The notes below the pieces were generated by a model. The model saw only the letters and a program-made list of their open reading frames with translations, was not told where the DNA came from and ran no database searches. DNA of 64,000 nucleotides. Origin: Acinetobacter piscicola (lineage in GTDB: Bacteria > Pseudomonadota > Gammaproteobacteria > Pseudomonadales > Moraxellaceae). Shown one piece after another: positions 1 through 64,000 of this stretch (its first letter is position 1; every line of letters starts with the position of its first letter). A program made the position numbers and the translations under genes. The stretch spans positions 3,534,001 through 3,598,000 of the forward strand of contig NZ_CP048659.1 of NCBI RefSeq assembly GCF_015218165.1. Reading direction: 5' to 3'.

Positions 1-4
1 AGCA

Positions 5-1414
5 TTAAACTTTCTCCATCAAATCAGCCATCAACGTTTCCATATGGGTATAACGAGAACCTTTAAACAGGAAACTCATGGACTGTGGTTGATGCGTTTC
101 AATTAAACTCATTAAAAGGGGTAATGCTTGCGCTTGTGTTAAAAACGCCTGCAATTTTTTACCATATTGCGTGCTTCTTGCACCCTCTTGGATTGCAGGT
201 GAAAACTCACCCACTGCAACCACAAAGTTAATTCCTTTAACCGAAACAAGATCACGCCCCAACATATAATGCTGTTGTGCAGCAGTATTACCCAGCTCGC
301 CAATATCCCCAATCACCATCACTTTGATGCCTTCTTGCTGTGCTAAGACCTCAGCCGCAGCACGCATCGAAGTTGGGTTGGCATTATAGGTGTCATCAAT
401 AAACAAATAATTGTCTTTTTGAATAAAATTTAGACGACCTTTAGCCCCTTGCGCTTGCTCAAGACCCATAACAATATCATCTAAAGCGATGCCAATCGCT
501 AAAGCAAAAGCAGTTGCTGCTTCAGCATTGTGTACATTATGCTCACCCGCAAAAGGCAAATTCACTGTTCGTGTGCCCTGAGGCGTATTGAGCGTAAAGA
601 TTGCCGATTGTGGTTGTAATTGCACATCTGTTGCAAAAACTTCACCGCCCTGACCAAAGCTAAGCACCTGTTCAGTTTTTACAGCTTGGCGAATGGCATC
701 GCTAAAATCATCCTGAGCAGGGACAATCGAAGTGCCTACTGAATCGATATGCGCATAAATTTCAGACTTGGCACGGCAAATACCATCACGCCCACCAAAC
801 TCACCCAAATGTGCAGTACCGATATTTAAAATCCCTGCCACATGCGGTTGCACAAGCTTCGAGGTATAATCAATTTCACCCTGATGGCTAGCACCGAGTT
901 CCATCACAGCATACTGATGCTCAGCACGAAGCTCTAAAAGCATCATCGGTACGCCTAGATCATTATTTAAATTACCACGGGTAATCAGAGTCGGTGCTAG
1001 ACGTGAAAGAATGCTGCCCAACATTTCTTTGGTAGTGGTTTTACCACTACTCCCTGTTAACGCAATCACTTTTAACTGTGGATATTGAGCACGGCGGAAT
1101 GCACCTAAATGCCCCAAAGCTAAGCGTGTATCTGCAACCACAAGCTGACAAATATCGGCATCAACAGGTTGACTGACAATGGCAACCTGACAACCATTTT
1201 TTGCCACTTGTGCCACAAAGTTGTGTGCATCAAAACGCTCACCTTTAAGCGCAAGAAATGCATCACCCGATTCAGCATGACGTGAATCTGTCAAAATACG
1301 TTTTATTTCACCTTGAGGTGCTTTGTCTAAATACCAATAACCTTGAGTCGCTTCAGCAAGCTCAGCTGCTGACCATGGCTCTAAAGGCACAGTACTGGTG
1401 GTCGAGGTGTGCAT
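5..1414 (-). CDS. murF: UDP-N-acetylmuramoyl-tripeptide--D-alanyl-D-alanine ligase
   Basis: This cytoplasmic enzyme adds the D-Ala-D-Ala dipeptide to UDP-MurNAc-tripeptide, the last ATP-dependent step of the soluble peptidoglycan precursor. The Mur-ligase P-loop GSSGKTTT lies at residues 121-128, followed by the central domain (GNLNNDLG, MELGASHQGEI) and the C-terminal domain with IDDTYNANP. At 469 aa it has the normal family length. It is the last gene visible of a leftward cluster, 8 bp after murE, and its stop codon is at bases 5-7, so the next gene (mraY in relatives) would lie just outside the window. The neighbour order makes the assignment secure. Confidence 0.96.
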   Translation of the reverse strand: MHTSTTSTVPLEPWSAAELAEATQGYWYLDKAPQGEIKRILTDSRHAESGDAFLALKGERFDAHNFVAQVAKNGCQVAIVSQPVDADICQLVVADTRLALGHLGAFRRAQYPQLKVIALTGSSGKTTTKEMLGSILSRLAPTLITRGNLNNDLGVPMMLLELRAEHQYAVMELGASHQGEIDYTSKLVQPHVAGILNIGTAHLGEFGGRDGICRAKSEIYAHIDSVGTSIVPAQDDFSDAIRQAVKTEQVLSFGQGGEVFATDVQLQPQSAIFTLNTPQGTRTVNLPFAGEHNVHNAEAATAFALAIGIALDDIVMGLEQAQGAKGRLNFIQKDNYLFIDDTYNANPTSMRAAAEVLAQQEGIKVMVIGDIGELGNTAAQQHYMLGRDLVSVKGINFVVAVGEFSPAIQEGARSTQYGKKLQAFLTQAQALPLLMSLIETHQPQSMSFLFKGSRYTHMETLMADLMEKV

Positions 1415-1422
1415 CTCTATTC

Positions 1423-2916
1423 CTACTGAGCTGGAGAATTTGTTTTATGACGGTGCATATCTACTGCAGACTGCACCTCAACGACATCATCAAACCAATG
1501 ACGGACGCCATCAATTTCCTGATAGTCTTCATGCCCTTTTCCTGCAATCACAACAATATCGCCTGATTGGGCATGTTTTACCGCATATTTAATCGCTTCA
1601 CGACGATCATGGATTTCATAAACATCATGCTGACTGAAGTCAACATCACGTTTCATATCTGCAAAAATTTGTTCAGGATCTTCAGTACGCGGATTGTCTG
1701 ATGTAATGATAATCGGATTGGCTTGTTCCAAAGCTGCCTTGGTCATCAATGGACGTTTGCCACGATCACGATCACCACCACAACCAAACACAGCCCATAA
1801 CTGATTTTCAACATGGCGTTTCAGTGTCTTTAACACCTGTGTCAATGCATCAGGCGTATGTGCATAATCCACGACAAACAAACGATCTTCATCACGAATC
1901 ACCTGCATACGTCCTGGTGCACCTTTTAACTGAGGGACCAATGCAATGAGATCTGCCAAGTCATAACCTGCCTGTTCAGCCATAATCAGACTCGCAAGCA
2001 AATTTTCAATATTAAAATGCCCAAGCAAAGGACTATTAACGGTAAATTCACCTTTTTCAGTTTTTAAATGAAAACTTGCGCCTTCCAAACTGTATTGAAT
2101 CCCAAAGACTTGATAATCTGCGGCTTTCGAGGTGGAATAAGTCAACACTTTCGGATGTGATTGATTGCTACTCGCTGCATCCAACATCACGTCTGCATGT
2201 GCATCATCCACATTGATGATCGCCACTTTTAAACTTGGAAATTTAAACAAACGGGACTTGGCTTCAGCATATGCTTCAAGCGTACCGTGATAATCTAAAT
2301 GATCACGACTTAAGTTACTATAAGCAGCGATTTCAATATCAACACCATTCAAACGCCCTTGCTCTAAACCATGGGAACTCGCTTCTAAAGACACAAATTC
2401 CGCACCGTTTGCAGCAAATTGATGCAGTGAATTTTGCATTTGCAACGCATCTAAAGTGGTATGCGAAGAGGCTTCAAGATTCGGTAAAATCCCGTTCCCT
2501 GTGGTGCCCATCACAGCGCATTTTTTGCCTTTGAGCATCAACAGCTCAGCAACCAAACGAGAAATCGTGGTTTTACCATTGGTCCCTGTTACAGCCAATA
2601 CACGTGCAGCACCTACGGGTTGAGTCGCTGCTAAATATTGTTTTTGCCATTGCCCCATATGCTGGCGCACATCAGGAAACGTCCAACTATTTTCAAGTGT
2701 AAGATCATTCTCACTGATCACTGCCAAAGCACCTTTATCTAGTGCAGACTGAGCAAATTGTAAGGTTTTTTCAGGTTGTGAAAAGCTATTCAGGGCAATA
2801 AAAATTTGCCCTGCGCTTATAGCTCGACTATCTAAACAAAAGCCTTGAAATGGTGTGACCATCCAAGTTGGGGGATTGTCGACGGGATAAATGTCTTGAA
2901 AATGGATCGTCATCAT
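1423..2916 (-). CDS. murE: UDP-N-acetylmuramoyl-L-alanyl-D-glutamate--2,6-diaminopimelate ligase
   Basis: MurE adds meso-diaminopimelate to UDP-MurNAc-L-Ala-D-Glu in the cytoplasm. The ATP-binding GTNGKTT motif is at residues 111-117. The DNPR motif at 407-410 is the known signature for meso-DAP rather than lysine, so the cell wall should be of the Gram-negative type. Length (497 aa) matches the family. Two adjacent ATG codons are possible starts (2916 or 2913); the choice changes one residue. The gene starts 4 bp after the end of ftsI and is followed after 8 bp by murF, which implies one transcript. Confidence 0.96.
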   Translation of the reverse strand: MMTIHFQDIYPVDNPPTWMVTPFQGFCLDSRAISAGQIFIALNSFSQPEKTLQFAQSALDKGALAVISENDLTLENSWTFPDVRQHMGQWQKQYLAATQPVGAARVLAVTGTNGKTTISRLVAELLMLKGKKCAVMGTTGNGILPNLEASSHTTLDALQMQNSLHQFAANGAEFVSLEASSHGLEQGRLNGVDIEIAAYSNLSRDHLDYHGTLEAYAEAKSRLFKFPSLKVAIINVDDAHADVMLDAASSNQSHPKVLTYSTSKAADYQVFGIQYSLEGASFHLKTEKGEFTVNSPLLGHFNIENLLASLIMAEQAGYDLADLIALVPQLKGAPGRMQVIRDEDRLFVVDYAHTPDALTQVLKTLKRHVENQLWAVFGCGGDRDRGKRPLMTKAALEQANPIIITSDNPRTEDPEQIFADMKRDVDFSQHDVYEIHDRREAIKYAVKHAQSGDIVVIAGKGHEDYQEIDGVRHWFDDVVEVQSAVDMHRHKTNSPAQ

Positions 2917-2920
2917 TCAC

Positions 2921-4756
2921 CTATTTGGATGGATTTACAGAATCGAGAGGTTTATCAAGGGGTACGTTCATTAAACGTAAAGATTCTTGCATGATTTTTG
3001 CAAAAACAGGGGCAGCAACCAAACCACCATAATATTGCCCACGTGGATTTTCCACGACCACAATAATGGCTAAACGTGGGTCGCTAATCGGGGCAACACC
3101 CGCAAATAGCGCACGATACTCGGTATTCGAATACCCTTTATGGTCAGGACGCAGTTTATGTGCTGTCCCTGTTTTACCCCCAACACGATAACCGGGAATA
3201 TTGGCTTGCCGAGCGGTACCACCTGGCATGGTCACTTGCTCAAGCATCAACAGCACATCATCGGCAATTTTAGGTTCTAAAACCTGTTTGCCTTTTGGCT
3301 GATCTTGCAGTTTATATAGGCTAAGTGGATATTCCACTCCATGATTGGCTAACATGGCATAGCCTTGTGCTAACTGTAAAATCGTCGCGTTCAAACCATA
3401 ACCATAGGCCATCGTACCGATTTGCGAAGAATTCAGTTTATTTGGCGGTAAAACCAGACCACTACTTTCGCCTGGGAACTTCACCGCAGAACGCTCACCA
3501 AAACCGACTTTACGGAAGAAACTTGGCAAAGCCTCTTTTGGTAAAGATAAAGCAATTTTAGCAGAACCCACGTTGGAAGATTTGATAATCACACCTGTGA
3601 CTGTCAATGCACCATAGTTATGCGTATCACGAATCGTATGTGAACCCAAACGCATTGAACCAGGGCTGGTATTTACAATAGAATTTGGCGTGTATTTACC
3701 ACTTTCCAAACCTGCTGCAACGGTAAATGGTTTCATGGTTGAACCAGGTTCAAACATGTCAATCGCCCCACGGTTACGCATGGCATCTTTGTTTTTTAAA
3801 CCATTTTTATCATTTGGATTATAAGATGGCCAACTCCCCATGGCTAAAATTTCACCCGTTTTTACATCCACTGCAATCGCAGATGCAGAGCGAGCACTAT
3901 TCGCCACACCTACCGCCGTCAACTCACGGTACATAATATATTGCAAACGTGAGTCAATACTGAGCGTAATATTTTCACCAGGCGTGACTTCTTTAACCAC
4001 TTCAGGAATTGTGATGCGATTACCATGTTTATCACGGGAAATTCTTTGCTCGCCATCTTCACCTGCCAAACGGGTATTGAGCTGCATTTCCAAGCCCTCA
4101 ATCCCTGTACCCTCACTATTGGTCAAACCAATAATCTGCGCATTGGGCTGCGGTTGTGGATAATAACGTTTATAGGTTTTTTCCGAATACACACCCGCAA
4201 ATTTACGCTGTGTAATCAAATCTGCTTGCGGCGGTGGCACTTCTTTTTTCAGTACCAAATAACGTGAACGTGGACGCTCAGCTAATTTTTTCTTTAAATC
4301 CGCACGATCAATACCCACTGCATCAGCAAGTTCATCTAAATTTAAATTTTCATCAGGTAATTGACGTTTTAATTTACGACTGTCTGGTGTTTTTTTCAGC
4401 TCTTCAGTAACTTTGTCAAACTGTGCTTTGGTTTCAAAATATTCACGTGGATCAATCACCACTTTCATGATTGGCGTACTGATGGCCAAAGGTACACCAT
4501 GACGATCACTAATCACACCACGCATCGCTTTGAGTTTTTCTGTTCTTAAAATATTAGCGTTGGCTTTATTTTGTAAAAAGTCTTTATTAATCACTTGCAC
4601 GTAAAAAGCACGCCCAACCAACATGATAAAACACAGGAGCACTACGCCCCACATCAAATAATAACGCCACATATCCACAGCAACAGAAGACTTAGCGGAA
4701 ATAGGCTGCTGTTTTTTTCGTGGTTGACGTGTTGCTTTGTTTTGCTGATCTGCCAT
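2921..4756 (-). CDS. ftsI: Peptidoglycan D,D-transpeptidase FtsI (PBP3)
   Basis: This is the septal transpeptidase that cross-links peptidoglycan at division. A basic, cytoplasmic N-terminus is followed by one membrane anchor at about residues 31-52. The penicillin-binding motifs are all present: STMK with the active serine at 339, SSN at 393-395 and KTG at 528-530. The segment before them is the usual non-penicillin-binding pedestal domain. Length (611 aa) is in the family range. The gene lies 9 bp after ftsL and 4 bp before murE in the division/cell-wall cluster. It is a beta-lactam target; nothing in the motifs looks altered by eye. Confidence 0.96.
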   Translation of the reverse strand: MADQQNKATRQPRKKQQPISAKSSVAVDMWRYYLMWGVVLLCFIMLVGRAFYVQVINKDFLQNKANANILRTEKLKAMRGVISDRHGVPLAISTPIMKVVIDPREYFETKAQFDKVTEELKKTPDSRKLKRQLPDENLNLDELADAVGIDRADLKKKLAERPRSRYLVLKKEVPPPQADLITQRKFAGVYSEKTYKRYYPQPQPNAQIIGLTNSEGTGIEGLEMQLNTRLAGEDGEQRISRDKHGNRITIPEVVKEVTPGENITLSIDSRLQYIMYRELTAVGVANSARSASAIAVDVKTGEILAMGSWPSYNPNDKNGLKNKDAMRNRGAIDMFEPGSTMKPFTVAAGLESGKYTPNSIVNTSPGSMRLGSHTIRDTHNYGALTVTGVIIKSSNVGSAKIALSLPKEALPSFFRKVGFGERSAVKFPGESSGLVLPPNKLNSSQIGTMAYGYGLNATILQLAQGYAMLANHGVEYPLSLYKLQDQPKGKQVLEPKIADDVLLMLEQVTMPGGTARQANIPGYRVGGKTGTAHKLRPDHKGYSNTEYRALFAGVAPISDPRLAIIVVVENPRGQYYGGLVAAPVFAKIMQESLRLMNVPLDKPLDSVNPSK

Positions 4757-4765
4757 ACAACGTGC

Positions 4766-5098
4766 CTATTTTTTTTGCTCAGTTTCAGACGGTAATGAAA
4801 TCACAACGGTTTGCGCTGCGGGTGGAGAATACATACGAAGTTGCGTCACTGCACGTGTACCAATCTGTGCAGTTGCACCAAAAGTTTGTTGTTCGATCAA
4901 CAAACGTCCCCACTCTGCATTAATGGTTTCTCTTTCACGCATATAGCTATTCAATTCGCGGAAATCATGACGATAAGCAAAAACTTGCAGCACCACCATA
5001 AAGGCACTACCTAGTACCAATACTAACAAAAAAGCGTAATACACTACTTTTTTTATTGCTTGTCGATTTGTCCGCTCTTCTATAATTTCTTCTTTCAT
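4766..5098 (-). CDS. ftsL: Cell division protein FtsL
   Basis: A 110-residue bitopic protein: about 15 cytoplasmic residues, a membrane segment near 17-40 (VVYYAFLLVLVLGSAFMVVL) and a periplasmic part that could form a short coiled coil (residues about 45-75). FtsL proteins are poorly conserved, so the call rests mainly on size, topology and position between rsmH and ftsI. It works with FtsB and FtsQ at the septum. Its start codon overlaps the rsmH stop by four bases (ATGA), which suggests translational coupling. Confidence 0.88.
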   Translation of the reverse strand: MKEEIIEERTNRQAIKKVVYYAFLLVLVLGSAFMVVLQVFAYRHDFRELNSYMRERETINAEWGRLLIEQQTFGATAQIGTRAVTQLRMYSPPAAQTVVISLPSETEQKK

Positions 5099-6021
5099 TC
5101 TGCGCCTTTAGGTTCTAAGCGTTCTGCGACACGAAGCCAAGCACTCCGTGAACGTGGATTTTCTTTCACTTCTGCTTCACTTGCACGTACACGATCAATT
5201 TTTTTCAAACGACGTGTATCGCTGATTTTTTGTGGTAATCCCCAACCATTATCTTCTGCTAAGGTCGATTCTTTTTGTATGAATTGTTTAATAATTCGAT
5301 CTTCTAAAGAATGAAAACTAATAACAGCTAAACGCCCATGTGCTTTTAATACCTCTACCGCTTGAGGCAAAAATGTATGCACATCATCTAATTCTTTATT
5401 AATTTCAATACGAATCGCCTGAAAAGTACGGGTTGCAGCATGTTTATTTTTTTCCCATTTTGGATGTGCAACTTTTACAATTTCCGCCAATTGTGCTGTG
5501 GTTTCAATATAACCTGCTTGTTTAATAGCTTTGGCAATGCGGCGACTATAACGCTCTTCGCCATACTGAAAAATCACATTTGCCAAATGTTCCTCATCCA
5601 CCTCAACCAACCATTCAGCCGCAGTTTGACCTTGCGAATTGTCCATTCGCATATCTAAAGGGCCATCTTTCATAAAGCTAAAACCACGCTCTGCTTGATC
5701 TAGCTGAGGTGAAGATACGCCTAAATCTGCCATCACACCATCAACTTGTTCAATACCACGCTGATTCAATTCTTGTTGTAAGTCCGCAAAACTGGCGTGA
5801 ATAATTTTAAAACGTGAATCTTCTTGCTCAAGTTCAGCTCCCACCGCCAAAGCTTGAGGGTCTTTATCAAAGGCAAAAACTTGTGAATTTTCATCTAATT
5901 TAGACAGTAATAATCGGGTATGACCACCACGTCCAAAAGTCCCATCAATATAAATTCCTGTATCTCGGTCAGCAAGGAGCGCATCAACAGTTTCATGTAG
6001 CAATACAGAAATATGGGACAT
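5095..6021 (-). CDS. rsmH: 16S rRNA (cytosine-1402-N4)-methyltransferase
   Basis: RsmH (MraW) uses S-adenosylmethionine to methylate C1402 N4 of 16S rRNA in the ribosomal P site. The N-terminal SAM site reads DGTFGRGGHT at about residues 27-36, and the family block with VISFHSLEDRIIK is in the C-terminal half. Length (308 aa) is typical. It is the first gene of the leftward division/cell-wall cluster; there is no mraZ in front of it here. Its upstream region was left intact by the neighbouring IS1 insertion, which lies 330 bp away. Confidence 0.95.
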   Translation of the reverse strand: MSHISVLLHETVDALLADRDTGIYIDGTFGRGGHTRLLLSKLDENSQVFAFDKDPQALAVGAELEQEDSRFKIIHASFADLQQELNQRGIEQVDGVMADLGVSSPQLDQAERGFSFMKDGPLDMRMDNSQGQTAAEWLVEVDEEHLANVIFQYGEERYSRRIAKAIKQAGYIETTAQLAEIVKVAHPKWEKNKHAATRTFQAIRIEINKELDDVHTFLPQAVEVLKAHGRLAVISFHSLEDRIIKQFIQKESTLAEDNGWGLPQKISDTRRLKKIDRVRASEAEVKENPRSRSAWLRVAERLEPKGAE

Positions 6022-6351
6022 AAGTTTAGGTTCAATTCAGTCAGAAAATGTAACTGCACATTATTACCTTGTTTTTGCAAAGCTCCAAACGTCTTTTTGT
6101 AGGAAAATATTACTTTCGATGGGGAAAACCGTTTATTTAAGTAAAAGTAGAGTTGTTTTCAGACTTTTTAGAAATGATTATATGTAAATGAGTACCTCAG
6201 TGATGCACATGCCATATCTTCAAGCTACGGGTACAAATAATAAGGTCTAAACCTTAAAGAGCATTTAGGCTCTATTGCTCATTATGCTACACAATAAAAA
6301 AAGCCAATCTTATTTGATTGGCTTTCGGATACTAGGACACAAAAAATTAAC
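6022..6351. other. Intergenic region between rsmH and the IS1 element
   Basis: About 330 bp without a credible gene. It must contain the promoter of the rsmH cluster (leftward). A possible leftward match is TTTGGA, 17 bp, TAATAA around 6065-6095, which is weak. Bases 6300-6325 form a hairpin, described separately. Confidence 0.4.
6300..6325 (-). terminator. Rho-independent terminator displaced from the sulfate-binding gene
   Basis: AAGCCAATC (6301-6309) pairs with GATTGGCTT (6316-6324), with an A-run on the left that becomes a U-run in leftward transcripts. It would have ended the sulfate-binding gene at 7143-8159, but a 788-bp IS1 element now separates gene and terminator. Confidence 0.75.
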
Positions 6352-7139
6352 GGTGGTGTTTCAAAAAGTATGCTGAAACAAAGCAGGTTGAATTTTGATA
6401 AAATAGAGAAATGCGAATAACTCTAGAAATCAAATGTCCAACCTGCCTCAGTGACAGTATAAAGAAAAATGGCATCAAAGTAGATGGGAAACAAAACTAT
6501 CAGTGCAAAGACTGTAAACGTCAGTTTATTGGTGACCATGCTCTGAGCTATCTAGGATGTCATTCAGGCATTACTCGAAAAATATTACAGTTGATGGTCA
6601 GAGGTAGTGGTATACGAGATATCGCTGAAGTTGAGCGAATCAGTATCGGTAAAGTTTTACGTACTTTAACCGAATCGACCTACCAAATTCAGCCTAAACA
6701 AAGTCATTATGAGTCTCTTGAAGTTGATGAGTTTTGGACTTTTGTGGGAAATAAAAATAATAAACAATGGCTTATTTACGCCTACCATCGAGAAACAGGT
6801 GAGATTGTTGCTTATGTTTGGGGTAAAAGAGACTTAGCTACAGTTCAACGATTGAAGGCAAAGCTTAAACAATTAGGTATTCACTACACCCGAATTGCAA
6901 GTGATCATTGGGACAGTTTCATAACTGCTTTTAAAAACTGCAAGCAAAGTATTGGTAAATTTTTTACTGTAGGTATTGAAGGTAATAATTGCAAAATAAG
7001 GCATCGAATTAGGCGCGGTTTTAGAAGGAGTTGTAATTTTTCAAAAAAGATTGAAAACCATTTTAAAGCTTTCGACTTAACCTTTTTTTACATCAATAAT
7101 GGCTTCATTTAATGTCAGCATACTTTTTGAAACACCACC
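6352..7139 (+). mobile_element. IS1-family insertion sequence, copy A
   Basis: The element is 788 bp with perfect 25-bp terminal inverted repeats (outer end GGTGGTGTTTCAAAAAGTAT). It is flanked by the 8-bp direct repeat AAATTAAC at 6344-6351 and 7140-7147, a target duplication typical of IS1. The right copy of the duplication contains the stop codon of the neighbouring sulfate-binding gene. A copy of the same length and with the same transposase lies inverted at 34432-35219. Confidence 0.95.
6411..7112 (+). CDS. IS1-family transposase, single open frame
   Basis: A 233-residue transposase. The N-terminal part has a four-cysteine zinc finger (CPTC near residue 9, CKDC near 32) followed by a helix-turn-helix, and the C-terminal part has the IS1 catalytic region (DEFWTFVGNK, then SDHWDSF). 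Classical IS1 needs a -1 frameshift between insA and insB; here both parts are in one uninterrupted frame, as in some other members of the family. The start ATG at 6411 lies 59 bp inside the left end. It appears intact and could be active. Confidence 0.93.
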   Translation: MRITLEIKCPTCLSDSIKKNGIKVDGKQNYQCKDCKRQFIGDHALSYLGCHSGITRKILQLMVRGSGIRDIAEVERISIGKVLRTLTESTYQIQPKQSHYESLEVDEFWTFVGNKNNKQWLIYAYHRETGEIVAYVWGKRDLATVQRLKAKLKQLGIHYTRIASDHWDSFITAFKNCKQSIGKFFTVGIEGNNCKIRHRIRRGFRRSCNFSKKIENHFKAFDLTFFYINNGFI

Positions 7140-7142
7140 AAA

Positions 7143-8159
7143 TTAACGTTTGTCATTATAAATTTGATCAAACACACCGCCATTTACAAAGTGGGTTTGT
7201 TGCGCTTTAGGCCAACCACCAAAGACTTCATCAATCGTGAACGTTTTTAAAGCAGGGAATTGTTTTGCATACTTCGCTAAAATTTTCTCATTCCGTGGAC
7301 GATAGAAATGACGTGCTGCCATGTCTTGACCTAATGGAGAATACAAATAGTTAATATAGCCTGTTGCTAACCATTTATTCCCGTTTTTCGCCACGGTCTT
7401 ATCTACAATCGCAACAGAAGGCTCAGTCAAAATCGACATTGATGGATAAACAATATCAAACTTATTACCCAACGTTTTTTTACTGATCATGGCTTCATTT
7501 TCCCAAGTCAGTAAAACATCCCCAATGCCACGCTCAGCAAAAGTCGTCATAGACGCACGTGCAGCAGGGTCCATTACCTTGACATTATGGTACATTTTTG
7601 AAACAAAATCACGTGCCTTAGCATCATTACCACCTGGCTGTTTCAGTGCATAACCCCATGCAGATAAATAGATCCAACGGGGTAAACCACCTGTTTTTGG
7701 ATTAGGGGTAATGATCTGTACACCTGGTTTAGTCAAGTCTGTCCAATCTTTAATATGTTTTGGATTACCTTTACGCACCATAAAAACAATCGTTGAAGTA
7801 TAAGGCGCAGAGTTATACGGAAATTCTTTCTGCCAACCTTTATCAATCTGACCTGATTTTACAATTTCTTCAATATCATTCGCCAAAGCAAGTGTGACCA
7901 CATCACCTTTTAAACCGTCCACAACTGAACGTGCTTGCTTGCCCGAACCACCATGTGATTGTTTAAAATTTACGGTATGCCCTGTACGATTCTTCCAATA
8001 TGTGCCAAACGATTGATTAAATTCATCGTAGAACTCACGAGTTGCATCATAAGAAACATTTAAAAATTGACGATCAGCAGCTTGCGCTACATTTGAAGTC
8101 ACCGCTACACCTGCTGCAAGCAATGCAACATGTAGCCATGTTTTCACTTGAATTTTCAT
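7143..8159 (-). CDS. sbp: Sulfate ABC transporter substrate-binding protein, copy 1
   Basis: This is a periplasmic binding protein of the sulfate/thiosulfate family (Sbp/CysP). A Sec signal peptide ends near residue 27 (VAQA/ADRQ). The mature part starts with FLNVSYDATREFY and contains [13 protein letters not shown] and TPNPKTGG, all characteristic sulfate-binding segments. Length 338 aa is normal. A close paralogue is immediately upstream (8403-9398). No cysT, cysW or cysA gene is nearby, so the membrane partners must be elsewhere. An IS1 element has inserted at its stop codon; the duplicated target restores the stop, so the protein is intact but the gene has lost its own terminator. Confidence 0.93.
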   Translation of the reverse strand: MKIQVKTWLHVALLAAGVAVTSNVAQAADRQFLNVSYDATREFYDEFNQSFGTYWKNRTGHTVNFKQSHGGSGKQARSVVDGLKGDVVTLALANDIEEIVKSGQIDKGWQKEFPYNSAPYTSTIVFMVRKGNPKHIKDWTDLTKPGVQIITPNPKTGGLPRWIYLSAWGYALKQPGGNDAKARDFVSKMYHNVKVMDPAARASMTTFAERGIGDVLLTWENEAMISKKTLGNKFDIVYPSMSILTEPSVAIVDKTVAKNGNKWLATGYINYLYSPLGQDMAARHFYRPRNEKILAKYAKQFPALKTFTIDEVFGGWPKAQQTHFVNGGVFDQIYNDKR

Positions 8160-8348
8160 GACATTTCAGCACTAAAATCTTGAATTGTGCTAAATATATG
8201 AAATAAGCAGATAAACCGCAATTTAATAATTTTCTTGTGGGTCTCAAAACCATATCAAAATAAATCGTTAATTATTTGTTTCTCTTTATAAAAATGATAA
8301 AACAATCTACTTATTTATATTTTATAGATTTTTTAGCATTGCTTATAC

Positions 8349-8376
8349 AAAAAAGAGAATATGAAATTCTCTTTTT
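8349..8376 (-). terminator. Rho-independent terminator of the second sulfate-binding gene
   Basis: AGAGAAT (8354-8360) pairs with ATTCTCT (8366-8372), flanked by A and T runs. It sits just after the stop of the 8403-9398 gene, so the two sulfate-binding genes are probably separate transcripts. Confidence 0.7.
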
Positions 8377-8402
8377 GCTACAGAGATGCAAATCATTCTG
8401 TT

Positions 8403-9398
8403 TTATTTTTCAGCGGAAATTTGGTCATAGATCGCCCCATTCACAAAATGAGTTTGCTGTGCTTTTGCCCAACCACCAAATACATCATTAATGGTAAATA
8501 ATTTAATTTTTGGAAATTTAGCAGCATATTTAGCAGCAGCTTTAGCATCACGAGGGCGGAAATGATATTTAGCTGCCAACTCCTGCCCTTGAGGAGAATA
8601 CAAGTAATTTAAATAACCTTTGGCTAAATTACGATTACCATCTTTATCCACATTTTTATCAACAATTGCCACCGAAGGCTCAGCTAAAATTGAGATAGAT
8701 GGATAAATAATTTGATACTTGTCTTTATCAGGACCTGAAGTTGCCAAGATTGCTTCATTTTCCCAAGACAACAGCACATCCCCTATGCCACGTTCAGCAA
8801 AAGTAGTTAATGAACCTCGCGCCCCTGAATCTAATACTTTGACGTTTTTATACAGCTTTTTAACCAACTCACGTGCCTTAGCATCATTCCCACCAGGTTG
8901 TTTGAGTGCATACCCCCACGCAGAGAGATAAATCCAACGTGGTGCTCCCCCTGTTTTCGGATTTGGTGTGACGATTTCAACACCTGGTTTGATTAAATCG
9001 TTCCAATCTTTAATGTTCTTAGGATTACCTTTACGTACCAAAAAAACTACTGTTGAAGTATAAGGTGCCGAATTATTTGGAAATTCTTTTTGCCAATCTT
9101 TTTGTATCAGACCCGCTTTCACAATTTCATCAATGTCATTTGCCAAAGCCAGCGTCACTACATCAGCTTGCAAGCCATCAATCACAGAACGTGCTTGTTT
9201 ACCTGATCCCCCATGCGACTGTTTAAAATCAATATCCTGCCCTGTTTTCGACTTCCAATACTGTCCAAAATTTTTATTGTATTCTTGGTAAAACTCTCGT
9301 GTAGGATCATAAGAAACATTTAAAAACTCTCTTGCCGCATATGTTGCACTATTGAGTCCTAATAAACCCAAAAGACTAACCCATATCATTTTTTTCAT
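8403..9398 (-). CDS. Sulfate ABC transporter substrate-binding protein, copy 2
   Basis: A 331-residue paralogue of the adjacent sulfate-binding protein, with a different signal peptide (cleavage near residue 21, ATYA/AREF) but the same mature core: [41 protein letters not shown] and a C-terminal [16 protein letters not shown]. The tandem arrangement indicates gene duplication. It probably delivers sulfate or another sulfur oxyanion to an ABC importer encoded elsewhere. The name sbp or cysP cannot be decided between the two copies from sequence alone. A terminator follows it. Confidence 0.92.
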
Positions 9399-9770
9399 TG
9401 CAATTCACACTTATTTTTTATATTAAAAACACATTATTTGTTATTTTTTTATTTTACAATCAAATGCTTATAATTTTTAATCAAGCTTATATCTACATTT
9501 TAGATATCATTTAAATATAGATACTTATCTCAAAATATGTATTTTGATTATTTTAATGAAAATGTATACTTCTTCACAATAACTACACATTTCTTTGCTA
9601 ATAATATGCCGCTCTTACAATTAGACGCATTTTTTGGCACACACTGTCAAAAAAAGTCAATTTTGTAAAAATATGTGACACTATTGTACATATTGTGACT
9701 ATTTTTGGTTAAAATACCGTCATAAGATGAGTTTCTTAGACAAAAATAATATCCTTGGTGGGGGAATACA
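9399..9770. other. A+T-rich divergent promoter region
   Basis: These 372 bp separate the leftward sulfate-binding gene and the rightward small exported protein, so at least one promoter in each direction is expected. The DNA is very A+T-rich. A strong ribosome-binding stretch (GGTGGGGGA) precedes the ATG at 9771. I see no gene. Confidence 0.4.
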
Positions 9771-10076
9771 ATGAAATCACGTACTGTTCAATTATTTATG
9801 CTTGGCTTAACCTTAGGTTTAGGTCTAGAAGCAGCGCAAGCTGCTGCGATTGCAAACAACCAAAATACAACAGCATTTCAAGTGATCACAGACAAAAAAT
9901 CACCGATTGAAAAAGCCTTAAGTCAGCAAAAACGTGAAGGCAAACTACTTTTAAATCAAGATGATATTAAAGTTTTTACGTCTTTAAAAACACCTGCATC
10001 ACAAAACTTTCTAGCAGAACAGCACCAACGTTTTTCTCGTTTTGTACAAGCAATTTTTCAACCGCATAACTCTTAA
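9771..10076 (+). CDS. Small exported protein of unknown function
   Basis: A 101-residue protein with a clear Sec signal peptide (hydrophobic residues about 7-21, AQAA cleavage near 25). The mature 75 residues are polar and mostly helical in character, with no cysteine or known motif. The start is supported by a purine-rich GGTGGGGGA. It is a lone gene with a terminator-like structure behind it. I do not recognise a family and assign no function. Confidence 0.75.
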   Translation: MKSRTVQLFMLGLTLGLGLEAAQAAAIANNQNTTAFQVITDKKSPIEKALSQQKREGKLLLNQDDIKVFTSLKTPASQNFLAEQHQRFSRFVQAIFQPHNS

Positions 10077-10127
10077 TTTTAACTCCTTTAGACTGTTTTA
10101 AATCCTCATTCCCCCAAGAATGAACAC

Positions 10128-10174
10128 GCCCTATCGTTTATTGGTGAATTAAACCTTAAGCAATAGGGCTTTTT
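10128..10174 (+). terminator. Long-loop terminator
   Basis: GCCCTAT (10128-10134) pairs with ATAGGGC (10163-10169) and is followed by five T. The loop holds a smaller inverted repeat (GTTTA/TAAAC). It ends the small exported protein gene ahead of gltX. Confidence 0.65.
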
Positions 10175-10216
10175 CGTTATAATAGTGCCAATTTACATTC
10201 TGAATAATAGTTGATT

Positions 10217-11725
10217 ATGACCGTTCGTACCCGTATTGCTCCGTCTCCAACAGGCTTTCCTCATGTAGGTACAGCTTATATTGCGTTATTTAACCTGTGT
10301 TTTGCTAAACAACATGGTGGTGAATTTATTCTACGCATCGAAGACACTGACCAATTACGTTCTACCCCTGAATCTGAACAAATGATTTTAGACTCATTGC
10401 GTTGGTTAGGTTTAAATTGGTCGGAAGGTCCAGATGTGGGTGGTCCACATGCACCCTATCGCCAATCTGAGCGTATGGGCATCTATAAACAATATGCACT
10501 TGATTTAGTTGAAAAGGGTCATGCTTTCTACTGTTTTGCAACCCCAGAAGAACTTGATCAAATGCGTGCAGAACAGCAAGCACGTGGTGAAAGTCCGCGT
10601 TATGACGGACGTGGTTTATTACTTTCAGAAGAAGAAGTACAACGCCGTTTAGCAGCAGGTGAAGCACATGTCATTCGTATGAAAGTGCCAACCGAAGGCA
10701 TTTGTAAATTTAACGATATGCTACGTGGTGAAGTTGAAATTCCATGGGCGCAAGTCGACATGCAAATTTTACTCAAAACTGATGGTTTACCAACTTACCA
10801 CTTAGCCAATGTCGTGGATGACCACTTGATGGAAATCACGCATGTCATTCGTGGTGAAGAATGGATTCCTTCTGCACCTAAGCATCAATTATTGTATCAA
10901 TATTTTGGCTGGGAGATGCCTGTACTCTGCCATATGCCGTTGTTACGTAATCCTGATAAATCAAAATTATCTAAACGTAAAAACCCAACATCAATTAATT
11001 ACTATAAAAATATTGGTGTGCTACCTGAAGCCCTATTGAACTATTTAGGTCGTATGGGTTGGTCAATGCCTGATGAGCGTGAAAAATTCACTTTGGCTGA
11101 AATGATCGAACACTTTGACATTCAACGTGTATCTTTGGGTGGACCAATCTTTGATGTGGAAAAACTCAATTGGTTAAATGGTCAATGGATCAAAGGTCTC
11201 AGCCCTTCTGAACTGCTAGATACATTATTGGCATGGAAATCTGACCGTCAAACTTTAGAAGATATTGCTGCTGCTATTCAACCACGCATCAATTTATTGT
11301 CTGAAGCAGTCAATTGGGCAGGTTTTTATTTCAACCAATTCCCAAACATTACCAAAGAACAATTTGAAAGCAAAAAATTGACGGAAGAACAAGTTCGTCA
11401 AAGCTTACAATTTGCCATTTGGCGTTTAGAGAACATGTTTACATGGAACAATGACACGGTTAGCCAAACCCTCATGGATTTGGCAAATCAGATGGAAATC
11501 AAACTACGTGACTTTATGCCAACCTTCTTTATTGCCATTGCAGGTTCAACCTCTTCAACCCCTGTCATGCAGTCTATGGTCACCATTGGTCCAGATTTAA
11601 CCTTTGCTCGTTTACGTCATGCGCTTGAAATTGTCGGCGTTCCGAGCAAAAAAGAAACAAAAGCGTGGGAAAAACTCAATGAAAGCTTAAAATTGCCGAA
11701 AAATGATGCAGTTGATGAAGCTTAA
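10217..11725 (+). CDS. gltX: Glutamate--tRNA ligase
   Basis: GltX charges tRNA-Glu with glutamate. The class I HIGH-type motif appears at the N-terminus ([15 protein letters not shown]) and the KMSKS-type motif as SKLSKRKN in the middle; the anticodon-binding helical domain follows. I place the start at the ATG at 10217, giving [13 protein letters not shown] as in other GltX proteins; a TTG two codons upstream (10211) is less likely. Length 502 aa fits. Downstream, about 90 bp away, is a tRNA-Glu gene, so enzyme and substrate lie together. Confidence 0.96.
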
Positions 11726-11816
11726 TGAATTTTTTAGTTGACGCATGGGCGTTATACCCCTAATATAGCGCCCATACAGCGAGATGGTTGAAAAACTTAA
11801 TCCTGTTGCCTCATAA

Positions 11817-11892
11817 GTTCCTATCGTCTAGAGGCCTAGGACATCGCCCTTTCACGGCGGTAACCGGGGTTCGAATCCCCGTAGGAACGCCA
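11817..11892 (+). tRNA. tRNA-Glu (anticodon TTC)
   Basis: Acceptor stem GTTCCTA (11817-11823) pairs with TAGGAAC (11882-11888); the anticodon loop is CTTTCAC, the T-arm is GGGGTTCGAATCCCC, and CCA is encoded at 11890-11892. It follows gltX. Confidence 0.97.
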
Positions 11893-11898
11893 AATTCG

Positions 11899-11930
11899 AA
11901 AAAGCCACTGACATATTCAGTGGCTTTTTT
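11899..11930 (+). terminator. Terminator after tRNA-Glu
   Basis: AAAGCCACTGA pairs with TCAGTGGCTTT across a short CATAT loop and is followed by T residues. Confidence 0.85.
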
Positions 11931-12000
11931 ATTGCCAAAAATTTTTTATTTTGATCACAATCCGCTAAAATCAAATCAGAAAATATCATGTGGAGTCGCA

Positions 12001-12345
12001 ATGCAATACCGTTGCCCAAAATGCCAAAGTTCTAAAATTCTTCCTGTTGCTAACGGTAACACCGCAGCAGTTCGCCCTGTAGTACCTAAAAGCTTGGTTA
12101 TCCTCATTCCTGCCGTATTTGTATTATTACTTTTAGTGATCATTAGTATTGCAATGTGGATCTTTGGTGATGGTGCTGGACAAACTCTACAAATTGCAAC
12201 TGTAGTGGCTTTCCTGATCTGTGTCATTGCAGGTGTATTTTTTTGGCGTGATCTACCTGACTTTAAAATTTCAATGCAATCTTTTATGAATGCCAATAAA
12301 CATTGGAAATGCCGTGAATGCAACCATGAATGGCATATTCAATAA
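12001..12345 (+). CDS. Small membrane protein with split zinc ribbon
   Basis: A 114-residue protein with CPKC at residues 5-8, two membrane segments (about 36-57 and 65-82), and a second pair CREC near the C-terminus (KCRECNHEWH). The two cysteine pairs on the same side of the membrane could form one zinc ribbon. The open frame extends upstream through the tRNA-Glu gene, so I use the ATG at 12001, which has GGAG eight bases before it. Function unknown. Confidence 0.8.
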   Translation: MQYRCPKCQSSKILPVANGNTAAVRPVVPKSLVILIPAVFVLLLLVIISIAMWIFGDGAGQTLQIATVVAFLICVIAGVFFWRDLPDFKISMQSFMNANKHWKCRECNHEWHIQ

Positions 12346-12377
12346 TTAAAAAGAGATCAAGCCACACTCATATTCAT

Positions 12378-13334
12378 TTAATGTGAATGTGAGTGTGTAG
12401 ATCCCTCATCATCACGATGTGTATCTGGTTTTGCATGCTCATGAGTAAGCGCCACACATTCGTTATCTTCAATTTGCAACGTCATTTCAGTGATCCCGTA
12501 TTCATGACTCAGCAGCTCTAAAGCTTGTTGATATAATGCATTACGATCCGCTGTTGGAGCCAATAAATGCACAGTTAAATGTACATTTTTGGAGCTAATC
12601 GCCCATACTTTCAATTGATGGATACTCTCCACCCCCTGCAGAGATAATAAGTCTTGGCGTAATTTCTCAATATCAATTTCTTCAGGCACACCTTCCAATA
12701 AAATATTGATACTTTGTTTGAGTAAAGTCCAAGCACGTGGCAAAACCCAAAATCCGATCAATACCGCGATCAAGGTATCCACCCACACCCATCCAGTAAA
12801 ATAGATCAGTGCTGCCCCAATAATTACACCAATAGAACCAAGCGCATCACTGAATACCTCCAAATAAGCCCCTTTTACATTAAGGCTATCTTTGGCACTC
12901 GACATTAAAATCTTCATTGAAATGAGATTAATCACCAAGCCAATCACAGCAACTATCAACATTCCTAAACTTTGAATTTCTGGCGGCTGACTAAAACGTT
13001 GATATGCCTCATAGAGAATATAAATCGCTACCATGAACAACATAGAAGCATTGAACAATGCAGCTAAAATCTCAAAACGCTGATAACCAAAAGTGCGCTT
13101 ATCATCTGCAGGCAGTTTTCCAACTCGAATCGCAACCAATGCGATCGCTAAGGCAGCAGCATCTGTAAACATATGGGCCGCATCTGACAACAATGCCAAA
13201 CTCTGTGTTAAAAAGCCTGCAATGACTTCGACAACCAAAAATAGCGTCGTAAGAATAAGCGCAATCGTGAGTTTTTTTGCATTTTGCTCTGTCACAACCG
13301 CATGACTGTGGTCATGCCCATGATGATCACTCAT
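12378..13334 (-). CDS. Cation diffusion facilitator, zinc-type efflux transporter
   Basis: A CDF-family proton/metal antiporter of the inner membrane, probably exporting Zn(II) and perhaps Co or Cd. A His/Asp-rich N-terminus (HHGHDHSH) precedes six predicted membrane helices. The metal site pairs are visible as LLSDAAHMFTDAAALAI (helix 2) and FSDALGSIG (helix 5). A cytoplasmic C-terminal domain of about 100 residues and a histidine-rich tail (THSHSH) follow. Length 318 aa matches CzcD/ZitB proteins. It is a single gene with no visible metal regulator beside it. Confidence 0.9.
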   Translation of the reverse strand: MSDHHGHDHSHAVVTEQNAKKLTIALILTTLFLVVEVIAGFLTQSLALLSDAAHMFTDAAALAIALVAIRVGKLPADDKRTFGYQRFEILAALFNASMLFMVAIYILYEAYQRFSQPPEIQSLGMLIVAVIGLVINLISMKILMSSAKDSLNVKGAYLEVFSDALGSIGVIIGAALIYFTGWVWVDTLIAVLIGFWVLPRAWTLLKQSINILLEGVPEEIDIEKLRQDLLSLQGVESIHQLKVWAISSKNVHLTVHLLAPTADRNALYQQALELLSHEYGITEMTLQIEDNECVALTHEHAKPDTHRDDEGSTHSHSH

Positions 13335-13833
13335 TCCACTACCTCAGCCTATAAAAGCAACGATTTTTTGATTGTAACGTCTCAATATGAAAAAAACAGT
13401 ACTTTAAACGCTTAACGCATATTCACTTATTCACGTTTCTATTCACATTTTTCAAAACGCGCTCATAAATATCTAAATCATTAATTTTACAAAAATTTAC
13501 TCTATAATAAATTTCAATAACACACAAAATAAATCATAACTATTTATAAATTAAAAATATATAAACAAATAAATTAAATAAAACATCCCTCATATTTTTG
13601 TACATTCACTCAACACCAACAGATAAAAATTTAATTTATTTTAAAAATAAATGATCCTTCAAAGAATTTACAGATCGTTCGTTCTTTTATATATAAACTC
13701 ATACATTCATATATTGACAAATTACAATTTATTATTTGAAAAAACTAAAAAAAACGCTACATTATTGATATCTACTTTAGATTCAAAGGTAGTAATGACA
13801 AAACTTTGTTAATGGATTAGCAAGGAGGTTTAT
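13335..13833. other. A+T-rich intergenic region
   Basis: Almost 500 bp of very A+T-rich DNA between the CDF gene and the first SEL1 gene. No frame looks coding. It should include the leftward CDF promoter and the rightward SEL1 promoter; I cannot place either with confidence. Confidence 0.4.
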
Positions 13834-14175
13834 ATGTTAGTACATATTTTTAAACGCTTTTTAGAAAGCACTTCATCGCACTCAATGACTGAGATCAACA
13901 TAAACGATGAAGCTCTACTCAATGGACGACCATCATCTAGCTGTTCAATAGAAAATCATGACACTCGCAACATCATGTGGGGCTATCTACGTGCTGCTTT
14001 ACGCGGTGATCAAGAAGCACAATATCAAATGGGCTTAAACTATCTCAATGGACATTTAGGTTTAGATCGTAGCTATATTCATGCAGAGAAGTGGCTAGAA
14101 CAAGCTGCTCATCAAGGACATCCTTTTGCAAAGGAAGAACTGAAAAAAGCATATAATCAATTGGCATTTTCATAA
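13834..14175 (+). CDS. Short SEL1-repeat protein 1
   Basis: A 113-residue protein whose C-terminal half has one to two SEL1-like (TPR-related) repeats: YLRAALRGDQEAQYQMGLNY and HAEKWLEQAAHQGHPFAKEE. There is no signal peptide. A strong AAGGAGG lies eight bases before the ATG. It is paralogous to the following gene (14363) and to the secreted protein at 61688. SEL1 repeats mediate protein contacts; the partner is unknown. Confidence 0.8.
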   Translation: MLVHIFKRFLESTSSHSMTEININDEALLNGRPSSSCSIENHDTRNIMWGYLRAALRGDQEAQYQMGLNYLNGHLGLDRSYIHAEKWLEQAAHQGHPFAKEELKKAYNQLAFS

Positions 14176-14293
14176 TTATCTTGACCTAAACCAATTTATT
14201 TTGAACATTTACTAAGAATTTTTTAAGTTTAGAGCGACACAATGATAATCATGTAACCTCATAAGTTTCTTGAAAACTTGTGAGAACCTACTA

Positions 14294-14330
14294 GAAAAAG
14301 CAAAAGGGTGTTTTTTTTGCTTTTTCTTTA
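14294..14330 (+). terminator. Hairpin between the two SEL1 genes
   Basis: GAAAAAGCAAAA (14294-14305) and TTTTGCTTTTTC (14315-14326) form a perfect 12-bp inverted repeat followed by T residues. It ends the first SEL1 gene. Because it overlaps the 5' extension of the next frame, it argues that the second gene starts after it. Confidence 0.75.
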
Positions 14331-14362
14331 TCAGTAACTTATTGTCTTGCGAGCACAATAAA

Positions 14363-14773
14363 ATGGATTTTAATCAATTACAGCGTTATATAAAAAAATC
14401 TATTATCTCTTACTTTTCAACAAGTCTTGTGCTACATCGCCATTTGTTTTCTGAATCCCTGCGCAGTTATCAACGTGCCCAACATTTTGAACATTTATCT
14501 GTAAATAGCTTTTCATCGCTACCCTATACACTGACAGAGGAAAATCCGAATAGCCATCAACGCAATGCGATTTGGTATTTTTTAAATGCTGCATTACAAG
14601 GTTATAGTACCGCCCAGTTCAAATTGGGTATGCTGTATCTCAATGGTCAATTGGGGTTAGAACCCAATCTAGAAAAAGCAGAAATGTGGTTAAATTTAGC
14701 TGCAAATCAAGGACATATTGAAGCATCAAATGAGCTTAGCAAGCTTTATTACTTAATCAAAATAAATGCTTAA
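14363..14773 (+). CDS. Short SEL1-repeat protein 2
   Basis: A 136-residue protein from the ATG at 14363. The open frame extends to a TTG at 14270, but that stretch is a terminator hairpin, so the internal ATG is preferred. The C-terminal half (AIWYFLNAALQGYSTAQFKL, then AEMWLNLAANQGHIEASNEL) aligns with the preceding SEL1 protein. The N-terminal 60 residues are not recognisable. It is probably a tandem duplicate of the 13834 gene. Confidence 0.75.
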   Translation: MDFNQLQRYIKKSIISYFSTSLVLHRHLFSESLRSYQRAQHFEHLSVNSFSSLPYTLTEENPNSHQRNAIWYFLNAALQGYSTAQFKLGMLYLNGQLGLEPNLEKAEMWLNLAANQGHIEASNELSKLYYLIKINA

Positions 14774-14819
14774 GATTGATCAATTCAATACTTTGGACTT
14801 TAAATAATACAGCATAATA

Positions 14820-14846
14820 AAAAACCAGCATTAAAGCTGGTTTTTT
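14820..14846. terminator. Bidirectional terminator
   Basis: AAAACCAGC, a short ATTAAA loop and GCTGGTTTTTT form a strong hairpin with A and T runs on both sides. It can serve the rightward SEL1 gene and the leftward ettA gene. Confidence 0.88.
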
Positions 14847-14863
14847 ATGTTCAACATGGTGAT

Positions 14864-16525
14864 TTATACACCAATTTTACGATATTTTTGACGCTTAGTT
14901 ACAAGGTCATCGCCATCACGTTTACGACGGTATTCTTCAAATTCAGCATAGTTACCTGTGAAGAATTCTGGTGTTTCACCTTCGAATGACAAGATGTGTG
15001 TTGCAATACGGTCTAAGAACCAACGGTCATGCGAGATCACCATCACTGTACCTGGGAATACCAAAATTGCATCCTCAAGCGCACGTAAAGTTTCGATGTC
15101 CAAGTCGTTTGACGGTTCATCGAGTAAAATCACGTTTGCACCCATTTGCAGGATTTTTGCAAGTTGTAAACGGTTACGCTCACCACCTGACAATTGACCT
15201 ACACGTTTTTGCTGATCTTGCCCTTTAAAGTTAAAGCGACCGATATACGCACGTGATGCAATTTCATATTCACCGATCCGTAAGATGTCTAAACCGCCAG
15301 AAACTTCTTCCCAAACCGTTTTGTTGTCATCAAGCGTGTCACGAATCTGACCCACGTAAGCCACTTTAACTGACTCACCTAGCACTACAGTACCTGTGTC
15401 AGGTTGTTGCTCACCTGTCATCATGCGGAATAGTGTAGTTTTACCCGCACCGTTTTCACCCACAATACCCACAATCGCAGCAGGTGGAACAACAAAGGAT
15501 AAATCTTTATAAAGCGTACGATCACCAAACGATTTGCTAATGCCTTCCACTTCTACAACCTTGTTACCTAGGCGTGGACCAGGTGGAATGTAGATTTCAG
15601 AAGTTTCATTACGCTGTTGGAACTCACGTGAGTTAAGCTCTTCAAAACGCTCCATACGCGCTTTGTTTTTCTTTTGCTGACCTTTGGCATTTGAACGAAC
15701 CCATTCAAGTTCTTTTTTCAATGCTTTAGCAAAAGATTCTTCTTGCTTATTCTCTTGCTCTAAACGTGCATTTTTCTGCTCTAACCAAGAAGAATAGTTC
15801 CCTTGATAAGGAATACCCATACCACGGTCAAGTTCAAGAATCCACTCAGCCACGTTGTCCAAGAAGTAACGGTCATGCGTAATCGCCACGATCGTACCTG
15901 GGAAATCTTTCAAGAAACGTTCTAACCATGCAACAGATGATGCATCCAAATGGTTCGTCGGTTCATCAAGAAGCAACATGTCTGGTTTAGACAACAGCAA
16001 ACGGCACAGTGCAACACGACGGCGCTCACCACCAGATAACTTAGATACGTCTGCATCCCAAGCTGGAAGGTTTAACGCAGCAGCAGCTTGGTCCATTTGG
16101 TTGACAATATTATGTGCATCCCAAGCATGGATAATCGCTTCCAACTTCTCTTGCTCTTTTGCAAGCGCATCGAAGTCAGCATCTTCAGCCGCATATTCAG
16201 CAAATACTTCGTCAAGACGCGCCAAAGCATCCAATGGTTCACGTAAACCATCTTCAACGTTACCACGCACGTCTTTAGTTTCGTCTAATGGTGGTTCTTG
16301 CTCTAAATAACCAATTTTAATACCTGGCTGTGCACGTGCTTCACCTGAGAAATCTTTATCTACGCCCGCCATAATACGAAGCAAGGTAGATTTACCTGCA
16401 CCGTTTAAACCAAGCACACCAATTTTTGCGCCTGGAAAGAATGATAAAGAGATGTCTTTTAAGATTTCGCGTTTCGGCGGAACCATCTTCGACACACGGT
16501 TCATCGTGTAAATGTATTGGGCCAC
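14864..16525 (-). CDS. ettA: Energy-dependent translational throttle protein EttA (ABC-F)
   Basis: EttA is a soluble ABC-F ATPase that binds the ribosomal E site and senses ATP/ADP at the first elongation step. Two nucleotide-binding domains are present: Walker A GLNGAGKST at residues 39-47 and GENGAGKTT in the second half; signatures LSGGERRRVAL and LSGGERNRLQL; Walker B followed by DEPTNHLD and DEPSNDLD. The linker has the basic P-site interaction segment (SNAKGQQKKNKARM). There are no membrane segments. Length 553 aa agrees with EttA. The gene stands alone with a terminator after it. Confidence 0.95.
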   Translation of the reverse strand: MAQYIYTMNRVSKMVPPKREILKDISLSFFPGAKIGVLGLNGAGKSTLLRIMAGVDKDFSGEARAQPGIKIGYLEQEPPLDETKDVRGNVEDGLREPLDALARLDEVFAEYAAEDADFDALAKEQEKLEAIIHAWDAHNIVNQMDQAAAALNLPAWDADVSKLSGGERRRVALCRLLLSKPDMLLLDEPTNHLDASSVAWLERFLKDFPGTIVAITHDRYFLDNVAEWILELDRGMGIPYQGNYSSWLEQKNARLEQENKQEESFAKALKKELEWVRSNAKGQQKKNKARMERFEELNSREFQQRNETSEIYIPPGPRLGNKVVEVEGISKSFGDRTLYKDLSFVVPPAAIVGIVGENGAGKTTLFRMMTGEQQPDTGTVVLGESVKVAYVGQIRDTLDDNKTVWEEVSGGLDILRIGEYEIASRAYIGRFNFKGQDQQKRVGQLSGGERNRLQLAKILQMGANVILLDEPSNDLDIETLRALEDAILVFPGTVMVISHDRWFLDRIATHILSFEGETPEFFTGNYAEFEEYRRKRDGDDLVTKRQKYRKIGV

Positions 16526-16867
16526 GTAGGACTCCTCAATAGAAAACCAAATGGTGGAGTTCGCATTTTTCCTAAAAAATCAGGATAATTGCCAACTCCA
16601 TGCTCAATGAGCAAAAAAATAATCGCTGCATTATACGATGAAAGTCCCTAAAACATAAGGTATGTCACCCATCTTGTATAGAATGTTACAACAATTTTTC
16701 TGTTTAATTTTAAATCAAAGCCTAACAGTATGAATGCTTTTCAGTATTCAATGAAAAACAATCATCTATATGAAATTTTTAGATAAATATTCATTATATT
16801 TGCGCTTTATTTCATATCAATAAATGCTAAACTGATTTCATATTTAACTCACGAAGATGACGTAACT
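16526..16867. other. Divergent promoter region ettA / sulfhydrylase
   Basis: About 340 bp separating the leftward ettA and the rightward O-acetylhomoserine sulfhydrylase gene. Both promoters must lie here. No gene is visible, and I cannot identify a specific operator or a SAM riboswitch. Confidence 0.4.
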
Positions 16868-18145
16868 ATGACGTATAAGGATGAAACGCTCGCGATTCAT
16901 GCAGGTTATACACCTGAAGCGACCACTAAAGCTGTGGCTGTGCCTATTTATCAAACCACTTCTTATGCTTTTGATGACACCCAACATGGCGCAGATTTAT
17001 TTGACCTTAAAGTTCAGGGCAATATCTACACACGGATCATGAACCCAACCACTGCCGTTTTAGAGCAACGTCTTGCTGCACTTGAAGGGGGAATTGGGGC
17101 TTTGGCATTGGCTTCGGGTATGTCCGCCATTACTTATTCTATTCAAACCATCGCTGAAGCGGGTGACAATATTGTTTCTGTTTCAACGCTTTATGGTGGA
17201 ACGTATAACCTATTTGCACACACCCTTCCAAAGCAAGGCATCGAAGTTCGTTTCTTCGATTATCAAAAACCTGAAAGTTTGCATGATCTGATTGATGACA
17301 AAACTAAATTGGTTTTTGTAGAGTCGATTGGTAACCCGCTTGGGAATATCATTGATCTTGAAGCGATTTCAAAAATTGCCCATGAATATGGCGTACCCGT
17401 GATTGTAGACAACACAGTTGCGACACCCGCCCTACTCAAACCCTTTGAACATGGGGCAGACATCGTTGTACACTCATTAACCAAATATATTGGTGGTCAT
17501 GGTAACTCTATCGGTGGCGCGATTGTGGACAGTGGTAAATTCCCGTGGGGTAAATATCCTGAACGCTTTAAAGTGCTCAATACGCCTGATCCAAGTTATC
17601 ACGGTGTGAACTACGTAGAAGCTTTAGGTGAGGCGGCGTATATTGCACGTGCCCGTGTTGTACCATTACGCAATACCGGTGCTGCGATCAGTCCTCTAAG
17701 CGTTTTCCTGATTCTTCAAGGTTTAGAAACATTAAACTTGCGTATGGAACGTCATACTGAAAATGCACAAAAAGTGGCTGAATATTTACAAGCACATTCA
17801 AAAGTGAAATGGGTCAATTACGCAGGTTTAAAAGACCATCCACAACATGCTTTGGCACAAAAATATGTCAAAGGTAAACCCTCTGCTATTTTATCTTTTG
17901 GTGTGCAAGATGGCCGTGAAGGTGGAACTCGCTTCATTGATGCATTACAACTTTTCACTCGCTTAGTGAATATCGGTGATGCGAAAAGTTTGGCGTGCCA
18001 CCCTGCAACAACAACCCATCGCCAGCTCAATGAAGATGAACTCAAAGCTGCGGGCGTCAGCATTGATATGGTCCGCTTATCTGTGGGTATTGAGCATATT
18101 GATGATTTAATTGCCGATTTAGCACAAGCACTTGACAAAGTATAA
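16868..18145 (+). CDS. metY: O-acetylhomoserine aminocarboxypropyltransferase (sulfhydrylase)
   Basis: A PLP enzyme of the Cys/Met metabolism family that makes homocysteine directly from O-acetylhomoserine and sulfide, joining sulfur assimilation to methionine synthesis. The PLP lysine is K206 in [11 protein letters not shown]; other family segments are [22 protein letters not shown] and LASGMSAI. Length (425 aa) favours the MetY/MET17 type over the shorter cystathionine synthases. O-succinylhomoserine sulfhydrylase is the main alternative. A terminator follows directly. Confidence 0.88.
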
Positions 18146-18160
18146 TTTTCAAACACTTAA

Positions 18161-18184
18161 AAGACCTGAACTCAGGTCTTTTTT
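18161..18184 (+). terminator. Terminator after metY
   Basis: AAGACCTGA and TCAGGTCTT form a nine-pair stem followed by T residues. Confidence 0.9.
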
Positions 18185-18394
18185 GCTTTTTAGACGCAAT
18201 CCATGTATGTTGATCATTCTATTATGAAAATTCAAAAAATAGAGCTTTTACTCTAAAAATTACTTTATATTCATATATTTATTTATAGCGTTTTCATTAT
18301 TTTCCGTTAAACTTGCCGCTTATAGAGTCTCGTTTTTCATAATGATTCACACACCTCTGTTTCATGGCATATTTTATTTACAGGGAAAATAAAT

Positions 18395-19282
18395 ATGAAC
18401 AAAAAACTAGAACAACTTTTCCAACAAAAAGTACAGGATAAAGTCGTTTTAATCACAGGCGCATCGAGTGGTATTGGTTTAACCGTTGCACATAAACTTG
18501 CAGATGCAGGTGCACATGTTCTTTTGGTCTCACGCACCGAAGAAACACTAAAAAAAGTGCAAGCAGACATTCAAGCCAAGGGCGGAAAAGCAGATATTTT
18601 CCCATGTGATTTGAATGATATGGATGCCATCGATATCGTATCCAAACAGATTATCTCATCTGTCGATCATATTGATATTTTGATCAACAATGCAGGGCGT
18701 TCGATTCGCCGTGCAGTACATGAGTCCATTGATCGTTTTCACGACTTTGAACGCACTATGCAGTTAAATTATTTTGGTGCAGTACGTTTAGTGCTCAATA
18801 TTTTACCGCAAATGATGCATCGTAAAAATGGTCAGATTATCAATATCAGTTCGATTGGCGTATTGGCAAATGCCACTCGCTTCTCAGCATATGTTGCATC
18901 AAAAGCAGCATTGGATGCGTTTAGCCGCTGCCTATCTGCCGAAGTGCATTCACATAAGATTGCGATTACCTCGGTCTACATGCCACTTGTGCGTACACCA
19001 ATGATTGCACCGACCAAAATTTATAAATATGTGCCGACCCTTTCGCCTGAACAAGCCGCAGATTTGATTGCTTATGCAATCGTGAAGCGTCCGAAAAAAG
19101 TGGCAACTCATCTTGGACGTCTGGCATCAATTACTTACTCGATTGCGCCTGAGATTAATAACAAACTGATGTCGATTGGTTTTAATTTATTCCCAAGCTC
19201 AAGTGCTTCTGTTGGGAAGAAGGAAAAATTAAATCTCGTACAAAAAGCGTATGCACGTTTATTCCCTGGTGAGCATTGGTAA
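18395..19282 (+). CDS. acr1: Fatty acyl-CoA reductase Acr1-like (SDR family)
   Basis: The protein closely resembles Acr1 of Acinetobacter, which reduces long-chain acyl-CoA to the fatty aldehyde for wax-ester storage. It has the same 295-aa length and the same C-terminal ending (ARLFPGEHW). SDR features are clear: TGASSGIG at 21-28, NNAG at 98-101 and the catalytic set S153, Y166, K170 (YVASK). It begins at ATG 18395 with AGGGA upstream and has its own terminator. Wax synthase is not encoded nearby. The assignment relies on my memory of the Acr1 sequence. Confidence 0.88.
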   Translation: MNKKLEQLFQQKVQDKVVLITGASSGIGLTVAHKLADAGAHVLLVSRTEETLKKVQADIQAKGGKADIFPCDLNDMDAIDIVSKQIISSVDHIDILINNAGRSIRRAVHESIDRFHDFERTMQLNYFGAVRLVLNILPQMMHRKNGQIINISSIGVLANATRFSAYVASKAALDAFSRCLSAEVHSHKIAITSVYMPLVRTPMIAPTKIYKYVPTLSPEQAADLIAYAIVKRPKKVATHLGRLASITYSIAPEINNKLMSIGFNLFPSSSASVGKKEKLNLVQKAYARLFPGEHW

Positions 19283-19300
19283 TCTTGATTACTAAGCCAT

Positions 19301-19326
19301 AAAAAACCGCCTTTTGGCGGTTTTTT
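19301..19326. terminator. Bidirectional terminator acr1 / tex
   Basis: AAAAAACCGCC, TTTT, GGCGGTTTTTT: a perfect stem with A and T runs on either side, between convergent genes. Confidence 0.92.
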
Positions 19327-19344
19327 ATTCCACAAGATTCAAAC

Positions 19345-21726
19345 TTATTTTGAACCTTTAATCCCTGCTTGTAATAACAACGCACCTAAACCACCGATTT
19401 TATTTTCTTGTGGTTTCGCAGCTTGCGGTTTCTTATCTTGACGTGGTTTGTCTTTATGGTCATGACGATGATGCGGACGATCACCTTGTGGGCGTTTGCC
19501 TTGAGGTTTGCGCTCACCACGTTGTTCGCCATGGGCATTATTGAACTCACGTTTTTGACGTGGTGCTTTTGCAGGTGCTTCTGAACCCTCAGGACGCATT
19601 GACAAATTCACACGATTACGCTCAGCATCTACAGTCAATACACGCACTTGTACGATTTGACCTGGACGAACCACTTTATGTGGATCAGATACAAATTCAT
19701 TTGCCAATTCAGAGATATGCACTAAGCCATCTTGATGCACACCCACATCCACGAATGCACCAAAGTTAGTGACATTGGTAATGACACCTTCAAGTTGCAT
19801 ACCTTCTGCAAGCTGACCCACTTCAGTAATATCATCACGGAATTTTGCTGTACGGAATTCAGGACGTGGATCACGACCTGGTTTTTCAAGTTCGCTCAAG
19901 ACGTCTTGAATGGTTGGTAAACCAAATTTGTCATCTGCAAAATCTTCTGCTTTAACTTGGCGAATGATTTCGGTATTACCAATAATATCTTTCACTGTGG
20001 TTGCTTTCGCTTCCACAATTCTGTTCACCAAACCATATGATTCAGGGTGTACAGCCGAAGCGTCTAGCGGCTCTGAGCCGTCCTGAATCCGCAAGAAACC
20101 TGCAGCTTGTTCAAAGGTACGCTCACCCAAACGAGGTACATTTTTCAAGGCTTGACGGTTGTCAAAACGACCATTTTCTTTACGGAAATCGACAATTTGC
20201 TGTGCAATCGCTTTGTTTAAACCCGCGATATAACCCAAGATCGCAGCAGATGCCGTATTGACATCAACACCCACAGAGTTCACACAGTCTTCAACAACCG
20301 CTTCAAGGGTTTTTGCCAAACCTGTTTGGTTAACATCGTGTTGGTACTGACCCACACCAATTGATTTTGGATCAATTTTCACAAGCTCTGCTAACGGGTC
20401 TTGCAAACGACGTGCAATTGAAACTGCACCACGAATAGACACATCTAAATCAGGCAACTCATTCGATGCCAATTCAGAAGCTGAATACACCGATGCACCT
20501 GCTTCAGATACAGTTACACGAGTCAATTTCAAGTCAGAATTTGCAGTCATCATCTCTGCGATCACCGCTTCTGTTTCACGGCTTGCAGTACCATTACCAA
20601 TGGCAATCAGGTCAACATTGAATTCACGGCATAGACGTGCAAGTTCAGTGATTGAACCTTCTTTATCTTCTTTTGGTGCAAATGGATAAATGACACTGTG
20701 TGCAACGACATCACCAGACTCATTCACAACTGCAAGTTTTACACCTGTGCGAATGCCAGGGTCTACACCCAAAGTACAACGCGAACCCGCAGGTGCAGAA
20801 AGTAACAAATGACGTAAGTTTTCAGCAAATACATTCATCGCTTCTGCTTCAGCAGCAAGACGTTTTTCTGTCAATAATGAATGTTCAATCGTCGGACGTA
20901 CTTTACCGAGCCAGAATAATTTTGCAGTTTGTTTTAAGAAATCCTGTCGAGTCTGTGGTTGTACCGTTTCAAGATCATATTCAGTTTCAATACGTGCCAA
21001 TGGTGCATCATCTTGCCCATCAACTTTTAAGCCCAAGACATTTTCTTGACGACCACGTAACATTGCCAATAAACGATGTGAAGGGACTTTATTTAAATTT
21101 TCAGAGAAATCGAAGTAATCACGGAATTTTTTACCGACTTCTTTTTTCTCATCACTTGCGACTAGACTTTTAAGGACTGCTGTTTTGGCAAATGTTGCTT
21201 TTAACTCAGTCGTTAACGCAATATTTTGTGCCCAATCGTCAATAATGATGTGTTGAATTGCATCCAGCTGGCTGTCAAGATCTGCATAGTCTTCATGGCT
21301 AAAGCCTGCTAATGCTTCTGTAGGGTCAACATTTTCACTGAGAATTTTCTCAGCAATCGGACCTAAACCTGCTTCTTTCGCTTTAAACGACTTACTGGTA
21401 CGTTTTGGACGATAAGGCGCATAAATTTCTTCTAATGCATTTTTTGTTTCCGCAGCGTTCACACGTGCAAGTAAGTCATCAGAAAGTTTGTCTTGTTCTT
21501 TCAGTGATTCGATCACTTTTTCACGGCGCTCATACAAATCACGTAAATATGTTAAGCGTGTATCGAGTTGGCGTAACTGCGCGTCGTCTAAGCCTTGCGT
21601 CACTTCTTTACGGTAACGTGCGATAAATGGAACACTGGCACCTTCATCAATCAGTTGAATGGCAGCTTCTACTTGGTTTGGACGTACGGCAAGCTCACTT
21701 GCCAACTGCTGAACTACGTCAGTCAT
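19345..21726 (-). CDS. tex: Tex-family RNA-binding transcription accessory protein
   Basis: Tex is a conserved cytoplasmic nucleic-acid-binding protein. The domains run in the usual order: N-terminal helical Tex domain, a YqgF/RNase H-like domain around LGVDPGIRTGVKLAVV, helix-hairpin-helix repeats (NTASAAILGYIAGLNK and GRFDNRQALKNVPRLG), and an S1 RNA-binding domain (GVITNVTNFGAFVDVGVHQDGLVHIS). A basic, low-complexity tail rich in K, R, P, Q and H follows. I use the ATG at 21726 with GGAA upstream, not the GTG at 21741. Length is about 793 aa. Its exact role in the cell is not settled even in model species. Confidence 0.93.
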   Translation of the reverse strand: MTDVVQQLASELAVRPNQVEAAIQLIDEGASVPFIARYRKEVTQGLDDAQLRQLDTRLTYLRDLYERREKVIESLKEQDKLSDDLLARVNAAETKNALEEIYAPYRPKRTSKSFKAKEAGLGPIAEKILSENVDPTEALAGFSHEDYADLDSQLDAIQHIIIDDWAQNIALTTELKATFAKTAVLKSLVASDEKKEVGKKFRDYFDFSENLNKVPSHRLLAMLRGRQENVLGLKVDGQDDAPLARIETEYDLETVQPQTRQDFLKQTAKLFWLGKVRPTIEHSLLTEKRLAAEAEAMNVFAENLRHLLLSAPAGSRCTLGVDPGIRTGVKLAVVNESGDVVAHSVIYPFAPKEDKEGSITELARLCREFNVDLIAIGNGTASRETEAVIAEMMTANSDLKLTRVTVSEAGASVYSASELASNELPDLDVSIRGAVSIARRLQDPLAELVKIDPKSIGVGQYQHDVNQTGLAKTLEAVVEDCVNSVGVDVNTASAAILGYIAGLNKAIAQQIVDFRKENGRFDNRQALKNVPRLGERTFEQAAGFLRIQDGSEPLDASAVHPESYGLVNRIVEAKATTVKDIIGNTEIIRQVKAEDFADDKFGLPTIQDVLSELEKPGRDPRPEFRTAKFRDDITEVGQLAEGMQLEGVITNVTNFGAFVDVGVHQDGLVHISELANEFVSDPHKVVRPGQIVQVRVLTVDAERNRVNLSMRPEGSEAPAKAPRQKREFNNAHGEQRGERKPQGKRPQGDRPHHRHDHKDKPRQDKKPQAAKPQENKIGGLGALLLQAGIKGSK

Positions 21727-22344
21727 CGTATTTAATTCCACAAGGATAAGGACTAAAAGTTAGTGATTATAAAGACCAAGACCATAAAATCCACAATTGT
21801 TTTGCAATTTTCCAATGAAAAAAATGATAAAAGTATAGATTTAGTCAGTTTTCACGCCGTATTTAAGCAAAATAAGGCTTGAAAAAATGATGTTTTATCC
21901 CCATCTACTTTAGAAGAAGCCAAGTTCTAAGCTGTGTTAAAGCTTTGTTTATCAAGTCTCAACGTATATTCCTAGATGATTTTTGATTTTTAAAATGACA
22001 AATCATGCCGTATCTCCATAACGCTTTTTTACAAAACGTTGTTTTTTGATAAATACTCAAAAATGTTCAAGCAAATGTAAAAAATGAGGTTTTCTTGAGT
22101 CTTGCCAACATTTTATAAAATTTAGCCAAACCATTTAAATTCACGAAAATTTTATTTGCATATCAAGCACTTTTTTACGTATAAACAAATGAAGCTCACA
22201 ATGATTGATAGATGTTGTTATTTGGTTTCAAATCGGGCTTAAAATTGTAATTTTGAGCAAATTGATACATAGTCTTAACAAGAACTTAGGCATTATACTG
22301 AGATATACCAATATTTATAATTGATAACATTAAGGGAGTGCATC
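21727..22344. other. Divergent intergenic region tex / ompR
   Basis: About 600 bp with no convincing frame, rich in A and T. A good -10-like TATACT is near 22297, and AAGGGAG is directly before the ompR ATG. No repeat, tRNA or hairpin with a T-run stands out. Confidence 0.4.
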
Positions 22345-23109
22345 ATGAGTTTGGTTGTACCTGCTGAAAATACTGATGTCGTACAAAACGAAACTGACCG
22401 AGTCGAACGCATTTTAGTGGTCGATGATGATGTACGTTTGCGTACCCTTTTGCAGCGCTTTTTGGAAGATAAAGGCTTTGTGGTTAAAACTGCCCACGAT
22501 GCCACCCAAATGGATCGTTTATTACAACGTGAATTATTTTCACTGATTGTGCTCGATTTTATGCTGCCTGTAGAAGACGGTTTAAGCATTTGTCGTCGTT
22601 TACGTCAGTCTAATATTGACACCCCGATCATTATGCTCACAGCACGTGGCAGCGATTCTGACCGTATTGCTGGCTTAGAAGCGGGCGCGGATGACTATTT
22701 ACCAAAACCATTTAATCCAAATGAATTATTGGCACGTATCCGTGCAGTACTGCGCCGTCAAGTGCGTGAAGTACCTGGTGCACCAAGTCAAAACGTAGAA
22801 GTTGTGTCATTTGGTCCATGGTCATTAGATTTATCTACACGTACCCTGACCCGTGAAGGTCAAGTGGTGACATTAACTACGGGTGAATTTGCCGTGCTTA
22901 AGGCATTGGTCCAACATCCACGTGAACCTTTGACTCGCGATAAATTGATGAATCTTGCCCGTGGTCGTGAATGGGGGGCAATGGAGCGTTCTATTGATGT
23001 GCAAGTCTCCCGTTTACGCCGCTTGATTGAAGAAAATCCTGCTCGTGCACGTTATATTCAGACGGTTTGGGGTGTGGGTTATGTCTTCGTTCCAGATGGT
23101 GCTGAATAA
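22345..23109 (+). CDS. ompR: Two-component response regulator OmpR
   Basis: A 254-residue OmpR-type regulator. The receiver domain has the acidic triad VVDDD at 26-29, the phosphoacceptor D71 in LDFMLP and a lysine in YLPKPF. The C-terminal winged helix ends with the family segment RYIQTVWGVGYVFVPD. The frame runs upstream to 22321, but the ATG at 22345 has AAGGGAG at good spacing. The N-terminus is about 15 residues longer than E. coli OmpR. The envZ kinase follows after an unusual 377-bp gap. It most likely controls outer membrane and osmotic functions. Confidence 0.93.
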   Translation: MSLVVPAENTDVVQNETDRVERILVVDDDVRLRTLLQRFLEDKGFVVKTAHDATQMDRLLQRELFSLIVLDFMLPVEDGLSICRRLRQSNIDTPIIMLTARGSDSDRIAGLEAGADDYLPKPFNPNELLARIRAVLRRQVREVPGAPSQNVEVVSFGPWSLDLSTRTLTREGQVVTLTTGEFAVLKALVQHPREPLTRDKLMNLARGREWGAMERSIDVQVSRLRRLIEENPARARYIQTVWGVGYVFVPDGAE

Positions 23110-23486
23110 GTCACTCTAATTCATTGCTATGAATCTGTTTAAAAAAGTGCTGATCATCTTCTCTGGCTTGAATATCATCAGCATTTTTTACTTTTAGATT
23201 GATCAATTTCCACCTATAACAATCATTATAGTTTTGCATTTGATCAACTTTTTCTCATTAGCTCATGACTTTTATTTAGCTTAAGCACTTTTATTTTATT
23301 TAATAAGTTAATTTTGACCAATCTGATTGCTATTATTTTAAGTTGAGGTTTAGATCATTTCAATCTTACTATTGGCGATCAGCAACGGCTTAAACACGCA
23401 TAACCGAACATTTTTGAGCTTGACCTAAACGCCACGTACATTACACTGAAATCAATCAAAATATTGCACAGCATGGGAATGCCTCT
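23110..23486 (+). other. Long gap between ompR and envZ
   Basis: 377 bp with no coding frame. In many relatives the two genes are close or overlapping. The gap may hold a separate envZ promoter or a small RNA. I could not see a terminator with a convincing stem after ompR. Confidence 0.4.
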
Positions 23487-24947
23487 GTGAAATTAGACCC
23501 AATCGATCCACAAGCTTTTTCTGAATTTTCTGCTTATCAAGAAAAGAAACGTACGCCTTGGGAACGCTTTCTTGACAAAATCAAGCCGCGTTCTGCAGCC
23601 ATGCGTACCACGGTTTTGGTTTTATTTGTGGTATTTTTCAGTTTATTTATGTCTTTATGGTTCTTTTGGAAAACTTTATATTTACCTGAAATTCAACAAC
23701 ATGCACGCTTTTTAGCCGTTGAATTAGAAATGGTAAATAATCCACGCTTGCAAATTTATCATGATGAGGTTCAACTTGATATTGATGAATGGCTCAAACA
23801 ACGTGTAGGTGTCGAATACATTACGGACCCAAAAGAATATCCGAATGTAAAAGATAAAATCATTGCAGATTTCTTTACCAATCGCATTGAGCATCAACTC
23901 GCTCAAGAACTTGGCCTCAAAGATGTAACCGTTTACTTCCAATTTAAGCCTAGCCCACGGATTTGGGTGCAAACCCCTGAAATGAATGGCAACTGGGTTC
24001 GTGAACCCCTAAAAACGTATGCCAACTATAGTCCTGAGCTGATTTTGGGTTGGTTATTGGGCGTTCCATTGATTGCTGCAGCCATTATTTTAACCTTGGT
24101 GAGACAGCTCAATCGCCCATTACGCCGGTTGCAAAATGCGGCAAATAATTATAGTAAAACAGGAAAAGCGCCCTATCTCGAAACCAATCATGGACCACAA
24201 GAAATTCGTGAGGTCAATCAAGCCTTTAACCATATGATTTATACTTTAGAGCAAACTGAACGTGATCGCCAAATCATGCTCGCAGGGATTTCTCATGACT
24301 TACGCACTCCACTGACCCGTATCCGTCTCAGTGCTGAAATGATGCCTGATGAAGACTTTTTAAAAGAGGGCTTAATTTATGATGTTGAGGATATGGATGC
24401 GATTTTGAACCAATTTATTTCCTATATGCGAGATGGTTCTGATGAAGAATTACAAGAAACTGATATTAATAGCCTGTTGCAAGAGCTAAGTATTCAGTTT
24501 AAACCTCTCGATATTCGCTTCACCCCTCAAGAAATTCCGAAAATTTCAGCTCGATCCTTATCTTTAAAACGTCTGATTGGTAACTTGATTAATAACTCAA
24601 AACGCTACGGTGCTGAACCGATTGAACTTGCAGCATATGTAGAAGATGAGAAAATTAAAATCAGTGTGTCTGATCATGGTGAAGGGATTCCTGAAGACCA
24701 AATTGCAGATCTCATGCAACCTTTTGTACGTGGCAATGCCGCAAGAACTGTTCAAGGCAGTGGCTTAGGTTTAGCAATCGTGAAACGAATTGTTGACATT
24801 CACCAAGGTGAATTACAGATTCACAATCGTTCTGAAGGTGGTCTACAAGCAATTATTTCCTTACCTATTTCATCACCAGAGCCAGAAGAAAATATCGTAA
24901 ATAATCCAATTCAAAAGATTAAGCAAACATTGAGTGATCGTTTTTAA
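23487..24947 (+). CDS. envZ: Sensor histidine kinase EnvZ
   Basis: An inner-membrane sensor kinase of 486 aa: membrane segment 1 at about 41-61, a periplasmic domain of about 125 residues, membrane segment 2 at about 186-206, a HAMP linker (RQLNRPLRRLQNAAN), the phosphorylated H270 in GISHDLRTPLTR, and an ATPase domain with N, G1 and G2 boxes (NLINNSKRYG, DHGEGIPEDQ, GSGLGLAIVKRIV). The start is a GTG at 23487; nearby ATGs are in other frames. It should phosphorylate the preceding OmpR. Confidence 0.92.
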   Translation: MKLDPIDPQAFSEFSAYQEKKRTPWERFLDKIKPRSAAMRTTVLVLFVVFFSLFMSLWFFWKTLYLPEIQQHARFLAVELEMVNNPRLQIYHDEVQLDIDEWLKQRVGVEYITDPKEYPNVKDKIIADFFTNRIEHQLAQELGLKDVTVYFQFKPSPRIWVQTPEMNGNWVREPLKTYANYSPELILGWLLGVPLIAAAIILTLVRQLNRPLRRLQNAANNYSKTGKAPYLETNHGPQEIREVNQAFNHMIYTLEQTERDRQIMLAGISHDLRTPLTRIRLSAEMMPDEDFLKEGLIYDVEDMDAILNQFISYMRDGSDEELQETDINSLLQELSIQFKPLDIRFTPQEIPKISARSLSLKRLIGNLINNSKRYGAEPIELAAYVEDEKIKISVSDHGEGIPEDQIADLMQPFVRGNAARTVQGSGLGLAIVKRIVDIHQGELQIHNRSEGGLQAIISLPISSPEPEENIVNNPIQKIKQTLSDRF

Positions 24948-25152
24948 CTATTGCTCAATAAACAAACACTTAGCTTTGTTTGTTTTCCGAACAGCGACTA
25001 TTATTTCCTTGCGAAATAATAACTTAAAAACCATCATTAAATTTTATACCCACATTTAGTGAAAAAATTAGACCTTAGCATTAGAGGCATGCACAATTTA
25101 CTTTTAGGGCGGTACAATCCGTCTAGTTTTGAACAAGAATTGAGCGTAAACC

Positions 25153-26673
25153 ATGTCTTTAGATCGTATTCGTTTAGCATCACTGCACAATAAAGTGATG
25201 AGCGCAGAACAAGCAGCCACCTTTATCCAAGATGGCATGACTGTTGGGATGAGTGGTTTTACCCGTGCAGGTGAAGCGAAAGCTGTACCTTTAGCACTCG
25301 TAGCACAAGCGGAAAAAAATCCGTTAAAAATCACCTTAATCACAGGCGCAAGTCTGGGTAACGATCTTGACAAAAAATTGACGGAAGCTGGCGTTTTAGC
25401 ACGTCGTTTACCTTTCCAAGTCGATAACACACTACGTAAAGCCATCAACAAAGGCGAAGTGATGTTCATCGATCAACACTTGTCTGAAACTGTTGAGCAA
25501 ATGCGTAATCTTCAGTTGAAAAAACCTGATGTGGCTGTGATTGAAGCTGTTGCAATCACTGAAGATGGCGGCATCATCCCAACAACGTCTGTGGGTAACT
25601 CTGCTAGCTTTGCTATTTTTGCTGAAAAAGTGATTGTTGAAATCAACACCAATTTAAGCCCTGCTTTCGAAGGCTTACACGATATTTATATTCCAACCTA
25701 TCGCCCAACACGTCAGCCAATTCCATTGACTCACGTAGATGAACGCATTGGTACACCTGCAATCAATATCGACCCTTCAAAAATTGTAGGTATTGTATTT
25801 AATAATGATTTGCATGACTCTCCATCTACTGTGACTCAACCAGATGACGAGACTCAAGGCATTGCAAACCACTTGATTGCTTTCTTTGAAAAAGAAGTGG
25901 CTGAAGGTCGTCTACCAAAAGACTTAGGTCCATTACAAGCAGGTATCGGTTCAATTGCCAATGCAGTATTAACAGGTCTTAAAGAATCTAACTTCGAAGA
26001 CTTAGTGATGTATTCAGAAGTACTACAAGACTGTACTTTTGAATTAATCGATGCAGGCAAAATGAAATTTGCTTCAGGTTCTTCAATTACGCTTTCTGCT
26101 AAATATGGCGAAAAAGTATTTAATAACCTTGAACAATACAAAGACAAACTGGTATTACGTCCACAGGAAATTTCAAACCATCCTGAATTGGTTCGTCGTT
26201 TAGGCATCATCGGGATCAACACTGCACTTGAGTTTGATATTTACGGCAACGTAAACTCGACGCATGTATGTGGTACAAAAATGATGAACGGGATCGGTGG
26301 TTCAGGTGACTTCGCACGTAATGCGCACCTTGCAATTTTCGTAACCAAATCGATTGCAAAAGGCGGCGACATTTCTTCTGTTGTCCCATTTGCTTCTCAC
26401 GTTGACCATGCAGAACATGACGTTGACATCCTTGTGACTGAACAAGGTCTTGCAGACTTACGTGGTTTAGCGCCTCGTGAACGTGCTCGTGCCATCATCG
26501 ATAACTGTGCGCACCCAATGTACCGTGATGCATTGAATGATTACTTTGATCGTGCATGTGAAAAAGGTGGTCAAACTCCTCACATTCTCCGTGAAGCACT
26601 TTCTTGGCACTCTAACTTTGAAGAAACAGGTCATATGTTGACTGCACAAACTCAAGAGAAAAAATCTGCTTAA
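25153..26673 (+). CDS. Succinate:acetate CoA-transferase (acetyl-CoA hydrolase/transferase family)
   Basis: The enzyme moves CoA between succinyl-CoA and acetate (or propionate), giving acetyl-CoA without ATP. The expected catalytic glutamate is E289 in VMYSEVLQD, and the oxyanion-forming GIGSIANAVL precedes it at about 264-273. The C-terminal domain has GGSGDFARNAHLAIF and SHVDHAEHDVDILVTEQGLADLRG. Length 506 aa is typical for the AarC/ScpC/Cat1 group. Hydrolase activity is an alternative reading of the family name. A strong terminator follows. Confidence 0.9.
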   Translation: MSLDRIRLASLHNKVMSAEQAATFIQDGMTVGMSGFTRAGEAKAVPLALVAQAEKNPLKITLITGASLGNDLDKKLTEAGVLARRLPFQVDNTLRKAINKGEVMFIDQHLSETVEQMRNLQLKKPDVAVIEAVAITEDGGIIPTTSVGNSASFAIFAEKVIVEINTNLSPAFEGLHDIYIPTYRPTRQPIPLTHVDERIGTPAINIDPSKIVGIVFNNDLHDSPSTVTQPDDETQGIANHLIAFFEKEVAEGRLPKDLGPLQAGIGSIANAVLTGLKESNFEDLVMYSEVLQDCTFELIDAGKMKFASGSSITLSAKYGEKVFNNLEQYKDKLVLRPQEISNHPELVRRLGIIGINTALEFDIYGNVNSTHVCGTKMMNGIGGSGDFARNAHLAIFVTKSIAKGGDISSVVPFASHVDHAEHDVDILVTEQGLADLRGLAPRERARAIIDNCAHPMYRDALNDYFDRACEKGGQTPHILREALSWHSNFEETGHMLTAQTQEKKSA

Positions 26674-26699
26674 GATGTTGAATTTTGAGTTGAAATAAG

Positions 26700-26722
26700 A
26701 AACGCCCGTGAGGGCGTTTTTT
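26700..26722 (+). terminator. Terminator after the CoA-transferase
   Basis: AACGCCC, GTG, AGGGCGTT and a T-run. Confidence 0.9.
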
Positions 26723-26749
26723 ATTGCACAAATGGGAGATAATTGATAT

Positions 26750-26800
26750 GCCCCTCTCTCTAACTCTCTCCCAAAGGGAAAGAGGACTTTTCAATATTGA
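26750..26800. repeat. Dispersed palindromic (REP-like) repeat
   Basis: A pyrimidine-rich CCCCTCTCTCTAACTCTCTC is followed by AAAGGGAAAGAGGAC, an imperfect hairpin. Related units occur at 29115-29155 and 40119-40222, all in intergenic positions. Confidence 0.6.
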
Positions 26801-26810
26801 TCAATCTCAA

Positions 26811-28457
26811 TCATGCAACTTCACCGACCCGTACTTTCTTGTCAATAAACGCGACACTCGCCTGATCCTGACGAATCATCGCGACGGCTTTTTCAGCAAT
26901 CATGATTGCAGGCGCATTGGTATTGCCATTGACCACCGTTGGCATAATCGAGGCATCGACCACTCGCAAGTTTTGAATGCCATAAACACGCAGACGTGCA
27001 TCGACAACCGCCATATCATCTACCCCCATCTTACAACTTCCGACAGGATGATATACCGTATCTGAACGCTCTCTGAGAATATGGCGAATCTCTTCATCCG
27101 TTTGCACATCCGCAGTGAATAAATCTTTTTTAATGATGTCTTTAAAAGCATTCGACTGCATCAATTTTTGAGTCAGCTTGAATCCTTTGACCATTTCCTC
27201 TAAGTCAGACTCATCATCATAAAAATTAGGATCAATCAATAATGGATCATCAATACTCGCCCCACTGATTTTAATCGTGCCGCGGCTTTTTGGATTTAAC
27301 AAACACACATGGCAGGAAATCCCATGTCCCATATGCATAGTCCGCGCATGATTATCGACAAGTGCCACGACAAAATGTAGCTGCAAATTCGGTAAAGTTT
27401 GTTCAGGCGAACTTTTTAAAAAACCGCCACACTCAGCAAAATTAGTACTAATAAGCCCCTTGCGTTCCTTACGATAACGCTGAATTTGCCCCCATAAATC
27501 TATAGAACCTTTCAAGGACAAACCAAAAGTACCCGGGATTGCATCGACTTTATAACCAAAAATAAAGTCAGGATGATCGTGAAAATTTTTACCCACACCC
27601 GGCAAATGCTTTTTCACTTCAATGCCATGTTCCATCAACTCATGCTGATCACCCACCCCTGACAACATCAAAATCTGTGGGGATTGCATCGCACCTGCAC
27701 TCAGTAACACTTCACGGCGTGCATAGATTTGCTTCACTTGTCCCGCTTGTTTATATTCCACACCGACAGCGACACCATTTTCAATCAAAATCCGTTGGGT
27801 CTGTGCATGGATTTCAACCGTTAAATTTTTACGTTCACGATGCGGAAATAAATACGCCCGTGCCGAACTACAACGCTCACCATTAATATGCGTGACCTGA
27901 TAAACGCCTAAGCCCTCTTGTTCTGCGCCATTAAAATCATCCAGAATTTTATAGCCTTGCTCTTTTGCCGCAGCCAAATAGCGCGCTTGTAAAGGATTTT
28001 CACTTTGTAAATCGGTAACAGATAATGGACCCTCATTGCCATGATAGGCATTGTGAATACGCTGATTATTCTCAGATTTTATAAAATAGGGCAAGACATC
28101 CTGATACGACCATCCATCATTACCCAAGGCTGCCCAATGATCATAATCCTGTGCATTGCCACGGATATACACCATGGCATTAATCGCAGATGAACCCCCT
28201 AAACACTTACCACGGGGCTGATAGCCCTTGCGTCCATTCAGTCCTTTTTGGGGTACCGTTTCAAATGCCCAATTATTGATTTTTGTAGGAATGCTGATCA
28301 CCGCTGCACAGGGCACTTCAACTTTCCAGCCATCACCGCCGCCACCAACTTCAAGTAAACAGACCGAGACATTTGGGTCTTCCGATAAACGCCCAGCTAA
28401 GACACAGCCTGAGCTCCCCCCACCAATGATGATGTAATCAAATTCCATTTTATTCAC
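26811..28457 (-). CDS. GMC-family FAD-dependent oxidoreductase (choline dehydrogenase-like)
   Basis: A glucose-methanol-choline family flavoenzyme. FAD binding is shown by DYIIIGGGSSGCVLAGRLSE near the N-terminus and the GMC signature GKCLGGSSAINAMVYIRG; the C-terminal signature includes HPVGSCKMG. AlkJ-like alcohol dehydrogenases and choline dehydrogenases are the closest functional classes. I start it at a GTG (28457), because AAGGA is well spaced for it; the ATG three codons later (28448) is an alternative. The length is about 548 aa. There is no betB or betI next to it, so an alcohol substrate is as likely as choline. Confidence 0.87.
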   Translation of the reverse strand: MNKMEFDYIIIGGGSSGCVLAGRLSEDPNVSVCLLEVGGGGDGWKVEVPCAAVISIPTKINNWAFETVPQKGLNGRKGYQPRGKCLGGSSAINAMVYIRGNAQDYDHWAALGNDGWSYQDVLPYFIKSENNQRIHNAYHGNEGPLSVTDLQSENPLQARYLAAAKEQGYKILDDFNGAEQEGLGVYQVTHINGERCSSARAYLFPHRERKNLTVEIHAQTQRILIENGVAVGVEYKQAGQVKQIYARREVLLSAGAMQSPQILMLSGVGDQHELMEHGIEVKKHLPGVGKNFHDHPDFIFGYKVDAIPGTFGLSLKGSIDLWGQIQRYRKERKGLISTNFAECGGFLKSSPEQTLPNLQLHFVVALVDNHARTMHMGHGISCHVCLLNPKSRGTIKISGASIDDPLLIDPNFYDDESDLEEMVKGFKLTQKLMQSNAFKDIIKKDLFTADVQTDEEIRHILRERSDTVYHPVGSCKMGVDDMAVVDARLRVYGIQNLRVVDASIMPTVVNGNTNAPAIMIAEKAVAMIRQDQASVAFIDKKVRVGEVA

Positions 28458-28668
28458 GTGATATCCTTGTTGTTTTAAATTTACGCTTTTTTTCATTATG
28501 CACATATTTGCTGTTTAAAGAATCATTTCAGCCGAACAATTCAACAATTATGATGATGTGCAAAAATAATTTTTCGATTCAATTGTATAAAAATCACACT
28601 TATCATTGTCTAAATTTTCGATTAATCTGTAGCAAATAACATTTAAAAACAAAAGGTCAGTACACCTT

Positions 28669-29088
28669 ATGTTTATGATTCGTCAGTTTCAGGAAAATGA
28701 TCTGGAAAATGTCATCGCCCTTTGGGAGCTCTGCGATTTAACCCGTCCGTGGAATAATCCTGAAATTGATATTTTCCGCAAAACAGCGCAGCAAGATGGT
28801 TTGTTTTTATTGGCTGTCAAAGATGAGCAACTCATTGCAACCGTCATGGGTGGCTATGACGGGCATCGTGGTTGGGTAAATTATTTAGCGGTTCACCCAC
28901 ATGCACAGCGCAACGGTGTCGCAACTGCACTGATTCAACAATTGGAAAAACGTTTAATCGCACTCGGTTGCCCAAAACTTCAACTTTTGGTTCGTAAAGA
29001 AAATATTGATGTACAAAGTTTTTATGAACAATTGGGCTATGAGGAAATTGAGGTGGTCTGTTTAGGCAAACGTTTGATTCAGGATTGA
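28669..29088 (+). CDS. GNAT acetyltransferase, YpeA type
   Basis: A 139-residue GNAT protein with the acetyl-CoA loop HAQRNGVATALI at about 84-95 and a typical YpeA-like beginning (IRQFQENDLENVIALWELCDLTRPWNNP). The substrate is unknown; YpeA-like enzymes are annotated by homology only. It is a single gene divergent from the GMC oxidoreductase. Confidence 0.85.
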   Translation: MFMIRQFQENDLENVIALWELCDLTRPWNNPEIDIFRKTAQQDGLFLLAVKDEQLIATVMGGYDGHRGWVNYLAVHPHAQRNGVATALIQQLEKRLIALGCPKLQLLVRKENIDVQSFYEQLGYEEIEVVCLGKRLIQD

Positions 29089-29114
29089 AAAATAAAGATG
29101 GTATTTCAAAAAAA

Positions 29115-29155
29115 TCCTCACCCTAACCCTCTCCTTTAAAAAGAGAGGGAACTTT
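29115..29155. repeat. Dispersed palindromic (REP-like) repeat
   Basis: CTCACCCTAACCCTCTCCTT then AAAAAGAGAGGGAACTTTC: the same design as the units at 26750 and 40119. It lies between convergent genes. Confidence 0.6.
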
Positions 29156-29211
29156 CATTACAAATTAGATGAGATCCAAACTCAATATAATGAATAGCTT
29201 AAACCCAACCC

Positions 29212-30483
29212 CTAAAACTTATAACCATAAGATAAACCCAAAATATCCTGACTCATTTGCAACTTCGCTTCACCCCCACCAAATGCCGGTGAAATCGGAC
29301 CTTTTACTTCATCCTCCAAAGCATGTGTATAGGCCACACTAATTTCCTGATGCGGATCAATATTATACGTCGCACCTACGCTCAGATGATCACGTACCAC
29401 ACCCGGAGCTAGCACATTTAAAAACACTTCACTGTCCCGAATCGGTTGATCATTATGGCTATAGCCTGCACGTAAAGTCAGCTTAGGATGTGCCTGATAG
29501 CTCACACCAATTTTATAGACATTGATATCATCCCAACCAAAACCAGGACCGTTGTCCGAACCAAAGACATGACCTTGTTGTAACTGTGCGACATCAAATG
29601 AATGACCAACAGAGTCAACATCTGAATAATTAATTCGCTGTACATCCGCTGCTACAGTTAACTTCGGTGTGACTTTGACGGCTGCACCAATGCCATAACT
29701 TTCAGGCACATCAAAATCACCTTGTTCTGCAAATAAACCCTGATATTTTTTAAAGCGATCTGCATTGATTTTAGATGAATAACTTGCCCCTAAAGTTAAA
29801 CGATCATCAAAAAACTGTCCCGTCCAACCAATGCGTGCACCAATGCCAGTTGCATCATCTTTACCACGATTACTTAAATTTTGACCATCTTGAGAATAAC
29901 CAGCAAAAGCCCCTATACCTTTAGCTTCAAAACGCTGATATAGAATATTGGTCGCTACACCAATCGATTGATTTTTTGCATATTTCCATGAAACTGCAGG
30001 TGAAATAAAGACTTGGGTCAAATCGACACCAGCAGTGCCCTGATTGCCAAATGCCGCATACGGATTTTGCTTATAGCCCGTGTTCATGCCGCCATTTCCA
30101 TAAATCGCAAGACCCAAAGCCACCTGATCATTCACTTGATGATTCACAGCCAATTCAGGTAAAACAAAATACTGGCGCCCATTGCCATCATAATTACCAT
30201 TGGCATTGGGATAACCTTGAGGCATTTGGTTACCGCTGATTTGAGCAGAACGGTCAGGAGAAAAAATAGTTGCCCCGACATCGACACGATCACCCATCCA
30301 ACTTAAACCCGCAGGGTTATTGGCAATAGTCAAAGCATCCTGAAATTGTGCAATCGAAGTCCCTGCATTGCCTTGTGCTTTTACGCCATAACCATGCATA
30401 AAATAACCTGTTGTTGCATACGCCATAGAACTTAATAAAGATACAAATAAAGCTAACGGTAATAGTTGATATGTAGCTTTCAT
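29212..30483 (-). CDS. FadL/OmpP1-family outer membrane transporter
   Basis: A 423-residue outer membrane beta-barrel of the FadL/TodX family, which takes up long-chain fatty acids or hydrocarbons. The signal peptide ends near residue 23 (AYA/TTGYF). The mature N-terminus shows the family features GYGVKAQGNAGTS and NNPAGLSWMG, and the chain ends in an aromatic residue (GYKF), as expected for a barrel. It is a plausible partner for fatty-acid metabolism such as Acr1 but is not linked to it as an operon. Confidence 0.9.
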   Translation of the reverse strand: MKATYQLLPLALFVSLLSSMAYATTGYFMHGYGVKAQGNAGTSIAQFQDALTIANNPAGLSWMGDRVDVGATIFSPDRSAQISGNQMPQGYPNANGNYDGNGRQYFVLPELAVNHQVNDQVALGLAIYGNGGMNTGYKQNPYAAFGNQGTAGVDLTQVFISPAVSWKYAKNQSIGVATNILYQRFEAKGIGAFAGYSQDGQNLSNRGKDDATGIGARIGWTGQFFDDRLTLGASYSSKINADRFKKYQGLFAEQGDFDVPESYGIGAAVKVTPKLTVAADVQRINYSDVDSVGHSFDVAQLQQGHVFGSDNGPGFGWDDINVYKIGVSYQAHPKLTLRAGYSHNDQPIRDSEVFLNVLAPGVVRDHLSVGATYNIDPHQEISVAYTHALEDEVKGPISPAFGGGEAKLQMSQDILGLSYGYKF

Positions 30484-30568
30484 GATTCATCTTATCTAAC
30501 AATAATATATTTCTTAGTATATTGTTGAAGGTATATCTTGTAATCAAAAATAAATTAACATGTTTATT

Positions 30569-31330
30569 CTATTTTTTCATAAAGCGTTTTTTCTTTAATG
30601 TTTTTAATTTCCCTATTCTCAAGTAAACAGGAAACTCTACAACCAAATCTTCATTTTCAACATTGAGTACTTCAGCCAAATCAACCAATGGATGATCTTG
30701 ATTTTTTTCACAATAATGTTTTACTGCTGACCATGTCAATAAATATTTCAACAATTGTGCAGCCGACCATTGATATTGAATCTTAAATGCACAGTCTTCT
30801 ATTTCTTCAAATGGAAAAGGTATTGTTTTATACCCTTCATCAATATAATGACGCTCACTATCCCAATAACCTTTTAATTTTTCAAAATAAAGCGTTTGAA
30901 TCTGCTGCTGAACCTTGTCCTGCTGCACACAAATCATACCATAACCAATGACCGCTAAAATTCCTGTAGGCTTCAGTGTACGATAAACTTCTTTATAAAA
31001 TTTTTCAAAATCAAACCAATGGATCGCCTGTGCAACAGTAATTAAATCAAAGCTCTTATCTACAAAAGAAGTTTGTTCTGACGCTTGTACCTGATAACTA
31101 ACATTTTCAAAATAAGGGGCGAATTGTAATTGATTGGCACTTATATCTGTTGCCACAATATGATCAAAATAAGGGGCAAGCAATTGGGTAAATTGTCCTG
31201 ATCCCGCACCTGCATCCCAAGCAAAATTTTTCACAGGTACATATTGTAATATTTCCTGCAATACCTCTTGCGGGTAACTTGGTCGAGCTTGTTGATAAAG
31301 CTGACTGTCTTTTGAAAATAGATCTTTCAT
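30569..31330 (-). CDS. Class I SAM-dependent methyltransferase
   Basis: A 253-residue soluble methyltransferase. The SAM-binding motif I reads AWDAGAGSGQFTQLL (about 39-53), motif II includes ATDISANQL, and motif III DLITVAQAIHWFDFEKF. Proteins of this type begin with DLFSKDSQLYQQARPSYP and belong to the methyltransferase-11 group. The substrate cannot be deduced. It reads leftward ahead of the FadL-like gene, 85 bp apart. Confidence 0.85.
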   Translation of the reverse strand: MKDLFSKDSQLYQQARPSYPQEVLQEILQYVPVKNFAWDAGAGSGQFTQLLAPYFDHIVATDISANQLQFAPYFENVSYQVQASEQTSFVDKSFDLITVAQAIHWFDFEKFYKEVYRTLKPTGILAVIGYGMICVQQDKVQQQIQTLYFEKLKGYWDSERHYIDEGYKTIPFPFEEIEDCAFKIQYQWSAAQLLKYLLTWSAVKHYCEKNQDHPLVDLAEVLNVENEDLVVEFPVYLRIGKLKTLKKKRFMKK

Positions 31331-31494
31331 TTTTTAATATGTGATATATTTCTCATTTTATTAATATACGCATAATTTGGTGAGATACAAATTATATTGT
31401 CTAACAAGATAAAGCTTTATTGTCGCGTTCATCTTCAAATAAAAAGATATCGTGATGATAAAACCAGTTCAAAACTTTTCTAAAAATTTTAAAC

Positions 31495-31530
31495 AAAAAA
31501 AAGCTCTAAATTTATATTTAGAGCTTTTTT
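31495..31530 (-). terminator. Terminator after tRNA-Phe copy 1
   Basis: AAGCTCTAAAT and ATTTAGAGCTT form an 11-bp stem with A-rich and T-rich sides, just behind the leftward tRNA. Confidence 0.88.
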
Positions 31531-31535
31531 AAATA

Positions 31536-31611
31536 TGGTGGCGAGACCCAGGATCGAACTGGGGACACACGGATTTTCAATCCGTTGCTCTACCGACTGA
31601 GCTATCACGCC
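31536..31611 (-). tRNA. tRNA-Phe (anticodon GAA), copy 1
   Basis: The leftward gene begins GGCGTGATAGCTC, has the loop TTGAAAA and ends with encoded CCA. The acceptor stem has a T-T mismatch at position 5:68. It differs from copy 2 by one base in the D-loop (C for A). Confidence 0.96.
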
Positions 31612-31692
31612 GATGGGGTGTATTAAGCCGTATCTGAATAAATTAGTCAATATAAATCATTACTTTTTTATTCATTCGAGTAAATTTTACTC

Positions 31693-31720
31693 AAAAAAAA
31701 TCTCTGATGGGATCAGAGAT
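31693..31720 (-). terminator. Terminator after tRNA-Phe copy 2
   Basis: ATCTCTGAT pairs with ATCAGAGAT, with an A-run on the left for leftward transcripts. Each tRNA-Phe therefore has its own terminator. Confidence 0.8.
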
Positions 31721-31747
31721 TGAAATCGTAAATACGGTTTTTAAATA

Positions 31748-31823
31748 TGGTGGCGAGACCCAGGATCGAACTGGGGACACACGGATTTTCAATCCGTTGC
31801 TCTACCTACTGAGCTATCACGCC
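31748..31823 (-). tRNA. tRNA-Phe (anticodon GAA), copy 2
   Basis: The same 76-base structure as copy 1 with one D-loop difference and the same T5-T68 mismatch. The pair lies 136 bp apart in the same orientation. Confidence 0.96.
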
Positions 31824-31933
31824 GATGGAGCGTATTAAACAGTTTAATGCTTTTGCCGTCAAGTCTTGAATGAAAAAATTGATTCATTAGTCTATTTTTA
31901 CAGCAATATGACCATTTGTATTTAGAAACAATA

Positions 31934-31959
31934 AAAAAGCAGCCAATAGAGCTGCTTTT
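31934..31959 (-). terminator. Terminator of the GNAT gene at 31975
   Basis: AAAAGCAGC and GCTGCTTTT form a nine-pair stem with an A-run on the left. Confidence 0.85.
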
Positions 31960-31974
31960 CATAAAATACACAAA

Positions 31975-32352
31975 TTAGAGTTTATCGATGTGTGCCAAAC
32001 ACCGATGGATTGCACCACAGCCTGGTTCAAATTTCTTCACGCCCTTCTCTTCTTCAAGGCGGCACGCTTCTTCCACTAAGCGTTCTGCAACACCACGCCC
32101 ACGATTTGCTGGATGTACCACAATATTTTCTAAGGTTTTGCTTTCACCTTGCCCCGTACACCAAATTGCACCAATAATTTTGGTATTAAATTCTGCAACG
32201 TAAAGTAGGGTATACTGAGCTAAGTTTTGCTCAAGTTGTTCAATGGCATCTTTACCATCGGCAAATTCTGGACTAGTGTCGTAGAGGCGCTCAAGTTGAT
32301 TACGAACTTCGTCATTTTCAAGTGAAGTTTTAGCATGTACGGTTATAGGCAT
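31975..32352 (-). CDS. Small GNAT-fold acetyltransferase (possibly PanZ-like)
   Basis: A 125-residue GNAT protein with an acetyl-CoA loop HPANRGRGVAERLVEEA. It ends soon after this loop (HRCLAHIDKL), shorter than typical GNAT enzymes, and its size resembles PanZ/PanM, the acetyl-CoA sensor that matures PanD. I do not see enough to decide. It is divergent from hisB, about 100 bp away, with GGAGGG before the start. Confidence 0.75.
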   Translation of the reverse strand: MPITVHAKTSLENDEVRNQLERLYDTSPEFADGKDAIEQLEQNLAQYTLLYVAEFNTKIIGAIWCTGQGESKTLENIVVHPANRGRGVAERLVEEACRLEEEKGVKKFEPGCGAIHRCLAHIDKL

Positions 32353-32455
32353 TGATTAACCCTCCTGAGCAATCTAATATGCTGTCACTTTCGTCACAGC
32401 GAAACATCTTTTACATCAAACTTTTAATTTTTGACGTTTTTTGAGGAACGTGTCT

Positions 32456-33049
32456 ATGGCACAACGTATCAGTGAAGTGGTAAGAAACACCAACGAAACC
32501 AAAATTCGAGTTCGAGTGAATCTTGATGGTACAGGTCAAGGCACGCTCAATACAGGTGTTCCATTTTTAGACCATATGATTGATCAAATCAAGCGTCATG
32601 GTTTATTTGACATTGATATTCACTGTGATGGTGACTTAGAAATCGACGATCACCACACTGTGGAAGATTGCGGAATCACTTTAGGACAGGCGTTTGCCCA
32701 AGCACTCGGCGATAAAAAAGGCTTAAAACGTTATGGTCATTTTTATGCACCGCTTGATGAATCTTTAAGCCGTGTTGTCGTGGACTTGTCTGGTCGTCCA
32801 GGTTTATGGATGGATATTCCATTTACACGTGCGCGCATTGGTACATTCGATGTCGATTTATTCTCTGAGTTTTTCCAAGGCTTTGTGAATCACGCACTGA
32901 TGACACTTCATATCGATAATTTGAAAGGCAAAAATAGCCATCACCAAATTGAAAGTGTATTTAAAGCATTTGCGCGCGCACTGCGTATGGCATGTGAAAT
33001 TGACCCACGTGCTGAAGATAAAGTCGCTTCTACGAAAGGAACATTGTAA
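32456..33049 (+). CDS. hisB: Imidazoleglycerol-phosphate dehydratase
   Basis: Catalyses step 6 of histidine biosynthesis, converting imidazole-glycerol phosphate to imidazole-acetol phosphate. The metal-binding motifs [10 protein letters not shown] and NSHHQIES are intact. It is the monofunctional form (197 aa), without the phosphatase domain found in enterobacteria. The ATG at 32456 is preferred over upstream 32441 because GAGGAA lies in front of it. The stop overlaps the hisH start (TAATG), so the two are coupled. Confidence 0.96.
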
Positions 33050-33666
33050 TGACCCGTATTGCCCTTCTTGACTATGGCATGGGAAATCTTCACTCAGCAG
33101 CAAAAGCACTTGAACATGTCGGTGCAACGGTGGATGTGACCAATGATCCCAAGCTGATTGCTCAAGCAGATAAAATTGTATTCCCAGGCGTAGGTGCAAT
33201 GCGCGACTGTATGCAAGGCATGCGTGAAGCAGGGATTGATGAAGTCGTACGTCATGCTGCATTTAACAAACCTGTGCTTGCGATTTGTGTCGGTATGCAA
33301 GCTTTGATGCAATCTTCAGAAGAAAATGGTGGTACTGAGGCTTTAGGTATCTTTGCAGGTTCTGTAAAGCATTTTCCTGAAATTGAAAATTTAAAAGTTC
33401 CACATATGGGTTGGAACCAAGTGCATCAAGCTGATCCTTCTCATCCAATGTGGAAAGATATTGATCAGGATGCGCGTTTCTATTTCGTGCACAGTTATTA
33501 TGTAGAACCCAAAGATCAAAACTTAGTGGCTGCGACTTGTGATTATGGCTTAGAGTTCTGTACAGCTATCCATAAAGAAAACTTGTTCGCAACCCAGTTC
33601 CATCCTGAAAAAAGTCATACAGCAGGTTTGCAATTGCTCAAAAACTTTGTGGAATGGGATATTTAA
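33049..33666 (+). CDS. hisH: Imidazole glycerol phosphate synthase glutaminase subunit
   Basis: The class I glutamine amidotransferase subunit that feeds ammonia to HisF. The nucleophile is C80 in AICVGMQ, and the His/Glu of the triad is in TQFHPEKSH. Length 205 aa. It starts within the hisB stop codon. Its partner hisF is about 7.7 kb downstream on the same strand, with hisA in between. Confidence 0.96.
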
Positions 33667-33848
33667 AGTTGAGCCCATTTGAGCTGAGCCAATATCATTT
33701 GGCTCAGCTTGAGTCGTAATTTCATCTAAAAATTAAAATCTTAATTTGATTTATTTTCTTTTTTGTTTAACATTTAATCAAATTTAAAACAAAACATACG
33801 TTTAAATTTTAATAAATACATTTTCTAACCATCTCAATTGAGTAAAAA

Positions 33849-34409
33849 ATGAACAATAATATTCAATCTAGCGACTCGGGTCTGAGCGCAAATGGACGCT
33901 TTGGGCGTTTATCCTATCTTGCTTGGAATATGCTACTCGGCTTCTTTTTGATGTTTTGCGGTGTTCTCGCTGCATTCATCGTACCGAATATGATGGCAAA
34001 TATGTCCTATGGCGCAAGTCCATCACTTGGCTTTTTTGTACCCATCATTTTGATTTATATCATTCTGCTTTATTTTACTTATATTTTTGCGATACGTCGT
34101 TTGCATGATCTCAATAAAACAGGTTGGCTGTCATTGGTGTTATTAATACCCTTGGTCGGGATATTTTTTTGGATTTATATTTCCTGTGCCAAAGGCGATG
34201 AAGGCAATAATAATTATGGTGCACCTCGCCTAACGCGTGGCTGGGAAAAAGTTTTAGGCTGGATTTATATCGTTATGATTCCACTGAGCCTTATTTTAAC
34301 GGTTGCTGTTGCGATTCCTGCTTATCAGAGTTATGTCAAAAATGCAGAAGCGATGCGTATGCAGATGGAACAAATGCAACTAGAACAAACATCTGAATAT
34401 TCAGAATAA
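33849..34409 (+). CDS. DUF805 membrane protein
   Basis: A 186-residue inner-membrane protein of the DUF805 family, with four predicted membrane segments and the family core GRLSYLAWN, RRLHDLNKTGW and a glycine-asparagine stretch (KGDEGNNNYGAPR) in the middle. The C-terminal segment ends with a methionine/glutamine-rich tail (MRMQMEQMQLEQ). Function unknown. An IS1 element lies 22 bp after its stop, so any natural terminator is separated from it. Confidence 0.85.
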   Translation: MNNNIQSSDSGLSANGRFGRLSYLAWNMLLGFFLMFCGVLAAFIVPNMMANMSYGASPSLGFFVPIILIYIILLYFTYIFAIRRLHDLNKTGWLSLVLLIPLVGIFFWIYISCAKGDEGNNNYGAPRLTRGWEKVLGWIYIVMIPLSLILTVAVAIPAYQSYVKNAEAMRMQMEQMQLEQTSEYSE

Positions 34410-34431
34410 TACTGCGTTAGCATCAATATTT

Positions 34432-35219
34432 GGTGGTGTTTCAAAAAGTATGCTGACATTAAATGAAGCCATTATTGATGTAAAAAAAGGTTAAGTCGAA
34501 AGCTTTAAAATGGTTTTCAATCTTTTTTGAAAAATTACAACTCCTTCTAAAACCGCGCCTAATTCGATGCCTTATTTTGCAATTATTACCTTCAATACCT
34601 ACAGTAAAAAATTTACCAATACTTTGCTTGCAGTTTTTAAAAGCAGTTATGAAACTGTCCCAATGATCACTTGCAATTCGGGTGTAGTGAATACCTAATT
34701 GTTTAAGCTTTGCCTTCAATCGTTGAACTGTAGCTAAGTCTCTTTTACCCCAAACATAAGCAACAATCTCACCTGTTTCTCGATGGTAGGCGTAAATAAG
34801 CCATTGTTTATTATTTTTATTTCCCACAAAAGTCCAAAACTCATCAACTTCAAGAGACTCATAATGACTTTGTTTAGGCTGAATTTGGTAGGTCGATTCG
34901 GTTAAAGTACGTAAAACTTTACCGATACTGATTCGCTCAACTTCAGCGATATCTCGTATACCACTACCTCTGACCATCAACTGTAATATTTTTCGAGTAA
35001 TGCCTGAATGACATCCTAGATAGCTCAGAGCATGGTCACCAATAAACTGACGTTTACAGTCTTTGCACTGATAGTTTTGTTTCCCATCTACTTTGATGCC
35101 ATTTTTCTTTATACTGTCACTGAGGCAGGTTGGACATTTGATTTCTAGAGTTATTCGCATTTCTCTATTTTATCAAAATTCAACCTGCTTTGTTTCAGCA
35201 TACTTTTTGAAACACCACC
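34432..35219 (-). mobile_element. IS1-family insertion sequence, copy B
   Basis: 788 bp, apparently identical to copy A at 6352-7139 but inverted. The flanking 8-bp duplication CAATATTT is at 34424-34431 and 35220-35227, different from copy A, so each copy arrived by its own transposition. Confidence 0.95.
34459..35160 (-). CDS. IS1-family transposase, single open frame
   Basis: The 233-residue product is the same as that of copy A, residue for residue, with the N-terminal zinc finger and the C-terminal catalytic region in one frame. The lack of any divergence suggests recent spread. Confidence 0.93.
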   Translation of the reverse strand: MRITLEIKCPTCLSDSIKKNGIKVDGKQNYQCKDCKRQFIGDHALSYLGCHSGITRKILQLMVRGSGIRDIAEVERISIGKVLRTLTESTYQIQPKQSHYESLEVDEFWTFVGNKNNKQWLIYAYHRETGEIVAYVWGKRDLATVQRLKAKLKQLGIHYTRIASDHWDSFITAFKNCKQSIGKFFTVGIEGNNCKIRHRIRRGFRRSCNFSKKIENHFKAFDLTFFYINNGFI

Positions 35220-35407
35220 CAATATTTTTCATTTGAATATCAATCAAGCCAATGCATTTGGCTTGATTGATATACTTATAACATTGGGTCTGAATTTCAA
35301 AAATTACACATCACACAGGTCTGCCAATTTTTTATCATCATTCAAAGATACTACATGATACCGATTCTATTTTTCTTTAGTCAATGATCACTTAAAGCCT
35401 TCAGCGC

Positions 35408-35830
35408 TTAATGATTTGACTCATTTTTCGTCACAAAGCCGCCTTCTAAAGGCTCTACACTAATTTTAATTTCCGCTTTTAAGTTTAAAGCTGCATAACG
35501 GTCTTTGATTTCTCCCATCAGCTGCTCCATGGTGGCTTGGCTTAAATCTACTTCAGATGCAACATAAGCTTTATTGACCAAATCAGCCTGATCTTGTTGG
35601 TTTTGTTGTTTTATTTCACTGTTCCAACGCTCAGTCATACCCACCAAACGCGCCAATTCAATTAAACTTTGCGCACTAGAAGGTGTTGAGTGTTGCAACC
35701 ATTTGCTCATCGTGCCTTTAGAGCTTTCTAAAATATTCACAATGTCAGTGGCTTTAATATTTTTGTCCTGAATCAACTGCTTTAAACGTTTTGCGCCTTC
35801 AATTAAAAGATCATCCTCTTTTTCAGCCAT
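35408..35830 (-). CDS. Putative HTH DNA-binding protein
   Basis: A 140-residue protein with a Cro/CI-like helix-turn-helix at about residues 22-60 (NIKATDIVNILESSKGTMSK and the following helix). The C-terminal half is polar and may form a coiled helix. No regulated gene is obvious; the divergent exonuclease gene at 35919 is 88 bp away. It could be a chromosomal XRE-type regulator. Confidence 0.7.
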   Translation of the reverse strand: MAEKEDDLLIEGAKRLKQLIQDKNIKATDIVNILESSKGTMSKWLQHSTPSSAQSLIELARLVGMTERWNSEIKQQNQQDQADLVNKAYVASEVDLSQATMEQLMGEIKDRYAALNLKAEIKISVEPLEGGFVTKNESNH

Positions 35831-35918
35831 GACCTATCCTCCCAATTACTCACCTCACAAAGCTACCACCTTTTATCTAAGTTTGTTATAACAATACGAT
35901 GAATTTTTAATGTGCTGA

Positions 35919-36593
35919 ATGTCTGTGGAACTGCCTATTTCTGCTTTGCCAAGCAAAGAATACATCCAAAGTTTGCCTCGTTTTCAAAATATTGCATTGG
36001 AAAATATTGTGGTGATCAACACAGTGCAACAATGTCAAAACATCGAAGCGGAGCTTAAAATAGCAGCAGTTTTGGGTTTTGACAGTGAGTCCAAACCCAC
36101 CTTCCATAAAGATGATGTACAAACAGGACCACATTTAATTCAGTTAGCAACCTTTGAAAAAGCCTATTTATTTCAAGTTTCAGATGAAATTCTAAATTTT
36201 TTAAAACCCATTTTTGAAAATAAAGATCAAATCAAAGTGGGTTTTGGTCTCAAAAATGATGCACATTTGTTTCGAAAAAAAGGCATTGAGCTATACAGCA
36301 TCATTGAACTCTCCAAATGTTTTAAAAGTTTTGGTTTCAATAATCCTGTGGGCATTAAAAATGCCATGGCATTGTTATTTAAAGTCAATTTTCCTAAAAG
36401 TAAATCGGTCAGCACTTCAAATTGGGCTCGAAAAACCTTAACCACGCCACAAATTGAATATGCTGCAGCCGATGCTTATGCAGCTGTGTTGATTTTTGAG
36501 GAATTGCTGCGTTTAGGCTTATTACCAACAAGCATTCCTAATACTTCACTAAAATTAAGAATTCGCCCGAATAAAGCGAAAACTATCACTTAG
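35919..36593 (+). CDS. 3'-5' exonuclease, RNase D-like DEDDy domain
   Basis: A 224-residue DnaQ-superfamily exonuclease domain without the HRDC domains of true RNase D. The acidic residues are visible: D55 and E57 in GFDSESKP, D114 in LKNDAHLF, and Y181/D185 in YAAAD, which is the DEDDy form. It probably trims structured RNA or DNA 3' ends. It lies 68 bp before hisA. Confidence 0.85.
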   Translation: MSVELPISALPSKEYIQSLPRFQNIALENIVVINTVQQCQNIEAELKIAAVLGFDSESKPTFHKDDVQTGPHLIQLATFEKAYLFQVSDEILNFLKPIFENKDQIKVGFGLKNDAHLFRKKGIELYSIIELSKCFKSFGFNNPVGIKNAMALLFKVNFPKSKSVSTSNWARKTLTTPQIEYAAADAYAAVLIFEELLRLGLLPTSIPNTSLKLRIRPNKAKTIT

Positions 36594-36661
36594 AAAATGA
36601 TCAAGTTTTTGCTAAGATGAGCCTCAATAAATTTTGATGAGATTGGGCAAGGAGCGAAAGC

Positions 36662-37393
36662 ATGCTGATCATCCCTGCAATTGACCTGAAAGATGGTAAA
36701 TGTGTCCGTTTAAAACAAGGGCGTATGGAAGACGATACTGTATTTTCTGACGATCCTGTAGCAACTGCACAACATTGGGTAAATGAAGGCGCACGCCGTT
36801 TGCATTTGGTTGATTTAAATGGTGCTTTCGCAGGTACACCTATTCACAAACCTGTGGTTGAAGCGATCGCTAAAGCTCAACCTGATTTACCGATTCAAAT
36901 CGGTGGTGGTATTCGTTCACTTGAAACCATTGAGCATTATTTAGATGCAGGCGTATCTTTTGTCATCATTGGTACAAAAGCTGTGAAAGAACCTGAATTT
37001 GTTGAAGAAGCATGCAAGAAATTTGCAGGTCATATCATTGTCGGGATCGATGCCATGAATGGCATGGTTGCAACAGATGGTTGGGCAAATGTCACTGATG
37101 TAAAAGCGACTGATTTAGCTAAACGTTTTGCTGATGCAGGCGTTTCTAGCATTGTCTACACTGACATTGCGCGTGATGGCATGATGCAAGGTGTAAACGT
37201 TGAACAAACTGTTCATCTTGCAACCTATTCTGGTCTTCCTGTGATTGCTTCAGGTGGTGTGACCAATCTTGATGACGTACGTAACTTGAAAGGTCAACCA
37301 GGCATTTTAGGTGCGATTACAGGTCGTGCAATTTATGAAGGGACTTTAAACCTTCGTGAAGCACAATTGTTATTAGATGAACAAGCATTGTAA
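36662..37393 (+). CDS. hisA: Phosphoribosylformimino-5-aminoimidazole carboxamide ribotide isomerase
   Basis: A TIM-barrel enzyme for the Amadori rearrangement of ProFAR in histidine synthesis. It starts with [20 protein letters not shown] and holds the two catalytic aspartates in AIDLKDG and [10 protein letters not shown]. Length 243 aa. AAGGAG lies eight bases before the ATG. It is related to HisF (41379), an old duplication. Confidence 0.96.
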
Positions 37394-37415
37394 TTATTCC
37401 AAATAAAATACATGT

Positions 37416-37444
37416 AAAAAAGAGGTCAATATGACCTCTTTTTT
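37416..37444 (+). terminator. Terminator after hisA
   Basis: AAAAAGAGGTCA, AT, TGACCTCTTTTTT: perfect stem with a T-run. Confidence 0.92.
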
Positions 37445-37704
37445 ATTATCAATTAAAACTATCTATCCACCCATTGACTGAGTTCAGCCATACAATCATG
37501 CGTAGATGGGGCATACATCAACAAATGAAAAAATCCAAGCCAATGCTTCCATTTATACTTCAAATTTATTTTTTAACACACGATATGATGTGTAAAATAT
37601 CACTCTGATTTTTAATAATTTTATTTATTTTCTTACTATAAGTTTGATCTAACAAAGAAATAGAGCATGTTAAACTACAGCCTTGTTAAGTTCTTCACCG
37701 TGCT
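37445..37704. other. Intergenic region before the DMT transporter
   Basis: Counted from the end of hisA this gap is 311 bp. Apart from the hisA terminator I see no gene or repeat. It should carry the promoter for the transporter at 37705. Confidence 0.4.
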
Positions 37705-38610
37705 ATGTTTAACCCAACCCGCTTCCCTAAAGCACCACAACTGGCTTTAATCTTTATTACCATCATTTGGGGTGGTAGTTTTATCACTGTGCAATACGGC
37801 TTAAATTTCAGTAGTCCGATTTTATTTGTCGCCTTACGTTTTGCAGCCGCAGCCATTGCCGTCATTGCTTTGTCATGGAAACATTTAAAAGGTTTTAACC
37901 GTAAGGAAATCTTCGCAGGCTTTTGTATCGGCCTAGTGATTGCCTTAGGCTATGGACTACAAACGATTGGTTTAAAAACCATGAGTAGTAGTGAATCCGC
38001 TTTTTTGACTGCCCTCTATGTCCCTTTAGTCCCGATTTTAATGTGGTTCATTTTTAAGAATGTGCCACATGTCATGACTTGGCTTGGCGTACTTTTGGCA
38101 TTTTTGGGTTTAGTATTTTTAACGGGCAATGGTTTTGGGGCGATTCATCTACATTTTGGACAAATCATTACCCTGCTGGGTTCGATTGCTATTGCTTTCG
38201 AAATTATTTTGATCAGCCACTTTGCAGGTCAGGTGAATGTACATCGAGTCACTGTACTTCAACTGATTTTTGCTTCGCTCCTCTGTTTTATGATTGCCCC
38301 CTTGGTAGGTGAACACCACATGCCACAATTTCATTGGCAATTATGGGCAGTACTCTGTGCTTTAGGCTGTGCAAGTGCAGGGATTCAATTGGTCATGAAT
38401 TGGGCACAGCGCAGAGTTGACCCCTCACAAGCTGCCATTATTTATGCAGGTGAACCTGTATGGGCAGCCGTGTTTGGACGTATGGCAGGTGAGCGTTTAT
38501 CTGCCTTGGCTTTATTGGGAGGGTTATTGGTCGTGATGGGTGTGATCATCAGTGAATGGCGACCAAAGTTTTTGGAGAAATCAAAATTACAAAACAATCA
38601 ATCACGTTGA
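37705..38610 (+). CDS. DMT-superfamily (EamA) transporter
   Basis: A 301-residue inner-membrane protein with ten predicted helices made of two EamA repeats. It begins with the family pattern FITIIWGGSFITVQYGL and has AFLTALYVPLVPIL and QAAIIYAGEPVWAAVFG in the second helices of the repeats. It probably exports amino acids or other small metabolites; the substrate is unknown. The stop abuts the convergent gene at 38611. Confidence 0.88.
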   Translation: MFNPTRFPKAPQLALIFITIIWGGSFITVQYGLNFSSPILFVALRFAAAAIAVIALSWKHLKGFNRKEIFAGFCIGLVIALGYGLQTIGLKTMSSSESAFLTALYVPLVPILMWFIFKNVPHVMTWLGVLLAFLGLVFLTGNGFGAIHLHFGQIITLLGSIAIAFEIILISHFAGQVNVHRVTVLQLIFASLLCFMIAPLVGEHHMPQFHWQLWAVLCALGCASAGIQLVMNWAQRRVDPSQAAIIYAGEPVWAAVFGRMAGERLSALALLGGLLVVMGVIISEWRPKFLEKSKLQNNQSR

Positions 38611-38928
38611 TCATCGTGATGGCTCTTTCTTCTCCAACAACATACACGGCTGATAATACTCAACTTGAGGCATCGGATCATAAAATGGGTGCAATAATGC
38701 TTTCCATTGTTGATATTCAGCAGATTGACGAAAACCCTCAGTATGGTCTTCAAGCTTGTCCCAAAATACCAATAAAATATAACGGTGTGAATCCTGAATA
38801 TTTTTAATCAATTGCACCGCATTTAAGCCCGACATCGGATAAATAAATGCCTTTGCTTGCTGAAATGCGGCTTCAAAAGCCTGACTTTGTTCAGGCTTAA
38901 TCTGTAAATGAACGTGTTCTATAATCAT
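38611..38928 (-). CDS. Antibiotic biosynthesis monooxygenase (ABM) domain protein
   Basis: A 105-residue single ABM-fold (dimeric alpha-beta barrel) protein: IEHVHLQIKPEQSQAFEAAF at the start and SHRYILLVFWDKLEDHTEGF in the middle. Such proteins can be small oxygenases or haem-degrading enzymes. It is convergent with the DMT transporter and ends directly against it. Confidence 0.8.
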   Translation of the reverse strand: MIIEHVHLQIKPEQSQAFEAAFQQAKAFIYPMSGLNAVQLIKNIQDSHRYILLVFWDKLEDHTEGFRQSAEYQQWKALLHPFYDPMPQVEYYQPCMLLEKKEPSR

Positions 38929-38995
38929 GCTGAGTGCTACTATTGTTCAACATGTCACTTCTAAGCGACAGGCTTGTTTTTATTTTTAAAATACA

Positions 38996-39388
38996 TTAAA
39001 TAGGCAAAGCACGATCATCATTCAAAGCGACAATCCCACGAATCGCCCGATATACAATCCAAATCCAAGAGAAAAATAATACCGCACCACAAAAAATAGA
39101 TGCACCTAAAGCCACACCCGCAAAAGCGTTGACATTATCGGTGGTAAAAAATAGAAAAATAAAAGGTACAAATGCCAAAACTGTCCAAATTAGATACCCC
39201 CAAAAGGTACGAATTTGCCATTTAAAATGACTTTCATATATCGTGCCACGTACAGAATCCAATTTGACATAGTTAATGATCAAAGCAATCAGCACCAAAA
39301 TGCCTGCTGAAAAAATTCCAATAATATAAAGAATATATAAGATCAAAGTCAGTGATTTGCTGTTATTTGTGTCTGTATAACTATTCAT
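38996..39388 (-). CDS. DUF4870-type membrane protein
   Basis: A 130-residue protein with three predicted membrane helices and the family stretch ESHFKWQIRTFW between helices one and two. GAGGA lies before the ATG. Function unknown. It is in the same direction as the neighbouring cold-shock/DUF1294 gene. Confidence 0.8.
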   Translation of the reverse strand: MNSYTDTNNSKSLTLILYILYIIGIFSAGILVLIALIINYVKLDSVRGTIYESHFKWQIRTFWGYLIWTVLAFVPFIFLFFTTDNVNAFAGVALGASIFCGAVLFFSWIWIVYRAIRGIVALNDDRALPI

Positions 39389-39421
39389 TGTTATATCCTC
39401 AATAAAGGCAACTGCTCATCT

Positions 39422-40048
39422 TTAAATTTTAAATACGTTCAAAGGTGAAATGAGCCATAAAATCAATAAAATATTCAAAAATATAGTACAGAAATAAATT
39501 TTTCTAAACGGTTGTTTTTGTGTTTTATGTCGTAAACGTTGTTGTGCCAACCATGCCGCAGGCCACCCACCCAAAAATGAGAAAATATGCAAAGTATTTT
39601 CAGGTACACGGCGATTGCCCTGTTGCGCTGCCTCTTTGTCTTGCGCATAGAACCAATAGGTCATGGCATTGATGATACTGATCAATAATAAAATCATGCC
39701 ACTGAACCAACCAATCACCGTCAATCCAACCAAAATAATAATATAGGTAATACACAAAACCTGCATCGGTGGTATTTTCTGTACTGATTTGGCTGAGTTT
39801 TGATTTTTAGGTTTAGCACTCTTTTGGGTTTGTGACGCTTTTAAATAACCCACTTGTGTTGCTTTATAACGTCCATTGGCATCGACCTGAACGTTATATT
39901 CTAGAGCACAACCCAAAATTGGTCGTGGTCCTTTTTGTGCAAAGTCTTTGATATGTAGAAAGACTCGCCCCTTGGCTTCATCATTGGGTTGAATAAAGCC
40001 ATAGCCTTTGTCATCAAACCATTCGACTAAACGTCCTTGATCGCGCAT
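39422..40048 (-). CDS. Cold-shock domain fused to DUF1294 membrane domain
   Basis: A 208-residue fusion. Residues 1-65 form a cold-shock, nucleic-acid-binding domain (GRLVEWFDDKGYGFIQPND, VFLHIKDF). After a basic linker comes DUF1294, with membrane helices and FSFLGGWPAAWLAQQRLRHK. The frame runs upstream to 40099, but the ATG at 40048 begins exactly at the domain and has GGAA in front. This fusion is widespread in proteobacteria; the role is unknown. Confidence 0.87.
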   Translation of the reverse strand: MRDQGRLVEWFDDKGYGFIQPNDEAKGRVFLHIKDFAQKGPRPILGCALEYNVQVDANGRYKATQVGYLKASQTQKSAKPKNQNSAKSVQKIPPMQVLCITYIIILVGLTVIGWFSGMILLLISIINAMTYWFYAQDKEAAQQGNRRVPENTLHIFSFLGGWPAAWLAQQRLRHKTQKQPFRKIYFCTIFLNILLILWLISPLNVFKI

Positions 40049-40118
40049 TTCTATTTTCCAAATATTAAGAAAAAATAATAGTTCTCTTGCAAAAGTCAAA
40101 AATAACCATGAATTGAAA

Positions 40119-40222
40119 AGTCCCTTCTCCCTGTGAGATGAGCGTAGCGCAAGAGGAGAAGGTGATTTTTCATATAAATTCTCTCCCTAGCCCTCTCCTG
40201 AAAAAGGAGAGGTGAGGAAGAT
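40119..40222. repeat. Two adjacent REP-like palindromes
   Basis: The first unit contains TCCCTTCTCCCTGTGAGATG and GCAAGAGGAGAAGG; the second contains CTCTCCCTAGCCCTCTCCTG and AAAAAGGAGAGGTGAGG. They form a double element between two leftward genes, related to the units at 26750 and 29115. Confidence 0.65.
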
Positions 40223-40314
40223 ATTCCGCAAGACTGTGCATTCAATCTTAATCACAAATCGACTTACGCAAGAAATCTAATCCATTAAAAGAATACAATT
40301 CAAAATCATGACAA

Positions 40315-41265
40315 TTAAGCAGTTACAAACTTCAATCTTTCTACCAGCATATTACGCATTTCTAAAGGATTTTTCTGCAAAATATCCTCGCCTGTACGTC
40401 CTTCAGCTTCATTCATCTGCGCCACCTGTAAACGCATCATCCAAAAACGTCCTGCTGCCATTGCCAAATACAATTCTAAACAAGCTTTTTCATCTGCCGT
40501 TAAAGGACGTACTGTTTCGTATGCATTTAAAAAGGCAATGGCTTTGTCTTCATTCAATGCAACATCAGGATATTCAGTACAGAAATCATTTAAAGTAATC
40601 GCAATATCAAACAGTAATTCATCATGATTTAATTCATAAAAATCTAAAATACCGTTGAGTTGATCGCCATCAAATAAGGTATTGTCACGAAATAAATCAG
40701 AATGAATAAAACCTTTTGGACGATTTGGATACATTACTGTTAAAGCTTCATACAGTCCCAACAAATTATTCAGCAATGTTTGGTCTGCTATGTCTAAGCT
40801 TGGGCGAATCTGGCGTGCCACCTGATACCAATAATCATGGTCACGTACACTGCTACGTGTTAATGCAAAATTTTGTAATGCCACATGCATTTTTGCTTGC
40901 GCAATTGCGATGGCTTCAGCTTGTGCCAAACTGGCAGGTATCGGGTGGTTGCCCAGCATGCGTGGGGCTATCTGTGCGGGTTTATCTTTTAAATGGTGAA
41001 TCGACTGGCCTGAATGTTTCAACGGCACAGGAACAGGTAAATCATGCTGCCCTAAATGTTCAAGCACAGGCACTAACTCACCTGCGGCTTGTGCATCCAT
41101 ATTTTCAAACAAGGTCAAAACAAACTGTGAACCATTTGCACAGACAATAAAATAGTTGGTATTTTGAATGCCGCCTTGAATCGGATTCAGCTCAATCACC
41201 TCCAATCCATAAGGTGCTGCGAAAGCTTGAACTTCCTGTAAACTCAAAGTGGTATAAACCGACAT
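40315..41265 (-). CDS. thrB: Homoserine kinase, choline-kinase-like type
   Basis: Phosphorylates homoserine for threonine synthesis. It is the ThrB form with an aminoglycoside-phosphotransferase fold, not the GHMP type. The catalytic loop is [11 protein letters not shown], the metal-binding aspartate is in LNGILDFYE, and the N-terminus is [20 protein letters not shown]. Length 316 aa is standard. It is divergent from hisF, with about 110 bp between them. Confidence 0.92.
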
Positions 41266-41378
41266 ACAAAACCTGCGAAAAAACTTACATAATTTTGATA
41301 GAATACCCTCTCTCAGGTTTTAGGTGTAGCACCTACACCCTTCAGTTTCATAATCGGCTGTTATTTTTGGAAAAAATT

Positions 41379-42137
41379 ATGCTTGCTAAACGTATTATTC
41401 CTTGCCTCGATGTAGATAATGGGCGTGTGGTAAAAGGTGTCCAATTCCTTGATATTCGTGATGCAGGCGATCCTGTTGAAGTAGCCCGCCGTTATAATGA
41501 ACAAGGTGCAGATGAAATCACCTTCCTTGACATCACTGCCACGTCTAATGGACGTGATACGACTTACCGTACTGTTGAACGTATGGCAGAAAGCGTATTT
41601 GTACCTTTAACTGTAGGTGGCGGTGTACGTAAAGTTGAAGATATTCGCTTATTGTTAAATGCAGGCGCAGACAAAGTCAGTATCAACTCAGCAGCAGTGT
41701 TTAATCCTGAGTTTGTCCAAGAAGCATCTCAACGCTTTGGTGCACAATGCATCGTCGTTGCCATTGATGCGAAAAAAACAGGTGAAAATAAATGGGAAAT
41801 TTTCACGCATGGTGGTCGTAAACCAACTGGTATTGATGCCATTGAATGGGCTGTAAAAATGGCTGACTTTGGTGCAGGTGAATTACTTGTCACCTCTATG
41901 GATGCCGATGGTACCAAAGCAGGTTATGACATCGAACTCATGCGCAATATCAATGACCGTGTCACGATTCCAACCATTGCATCAGGTGGGGTCGGTAATT
42001 TACAGCATTTAGCAGATGGTATTTTAAAAGGTGGTGCAGATGCTGTTTTAGCAGCATCTATTTTCCATTTTGGTCAATACACCATTCCTGAAGCGAAAAA
42101 ATATCTTGCAGAACAAGGTATTGAAATGCGCCTTTAA
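41379..42137 (+). CDS. hisF: Imidazole glycerol phosphate synthase cyclase subunit
   Basis: The cyclase partner of HisH. A TIM barrel starting with [20 protein letters not shown]; catalytic aspartates are in CLDVDNG and [11 protein letters not shown] take the ATG at 41379, since the frame upstream to 41214 overlaps the divergent thrB and lacks homology. Length 252 aa. A purine-rich TGGAAAAAA precedes the start. Confidence 0.96.
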
Positions 42138-42159
42138 TTTATAGCCTGTCGCAGAATCA

Positions 42160-42193
42160 AAAAAAGAGTGTTCAATGAATGCTCTTTTTTATT
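42160..42193 (+). terminator. Terminator after hisF
   Basis: A nine-pair stem including two G-T pairs, preceded by A and followed by six T. Confidence 0.75.
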
Positions 42194-42368
42194 TTTATAT
42201 GGCATCATCATCAAAAAATGCGTTCTTGTGATTTATGAGCATTTAATAACAACCGCAATCATCTCCTGTCGATTTTAAAAAGTAATATAAGCAATTTTTT
42301 CACTTTTCTACGCACGGTCAAGAAAAGCGAAAGCACGGTATTTTGCTTAATGGATCTATCTGAGAGAC

Positions 42369-42394
42369 AAAAAAAAGGAGTCTTGAAGACTCCC
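42369..42394 (-). terminator. Leftward terminator after the hydroxylase gene
   Basis: GGAGTC, TTGAA, GACTCC with eight A on the left. It lies 190 bp after the stop of the leftward gene, implying a long 3' untranslated region. Confidence 0.7.
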
Positions 42395-42580
42395 TATAAA
42401 CCGAAATATAAAAAACTAAACATTACCTAAGAGAAACTACAGCACATAGATTCATCAAAGATCTTTGGGTGAGTTAAATTTACGCTGAATTGCATGCACA
42501 ATATTGACATCAGAAATCTATTTTTATGACAATTTGCGACAAAACACGTATTTTTCACTCAAAATTGTCTTTTTTTTATG

Positions 42581-43207
42581 CTATGACAAGTGAGTCATGT
42601 CATTTTCTACTTTAAGTTGCTTTTGTTGCGCCCATTTCACTGGGAAAAATTTCTCCACAGTCTTCGACAACCATTGCGCAGTATTTTTCGGTAATACCAC
42701 CCCCAAAGGATTTTGCTCTTTTAAATCTGCGGATGACACTACTCGTGTACCTAAAATATAGTCAAACCATGGTTTAGTCACACACCAATTGGCATCTTGA
42801 TTAGAATTCATATGGTGATCATAATGCCAAGGAATTTTACGTTTTGCCCATTCAGGATGTAAGTGTGCACGACGATGAATATAATAATAATTACAGGCAC
42901 TATAAACTGATGCAGCAACCATACCTTTAGAAATGGGATAGAAAATTAAACTCGCTGCACCTGCAACCACCACCAGGGAAATAACTTCATTGCGTGTACG
43001 CCAATTGCTTAATCCTTCTACATAACCATGATCATGAAATTCTGTTTTTCGTACTTCACGATGATGTTCCCAATGTGATTTCATACTCCGTGGTACAGGA
43101 CTAAAACGTGCCTGCCCTACACGGTGAACGCCATGCAAAATATATTTGTGTGCAATCCACTCAAAGCCATTAGCAAATATGATTCCTGCAACAAATCCCT
43201 TTATCAT
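42581..43207 (-). CDS. Fatty acid hydroxylase / sterol desaturase-family protein
   Basis: A 208-residue integral membrane protein with histidine clusters typical of di-iron hydroxylases: HWEHHREVRKTEFHDHGY, HRRAHLHPEW and HYDHHMNSNQDANW. Such enzymes hydroxylate or desaturate lipids. I use the ATG at 43207 with GAGGAG eight bases upstream, not 43222. It is divergent from an AraC regulator, which probably controls it. The substrate is unknown. Confidence 0.85.
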   Translation of the reverse strand: MIKGFVAGIIFANGFEWIAHKYILHGVHRVGQARFSPVPRSMKSHWEHHREVRKTEFHDHGYVEGLSNWRTRNEVISLVVVAGAASLIFYPISKGMVAASVYSACNYYYIHRRAHLHPEWAKRKIPWHYDHHMNSNQDANWCVTKPWFDYILGTRVVSSADLKEQNPLGVVLPKNTAQWLSKTVEKFFPVKWAQQKQLKVENDMTHLS

Positions 43208-43361
43208 GTGAATTCTCCTCAAACCTTATGGTCATACTAGGACAGTTATTTGAAAAGATATTGACCTTTTATAAGGCATTATTGACAAATTACGACATTT
43301 TTTTACTTTTTAGTACGCTTCACATGCACTCACTTGTCCCTGATATAAACACACGGTATAA

Positions 43362-44414
43362 ATGCAATTTGATATGAACAAAACCTTTTTTGAAAATAAA
43401 AATATGCATCAACTCAAAAATTATTCTGGCACTGTTTATGGGGGGTTAGGTCAACTCCTCTACACTTATATGCAAGCAAAAAATCTTAATATTTCAGAAA
43501 AACTGCATAGTGTTCAAAATCTTGAACGTTTTGAGTTTCAAATTTGGCGTGAGCTTTTAGATGAAATCAATGCGCAAGTGCACAGCCCTGCACTTGGCTT
43601 AGAAATTGCGGAATATGTACAACCGAAACATTTAGGAATTATTGCCTATATCACCCAGTCATGTGACACCTTAGGTGAAGCACTGACACGTTATTATGAT
43701 TTTCATCGCTTAATCTATGACGGTGGCCCACTCAAAATTGAAGTGCAAAATGAATTTATTTCAATCGGTTGGGAAGTTTTACCTATTGAGTTAACAACAC
43801 AAATTACCGATGAGATTGCATTGGCTTTATTGGTTCGTTTTTTACGCCTTTATATACAACTTGACTATATTCAAATTGAACAAGTGAACTTTATTCAACC
43901 GCCACCTAAAAATACACGTATATATCAAACGTTTTTTAATGCACCGATTAAGTTTTCTCAACCCAAAGTTGAATTACTTTTACCCTTAAAATTATTTTCA
44001 GCACCGTGTAAAAGTCCTGATTCAACTTTGCATCAAATCATGATGCAACAAGGCAAAGAATTACTGCAAAAACTTCCCGAAGGTACACAACTTGACGAAC
44101 GCCTACAACAAAGTATTCTCAAAGGATTACAAAAAAATAACTATCAAATTGAATCAATTGCGGCGCAGTTACACATGTCCGTACGCCAATTACAACGCTA
44201 TTTACAACAACAACATACGACCTATCAAGAGCGTGTACAAGAAATTCGACAATTGCTTGCAATGCAGTATTTACAAGATCCCCATTTGAGTTTACATGAA
44301 ATTGCAATACTGTTGAGTTATTCAGAACAAAGTGCTTTTCAACGTGCTTTTAAACTTTGGTCAGGTTTAACCCCTCGCCAATGGCGCAAAAACCACCTTG
44401 GAAAAATCAAATAA
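43362..44414 (+). CDS. AraC-family transcriptional regulator
   Basis: A 350-residue regulator. Residues about 25-215 form the arabinose-binding-like N-terminal domain found in OruR/ArgR-type members, and the last 85 residues hold two helix-turn-helix motifs (IESIAAQLHMSVRQLQRYLQ and LSLHEIAILLSYSEQSAFQR, then the conserved GLTPRQWR). It faces the hydroxylase gene across 154 bp and is followed by the broken aqpZ. The inducer is unknown; a lipid or fatty acid would fit the neighbour. Confidence 0.9.
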   Translation: MQFDMNKTFFENKNMHQLKNYSGTVYGGLGQLLYTYMQAKNLNISEKLHSVQNLERFEFQIWRELLDEINAQVHSPALGLEIAEYVQPKHLGIIAYITQSCDTLGEALTRYYDFHRLIYDGGPLKIEVQNEFISIGWEVLPIELTTQITDEIALALLVRFLRLYIQLDYIQIEQVNFIQPPPKNTRIYQTFFNAPIKFSQPKVELLLPLKLFSAPCKSPDSTLHQIMMQQGKELLQKLPEGTQLDERLQQSILKGLQKNNYQIESIAAQLHMSVRQLQRYLQQQHTTYQERVQEIRQLLAMQYLQDPHLSLHEIAILLSYSEQSAFQRAFKLWSGLTPRQWRKNHLGKIK

Positions 44415-44894
44415 ATTACATTACGAATCAAAATAATGTGATATAAATCACAGTTTATATATTAATTTAACCTCAAACAAAAATAGGTAAATGAAATGAA
44501 TAAATACTTAGCAGAGCTTTTGGGCACATTTTGGTTAGTTTTTGGGGGCTGCGGTAGTGCGGTATTAGCTGCAGCCTATCCTGAACTTGGCATCGGATTT
44601 GCTGGAGTTGCATTGGCATTTGGTCTAACTGTACTCACAGGTGCATATGCTTTTGGTCATATTTCAGGTGGACACTTTAATCCTGCGGTCAGTGTTGGCT
44701 TATGGGTCGGTGGTCGTTTTGATGCCAAAGATTTAGTCCCATATATTATTTCTCAAGTGGTCGGTGGTACTTTAGCTGCTTTTGTTCTGTACATGATTGT
44801 ACAAGGTCAAGCAAACTTTACAGGTGTCGGTAATTTTGCAACCAATGGTTTTGGTGATTTATCGCCAGGTAAATATTCTATGCTTTCTGCATTA

Positions 44895-45896
44895 ACGTGA
44901 ATTCGGCTTAAGCAGATTTTAATTCAATAGGTTTTAAAATCTGCTGAATTCCTGAATTATATCCATTCACAAGTACCAACGCATATAAGGTTAAAGCTGA
45001 GAATATTGTCGTCAATAATCCTATTTTTGATCTATGGCGAGTGTGTTCAAGATCAAATTGACTTTTCATCAAATTAAATGGTGCTTCAATAATTCCACGT
45101 TTTTTTAATACAGCATGATCAAATGGATCTAAAACTTGTGGTTTCATATTTCTTTTTACACGTGTAATCAGTTGAACACCAACTTCTGCAAGGCGATCCT
45201 TCCAATTCTTACCAATATAGCCACGATCACCAAACAACTTACCTTTTAATTTTGAGTGTTCTATTAATTCTGGTAATACTTTACGGTCATCAACGTTACC
45301 TGTTGTTATACAATAAGAAACTAAGCGTCCAACATGATCGCAAATCAAATGAATTTTGAAACCATAAAACCAATCTACAGAGGTTTTCCCCCGACTTGCG
45401 CTGTCTACAAATACACGGTGTTGCTGAATACGTTTATTATGACACACAGCTAATTTGGTAGAATCAATAAAAGCAATTCCAGAGGATTGCACCTTTAAAC
45501 TCTCAATAAGAGCGACAAAATACATCACATATTTTGCTTTTAATTCAATGAATCGGTTATAGCTAGGTAAGTTTGGAAAGTAAGAGCAAAGAAAAGGCTT
45601 AGCCCAATAAAGATAAAAAGCCTTGAAGTTTCTACTCCCTGTTAGATGAAACCACAATAATAAAGTGAGAACTTCAGAAGCACTGATTTTACTTTGGCGC
45701 AATCGCTTAGCTTGTCCTGAAGTAAGCCTATATTGTTCAACATTGTTGGTAATATCAGCACAAAAATCATCAATTAAACAAAAAAGTGTTGTAAGCTGTG
45801 TATCGATAGGCATTTGAGGTTATTCAGTTTTTTGTCGTGATTAAATTGTGACTCAAATGCCTATTCTTTATCAAATTTCTTATCCCGAATTCACGT
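44895..45896 (-). mobile_element. IS982-family insertion sequence in aqpZ
   Basis: 1002 bp. The ends ACGTGAATTCGG and CCGAATTCACGT are inverted repeats extending to about 18 bp with two mismatches. The target duplication TGCATTA lies at 44888-44894 and 45897-45903. Confidence 0.93.
44908..45813 (-). CDS. IS982-family transposase
   Basis: A 301-residue DDE transposase. The acidic catalytic residues appear in AFIDSTKL (first D), LFGDRGYIGK (second D) and a later glutamate in KKRGIIEAPFNLMKS. Length and the beginning DTQLTTLFCLIDDFC fit IS982. The frame is intact, so the element may be active. Confidence 0.92.
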   Translation of the reverse strand: MPIDTQLTTLFCLIDDFCADITNNVEQYRLTSGQAKRLRQSKISASEVLTLLLWFHLTGSRNFKAFYLYWAKPFLCSYFPNLPSYNRFIELKAKYVMYFVALIESLKVQSSGIAFIDSTKLAVCHNKRIQQHRVFVDSASRGKTSVDWFYGFKIHLICDHVGRLVSYCITTGNVDDRKVLPELIEHSKLKGKLFGDRGYIGKNWKDRLAEVGVQLITRVKRNMKPQVLDPFDHAVLKKRGIIEAPFNLMKSQFDLEHTRHRSKIGLLTTIFSALTLYALVLVNGYNSGIQQILKPIELKSA

Positions 45897-46216
45897 TGCA
45901 TTAATCATTGAAATCGTACTGACTGCATTCTTCTTAATCGTGATCATGGGTGCGACAGACAAACGTGCACCTGCGGGCTTCGCACCGATTGCCATTGGTT
46001 TAGCATTAACATTAATTCATTTAATCAGTATTCCAGTGACCAATACATCCGTTAACCCTGCACGTAGTACAGCCGTTGCTTTCTTTGCTGAAACAGCAGC
46101 ATTAAGCCAAGTTTGGTTGTTCTGGGTTGCACCGATTGTGGGTGCTGTGATTGGGGCAATCATCTATAAAGTCGTGGGTGGCGAACAACAAAAATAACCT
46201 CAGCATGCAAAAAATA

Positions 46217-46241
46217 AAACCTGCATTTTGCAGGTTTTTTT
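46217..46241 (+). terminator. Terminator after aqpZ
   Basis: AAACCTGCA, TTT, TGCAGGTTT followed by T residues. Confidence 0.9.
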
Positions 46242-46259
46242 ATTTCGACATCATGTTAT

Positions 46260-46505
46260 TTATAGAAATGGATTTTCCACTTCACCTTCTATTTCCGTGC
46301 TAATTTTGGCAGGTAAATCCGTTTCTTGTTCTAATGCTTTGACAATATCATTGAGATAGGCCTGTAAAATTTTTGCAGCCTGTAAACCCTCTTGATCTTT
46401 ACCGATCTGTAAGTTTCCATAAATATTGATACGATCTTCCTGATTCTCCAAAGTTAAATCATGAATAGAATGTGATTCTGTACCATTTTCAAAAGCTTTA
46501 AACAT
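46260..46505 (-). CDS. Small protein of unknown function
   Basis: An 81-residue acidic cytoplasmic protein with no signal peptide, membrane segment or cysteine. AAGAGA precedes the ATG. A hydrophilic beta-rich start is followed by a probable helix (GLQAAKILQAYLNDIVKALE). No family recognised. It is leftward, in line with the endonuclease gene behind it. Confidence 0.7.
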   Translation of the reverse strand: MFKAFENGTESHSIHDLTLENQEDRINIYGNLQIGKDQEGLQAAKILQAYLNDIVKALEQETDLPAKISTEIEGEVENPFL

Positions 46506-46576
46506 ATTTTTCTCTTATTTTTGATCTGATTTAATGAGAAAAGTATAAAGAGTTTCCTCATTAAAAGTGCGTGAGA

Positions 46577-47674
46577 TTATTTCAAAATTTGTAATAAATA
46601 TTGCAATAATGCCTCAACCAATTGTTTGACTAAAGCATCTTGAGTTTGCTCATCTACTTTTGGTGATGCTGTCGGTGATGTCGTAGCTGCCGTAGGCGTA
46701 TTGGTTGGTTGGAATTGCTTTTGTAAGGCTTTAAGCTGATCACTCGAAACATTTGGTGCACACTGGCTCTCTGCATCCCAATGTGAATATTCAATTTTAG
46801 TGGTGGCTTTAACCTGAGTTGCATTCAAAGGGAGCTTATAAGTATTACGCTTCTGCTCTTCAGTCAATTGTGGAAATAAGTTAATACCAATCTGTTCCTC
46901 TAGGGCACAGACACTCACCACATTCACTTTCAAACTATTGTCATTCGGTGCGTAATACGCCCCAATCACACCCTGTTTCGGGATATAAATGGCTTTGAAA
47001 ACTGCCGTTGGTACAATGACACCATTCCCAATTGTTTTCAGTTTTTTACCTGAAAATACAGGTCCCGTCACCACATAAACATCATTTTTTTGCTTGGTGA
47101 CGATTGCACGTGTGGCTTCTTCTAGCTCGCGCCAAATTTGCTGATTATTTTTTGGTGCTTGTGGAACCATATTGGCCAATGAAAAGCTATCATATTGCGA
47201 GGCTTTATCTGGCATATCTGCATTCGGTGACATGTGCCCACGGTCATAACCCGATGCTCTATAGTCAGACAATAAAGCTCGATGACTTTGGCTCACACGC
47301 GTTTCTTCATGAAAACTGTCTTCACGTTTAATTTTTTGGCTTAAACGCGCAGGTGATAAATGTTCAGCTGTCCATAAAGGTGTTTTCGACACCCCTGAAT
47401 ACATAACATTGAAACCATTGAAACATAAAGGATAACTATTTTTTTGCAAGCTATCTTTCACTAAAAATGGCGGCTCATCTCGGTAAAATTGTTGCAAACA
47501 GGTCGATGAGTTTGAACCGACAAAAGGAATAAATTGCGCTATTTTTTCTTGACCAAATGCGATTGCGAAACTACCTGTCGCGACCAAACCTAAAACAATT
47601 TTTACCACTGAATTATTCAACAAATCATTCCCTAAATAAGTACTTCGATTACGACGTTTTTTACGAGCCATCAC
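46577..47674 (-). CDS. DNA/RNA non-specific endonuclease
   Basis: A 365-residue nuclease of the NUC1/Serratia endonuclease family with the catalytic DRGHMSP motif at 144-150 and the Mg-binding NMVPQAPKNNQQIW block. An N-terminal membrane anchor or uncleaved signal (about 23-43) follows a basic start (MARKKRRNR), so the catalytic domain is probably periplasmic or outside. A Thr/Pro-rich stretch (PTNTPTAATTSPTASPK) precedes a C-terminal helix. It may degrade incoming nucleic acid or scavenge nucleotides. Confidence 0.9.
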   Translation of the reverse strand: MMARKKRRNRSTYLGNDLLNNSVVKIVLGLVATGSFAIAFGQEKIAQFIPFVGSNSSTCLQQFYRDEPPFLVKDSLQKNSYPLCFNGFNVMYSGVSKTPLWTAEHLSPARLSQKIKREDSFHEETRVSQSHRALLSDYRASGYDRGHMSPNADMPDKASQYDSFSLANMVPQAPKNNQQIWRELEEATRAIVTKQKNDVYVVTGPVFSGKKLKTIGNGVIVPTAVFKAIYIPKQGVIGAYYAPNDNSLKVNVVSVCALEEQIGINLFPQLTEEQKRNTYKLPLNATQVKATTKIEYSHWDAESQCAPNVSSDQLKALQKQFQPTNTPTAATTSPTASPKVDEQTQDALVKQLVEALLQYLLQILK

Positions 47675-48035
47675 ACAATCACTTGAGTATAAATTAGCTT
47701 ATCAGGCTAACTTTGAGAAAGAAATGTGCTTAGTTTTCAATTGAATAAATCTTCTACAATTATCAGATGACAAAACTGTATGGATATATTTTTATCATCT
47801 CTTAAACAATTGTTTAATTGCATTTATTTTTGCAATGATTGGACTTGAAACTAGCATCTAAATTATGACAGTTTCGTTATAGGGAAGCTATGCATCAGCG
47901 ACATATAATGTCGCAATATAAAGTATTTATAAGTTTAAATGACTAAACTATATTTAAAATGGTTGAGATCTCATTTGCACTAGATGGCTGTTGAGCATAA
48001 ACAGAATTATCTTGCTTAAAATCAATGACACAAAA
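47675..48035. other. Intergenic region before the endonuclease gene
   Basis: About 360 bp with no coding frame between the endonuclease gene and the kup terminator. Very A+T-rich. The endonuclease promoter should lie at the left end. Confidence 0.4.
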
Positions 48036-48062
48036 AAAGCCAAAGTCTATACTTTGGCTTTC
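48036..48062 (-). terminator. Terminator of kup
   Basis: AAGCCAAAGT, CTAT, ACTTTGGCTT with A residues on the left. Confidence 0.88.
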
Positions 48063-48088
48063 TTCTAAATGACGGTAGCACAAACGAG

Positions 48089-49969
48089 TTAAATTTCGAT
48101 TTGACTGCCCATTTCCACGACACGGTTGGGTGGAATTTGATAGAAGTCACTCACTGGACTGGTATTACGCTGCATAGAAATAAATAATTTCTCACGCCAT
48201 GGCGCCATACCATCACCAATCGTATGGATTAAGCGATCACGCGAAATGAAAAAGGAAATTTGCATCATGTCATAAGGAATTCGTAATTGACCATAGGCTT
48301 GTTCCAACGCAACAGGAATGTTGGGTTGATCTTTAAAACCATAATAAACGAAAACTTGTTGGAAATGCTCATCCAAAACCTCAACCCGAATACGCTCTTG
48401 ATCAGGCACATAAGGAACATCCCGTGTGATCACGGTAACTAAGATATTACGCTCATGTAAGACCTTATTATGCTTAATATTATGCAACATCGCATGAGGC
48501 ACAATATTGGTATTCCCTGTTAAGAAAATCGCTTGACCAGGCACATAAATCGTTTCCTTACTTAGACTTACACTTTGGATAAATAGACTTAATGGCAATG
48601 CATCCTTTTCTAGTTTGCTATATACAATTTCACGCCCATTTTTCCAAGTCATCAAAATTGTAAAGGCCATGATGCCAATGAGAATCGGAACCCATCCTCC
48701 AGAAAATACTTTTAATGAGGTAGATGCAATAAAAACTGAATCTAGCAGTAAAAAAGGAACTGCAAATAAAGCCACTTTCCATATAGGCCATCGCCACAGT
48801 CCAAATGCCACGACAGACACTAAAATGGTGTCACACAGCATGGTCATGGTTACAGCAACGCCATAGGCACTTGCTAGATTTGCACTACTTTGGAAAATAA
48901 GAATCAGTAATAAAATTGAAATATAGAGTACCCAATTAATAAAAGGTAAGTAGATTTGTCCTTGCTCAACATCTGACGTATGTTGCACCGTTAAACGGGG
49001 TAAATAGCGTAATTGGATCGCCTGATTTGCCATGGAAAAGACACCGCTAATCACAGCCTGAGAGGCAATCACAGCCGCAGCCGTCGCAAGCCCAATCATG
49101 GGATACAATGCCCATTGTGGAACTAATAAATAAAATGGATTTTCAATTGCATGAGGATTGCGTAATAACAACGCACCTTGCCCAGCATAGTTCAGTAGTA
49201 AAGCAGGAAGAACAACTGTGAACCATGCTAACTTAATTGGAATGCGACCAAAATGTCCCATATCCGCATAAAGTGCCTCGCCGCCTGTCATGGTTAATAC
49301 CACAGCACCCATTGCAATAAAGGCAACAAAGGGTTGATGATAAACAAAGCTAATTGCCCAATGTGGACTCAGCATCGAAAGTACATAAGGTGTTTGGACA
49401 ATACTATGTATGCCCGCTAAACCAATTGCAATGAACCAAAGTAAGGTGATTGGACCGAAGAATTTCCCCATCGTTCCTGTACCATGACGTTGTACCAAAA
49501 ACAAACCTGTCAAAATTCCAATCGCGAGTGGCATCAACCATTTATCAAAAATAGGCGTTGCTATACTTAATCCTTCAATCGCGGACATGACTGAAATTGC
49601 GGGGGTAATAATGCCATCGCCAAAAAATAGCGATGCCCCAATAAATCCGATAGCGATGAGGATAATCTTACGGTGATCTGCAATACGGTTAGAACGTAAG
49701 TTGAGAGCAAGTAAGGACATAATTCCGCCCTCACCATTGTTATCAGCCCGCATAATCACAGTGATATATTTGAAACTAATACTGAGCGTCATACACCAAA
49801 AAATCAGTGACAAAATGCCTAATACAGTTGCTTCATTAATTGCAATATGTGCTGAGATGAAACACTCTCTCAATGCGTAAAGAGGACTTGTTCCAATGTC
49901 CCCAAACACGACCCCTAGTGCAGCCAGGGTTATGGCAGGTAATGCCGTTTTTTTCGCAGTGCTTTGCAT
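48089..49969 (-). CDS. kup: Kup-type low-affinity potassium transporter
   Basis: A 626-residue inner-membrane K+/H+ symporter of the KUP/HAK family. Twelve membrane helices are followed by a cytoplasmic C-terminal domain. The N-terminal signature is [19 protein letters not shown], with [30 protein letters not shown] next. The frame runs upstream to 50122, but the ATG at 49969 is where homology starts. It is a single gene with its own terminator and lies just left of tRNA-Ser. Confidence 0.94.
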
Positions 49970-50092
49970 AAAACGTCTTCTATAAAGTAGACACGATTTT
50001 TTCGCAATCATAGCACTGCAAAAAAACTTTTGCTCTAAATCAATTGTTTCAACTTGGCATAAAGCTTTTTTTTGGTTATTATCGCTCGCCTT

Positions 50093-50183
50093 GGTGAAGT
50101 GTCCGAGTGGCTGAAGGAGCACGCCTGGAAAGTGTGTAAACGTTTATAGCGTTTCGAGGGTTCGAATCCCTCTTTCACCGCCA
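50093..50183 (+). tRNA. tRNA-Ser (anticodon GGA)
   Basis: A class II tRNA with a long variable arm (GTAAACGTTTATAGCGTTTC region), acceptor GGTGAAG paired to TTTCACC, anticodon loop CTGGAAA and encoded CCA at 50181-50183. Its 3' end is the integration site of the adjacent element. Confidence 0.96.
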
Positions 50184-50187
50184 AATT
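50167..50187 (+). repeat. Left attachment site (attL core)
   Basis: The 3' end of tRNA-Ser and the next bases, TCCCTCTTTCACCGCCAAAT plus one T. A copy lacking one A lies at 60638-60657. Confidence 0.75.
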
Positions 50188-50216
50188 GTAAAGAACTGTA
50201 CTCCAAAGCAGTGTCG

Positions 50217-50250
50217 AAAGGCTTGAATCTAAAGGGTTCAAGCCTTTTTT
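50217..50250 (+). terminator. Terminator after tRNA-Ser
   Basis: AAAGGCTTGAA, a nine-base loop and TTCAAGCCTTT followed by T. A similar but not identical hairpin follows the right attachment site at 60687-60722. Confidence 0.88.
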
Positions 50251-50296
50251 AATGCCTACGCAATGACATGCAATCTATTGCAATCGTAGTATGTGT

Positions 50297-50430
50297 GGGG
50301 GTATAAATGGGGGTATATTTTCAATCCTTTATTTTTTATACCCCCAGAAAAATGAGTAAAAACCTCAAAAATGCCTAACTTTCGACAAAGTTGGGGGTAT
50401 AAATCCAAAATCACCGTTTTTTATACCCCC
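50297..50430. repeat. GGGGGTATA repeats, left cluster (probable integrase arm sites)
   Basis: GGGGGTATA occurs at 50297-50305, 50309-50317 and 50393-50401, and inverted (TATACCCCC) at 50337-50345 and 50422-50430. The first two are 12 bp apart. The last pair faces each other just before the integrase start at 50445, a good position for autoregulation. The same motif is at the other end of the element. Confidence 0.75.
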
Positions 50431-50444
50431 AAATAGGTGTAGTC

Positions 50445-51641
50445 ATGCTTACAGATGCAAAAATTAGAAAGATAAAGCCTTTAGAAAAGCGAACGAAGTA
50501 TACAGATGAGAAAGGTATGTACCTTGAAGTGCTACCTAGTGGCGGTATGTACTGGCGTTTAAAATTCCGACTGAATGGCAAAGAGAATGTTTTTAGTATT
50601 GGCACATATCCTGAAATCTCATTAGCCAATGCCCGAATAGAAAGAGATCAAGCAAAGTTACTCATTCAGCAAGGGATAAATCCAAATGAAACCAAGAAAA
50701 AGCAGCAACAAGAAATAAATCAAGATACCCTTTTTAAAACCCTTGCCCTTGAATGGATGCAAAACAGAAAAGAAATGATTAAGGAGGGTACTTATCTTCG
50801 TGACCTCACAACATTTGAAAAAGATATTTTTCCTTATCTAGGTAAAATGCCCATTGATAAAATTAAAGGAAAAAATGTTTTAGATTGCGCCCAAAGAATT
50901 GAGGCACGAGGCGCACAGGAAATGGCGAAGCGATCTATTCCATTGGTTGGGCGTGTTTTCCGTTTTGCTATTCGTAAGGGACTTATTGAGAATGACCCTA
51001 CTCCGCACTTGGGCGAAGCCTTAAAGCCGAGAAAAGTTAAAAATATGGCTAGACTTGATATTTCTGAGTTTCCGCCTTTCTTGCTTCGCATGGACAAGTA
51101 TCACGGTAGTTTCTTGGTTAAAACCGCTTTGCAGTTCATGACTTTAACTTTTGTAAGGACTGGCGAGTTGATCAACATGGAATGGAGCGAGATAGATTTT
51201 GAGGCGAAAGAATGGCGCATCCCTGCTCATAAAATGAAAATGGCATTACCTCATATTGTGCCGTTATCTACCCAAGCCATTGCACTATTAAAAGAACTCG
51301 AACCTTTAACAGGTCATAAGCAATTTGTATTTTATAACCACAGTACAGCGAAAACGATTAGTAATAACGCTTTGCTCAGTGCTATTAGAACGATGGGTTA
51401 TATGGGCAAAATGACAGGTCACGGATTCAGGGGACTTGCATCCACTACCCTACACGAACAAGGTTATATGCACGATGCTATCGAAGTGCAACTTGCACAT
51501 AAAACAGGTAACGCAGTATCACAGGCTTATAACCATGCTCAACACTTACAGTACAGAGCCAAGATGATGCAGGAATGGGCAAACTTCATTGATAGCCTTA
51601 GACATAATGTTGTCCCTTTTCCAAAGAATAAAAGGGCTTAA
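50445..51641 (+). CDS. P4-type tyrosine integrase
   Basis: A 398-residue integrase with the N-terminal DUF4102 arm-binding domain (MLTDAKIRKIKPLEKRTKYT, GGMYWRLKFR), a central SAM-like core-binding domain and the catalytic domain. The catalytic residues are R238 (TFVRTGEL), H326 and R329 (HGFR), H352 (LAHK) and Y362 (AYNHA). It belongs to the group that uses tRNA 3' ends as targets and lies 262 bp from tRNA-Ser. It appears intact. Confidence 0.95.
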   Translation: MLTDAKIRKIKPLEKRTKYTDEKGMYLEVLPSGGMYWRLKFRLNGKENVFSIGTYPEISLANARIERDQAKLLIQQGINPNETKKKQQQEINQDTLFKTLALEWMQNRKEMIKEGTYLRDLTTFEKDIFPYLGKMPIDKIKGKNVLDCAQRIEARGAQEMAKRSIPLVGRVFRFAIRKGLIENDPTPHLGEALKPRKVKNMARLDISEFPPFLLRMDKYHGSFLVKTALQFMTLTFVRTGELINMEWSEIDFEAKEWRIPAHKMKMALPHIVPLSTQAIALLKELEPLTGHKQFVFYNHSTAKTISNNALLSAIRTMGYMGKMTGHGFRGLASTTLHEQGYMHDAIEVQLAHKTGNAVSQAYNHAQHLQYRAKMMQEWANFIDSLRHNVVPFPKNKRA

Positions 51642-51800
51642 ATTTAAAGCGACAAGTTAAGTCTTTCTAAGACTATCAATACCTAGCAATTACTTGTTTC
51701 TTTGATATATTTAGATTGCTAGGTATAGGAGGCATCCGACAAGCACATACCCAATGTGTTTACCTAGTTTATTTTTGGGGATGCTGTGGGAGGCAAAGAG

Positions 51801-52772
51801 ATGAGTTTACCTTTAAAAACATTTTATACATTGGATGAGGCTGTAAGACTGTTCCATAGTCTTTTCCCCCAAAGAGTTGATATTGATGTCAATTATTTTT
51901 TAATGCTTGGTATTAAGCAATTTATTAGATTAGCTATAAAAAAAAGTGATATTTGTGTTGATGATAAAAATGGAGTTATTAATTTAGATAATTATGAGGG
52001 AAGTGACGACCCTGATGAAATAATCGAACATATAGCAATAATAAGAGATTTACTAAGCTGCTGTGATGAGAAAACCTCATTTTTAGTAGTTAATGAGAGT
52101 TATATTGAGGATTTTATTTTTTATAATGAAATAAATCTTAATGAAATTCGTTTTGATAATTTTTATTCAGTACTAAACAATTATTTCCCTATTCCTAATG
52201 AATATATAGCCAAGTTAGGTTTTTTCTCTTTTGCAAACAAATTACATTATTCTAAATTATATGACATGGCGATGTTCTCTAAAAAAAGAAAAATAATCTT
52301 AGATCGTAAAGATTTAGAAGCAAATGGCTATCCTCTTGTTGACGAAGATTATTTAAAGGACGATTGGGCGGTGGGGTTTTGGTTTAAAGACAGCTCTGCT
52401 TTAACAGAATCGGATTACATAGAAGATATTACAATAAAAACTGATGACTTATATCTCTTTGGTGAAGATCTACAGTTATTACTCGATGGAAAACACAGAG
52501 AGCCTATTGAGAATAATTCTAGAATTAAAAAAAATAATGTAGAAGTAGCAAAAGAGCAGATAAAATTACACCCTAAAAGGGCTAATTCAATAAATCAGAT
52601 CATATATGCTTTAGCAAAAATGGCGGATTTAGACTTATCACAGCATCAATCAGCTTATACCCAGCTAGAAGCATTTTGTAATAATAGAGGTATCGAAATA
52701 CCTAAAAAAGATACAAGCGGAAATTTATTTAAAGAAATTTATAGAGCTTTTAATTTAGAAAATTCTAAATAG
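51801..52772 (+). CDS. Orphan element protein
   Basis: A 323-residue protein I do not recognise. I take the ATG at 51801 with GGAGG eight bases ahead; an in-frame GTG lies at 51786. The gene is much richer in A+T than the integrase and the following genes. The N-terminal two thirds are acidic with mixed helices. The last 60 residues (HPKRANSINQIIYALAKMAD and the rest) resemble a C-terminal module seen on various unknown proteins of integrative elements. A repeat array follows its stop codon immediately. A DNA-binding or regulatory role is only a guess. Confidence 0.7.
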   Translation: MSLPLKTFYTLDEAVRLFHSLFPQRVDIDVNYFLMLGIKQFIRLAIKKSDICVDDKNGVINLDNYEGSDDPDEIIEHIAIIRDLLSCCDEKTSFLVVNESYIEDFIFYNEINLNEIRFDNFYSVLNNYFPIPNEYIAKLGFFSFANKLHYSKLYDMAMFSKKRKIILDRKDLEANGYPLVDEDYLKDDWAVGFWFKDSSALTESDYIEDITIKTDDLYLFGEDLQLLLDGKHREPIENNSRIKKNNVEVAKEQIKLHPKRANSINQIIYALAKMADLDLSQHQSAYTQLEAFCNNRGIEIPKKDTSGNLFKEIYRAFNLENSK

Positions 52773-52838
52773 AATCTAAATAGAACGAAAGTCATTCTAA
52801 ATAGAACGATACCTATTCTATTTAGAACAAAACAATAA
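52763..52838. repeat. 21-bp-period repeats before the AlpA gene
   Basis: The motif TTCTAAATAGAAC recurs with starts at 52763, 52774 (one mismatch), 52795 and 52816 (TTCTATTTAGAAC). The last three are exactly 21 bp apart, two helical turns. The unit is itself nearly palindromic (TTCTA-TAGAA). The first overlaps the 3' end of the preceding gene. It is likely an operator or iteron array for a protein of the element. Confidence 0.75.
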
Positions 52839-52925
52839 AAATCATAAACATACTAACACCCATCAAGCCGATGCAACGAACTGCAAAGGCTCTCTATTTC
52901 AATCTATGAATAGGATGGGTGCTTT

Positions 52926-53213
52926 ATGTCATCACTTCACCAAGAACAGTTTTTACGCATCAAAGACCTTGCCAATTATCCTGAAAAGCAAGCGACCATT
53001 CACACTTATAAAAGTGGCATCAACAAAGGTAAAACCAAAAATATCAATGCTCGCCCTGCCTCAAAAGGCTTGATTGGTGTGTCTGATAAAACAATTTGGC
53101 AATGGGTTAAACGTGGCGAGTTCCCTGCCCCAATCAAACTAACCGACAGTGTAACGGTATGGCGTTTATCTGAGGTACAAGCATGGATGCAGTCCAAAGG
53201 ATTGGGGGCTTAA
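52926..53213 (+). CDS. AlpA-like excisionase/regulator
   Basis: A 95-residue winged-helix protein of the AlpA/MerR-like group: VSDKTIWQWVKRGEFPAPIK followed by WRLSEVQAWMQ. AlpA of P4-like elements activates the integrase and aids excision. The N-terminal 45 residues are extended relative to typical AlpA and include a basic stretch (KSGINKGKTKN). It starts the gene string that runs to the DUF927 gene. Confidence 0.85.
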   Translation: MSSLHQEQFLRIKDLANYPEKQATIHTYKSGINKGKTKNINARPASKGLIGVSDKTIWQWVKRGEFPAPIKLTDSVTVWRLSEVQAWMQSKGLGA

Positions 53214-53215
53214 AC

Positions 53216-53425
53216 ATGAACCATCAAACCCAAGTTTTAAACCACCTCAAGCAAGGCAGAACCCTAAGCCAAGCAGAGGCAATCAATCTATTTAATTGCT
53301 ATCGCCTGAGTGCTGTTATACAGCGTTTACGCCGTTCAGGTTATGACATTACAACCCACCAAGAGCCGAACTTAAACCGTGACGGCTACCACGCTCGTTA
53401 TGAATTAAATGAGGTGCAAGCATGA
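53216..53425 (+). CDS. Small helix-turn-helix protein
   Basis: A 69-residue protein of the type common in phages and satellites: QVLNHLKQGRTLSQAEAINL then YRLSAVIQRLRRSGYDI, ending in a short beta part. I use the ATG at 53216, three bases after the AlpA stop, with GGGGG upstream. It probably binds DNA; its stop overlaps the next start by four bases. Confidence 0.8.
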   Translation: MNHQTQVLNHLKQGRTLSQAEAINLFNCYRLSAVIQRLRRSGYDITTHQEPNLNRDGYHARYELNEVQA

Positions 53426-53931
53426 ACCCATCTATTTTTAATTTTAATGAACACGGCGTTCGAGTTGTTTATGGGGTCGATGGTGAGCCTTTATTTTGTC
53501 TTACTGATGTATGCCGTGTTTTATCTGTAGATCGTACATCACGCTTATTACGTGAATTAGATGCAAAGGGTATGGCAGATTGCCACATCCTTACAAATGG
53601 CGGTACTCAAAAGGTTAAGTTTGTAAATGAACCTAATTTATACCGCATCATTTTCAGATCGAATAAACAAGAAGCATTGAACTTTCAAAACTGGATATTT
53701 GCAGAGGTACTGCCAACCATTCGCAAGACTGGTAATTATTCAGTTACAGCACGACAAACCGCTTTTGATGAATTAAACCGCCTTTGCATACAGGAAAAAA
53801 TATCCAAAGACAAAGGTACGTTTCACAGCCTTGGAATGCACCGCCGTAAACGTGAAAAGCACCAAAACGCTATCCGCATCCAAACATGCAAGGCAAATAT
53901 TCAACTTAGTTTTGAGGGGGTTACACAATGA
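53422..53931 (+). CDS. Bro-N domain protein (phage antirepressor type)
   Basis: A 169-residue protein with a Bro-N domain at about 5-105: GEPLFCLTDVCRVLSV, FVNEPNLYRIIFRSNKQEA and FQNWIFAEVLPTIRKTGNYS. The C-terminal 60 residues differ from the usual antirepressor domains and are basic. Antirepressors of this type switch phage life cycles by blocking a repressor. Both ends overlap the neighbours by four bases. Confidence 0.88.
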   Translation: MNPSIFNFNEHGVRVVYGVDGEPLFCLTDVCRVLSVDRTSRLLRELDAKGMADCHILTNGGTQKVKFVNEPNLYRIIFRSNKQEALNFQNWIFAEVLPTIRKTGNYSVTARQTAFDELNRLCIQEKISKDKGTFHSLGMHRRKREKHQNAIRIQTCKANIQLSFEGVTQ

Positions 53932-54473
53932 AAAATCATACACCCCCTAAAATTCAGGCAATAGATACGCTCAAATCTGAGTGCATCTATTTAGATATGA
54001 GCAAATTTGCTCACATTTATTCTGACAGTATTTTAAATCCTATGGGGGTATGCCCAAAACTGGATACACCCCTACAATATTTTGAGGCATATAACATGCT
54101 GTTTTCAAAGATTAATCTAAAATCGGCTTTACGCTTAAACCTGAAAAATAAATCACTTAATATTGCCAACATGCCCAAGTATGGTTATGCTGTAGACCTC
54201 TCAAAACATATTAGCGTCACCCCACAGCGTCATTGTGGTTTTATTGTGCCTAAATTTTGCATAGGCTCTCAATCTATGCTCAAAATACAAGGTACAAGTG
54301 TTTCAGCTACACACACAAGGCTGCAATCCCTCTATGAGGGGATGACACGACAAAATAAGGTTTTGCCGAATATGTCGGGCGGTTCTAATATGCCGAGAGT
54401 GAATCCCCTCACCCTAATTTCTCAAGTTAGCGTGATTCTCAACTCAAAAATATTAGGAGGCAATCATGCCTAA
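53928..54473 (+). CDS. Unknown element protein, 181 aa
   Basis: The frame overlaps both neighbours (ATGA at the start, eight bases at the end), so it is surely translated in the operon. The protein is basic, without signal peptide or clear domain. Late residues are low in hydrophobic runs. I cannot assign a family. Confidence 0.65.
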   Translation: MKNHTPPKIQAIDTLKSECIYLDMSKFAHIYSDSILNPMGVCPKLDTPLQYFEAYNMLFSKINLKSALRLNLKNKSLNIANMPKYGYAVDLSKHISVTPQRHCGFIVPKFCIGSQSMLKIQGTSVSATHTRLQSLYEGMTRQNKVLPNMSGGSNMPRVNPLTLISQVSVILNSKILGGNHA

Positions 54474-54777
54474 TCAAAACAACACTACAAACACGCCTAA
54501 AACTTATAACGCTGGTGACATGCATGATTTAGCTTCAATGGCTGAGTGCGATATGGATTGGATGAGTACCGCCCTATCAGATGTGCAACTCAAAGTTAAA
54601 CAAATTAAAAAAGATTTAATGGCTCGCTATCCAAATGCTGAATACCATTTTTCAGACCTAGAGAAAGTCTTAGAAATGTTTGTATATTTAGCAGAAGATC
54701 GTTGCCGTTATCATGAAAAAGAAGCTGAAAAATTCAGAGAAGAATACGAAGCAAATAAAAAGGCGGTGACACTATGA
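54466..54777 (+). CDS. Unknown element protein, 103 aa
   Basis: An acidic, helical protein (SDVQLKVKQIKKDLMARYPN then LEMFVYLAEDRCRYHEKEAE) with a probable coiled coil in the last 60 residues. AGGAGG precedes the start. It overlaps the DUF927 gene by four bases, so it may be made in equal amounts with it. Function unknown. Confidence 0.7.
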   Translation: MPNQNNTTNTPKTYNAGDMHDLASMAECDMDWMSTALSDVQLKVKQIKKDLMARYPNAEYHFSDLEKVLEMFVYLAEDRCRYHEKEAEKFREEYEANKKAVTL

Positions 54778-57227
54778 ATATCACCACCTCCACCATCAAA
54801 CCCGATTCGATTCTAGCAAATTGTACGCTGCTTAATCCATCGGATGACACATATTTAAACCATCCCATCATTGAACGCTTTGGCAGTCCATCACAGCCGA
54901 TTTATGTTGATCAATGCAAGGTAGACATTAACGGCTTGACGTATGAGCAGCCTTTAATTCTACCTATCGTCAATGGACAGCTTAAGCTTGTGCAATGTGC
55001 TGTATTGCAAAATGAACAACGTATTCAAGTCATACCTGATGGTTTAGCAAAAGGCTTTGCTTGCTATGGTGAAATGCAGAAAGATAAACCTGTAATCATC
55101 ACCCATAACTTAGAGGCATTTTTTAAACTTGCCTCCAGTATTGCCATTGGTTTTGAACCACCATTACAGCCGTTTTCCGTTGTATTGGTGATATTGCCTA
55201 ACCTATGCAATATCAACCTAACAGAACTCAAAGCCTTTGATTTTGAGCAAATACAATATGTTATTCAGCAGTTATCTAAAGCAGGCTATCAACAGTTATA
55301 CATGCCTGTTAGACCTGAACAGATGCAGCTTGAGCCATTTAAACAGCTTGAGCAAAACACGGCTGGACGTTTACTAAATCAATATTTGAAATATGGCGAA
55401 AATGAGTTTTTCACTGAACTGATTAAAGAAAATGATGCTGCCGAAGCACAGGCATTTATTCATGAGGCAATCAGTCAATTACCTGAACTCGACCCATTAC
55501 CTAAAGGACATTTAGCCAAGCCATTTCGTTATGGTGATGGTGTATTTCATCTTTTAGATAGTGGCTTGTATTACATTGAACAAACAAAGGATGATGAGTA
55601 TAGACGCTATATTTCCAGTCCTATTCGAGTATTGGCACAAACAAGGGACACCACCAATAACGCATGGGGTCGCTTGCTTGAATGGTACGATGCAGACGGT
55701 GTAAAGCACACACAAGCCTTATCAATGGAACTATTCCAATCTGATGGTGTGGAACTCCGCAAGGCTTTGGCTTATCAAGGGGTCATCATTGCACCCGATG
55801 GCAAAGCAAGAAATTTGCTACAAAGTTATTTGATGAGCTACCCGACCCATACAAGGGCGTTATGTGTTGATCGTGTTGGATGGCATGACAATGTTTTTGT
55901 ATTGCCCAATGAGCAGATCGGACAGCATGAACAGGATGATTTAATTGTTTATCAAACCACACAAGGCATTGATAGCAACTATCAGAGTAAAGGCAGTTTA
56001 AAACAGTGGCAAAATAATATCTCTATCCCTTTGTCTACTCACTCTAAATTAGTCGTGGCATTGAGTTCGGCTTTTGCAGGGCAATTACTCACACCACTGG
56101 AACAGCAGACAGGTGCAGGCGTTCATTTCAAAGGACAATCATCCAAAGGCAAAACCACCGCTTTATATGTCGGCTGTAGTGTATGGGGTAAACCAAGCAA
56201 TTATTGTAAAACATGGAAATCAACAGGCAACGCTTTAGAACATACCGCATATATTCACAATGACGGATTCCTCGCCTTAGATGAGATTGGAGAGGTCGCC
56301 AACCCTAAAGAGTTGGGTAACATTGCCTACATGCTTGCCAATGGTAAAGGCAAAGCAAGGCTAACTAAGGAAATCAAAGCCAAGCCCTCTTATGCTTGGA
56401 AAGTCATTTTCCTATCTACAGGTGAAAAGAGCCTGAAAGAAATCATGCAAGAGAACGGACAAAAGACCAAACTAGGGCAAGAAATCCGTTTGATTGATAT
56501 TGATATAGATCAGTCTGAATATGGTTTATTTGATCAGATCGACTTTGCCGAAGATGGTGCAAAACAATCAAGGGTATTGGTTGAGCGTTCTAATCAGTTC
56601 TACGGCGTTGCAGGCATGGCATGGTTGAAATACCTCACCCATGACAAAGACACTGTCATGCAACAGGCTAAACAGCTATTAGAGCAATATCACCGTGAAT
56701 TAGTAGCAGAACACAATCAAGGTCATATTGTCCGTGTTGCAAATGCCTTTGCCTTGATTGCCGTTGCAGGTGAACTCGCTACACAGGCAGGAATTACAGC
56801 GTGGCAAACAGGTACAGCATTCAACGCCGTGAAAGACGTATTCAATGCTTGGGTCAATGACTTTGAATATGTCGGGGACTACCAAACCAAAGAATATATT
56901 TTGCATGTTAAGGCATTCTTTGAGGCAAATGAATCAAGTCGTTTTGAATCTATCACCCCTGACCCTGACCAAATCGAAAAGATCATTAACCGTGTGGGGT
57001 ACTGGAAGATCGAGAACGGCGAAAAATTATTTCTTGTGTTGCCTGAACAATTCAAAAATGAAGTGTGTAAAGGGCATGACAATAGAAAAGTGGCAAAGGC
57101 TTTATTGCTTGAGCAACTCTTAGAGCATGACACAGGCAAGACCAGTAAGACAGTTAGAATCCCATCAAAGAAAAATGCCGTTAAGGTTTATGCCGTTAAA
57201 GAAGCTATTTTTAGTTGGGAAGCCTAA
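54774..57227 (+). CDS. DUF927 helicase-like replication protein
   Basis: An 817-residue protein with a DUF927 domain in the middle (about 270-620). Walker A GQSSKGKTT lies at about 453-461, Walker B FLALDEIGEV at about 500. DUF927 proteins are superfamily 3-like or AAA+ helicases of phages and satellites. The N-terminal part around ILPIVNGQLKLVQCAVLQNE and VIITHNLEAFFKLA sits where other family members carry a Toprim primase, but the usual EGYATA motif is not present, so that domain looks degenerate. The last 100 residues may form a winged helix. The repeat-rich candidate origin begins nine bases after its stop. Confidence 0.85.
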   Translation: MNITTSTIKPDSILANCTLLNPSDDTYLNHPIIERFGSPSQPIYVDQCKVDINGLTYEQPLILPIVNGQLKLVQCAVLQNEQRIQVIPDGLAKGFACYGEMQKDKPVIITHNLEAFFKLASSIAIGFEPPLQPFSVVLVILPNLCNINLTELKAFDFEQIQYVIQQLSKAGYQQLYMPVRPEQMQLEPFKQLEQNTAGRLLNQYLKYGENEFFTELIKENDAAEAQAFIHEAISQLPELDPLPKGHLAKPFRYGDGVFHLLDSGLYYIEQTKDDEYRRYISSPIRVLAQTRDTTNNAWGRLLEWYDADGVKHTQALSMELFQSDGVELRKALAYQGVIIAPDGKARNLLQSYLMSYPTHTRALCVDRVGWHDNVFVLPNEQIGQHEQDDLIVYQTTQGIDSNYQSKGSLKQWQNNISIPLSTHSKLVVALSSAFAGQLLTPLEQQTGAGVHFKGQSSKGKTTALYVGCSVWGKPSNYCKTWKSTGNALEHTAYIHNDGFLALDEIGEVANPKELGNIAYMLANGKGKARLTKEIKAKPSYAWKVIFLSTGEKSLKEIMQENGQKTKLGQEIRLIDIDIDQSEYGLFDQIDFAEDGAKQSRVLVERSNQFYGVAGMAWLKYLTHDKDTVMQQAKQLLEQYHRELVAEHNQGHIVRVANAFALIAVAGELATQAGITAWQTGTAFNAVKDVFNAWVNDFEYVGDYQTKEYILHVKAFFEANESSRFESITPDPDQIEKIINRVGYWKIENGEKLFLVLPEQFKNEVCKGHDNRKVAKALLLEQLLEHDTGKTSKTVRIPSKKNAVKVYAVKEAIFSWEA

Positions 57228-57235
57228 AAAAGCGA

Positions 57236-57475
57236 GGTAACAGAGGTAACACAGGTAACAACCTTATAAATAAAGGCTTTGAGGGCGTTACCTATAGTAA
57301 AAATGGAGAGGTAACAACAGGTAACAAAGGTAACACGTTAAGAATTTATTAACACTAAGTTTAATTTTTTATCGCTTGTTACCCATGTTACCCCACGTTA
57401 CCTATTAAAAAATCAGTAGGTAACAGGCTGAAACCCTTTAATAGCAAGCATGTTACCTATGTTACCCATGTTGCC
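57236..57475. repeat. Dyad-symmetric GGTAAC array, putative replication origin
   Basis: Thirteen exact GGTAAC/GTTACC sites and one near match (GTTGCC). Forward: 57236, 57245, 57254, 57310, 57320, 57329, 57419. Reverse: 57287, 57378, 57387, 57397, 57452, 57461, 57470 (near match). The layout is three, one, three in one half and its mirror image in the other; mirrored sites agree to within 1 bp across the whole 240 bp. Triplet spacing is 9-10 bp. The DNA between sites is also partly conserved between the halves. The centre (near 57356) is A+T-rich. It lies between a helicase gene and ssb. Confidence 0.82.
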
Positions 57476-57519
57476 CCTTAAAAATTGACATTCTGAGAGA
57501 ATTTTAGAGATTTAGAACA

Positions 57520-57846
57520 ATGCCAAATGTGAACAAAGTTATTTTAATGGGCGTTTTAGGTCGTGACCCTGAAACAAAGAATTTCCCCAATGGTGGCAGT
57601 ATTACCAATTTCAGCATAGCAACGACTGAGCAATGGAAAGACAAAACCACTGGAGAACGTAAAGAACACACCGAATGGCATCGAATCAGTACCAATAACC
57701 GATTGGCAGAGATTGCAGGCAAGTACCTTAAAAAAGGCAGTAAGGTTTATATTGAGGGCAGTTTAAGGACACGGAAATGGAAAGATCAAAGCGGTGTAGA
57801 TCGGGAGATAGTCGAAGTTCGGGCGGATGTATTACAGTTGCTTTGA
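57520..57846 (+). CDS. ssb: Single-stranded DNA-binding protein
   Basis: A 108-residue SSB with the OB-fold core only: [55 protein letters not shown]. It lacks the acidic C-terminal tip that host SSB uses to bind partners, so it probably serves only the element. It follows the putative origin by 44 bp and has its own terminator. Confidence 0.93.
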
Positions 57847-57855
57847 TCTGCATTG

Positions 57856-57878
57856 AGCCTCTTAAATGAGGCTTTTTA
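57856..57878 (+). terminator. Terminator after ssb
   Basis: AGCCTC, TTAAAT, GAGGCT followed by T. Confidence 0.85.
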
Positions 57879-58325
57879 TTGAACTACTATTTTTTATGGC
57901 GTAACAGTGATTACATATTGAACTCATTATGACATAACAAAAACTATAACCGGGTAAAACTCACGGTGAGTAACGGTAGTCTTGAGTACAAAGTGAGCAA
58001 ATCATATTTTTATAGGTAGTAGTGAAAAAAGGTATATCTATTTTCATATTTACCATATCGACATATAAGACACCTCATGTCGATTTTTTAGCTTTCTATC
58101 GACATACACAAGAAGCTCTTAAATATCTGCATGGTCATTTTAACCATTGAGGTTTAACTTGCTGCGATTCTAAATGTGACCAAGTGGATCTATTACTGAA
58201 ATCATGATGATTGAAAGCTCGTTTTTTTTGACGACCTTAATAAGTTGAATACGATAGTCTGATGTAACGGCACACCCATCCGCATTTAAAACGTCAATGC
58301 GTCATCATTTCTTTTGACGACCTTA
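57879..58325. other. Non-coding region with a second terminator-like hairpin
   Basis: About 450 bp without a gene. ATCGACAT (58057-58064) and ATGTCGAT (58077-58084) followed by six T look like a terminator with no gene before it, so a small RNA ending near 58090 is possible. A third TCGACAT is at 58099. The 18-mer TTTTGACGACCTTAATAA occurs near 58226 and again at the right end, where an IS has cut it. Confidence 0.45.
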
Positions 58326-59182
58326 GGGTGTGTTGACATTTACAGCCGATAAATTGAGCTAAAGAGGCAACCATATAAATATACAAGCTAAAGCAACAGC
58401 GCTTTGATAGTTACGTTTTAGCTTATCGTATCTTGTGGCAATTCCTCTAAATTGTTTTAATCTACAAAATGCATTTTCAACTAAATGTCTGATTTTATAC
58501 ATATACCAGTCCATATCATCATTGCTAGATTTGGCATTTGATCTTCGAGGAATGTTTGCTTTCGTATTACTTTCTCTAATTTTCTTTCTGAAACTTTCTG
58601 AATCATAGCCTTTATCTGCACATAGCATTTCTGACTCTGTTAAATCTAATTTTGATACAAGATCAGGTGCAACCTTAATATCATGTGAAGTTCCATCTGA
58701 AATAATAAATTCAATAGGATTACCATTTGAATCGATTGCTAAATGTATTTTTGAACTATTACCACCAATACTTTTGGAAATACTTTGATTCTTAATACCA
58801 GCTGAATGTTGATGCGCTCGTACATGGCTCCCATCGATAAAAATCCACTCTTTATCAGCATGCTGGCTGAATAATTTAAAAATATTCATAAACTTACTAT
58901 TTTTAGACCATCGATTATATTTCTTAAAAATAGAATTTGATTTACCAAACTCTTGAGGTAAATCACGCCAAGGACAGCCTGTTCTAATTCGAAATAAAAT
59001 CGCTTCAATAAAATTCCGTAAATTTAATTTGAGATAAATATTAAAGTGACGGAAAATAGCAAGTAACTTGGACCAGTGTTGATCATTTAGCATTGTTCGA
59101 GGCATAGCGAGTGTAAAATTGGGTTTGGCGATTTAATTTTACTATCTCGCTATTTTTTTAATCAACAAATGTCAACAGACCC
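58326..59182 (-). mobile_element. IS5-family (IS427-type) insertion sequence
   Basis: 857 bp with ends GGGTGTGTTGACATTT and AAATGTCAACAGACCC (inverted repeats with one mismatch). The flanking TA at 58324-58325 and 59183-59184 is the target duplication, within TTAA, as usual for this group. Confidence 0.88.
58359..59105 (-). CDS. IS5-family transposase
   Basis: A 248-residue DDE transposase in a single frame. N-terminal DUF4096 part (LRNFIEAILFRIRTGCPWRD), catalytic IFIDGSHVRAHQ, CADKGYDSE and a late glutamate in LVENAFCRLKQFRGIATRYDK. Many members of this group use a frameshift; here the frame is continuous and looks complete. Confidence 0.9.
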   Translation of the reverse strand: MPRTMLNDQHWSKLLAIFRHFNIYLKLNLRNFIEAILFRIRTGCPWRDLPQEFGKSNSIFKKYNRWSKNSKFMNIFKLFSQHADKEWIFIDGSHVRAHQHSAGIKNQSISKSIGGNSSKIHLAIDSNGNPIEFIISDGTSHDIKVAPDLVSKLDLTESEMLCADKGYDSESFRKKIRESNTKANIPRRSNAKSSNDDMDWYMYKIRHLVENAFCRLKQFRGIATRYDKLKRNYQSAVALACIFIWLPL

Positions 59183-59818
59183 TAATAAACTGCAAAGCTC
59201 AATTTTGAGCTTTGGTATTAAATCAATTATTTAGTGAAGTGGGATAATCTCATATCACAAAACGCAAATTTGCGTTCACCTTAAAAATCATGAATGGATA
59301 GATTTTAAATGCTGCTTTATTCACCCTTAAAAGAGGTATTTGGCTTATCGTCAAAAGTGACGACAACCCAAAGGGTCGCATTTCAAATGCCACCCTCAAA
59401 TTGAGGTTAAAACTTCCCTAATCCCTAAAATATTTTTTGAATGGTTGTTTATAGTTGTCATTGCCTACAGATCAAGGCGATTGAACTCACCATTTTAAAT
59501 GTGAAAAACATAATGAACCCGAACAAGTCACCAGTAGAATAAAATGCACTGGAGCGCATGAGGGATAGCATTCCAACCACTCATTTATTATTCATCAAGT
59601 CAAGACCCTCAATTTTTAATTTCGGGCGTATAAAAATATGTTTATAGGTGCGGTCATGTAGCTTTAAACCTCTAGATTTTTGGTTACCCCCTACCTATTT
59701 ACCTAAATCATTAGGAAAAAAATGCAACGAAAACACGCTTAAATTCGCTGTAAGTGTTGATATGTAAGGCTTAGAGCCTTGTTATACAAAATGTTATCCG
59801 TCAAGGCAAAATAGCCTG
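59183..59818. other. Non-coding region of the element
   Basis: About 640 bp with no frame I trust. AAAGCTCAATTTTGAGCTTT (59194-59213) is a perfect palindrome. The rest has scattered poly-T and poly-A. Counting the repeats that follow, 738 bp separate the IS from the next gene. Confidence 0.4.
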
Positions 59819-59899
59819 TTTTTAGCTATTCTGTAGGTACTTTTAGCTAGTTTTAGTCATTTTTAGCCCTATTTTCATCAAAAATAAGCCTTTTTTAGC
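59819..59899 (+). repeat. Helically phased TTTTAGC repeats
   Basis: TTTTAGC at 59820, 59841, 59861 and 59893, and TTTTAGT at 59851. The distances are 21, 10, 10 and 32 bp, close to whole helical turns, all on one strand and ending 22 bp before the zinc-ribbon gene. Probably binding sites for a regulator or replication protein. Confidence 0.6.
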
Positions 59900-59920
59900 C
59901 AAAAATAGTGAGTTTTAAGC

Positions 59921-60502
59921 ATGTTTAAGCAATCAAAAATACAGGTTGAGAGCCTAAGAGCAATGGATAGCCGAATAATGCAGAAACAAGGCATCTTTAA
60001 AAATGGTACAGGCTCATATTACTGGAAAGATGCAAACACTAACGAGGTGCGAGCTAATATAGGTTACAGCTATCAAGCTCAACAATTAACGCTTTCTTAT
60101 CGGTGTGGCGGTCAGTCTTATGACTATATGATTTGTATAGATCAGACAGCTTGTCACTACGGCGGTACACGGTCATGGTTTATATGTCCATCCTCACAAT
60201 GTAGAAAGCGAGTTGCCAAACTGTATTTATCAAAAAGTGGGTATTTCACATGCAGACATTGTAATAATGCTAACTATGCCATTCAGCAAATGAGCGAAAA
60301 AGATAAGCCACGTTATCACATGCACAAAATGAGGGATAAGTTAGGTTGGAGCTATAACCATGTGCCATTTATTAAAAGAATAAGCAAACCTTTAAATATG
60401 CACCACAAGACATTTAAGGCTATGGTTGCCAAGCATGATGAATATGAAAGGCAATTTTTAGTAAACTTTCAAGCATTCATAGATAAGTTTGAAAATATGT
60501 GA
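59921..60502 (+). CDS. Zinc-ribbon protein of phage/satellite type
   Basis: A 193-residue protein with two cysteine pairs: FICPSSQCRKRVAKLYL at about 88-104 and YFTCRHCNNANYA about 15 residues later. This arrangement is common in small unknown proteins of prophages and satellites. In the first pair the spacing is CPSSQC, longer than the usual CxxC. The N-terminal 80 residues look beta-rich. The helical C-terminus is basic. A nucleic-acid role is likely, not proven. Confidence 0.72.
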   Translation: MFKQSKIQVESLRAMDSRIMQKQGIFKNGTGSYYWKDANTNEVRANIGYSYQAQQLTLSYRCGGQSYDYMICIDQTACHYGGTRSWFICPSSQCRKRVAKLYLSKSGYFTCRHCNNANYAIQQMSEKDKPRYHMHKMRDKLGWSYNHVPFIKRISKPLNMHHKTFKAMVAKHDEYERQFLVNFQAFIDKFENM

Positions 60503-60545
60503 AAGAGGCGTTTAACATGAAAACTATGGGGTACTTTTGCGTACT

Positions 60546-60578
60546 GGGGGTATAAATGGGGGTATAAATGGGGGTATA
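60546..60578. repeat. GGGGGTATA repeats, right cluster
   Basis: Three tandem copies at 60546, 60558 and 60570, each 12 bp apart, on the same strand as the 12-bp pair at the left end. They lie 60-90 bp inside the right attachment site. Confidence 0.78.
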
Positions 60579-60637
60579 AAGTAAAAATACGATATAATAT
60601 CACATTAATAATCAATAATTTATATTTAAAATATGAT

Positions 60638-60657
60638 TCCCTCTTTCCCGCCAAATT
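60638..60657 (+). repeat. Right attachment site (attR core)
   Basis: TCCCTCTTTCCCGCCAAATT, the tRNA-Ser 3' end repeat with one A deleted compared with 50167-50187. It marks the right end of the element. Confidence 0.75.
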
Positions 60658-60686
60658 TAATTCCAAAGTTCTCCAATGGAATACCA

Positions 60687-60722
60687 AAAGACTTAGACTG
60701 TAAGGGTTTAGGTCTTTTTTTA
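60687..60722 (+). terminator. Terminator beyond the right attachment site
   Basis: AAGACTTA and TTAGGTCTT (one G-T pair) with a T-run. It is probably the original terminator of the chromosomal tRNA-Ser, displaced by the integration. Confidence 0.7.
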
Positions 60723-61119
60723 TTTCTAATCACTACCAACTAAATTCATTGAAATCTAAGCTGCTTTGGGGGATCAGATCGGTATCGTTATGATCATGTT
60801 TAATATCCTCAATTCCTCCGCATACATGCGTCTTATCTTATTGATCTCTCTTTTCGCTTAAATTATTTATCTAAAATTAAACATATAGATACAAACTGCC
60901 ACTACAGCCCGCTAACGAAAAAGAGATTATAAATTCAAAAATAAAATCACAACCCAATGATTAAAATGAATATTTTAAAAACAGCAAAGACGTCAGCATA
61001 ATGAAAAACATATTTAAATATCATTTAGATGCAATGATTCAGACTTAATATCAAAGATGCGGTATGCACAATCGAACAAAGCACACGAAATACATCGATT
61101 CTAGTATTCGGGAGTTAGA
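60723..61119. other. Intergenic region right of the element
   Basis: About 400 bp of non-coding chromosomal sequence before a small gene. No repeat or RNA gene seen. GGGAG precedes the ATG at 61120. Confidence 0.4.
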
Positions 61120-61347
61120 ATGAATAACAGTGCCAACTTTGTAAAACAAATCAAAAATGCGAAACGTGGTGGATATACCCCGACCCTTGCAAAAGACATC
61201 AATAAACATAAAGTGCAAAAAGCCATTCGCTTAATTGAACAATGGAGAAAACTTGCCAATGAACTCAAGCCACAAATGCAAATAGACATGGCGCTCACTT
61301 TAGAAGAATGTGCTCAAGATTTAGACCAAGTATTAAGGAGTAAGTAA
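61120..61347 (+). CDS. Small basic protein of unknown function
   Basis: A 75-residue, mostly helical protein, basic in the first half (KQIKNAKRGGYTPTLAKDIN). It has no signal peptide or membrane segment. GGGAG before the ATG and a terminator behind it support a real gene. No family recognised. Confidence 0.68.
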   Translation: MNNSANFVKQIKNAKRGGYTPTLAKDINKHKVQKAIRLIEQWRKLANELKPQMQIDMALTLEECAQDLDQVLRSK

Positions 61348-61416
61348 ATGTCAATTTTTATATCAGTATTTATATATTTTAGACTCTGATTTATTTTGAG
61401 ATTTTAAATCTTCGAC

Positions 61417-61448
61417 ATAACCCGCAAATAAATGCGGGTTATTTTTTT
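61417..61448 (+). terminator. Terminator after the small basic protein
   Basis: TAACCCGCA, AATAAA, TGCGGGTTA and a T-run. Confidence 0.88.
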
Positions 61449-61687
61449 AATAAAACTAAATTTTAAATTAAAAAAATACTTACAATCAGGTTTTATTTAA
61501 AACCTCTAAATAATTTTATAATAATTATTTATATAAACTTACTAATACTTTTAAAATAAAATTATTTAAAAACATAATATTAGATAATAATTAATAAATA
61601 TTTTTATATTTTCATCTTTTAATGTTTACAAAATAACTAAACTTTGATAAAAATAATGCCAACTAAATCACACTAAGAAGAAAAAGT
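61449..61687. other. Very A+T-rich intergenic stretch
   Basis: With the preceding terminator this makes a 340-bp gap. Runs of A and T dominate, as often in strong promoter or H-NS-bound DNA. AAGAAGAAAA precedes the next ATG. Confidence 0.4.
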
Positions 61688-62209
61688 ATGAAAAATTCAT
61701 TATCAATTTTATGTGCTTTACTTTTTATGCAATCTGTAGCATTCGCAGAATCAACACCTTCAAACGTATTGAATCAAACCACAAGATCTCAAGAAATCGC
61801 ATACGATTGTCAATCTTTGGCGTGGAACTTAGCTGCTGCAAATAAAGGCGATATCGAAGCGCAATATCAAGTCGGCATGAAATATTTTAATGGTGAAGAA
61901 GGTCAAAGTGACCATAAAAAAGCACTTCAGTGGTTAAAAATGGCAGCTGAACAGCACCATATCCAAGCACAATATCGCCTTGCGACCATTGCAGAAATGG
62001 GCTTAATTGGTTCAAAAAATGACAAGGAAGCATTCCAATGGTATCTAAAAGCCGCGAATCAAGGCGATGCTAAAGCACAGTTCAAAGTGGCTCAAGCATA
62101 TCGATCAGGTATAGGTATCGCACAGGATCAACTACAAGCACAACAATGGTTACAAAAAGCAGCGCAAGCGAATCACCCTTTAGCGCAAGCCACTTTGGCA
62201 AAGCTATAA
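61688..62209 (+). CDS. Secreted SEL1-repeat protein
   Basis: A 173-residue protein with a signal peptide ending near residue 20 (AFA/ESTPS) and three SEL1 repeats: GDIEAQYQVGMKYFNGEEGQ, HIQAQYRLATIAEMG and GDAKAQFKVAQAYRSGIGIA. It is the longest of the three SEL1 genes of the window and the only one with a signal for export. One cysteine remains in the mature part. SEL1 proteins often act as adaptors; the partner is unknown. Confidence 0.87.
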   Translation: MKNSLSILCALLFMQSVAFAESTPSNVLNQTTRSQEIAYDCQSLAWNLAAANKGDIEAQYQVGMKYFNGEEGQSDHKKALQWLKMAAEQHHIQAQYRLATIAEMGLIGSKNDKEAFQWYLKAANQGDAKAQFKVAQAYRSGIGIAQDQLQAQQWLQKAAQANHPLAQATLAKL

Positions 62210-62352
62210 ATTCTATTTTGGTCATTTAAATGTGATGAAAATTAAAAAATGAATAAATTTTCATCACCCTAAAAATAAATCAACATTTTGATTCAATTGT
62301 TTATTTTTTGACTTGTAATCTCGTCATTTTTCTGTAGAATTCTCGCTACGTT

Positions 62353-62428
<76 letters not shown>

Positions 62429-62490
62429 TTTTATACTTAGCCTCGCTTTTTAGTGAGGCTTTGTTGTTTTTGGCATTTCATTTATATTCT

Positions 62491-63321
62491 TCAGATCTTC
62501 TGTGCCGTAATTTGCACATAATGCACTAACCCATCCTTAAAAAGTTTCTCACATAACTTTGCTGTCATACGGATTTTTAATAGATCTATAGCATAGGCTG
62601 CTGAATACTGCCATTTACGTTGTGCTGCATATTGTGCAAAGCCATGCAAAACTTGTTCTGAAATATCTTGAATCTCAATTTGCCCAAAACCACATGTTTT
62701 TAGGATATCTGCGGTCTGTGCACTTGTAAAAAGTTGCTGTGCCTGCACATTGGCTGCTTTCAATAAATACGCATATTTTTTTTGCTCTAACCGAGACAAA
62801 TTTTGCCATTGATCAGACCATGTTAAGTAATGAAAGCCTAATCGCCCCTTTGAGTTTAAAACGAAATGAATAGAGTCTAAGAATGCAGATAAAGGGCTAT
62901 GATAGGCAGCATCAATACACAGCACCACATCAAAATCTGTTTTAGTCAATCTATTTTTTAAATTTAAGAATGAAGCACAATGAAACTGAATATTTGAATT
63001 TAAATTTTTTTCAAGATCGACAATGCACTGTGGCTGTAAATCTACAGCACTAATATTTTCAATCTTATAGTTATTTTGCCAATGCAATACACTTGCACCT
63101 CGTCCACAGCCTAAATCTAAAAGCTGATCATTTGAATTTAAAACGACAGCATGTGCCAACCGATCTGCCAATTGGCGACATGCTTGTGGATAAGACTGCG
63201 TAGTTGCCGTCCAATATCCTAAATTTGTCCAAGCATACGGCGCATCATCACCTAAAATTTTTGCATTGATGGCATATTTATGTTGTGAAAATTGTTGCTG
63301 TATCGCTTGAATCCATTTCAT
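62491..63321 (-). CDS. Class I SAM-dependent methyltransferase
   Basis: A 276-residue soluble methyltransferase with motif I DQLLDLGCGRGASVL at about 62-76, an acidic motif II (ISAVDLQPQ) and DVVLCIDAAYHSPLSAFLD. It is of the phosphoethanolamine or cyclopropane synthase-like group by general shape. It follows the oxidoreductase gene by six bases, so both are probably one transcript and one pathway, perhaps lipid modification. The substrate is unknown. Confidence 0.82.
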   Translation of the reverse strand: MKWIQAIQQQFSQHKYAINAKILGDDAPYAWTNLGYWTATTQSYPQACRQLADRLAHAVVLNSNDQLLDLGCGRGASVLHWQNNYKIENISAVDLQPQCIVDLEKNLNSNIQFHCASFLNLKNRLTKTDFDVVLCIDAAYHSPLSAFLDSIHFVLNSKGRLGFHYLTWSDQWQNLSRLEQKKYAYLLKAANVQAQQLFTSAQTADILKTCGFGQIEIQDISEQVLHGFAQYAAQRKWQYSAAYAIDLLKIRMTAKLCEKLFKDGLVHYVQITAQKI

Positions 63322-63327
63322 AACACA

Positions 63328-64000
63328 TCAGTAACCAAGTTGTGGAGCAACCTCAACTTTAGGTTTTAAATCAACAAATGGCAATGGTGCACCAAAAATC
63401 TCGGCGATATGCATAGCTGACGTTACCGCAGATTCTAAAATAGGCAAACCATCACATGACCAAGACCCACAATAGAATACTTTACGATTTTCTTGACGAT
63501 GACGTTGTTGCAATTCTTTATTCAATGCCACTGTTTCAGAGTTGACCACCGCACGGGTCAAAGTCACCGTTGAAATGACTTTTTTCGGGTCAATTGCTGT
63601 GACTGGACGCCACGTTTGAAACACTGGTGATTTGCCCACGAGACTTGGCTCAACCGAGTTTAACCACACCGTAAATTGTTGCTTGGTAAATTTACGATCC
63701 ATCATATAACTCAGTACACACCAATCTTTACGATTCGGCGGCATGACCGTAATATCGGTATGCATGACCAACTCACCTTGCTCAAACTTAAAGTTTTTCA
63801 ACAATGCTAGATCTTCAGCAAACTGCTCAGGATTTAAAAAATCCTCCAGTTTATTGGTTGGGGTTGCCACGATGACCCGGTCAAAAAACAATTGTTCGCC
63901 TTGGACATTTTCCACTAAGACTTGGTCACCGCGTTCTTCAACTTTTGAAACAGCAGAACCACTATGGATATCGATGCCTTCGACCAATTTATCAACTAAT
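63328..64000 (-). CDS. FAD-dependent oxidoreductase (amine-oxidase-like), C-terminal part
   Basis: About 224 residues of the C-terminal part of a larger flavoprotein; the reading frame stays open to the window end. Visible are VIVATPTNKLEDFL, the stretch VMHTDITVMPPNRKDWCVLSY as in predicted NAD/FAD-binding proteins of the COG2907 type, and the C-terminal FAD-contact segment VFYCGSWSCDGLPILESAVTSA. Those proteins usually stand beside lipid-modifying methyltransferase genes, which fits the next gene. A TTG near 63987 is not the real start. Confidence 0.82.
   Translation of the reverse strand, partial: LVDKLVEGIDIHSGSAVSKVEERGDQVLVENVQGEQLFFDRVIVATPTNKLEDFLNPEQFAEDLALLKNFKFEQGELVMHTDITVMPPNRKDWCVLSYMMDRKFTKQQFTVWLNSVEPSLVGKSPVFQTWRPVTAIDPKKVISTVTLTRAVVNSETVALNKELQQRHRQENRKVFYCGSWSCDGLPILESAVTSAMHIAEIFGAPLPFVDLKPKVEVAPQLGY

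What the first reader, a model, noticed from the sequence alone, without database searches (positions are those of the whole stretch)
57236..57475. Mirror-symmetric 14-site GGTAAC array, candidate replication origin of the element
Seven GGTAAC-type sites in the left half and seven in the right half are arranged as mirror images: inner pairs share a centre at 57356 exactly, the outer four pairs are off by only 1 bp. Thirteen are exact, one is GTTGCC. Triplets have 9-10 bp spacing. The sequence between the sites is also partly conserved when one half is inverted, so the array is an old 116-bp inverted duplication with strongly conserved binding sites. It sits between a helicase-like gene and ssb. 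P4 replication is known to use iterons bound by its helicase/primase in two cis regions; here both seem merged into one palindromic locus with a different motif. I know of no description of this arrangement.
Basis: partly seen in the sequence, partly recalled or inferred. Interest (0 to 1): 0.86.

Follow-up and report, generated by a model that had tools for sequence, protein, structure and literature searches.

The report
Mirror-symmetric iteron origin of replication
A small mobile DNA element in an Acinetobacter chromosome carries, just after its helicase gene, a mirror-image cluster of short sites that is very probably its replication start, built like the known origins of phage satellites, with site sequences that change together with the helicase's DNA-binding wing.

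Summary
In detail: 13 exact GGTAAC sites plus one GTTGCC form seven mirrored pairs at 57236-57475. It is best read as the replication origin of a small integrative element. It lies directly 3' of a DUF927 helicase homologous to SaPIbov1 Rep (profile E 4.5e-55). This arrangement is published: SaPI and Gram-negative PICI origins lie immediately 3' of rep, with two iteron sets around an AT-rich region (PMC6092414). The idea that P4's two cis regions are merged here gains some support: relatives with a ~50% identical helicase have two arrays about 7 kb apart, and P4 ori1 has the half-array's strand order. Less expected: the strand order persists while the word changes at nearly all sites of an array together. 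In Acinetobacter the GGTAAC/GGCAAC choice tracks four residues at the helicase's predicted wing; silent sites do not track it. Two enterobacterial elements break the rule at residue 804. Binding, autonomous replication and double-hexamer loading are inferred, not shown. New member of a known kind, with a testable recognition hypothesis.

The parts
54774..57227 (+). DUF927 helicase, 817 aa, SaPIbov1 Rep / SCCmec Cch homologue; proposed origin-binding initiator
56880..57224 (+). predicted C-terminal winged-helix domain (about residues 703-817)
   Evidence: AF2 models, (domain pLDDT 85.8, pTM 0.81); nearest folds TcpK, SaPIbov1 Rep C-terminus, Cch
57144..57146 (+). codon 791 (S here; T in all six GGCAACA elements compared)
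57171..57176 (+). codons 800-801 (KN here; S/T then K/Q in the six GGCAACA elements)
57183..57185 (+). codon 804 (K here; R in the six GGCAACA elements), in the predicted wing strand 803-809
57236..57334 (+). left half-array: > 57236, > 57245, > 57254, < 57287, > 57310, > 57320, > 57329
57335..57377 (.). AT-rich centre (79% AT), candidate melting site
57378..57475 (-). right half-array: < 57378, < 57387, < 57397, > 57419, < 57452, < 57461, < 57470 (GTTGCC)
57520..57846 (+). ssb of the element (108 aa); beside the array in only half of the relatives checked
   Evidence: Pfam SSB 1.4e-35; linkage survey
50445..51641 (+). tyrosine integrase of the element
   Evidence: tRNA-Ser at 50093-50183
52926..53213 (+). 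AlpA-like regulator of the element
   Evidence: Pfam PF05930 8.1e-08

Best explanation
The array is the replication origin of an integrative element of roughly 10 kb (ends not settled), of the SaPI/PICI kind. The DUF927 helicase made by the gene directly upstream binds each GGTAACA site through its C-terminal winged helix, mostly with the wing. Each half-array (modally six sites in relatives, seven here) seats one helicase hexamer; the mirror layout sets two hexamers head to head around the AT-rich centre, which melts and starts two outward forks. Shown here by sequence: the layout, its conservation, homology to SaPIbov1 Rep, and covariation of the site sequence with wing residues. Inferred: binding, one hexamer per half, melting at the centre, bidirectional start.
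For: Direct 3' position next to a SaPIbov1 Rep homologue. An array beside the helicase in 18 of 18 distinct loci, window included, with at least 58% identity over the DUF927 and C-terminal parts (L001 a left half only), and, with other words, downstream in 15 of 23 loci from other genera of the class; no in-gene control of the 22 aligned loci reaches that score. The first-half order >>> < >> recurs in enterobacterial, Pseudomonas, Legionella and staphylococcal (PT1028) DUF927 elements. The element of E. coli CFT073 that I take by position and gene content to be EcCICFT073, whose rep-ori is reported to replicate autonomously, has a GGTAGA array behind its helicase. Of 794 helicase columns five separate GGTAACA from GGCAACA elements; four lie in residues 791-804. 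Silent sites: 0 of 13 variable ones in codons 780-817 and 0 of 261 elsewhere separate. Of 1716 labellings only the true one gives four such columns in 780-817. The closest folds of the C-terminal domain are TcpK, SaPIbov1 Rep and Cch; TcpK binds DNA with its beta-wing in the major groove (PMC6137059 passages).
Against: No binding or replication data for this element. The K804/R804 association is not a general code: enterobacterial GGTAACA elements L051 and L088 have R804. Rows are related, so 13 rows are fewer than 13 independent cases, and the labelling count ignores kinship. Exact mirror symmetry is not general: with a 3-bp tolerance only 19 of 39 arrays reach a value met by at most 20 of 400 random arrays. 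Eight of 23 other-genus loci gave no qualifying array downstream (seven below the threshold, one not aligned), and stretches upstream of the gene reached the threshold in 3 of 22 (L195, L197, L201). Window halves hold seven sites, not six. The loci were fetched with the helicase, so its presence beside each array is by construction; in the helicase-independent pattern scan only 23 of the 120 stretches held encode a relative of it, of P4 alpha or of the PT1028 protein.
Confidence: 0.9

Rival explanations
1. The array is an operator: a regulator of the element (AlpA-like, HTH_39, Bro-N) or the helicase itself binds it to control transcription of ssb and the downstream genes.
For: Repressor arrays can look similar; the helicase-array-ssb order would allow control of ssb; the only terminator-like site found in 56900-57900 lies after ssb.
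Against: No ssb relative near the array in 9 of 18 sequences checked (L010 and L176 in that set are the same place). In L001 and L002, with 6 kb held on both sides, no relative of ssb, HTH_39, Bro-N or AlpA was found; most other loci reach only about 1.5 kb, so absence of the regulators there says little. The promoter scan found no + strand site in 56900-57900 (one on the - strand, 2.2 expected). Site sequence tracks helicase wing residues.
Confidence: 0.05
2. The array is an origin of transfer or relaxosome site rather than of replication; the C-terminal domain resembles TcpK, which binds oriT repeats.
Confidence: 0.03
3. The palindrome is a by-product of an inverted duplication and is kept by chance or as a hairpin/terminator.
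For: The spacers of the two halves resemble each other (6 of 2000 shuffles as good).
Against: The strand order is kept while the word and the spacers change between relatives; no Rfam match and no terminator-like site in the array.
Confidence: 0.01

Closest known systems
SaPI (SaPIbov1) Rep-ori, staphylococcal phage satellites
   Same: Homologous Rep helicase, origin directly downstream of rep, several short iterons, C-terminal domain recognises the origin, said to bind as two hexamers (PMC7581432 passages; Ubeda 2007 itself not held). PT1028, a staphylococcal element with a DUF927 gene, has AGTTCCC sites in the order >>> < >> with gaps 9,11,24,43,9.
   Different: Different host phylum and iteron word; about 15% identity in the structural alignment; the SaPI origin figure was not seen, so its exact layout is not compared.
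Gram-negative PICI origin, EcCICFT073
   Same: Integrase, helicase, array, one small ORF and ssb in this order; two iteron sets around AT-rich DNA; autonomous replication reported. The record does not name the element; identification is mine.
   Different: Helicase is of the D5_N/Pox_D5 kind, not DUF927; word GGTAGA(CA); pairs outside and triplets inside; mirror statistic reached by 21 of 400 random arrays.
Phage P4 ori1 and crr
   Same: 8-mer GGTGAACA close to GGTAACA; ori1 is >>> < >>; crr lies directly downstream of alpha.
   Different: Two separate loci; alpha is a Zn-ribbon/toprim/D5 protein; gaps 10,11,22,43,10 against 9,9,32,24,10,9.
SCCmec Cch / Cch2 helicases
   Same: Cch has DUF927 and is, with SaPIbov1 Rep, the best structural match; Cch2's C-terminal domain binds repeats downstream of its gene.
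   Different: Cch2 is of another helicase family and only three iterons were found there.
V. cholerae PLE ori and RepA_N
   Same: Origin and the DNA-binding domain of the initiator covary and are swapped as a module (PMC8263062 passages).
   Different: RepA_N initiator, not predicted to be a helicase (PMC7145576 passage); about 30-bp semi-palindromic iterons.

Membership tests
SaPI/PICI-type replication origin | lies immediately 3' of the replication initiator gene | tested here: met
   eight bases between helicase stop and first site
[quoted passage not shown]
   seven plus seven sites around a 79% AT centre
SaPI/PICI-type replication origin | initiator helicase homologous to a SaPI Rep | tested here: met
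SaPI/PICI-type replication origin | C-terminal domain of the initiator recognises the iterons | not testable with these tools
   only covariation of wing residues with the iteron word
SaPI/PICI-type replication origin | rep-ori drives autonomous replication | not testable with these tools
   experiment needed. Hint only: the circular 14.6-kb Legionella fallonii plasmid III has a DUF927 gene followed by a TGGGACA array and no other gene annotated as an initiator in the incomplete table; it also has an integrase, and PLSDB types it to a replicon cluster whose gene I did not identify
PICI as a whole element (phage satellite) | phage-dependent induction and packaging | not tested
   integrase and AlpA present; packaging genes were not sought
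P4 ori1/crr origin | two separate cis regions | tested here: not met
   one fused array in the window; two arrays only in other DUF927 relatives
P4 ori1/crr origin | alpha protein of Zn-ribbon/toprim/D5 architecture | tested here: not met
   window helicase has only DUF927, P4 alpha has Zn_Ribbon_Prim, Toprim, D5_N, Pox_D5
P4 ori1/crr origin | type 1 iteron GGTGAACA | tested here: not met
   GGTAACA here
PLE-type origin | RepA_N initiator | tested here: not met
   no RepA_N in the Pfam scan of ten element proteins

The most novel reading that the evidence does not exclude
Self-loading satellite helicases of at least two families (DUF927 Rep and P4/PICI D5 type) assemble on one conserved DNA scaffold, >>> < >>(>), which counts out one hexamer; one scaffold (P4 ori1), two split scaffolds, or two fused in mirror image are variants of the same machine. 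Only the scaffold's geometry is fixed: the word drifts in concert at all sites together with the helicase wing, so that closely related elements acquire private origins through a small wing recognition code (K804/N801 for GGTAACA, R804 with K or Q801 for GGCAACA, within Acinetobacter).
Probability: 0.45. Interest if true: 0.7.

Novelty: new member of a known kind. Interest (0 to 1): 0.52.

Why it matters
How a hexameric helicase loads itself on duplex DNA without a separate loader is, to my knowledge, not settled for these elements. A strand order that is kept while the word changes gives a concrete model (one half-array, one hexamer) that footprinting and electron microscopy can test. The natural series of elements with similar helicases but different words, with only a few wing residues tracking the change, offers a ready system for asking how an initiator and a dozen dispersed sites change together, a question also raised for geminivirus iterons (abstract of PMC12548392 in a search listing).

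Tried and rejected
Rejected: novelty of the arrangement (PMC6092414). Rejected: the motif as a fixed GGTAAC word of the element family; words vary. Rejected: hitchhiking as the full account of the wing/word association, because silent third positions do not separate. Not settled: whether the halves arose by inverted duplication.

Led nowhere or weak: a viral-contig scan for three GGYAACA sites at 9-bp period gave 120 stretches (capped); 23 of 120 encode a DUF927, P4 alpha or PT1028 relative by tblastn. Of the other 97, ten nearby proteins were scanned: five are VapE, DUF5906/RepB-primase or NrS-1-polymerase types, two terminase proteins, one SNF2 helicase, one collagen-like gene whose Gly-Asn repeats can mimic the pattern, one without a family. 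Two further viral-contig scans with P0037 and P0099 returned only contigs already held. The P4 alpha origin-binding structure 1ka8 did not appear among the rows for the C-terminal model. Rfam gave nothing and the promoter and terminator scan nothing in the array.

Rows dropped: in the T/C test L042 (near-copy of L014), L043, L051, L088 and L065 were left out; L051 and L088 contradict the K/R rule, L043 and L065 fit it at 804. L041 was not assessed (its end reads as masked sequence). L214-L218 are further pieces or second matches of genomes already counted and are not in the 23. The half-size count uses 29 arrays with complete strings: 28 of the 39 plus L192 without one stray distant site; L001, L014, L029, L040, L043, L045, L065, L174, L177, L179 and P4 ori1 were not in it.

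Full report
What is there. The array of the finding is real at the coordinates given. Thirteen exact GGTAAC sites and one GTTGCC form seven mirrored pairs. Gaps between site centres are 9,9,32,24,10,9 | 48 | 9,10,23,32,9,9 and none of 400 random arrays of equal size reaches seven mirrored pairs within 3 bp. In 300 Markov resamples of the window the highest number of sites in 240 bp was 3. The centre is 79% AT, the arms 62% and 59%.

Surroundings. The genome is Acinetobacter by inference: the five genome contigs relatives are named Acinetobacter, and three of them (L001, L002, L003) give the same identity, range and top words as loci L017, L016 and L024 from genomes listed as same genus (175 genomes searched, 51 with a match). 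The element carries a tyrosine integrase about 260 bp after tRNA-Ser, an AlpA-like regulator, HTH_39, a Bro-N protein, a DUF927 helicase, the array and ssb. The helicase's solved relatives at E 0.01 are SaPIbov1 Rep (8tch, 4.5e-55) and SCCmec Cch (5dgk, 9.9e-32) by profile, and the same two lead the structural comparison of the AF2 model (pLDDT 84.6, pTM 0.58), matching out to its C-terminus.

Conservation. Counting those three doubles once and the window (= L009) once, 18 distinct loci have at least 58% identity over the DUF927 and C-terminal parts of the helicase; all 18 have a repeated-word array at the 3' end, L001 a left half only. Loci L004, L005, L011 and L012 match only the N-terminal part and are not in this count. 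The word differs by element: GGTAACA, GGCAACA, GGTTACA, TGTGACA. More distant Acinetobacter loci have GTGGACA, TGGGACG, TGGGGCA, TGTGACC or TGTGACG. Within one array nearly all sites share one variant: seven GGTAACA arrays hold 82 T, 3 C, 1 G and 1 A at position three; six GGCAACA arrays hold 63 C, 2 T and 1 A. The window's odd GTTGCC is the GGCAACA variant, the word of its closest relatives L006 and L008.

Layout. The order >>> < >>(>) before the centre, often followed by its mirror image, recurs in Acinetobacter elements and in enterobacterial (L051, L088, L178), Pseudomonas (phiAH14b), Legionella plasmid III and staphylococcal PT1028 DUF927 elements. P4 ori1 is >>> < >> alone. The CFT073 element, which I take to be EcCICFT073 by position and gene content, has a GGTAGA array. 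Exact mirror symmetry is less general than the order: 19 of 39 arrays reach a mirror value met by at most 20 of 400 random arrays, 20 of 39 do not; some of these hold few sites, and in the distant Acinetobacter group the two halves differ in gap length. In 29 arrays with complete strings, 31 of 58 halves have six sites, 14 five, 10 seven, 2 eight and 1 three. A draw of 274 genomes across the class gave 24 with a helicase match, the window's own included. Of 23 loci from the other genomes 15 have a high-scoring array within about 1.5 kb downstream; seven do not and one could not be aligned. In the 22 aligned loci no in-gene control reaches the threshold (highest 13.7 against 18), but stretches upstream of the gene do in three (L195, L197, L201).

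Two-array relatives. In relatives with a 50% identical helicase, all 7 of 7 loci checked have < > <<< about 1 kb downstream of the helicase. In the three wider stretches that include the integrase (L186, L189, L190) a second array >>> < > (two of the three first sites exact in L190) with scattered further sites lies near the integrase, about 7 kb away; L188 did not reach that far. This resembles P4's split within the DUF927 family. In L187 the array lies inside the 3' end of the helicase reading frame.

Specificity. A tree of the helicase without its C-terminus needs five (GGTAACA) or four (GGCAACA) changes of label, at least three forced by well-supported branches; the window nests with GGCAACA elements L006 and L008 (L008 is only 30% filled there). 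Of 794 columns, five separate the seven GGTAACA from the six GGCAACA rows: 174 (11 rows with letters), 791, 800, 801 and 804. Separation in residues 780-817 is 4 of 37 columns against 1 of 757 elsewhere (Fisher p 1.9e-5; columns are not independent). Silent positions separate in 0 of 13 variable sites there and 0 of 261 elsewhere. Of 1716 labellings only the true one gives four such columns in 780-817; this count ignores kinship. Two read-through proteins not used in the test agree by my reading of their repeats (P0025 with R and GTTGCC, P0104 with K and GTTACC). Against a simple code: L051 and L088, enterobacterial GGTAACA elements, have R804. The four residues lie at the predicted wing (strands 792-794 and 803-809). 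The domain's nearest folds are TcpK, SaPIbov1 Rep and Cch. TcpK binds tandem GGAACTTTA boxes with its wing in the major groove (PMC6137059 passages).

Linkage. Among 18 sequences fetched with the helicase, a relative of ssb lies near the array in 9 and not in 9; L001 and L002, with 6 kb on both sides, have no ssb, HTH_39, Bro-N or AlpA relative. The helicase's presence there is by construction.

What is known. PMC6092414 (passages, sections 6 and 11; the figure itself not seen) states that PICI origins lie immediately 3' of rep, always with two iteron sets flanking an AT-rich region, and that EcCICFT073 rep-ori maintains a plasmid, less so without ori and not without rep. [quoted passage not shown] Ubeda 2007 was not readable. 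Nine searches on P4 ori, DUF927 iterons, SaPI/PICI origins, PLE and Acinetobacter satellites listed nothing closer. Several lists were cut at 12-20 of many papers and most subscription papers are not held, so this is no proof of absence.

Verdict. An origin of the SaPI/PICI kind, a new member in Acinetobacter. I saw no description of the shared strand order across helicase families or of the wing-word covariation in these listings; both are testable. The double-hexamer reading, the melting site and direct wing-base contacts are inference.

Noticed in passing
L186, L189, L190: DUF927 elements of a 50%-identical lineage have two arrays about 7 kb apart, reminiscent of P4's split; a further triplet or pair of sites lies about 180 bp beyond the downstream array.
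   Followed up: partly
L004:8110-8320, L005, L011, L012: DUF3987-type proteins share the N-terminal ~238 residues of the window helicase but have another helicase (Pfam run on L004 only); L004 has its own AATCGCA array (exact sites << > << >> >>) directly downstream. Two such N-terminal matches are in the window's own genome.
   Followed up: partly
L068, L076, L094, L140, L164 (viral contigs): GGYAACA arrays with 9-bp period beside VapE, DUF5906/RepB-primase and NrS-1 polymerase-like proteins, suggesting that the same word serves several helicase families.
   Followed up: partly
L187:8600-8850, P0025, P0080, P0104: Helicase reading frames that run on into the array, so that iterons would be translated as Gly-Asn or Val-Thr/Val-Ala repeats.
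   Followed up: partly
L176 and L010 (own genome, G000:C1:2448007-2450457): A second copy of helicase (99%), array and ssb (98%) in the same genome, otherwise mosaic with the window's element.
   Followed up: partly
window 50289-50317 and 60538-60578: A 29-bp repeat (GGGGGTATA words) near both ends of the element, candidate attachment-site or integrase arm repeats; boundaries not settled.
   Followed up: no
window 58359-59105: Transposase-like ORF (minus strand; recalled as IS5-like, no family search run) between ssb and the ORF at 59921.
   Followed up: no
L023: Bro-N, orf181 and ssb 74-84% identical to the window's, but a 59%-identical helicase with a TGTGACA array of the distant spacing: looks like a replicon-module exchange.
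   Followed up: no
L049 (P4) 9310-9413 and L174 (PT1028) 4280-4590: P4 ori1 gaps 10,11,22,43,10 and the PT1028 half-array 9,11,24,43,9 nearly coincide although the helicases are of different Pfam families.
   Followed up: partly
L195, L197, L201: Repeated-word clusters upstream of the DUF927 gene (in L195 and L197 the same word as downstream), possibly further split origins.
   Followed up: no
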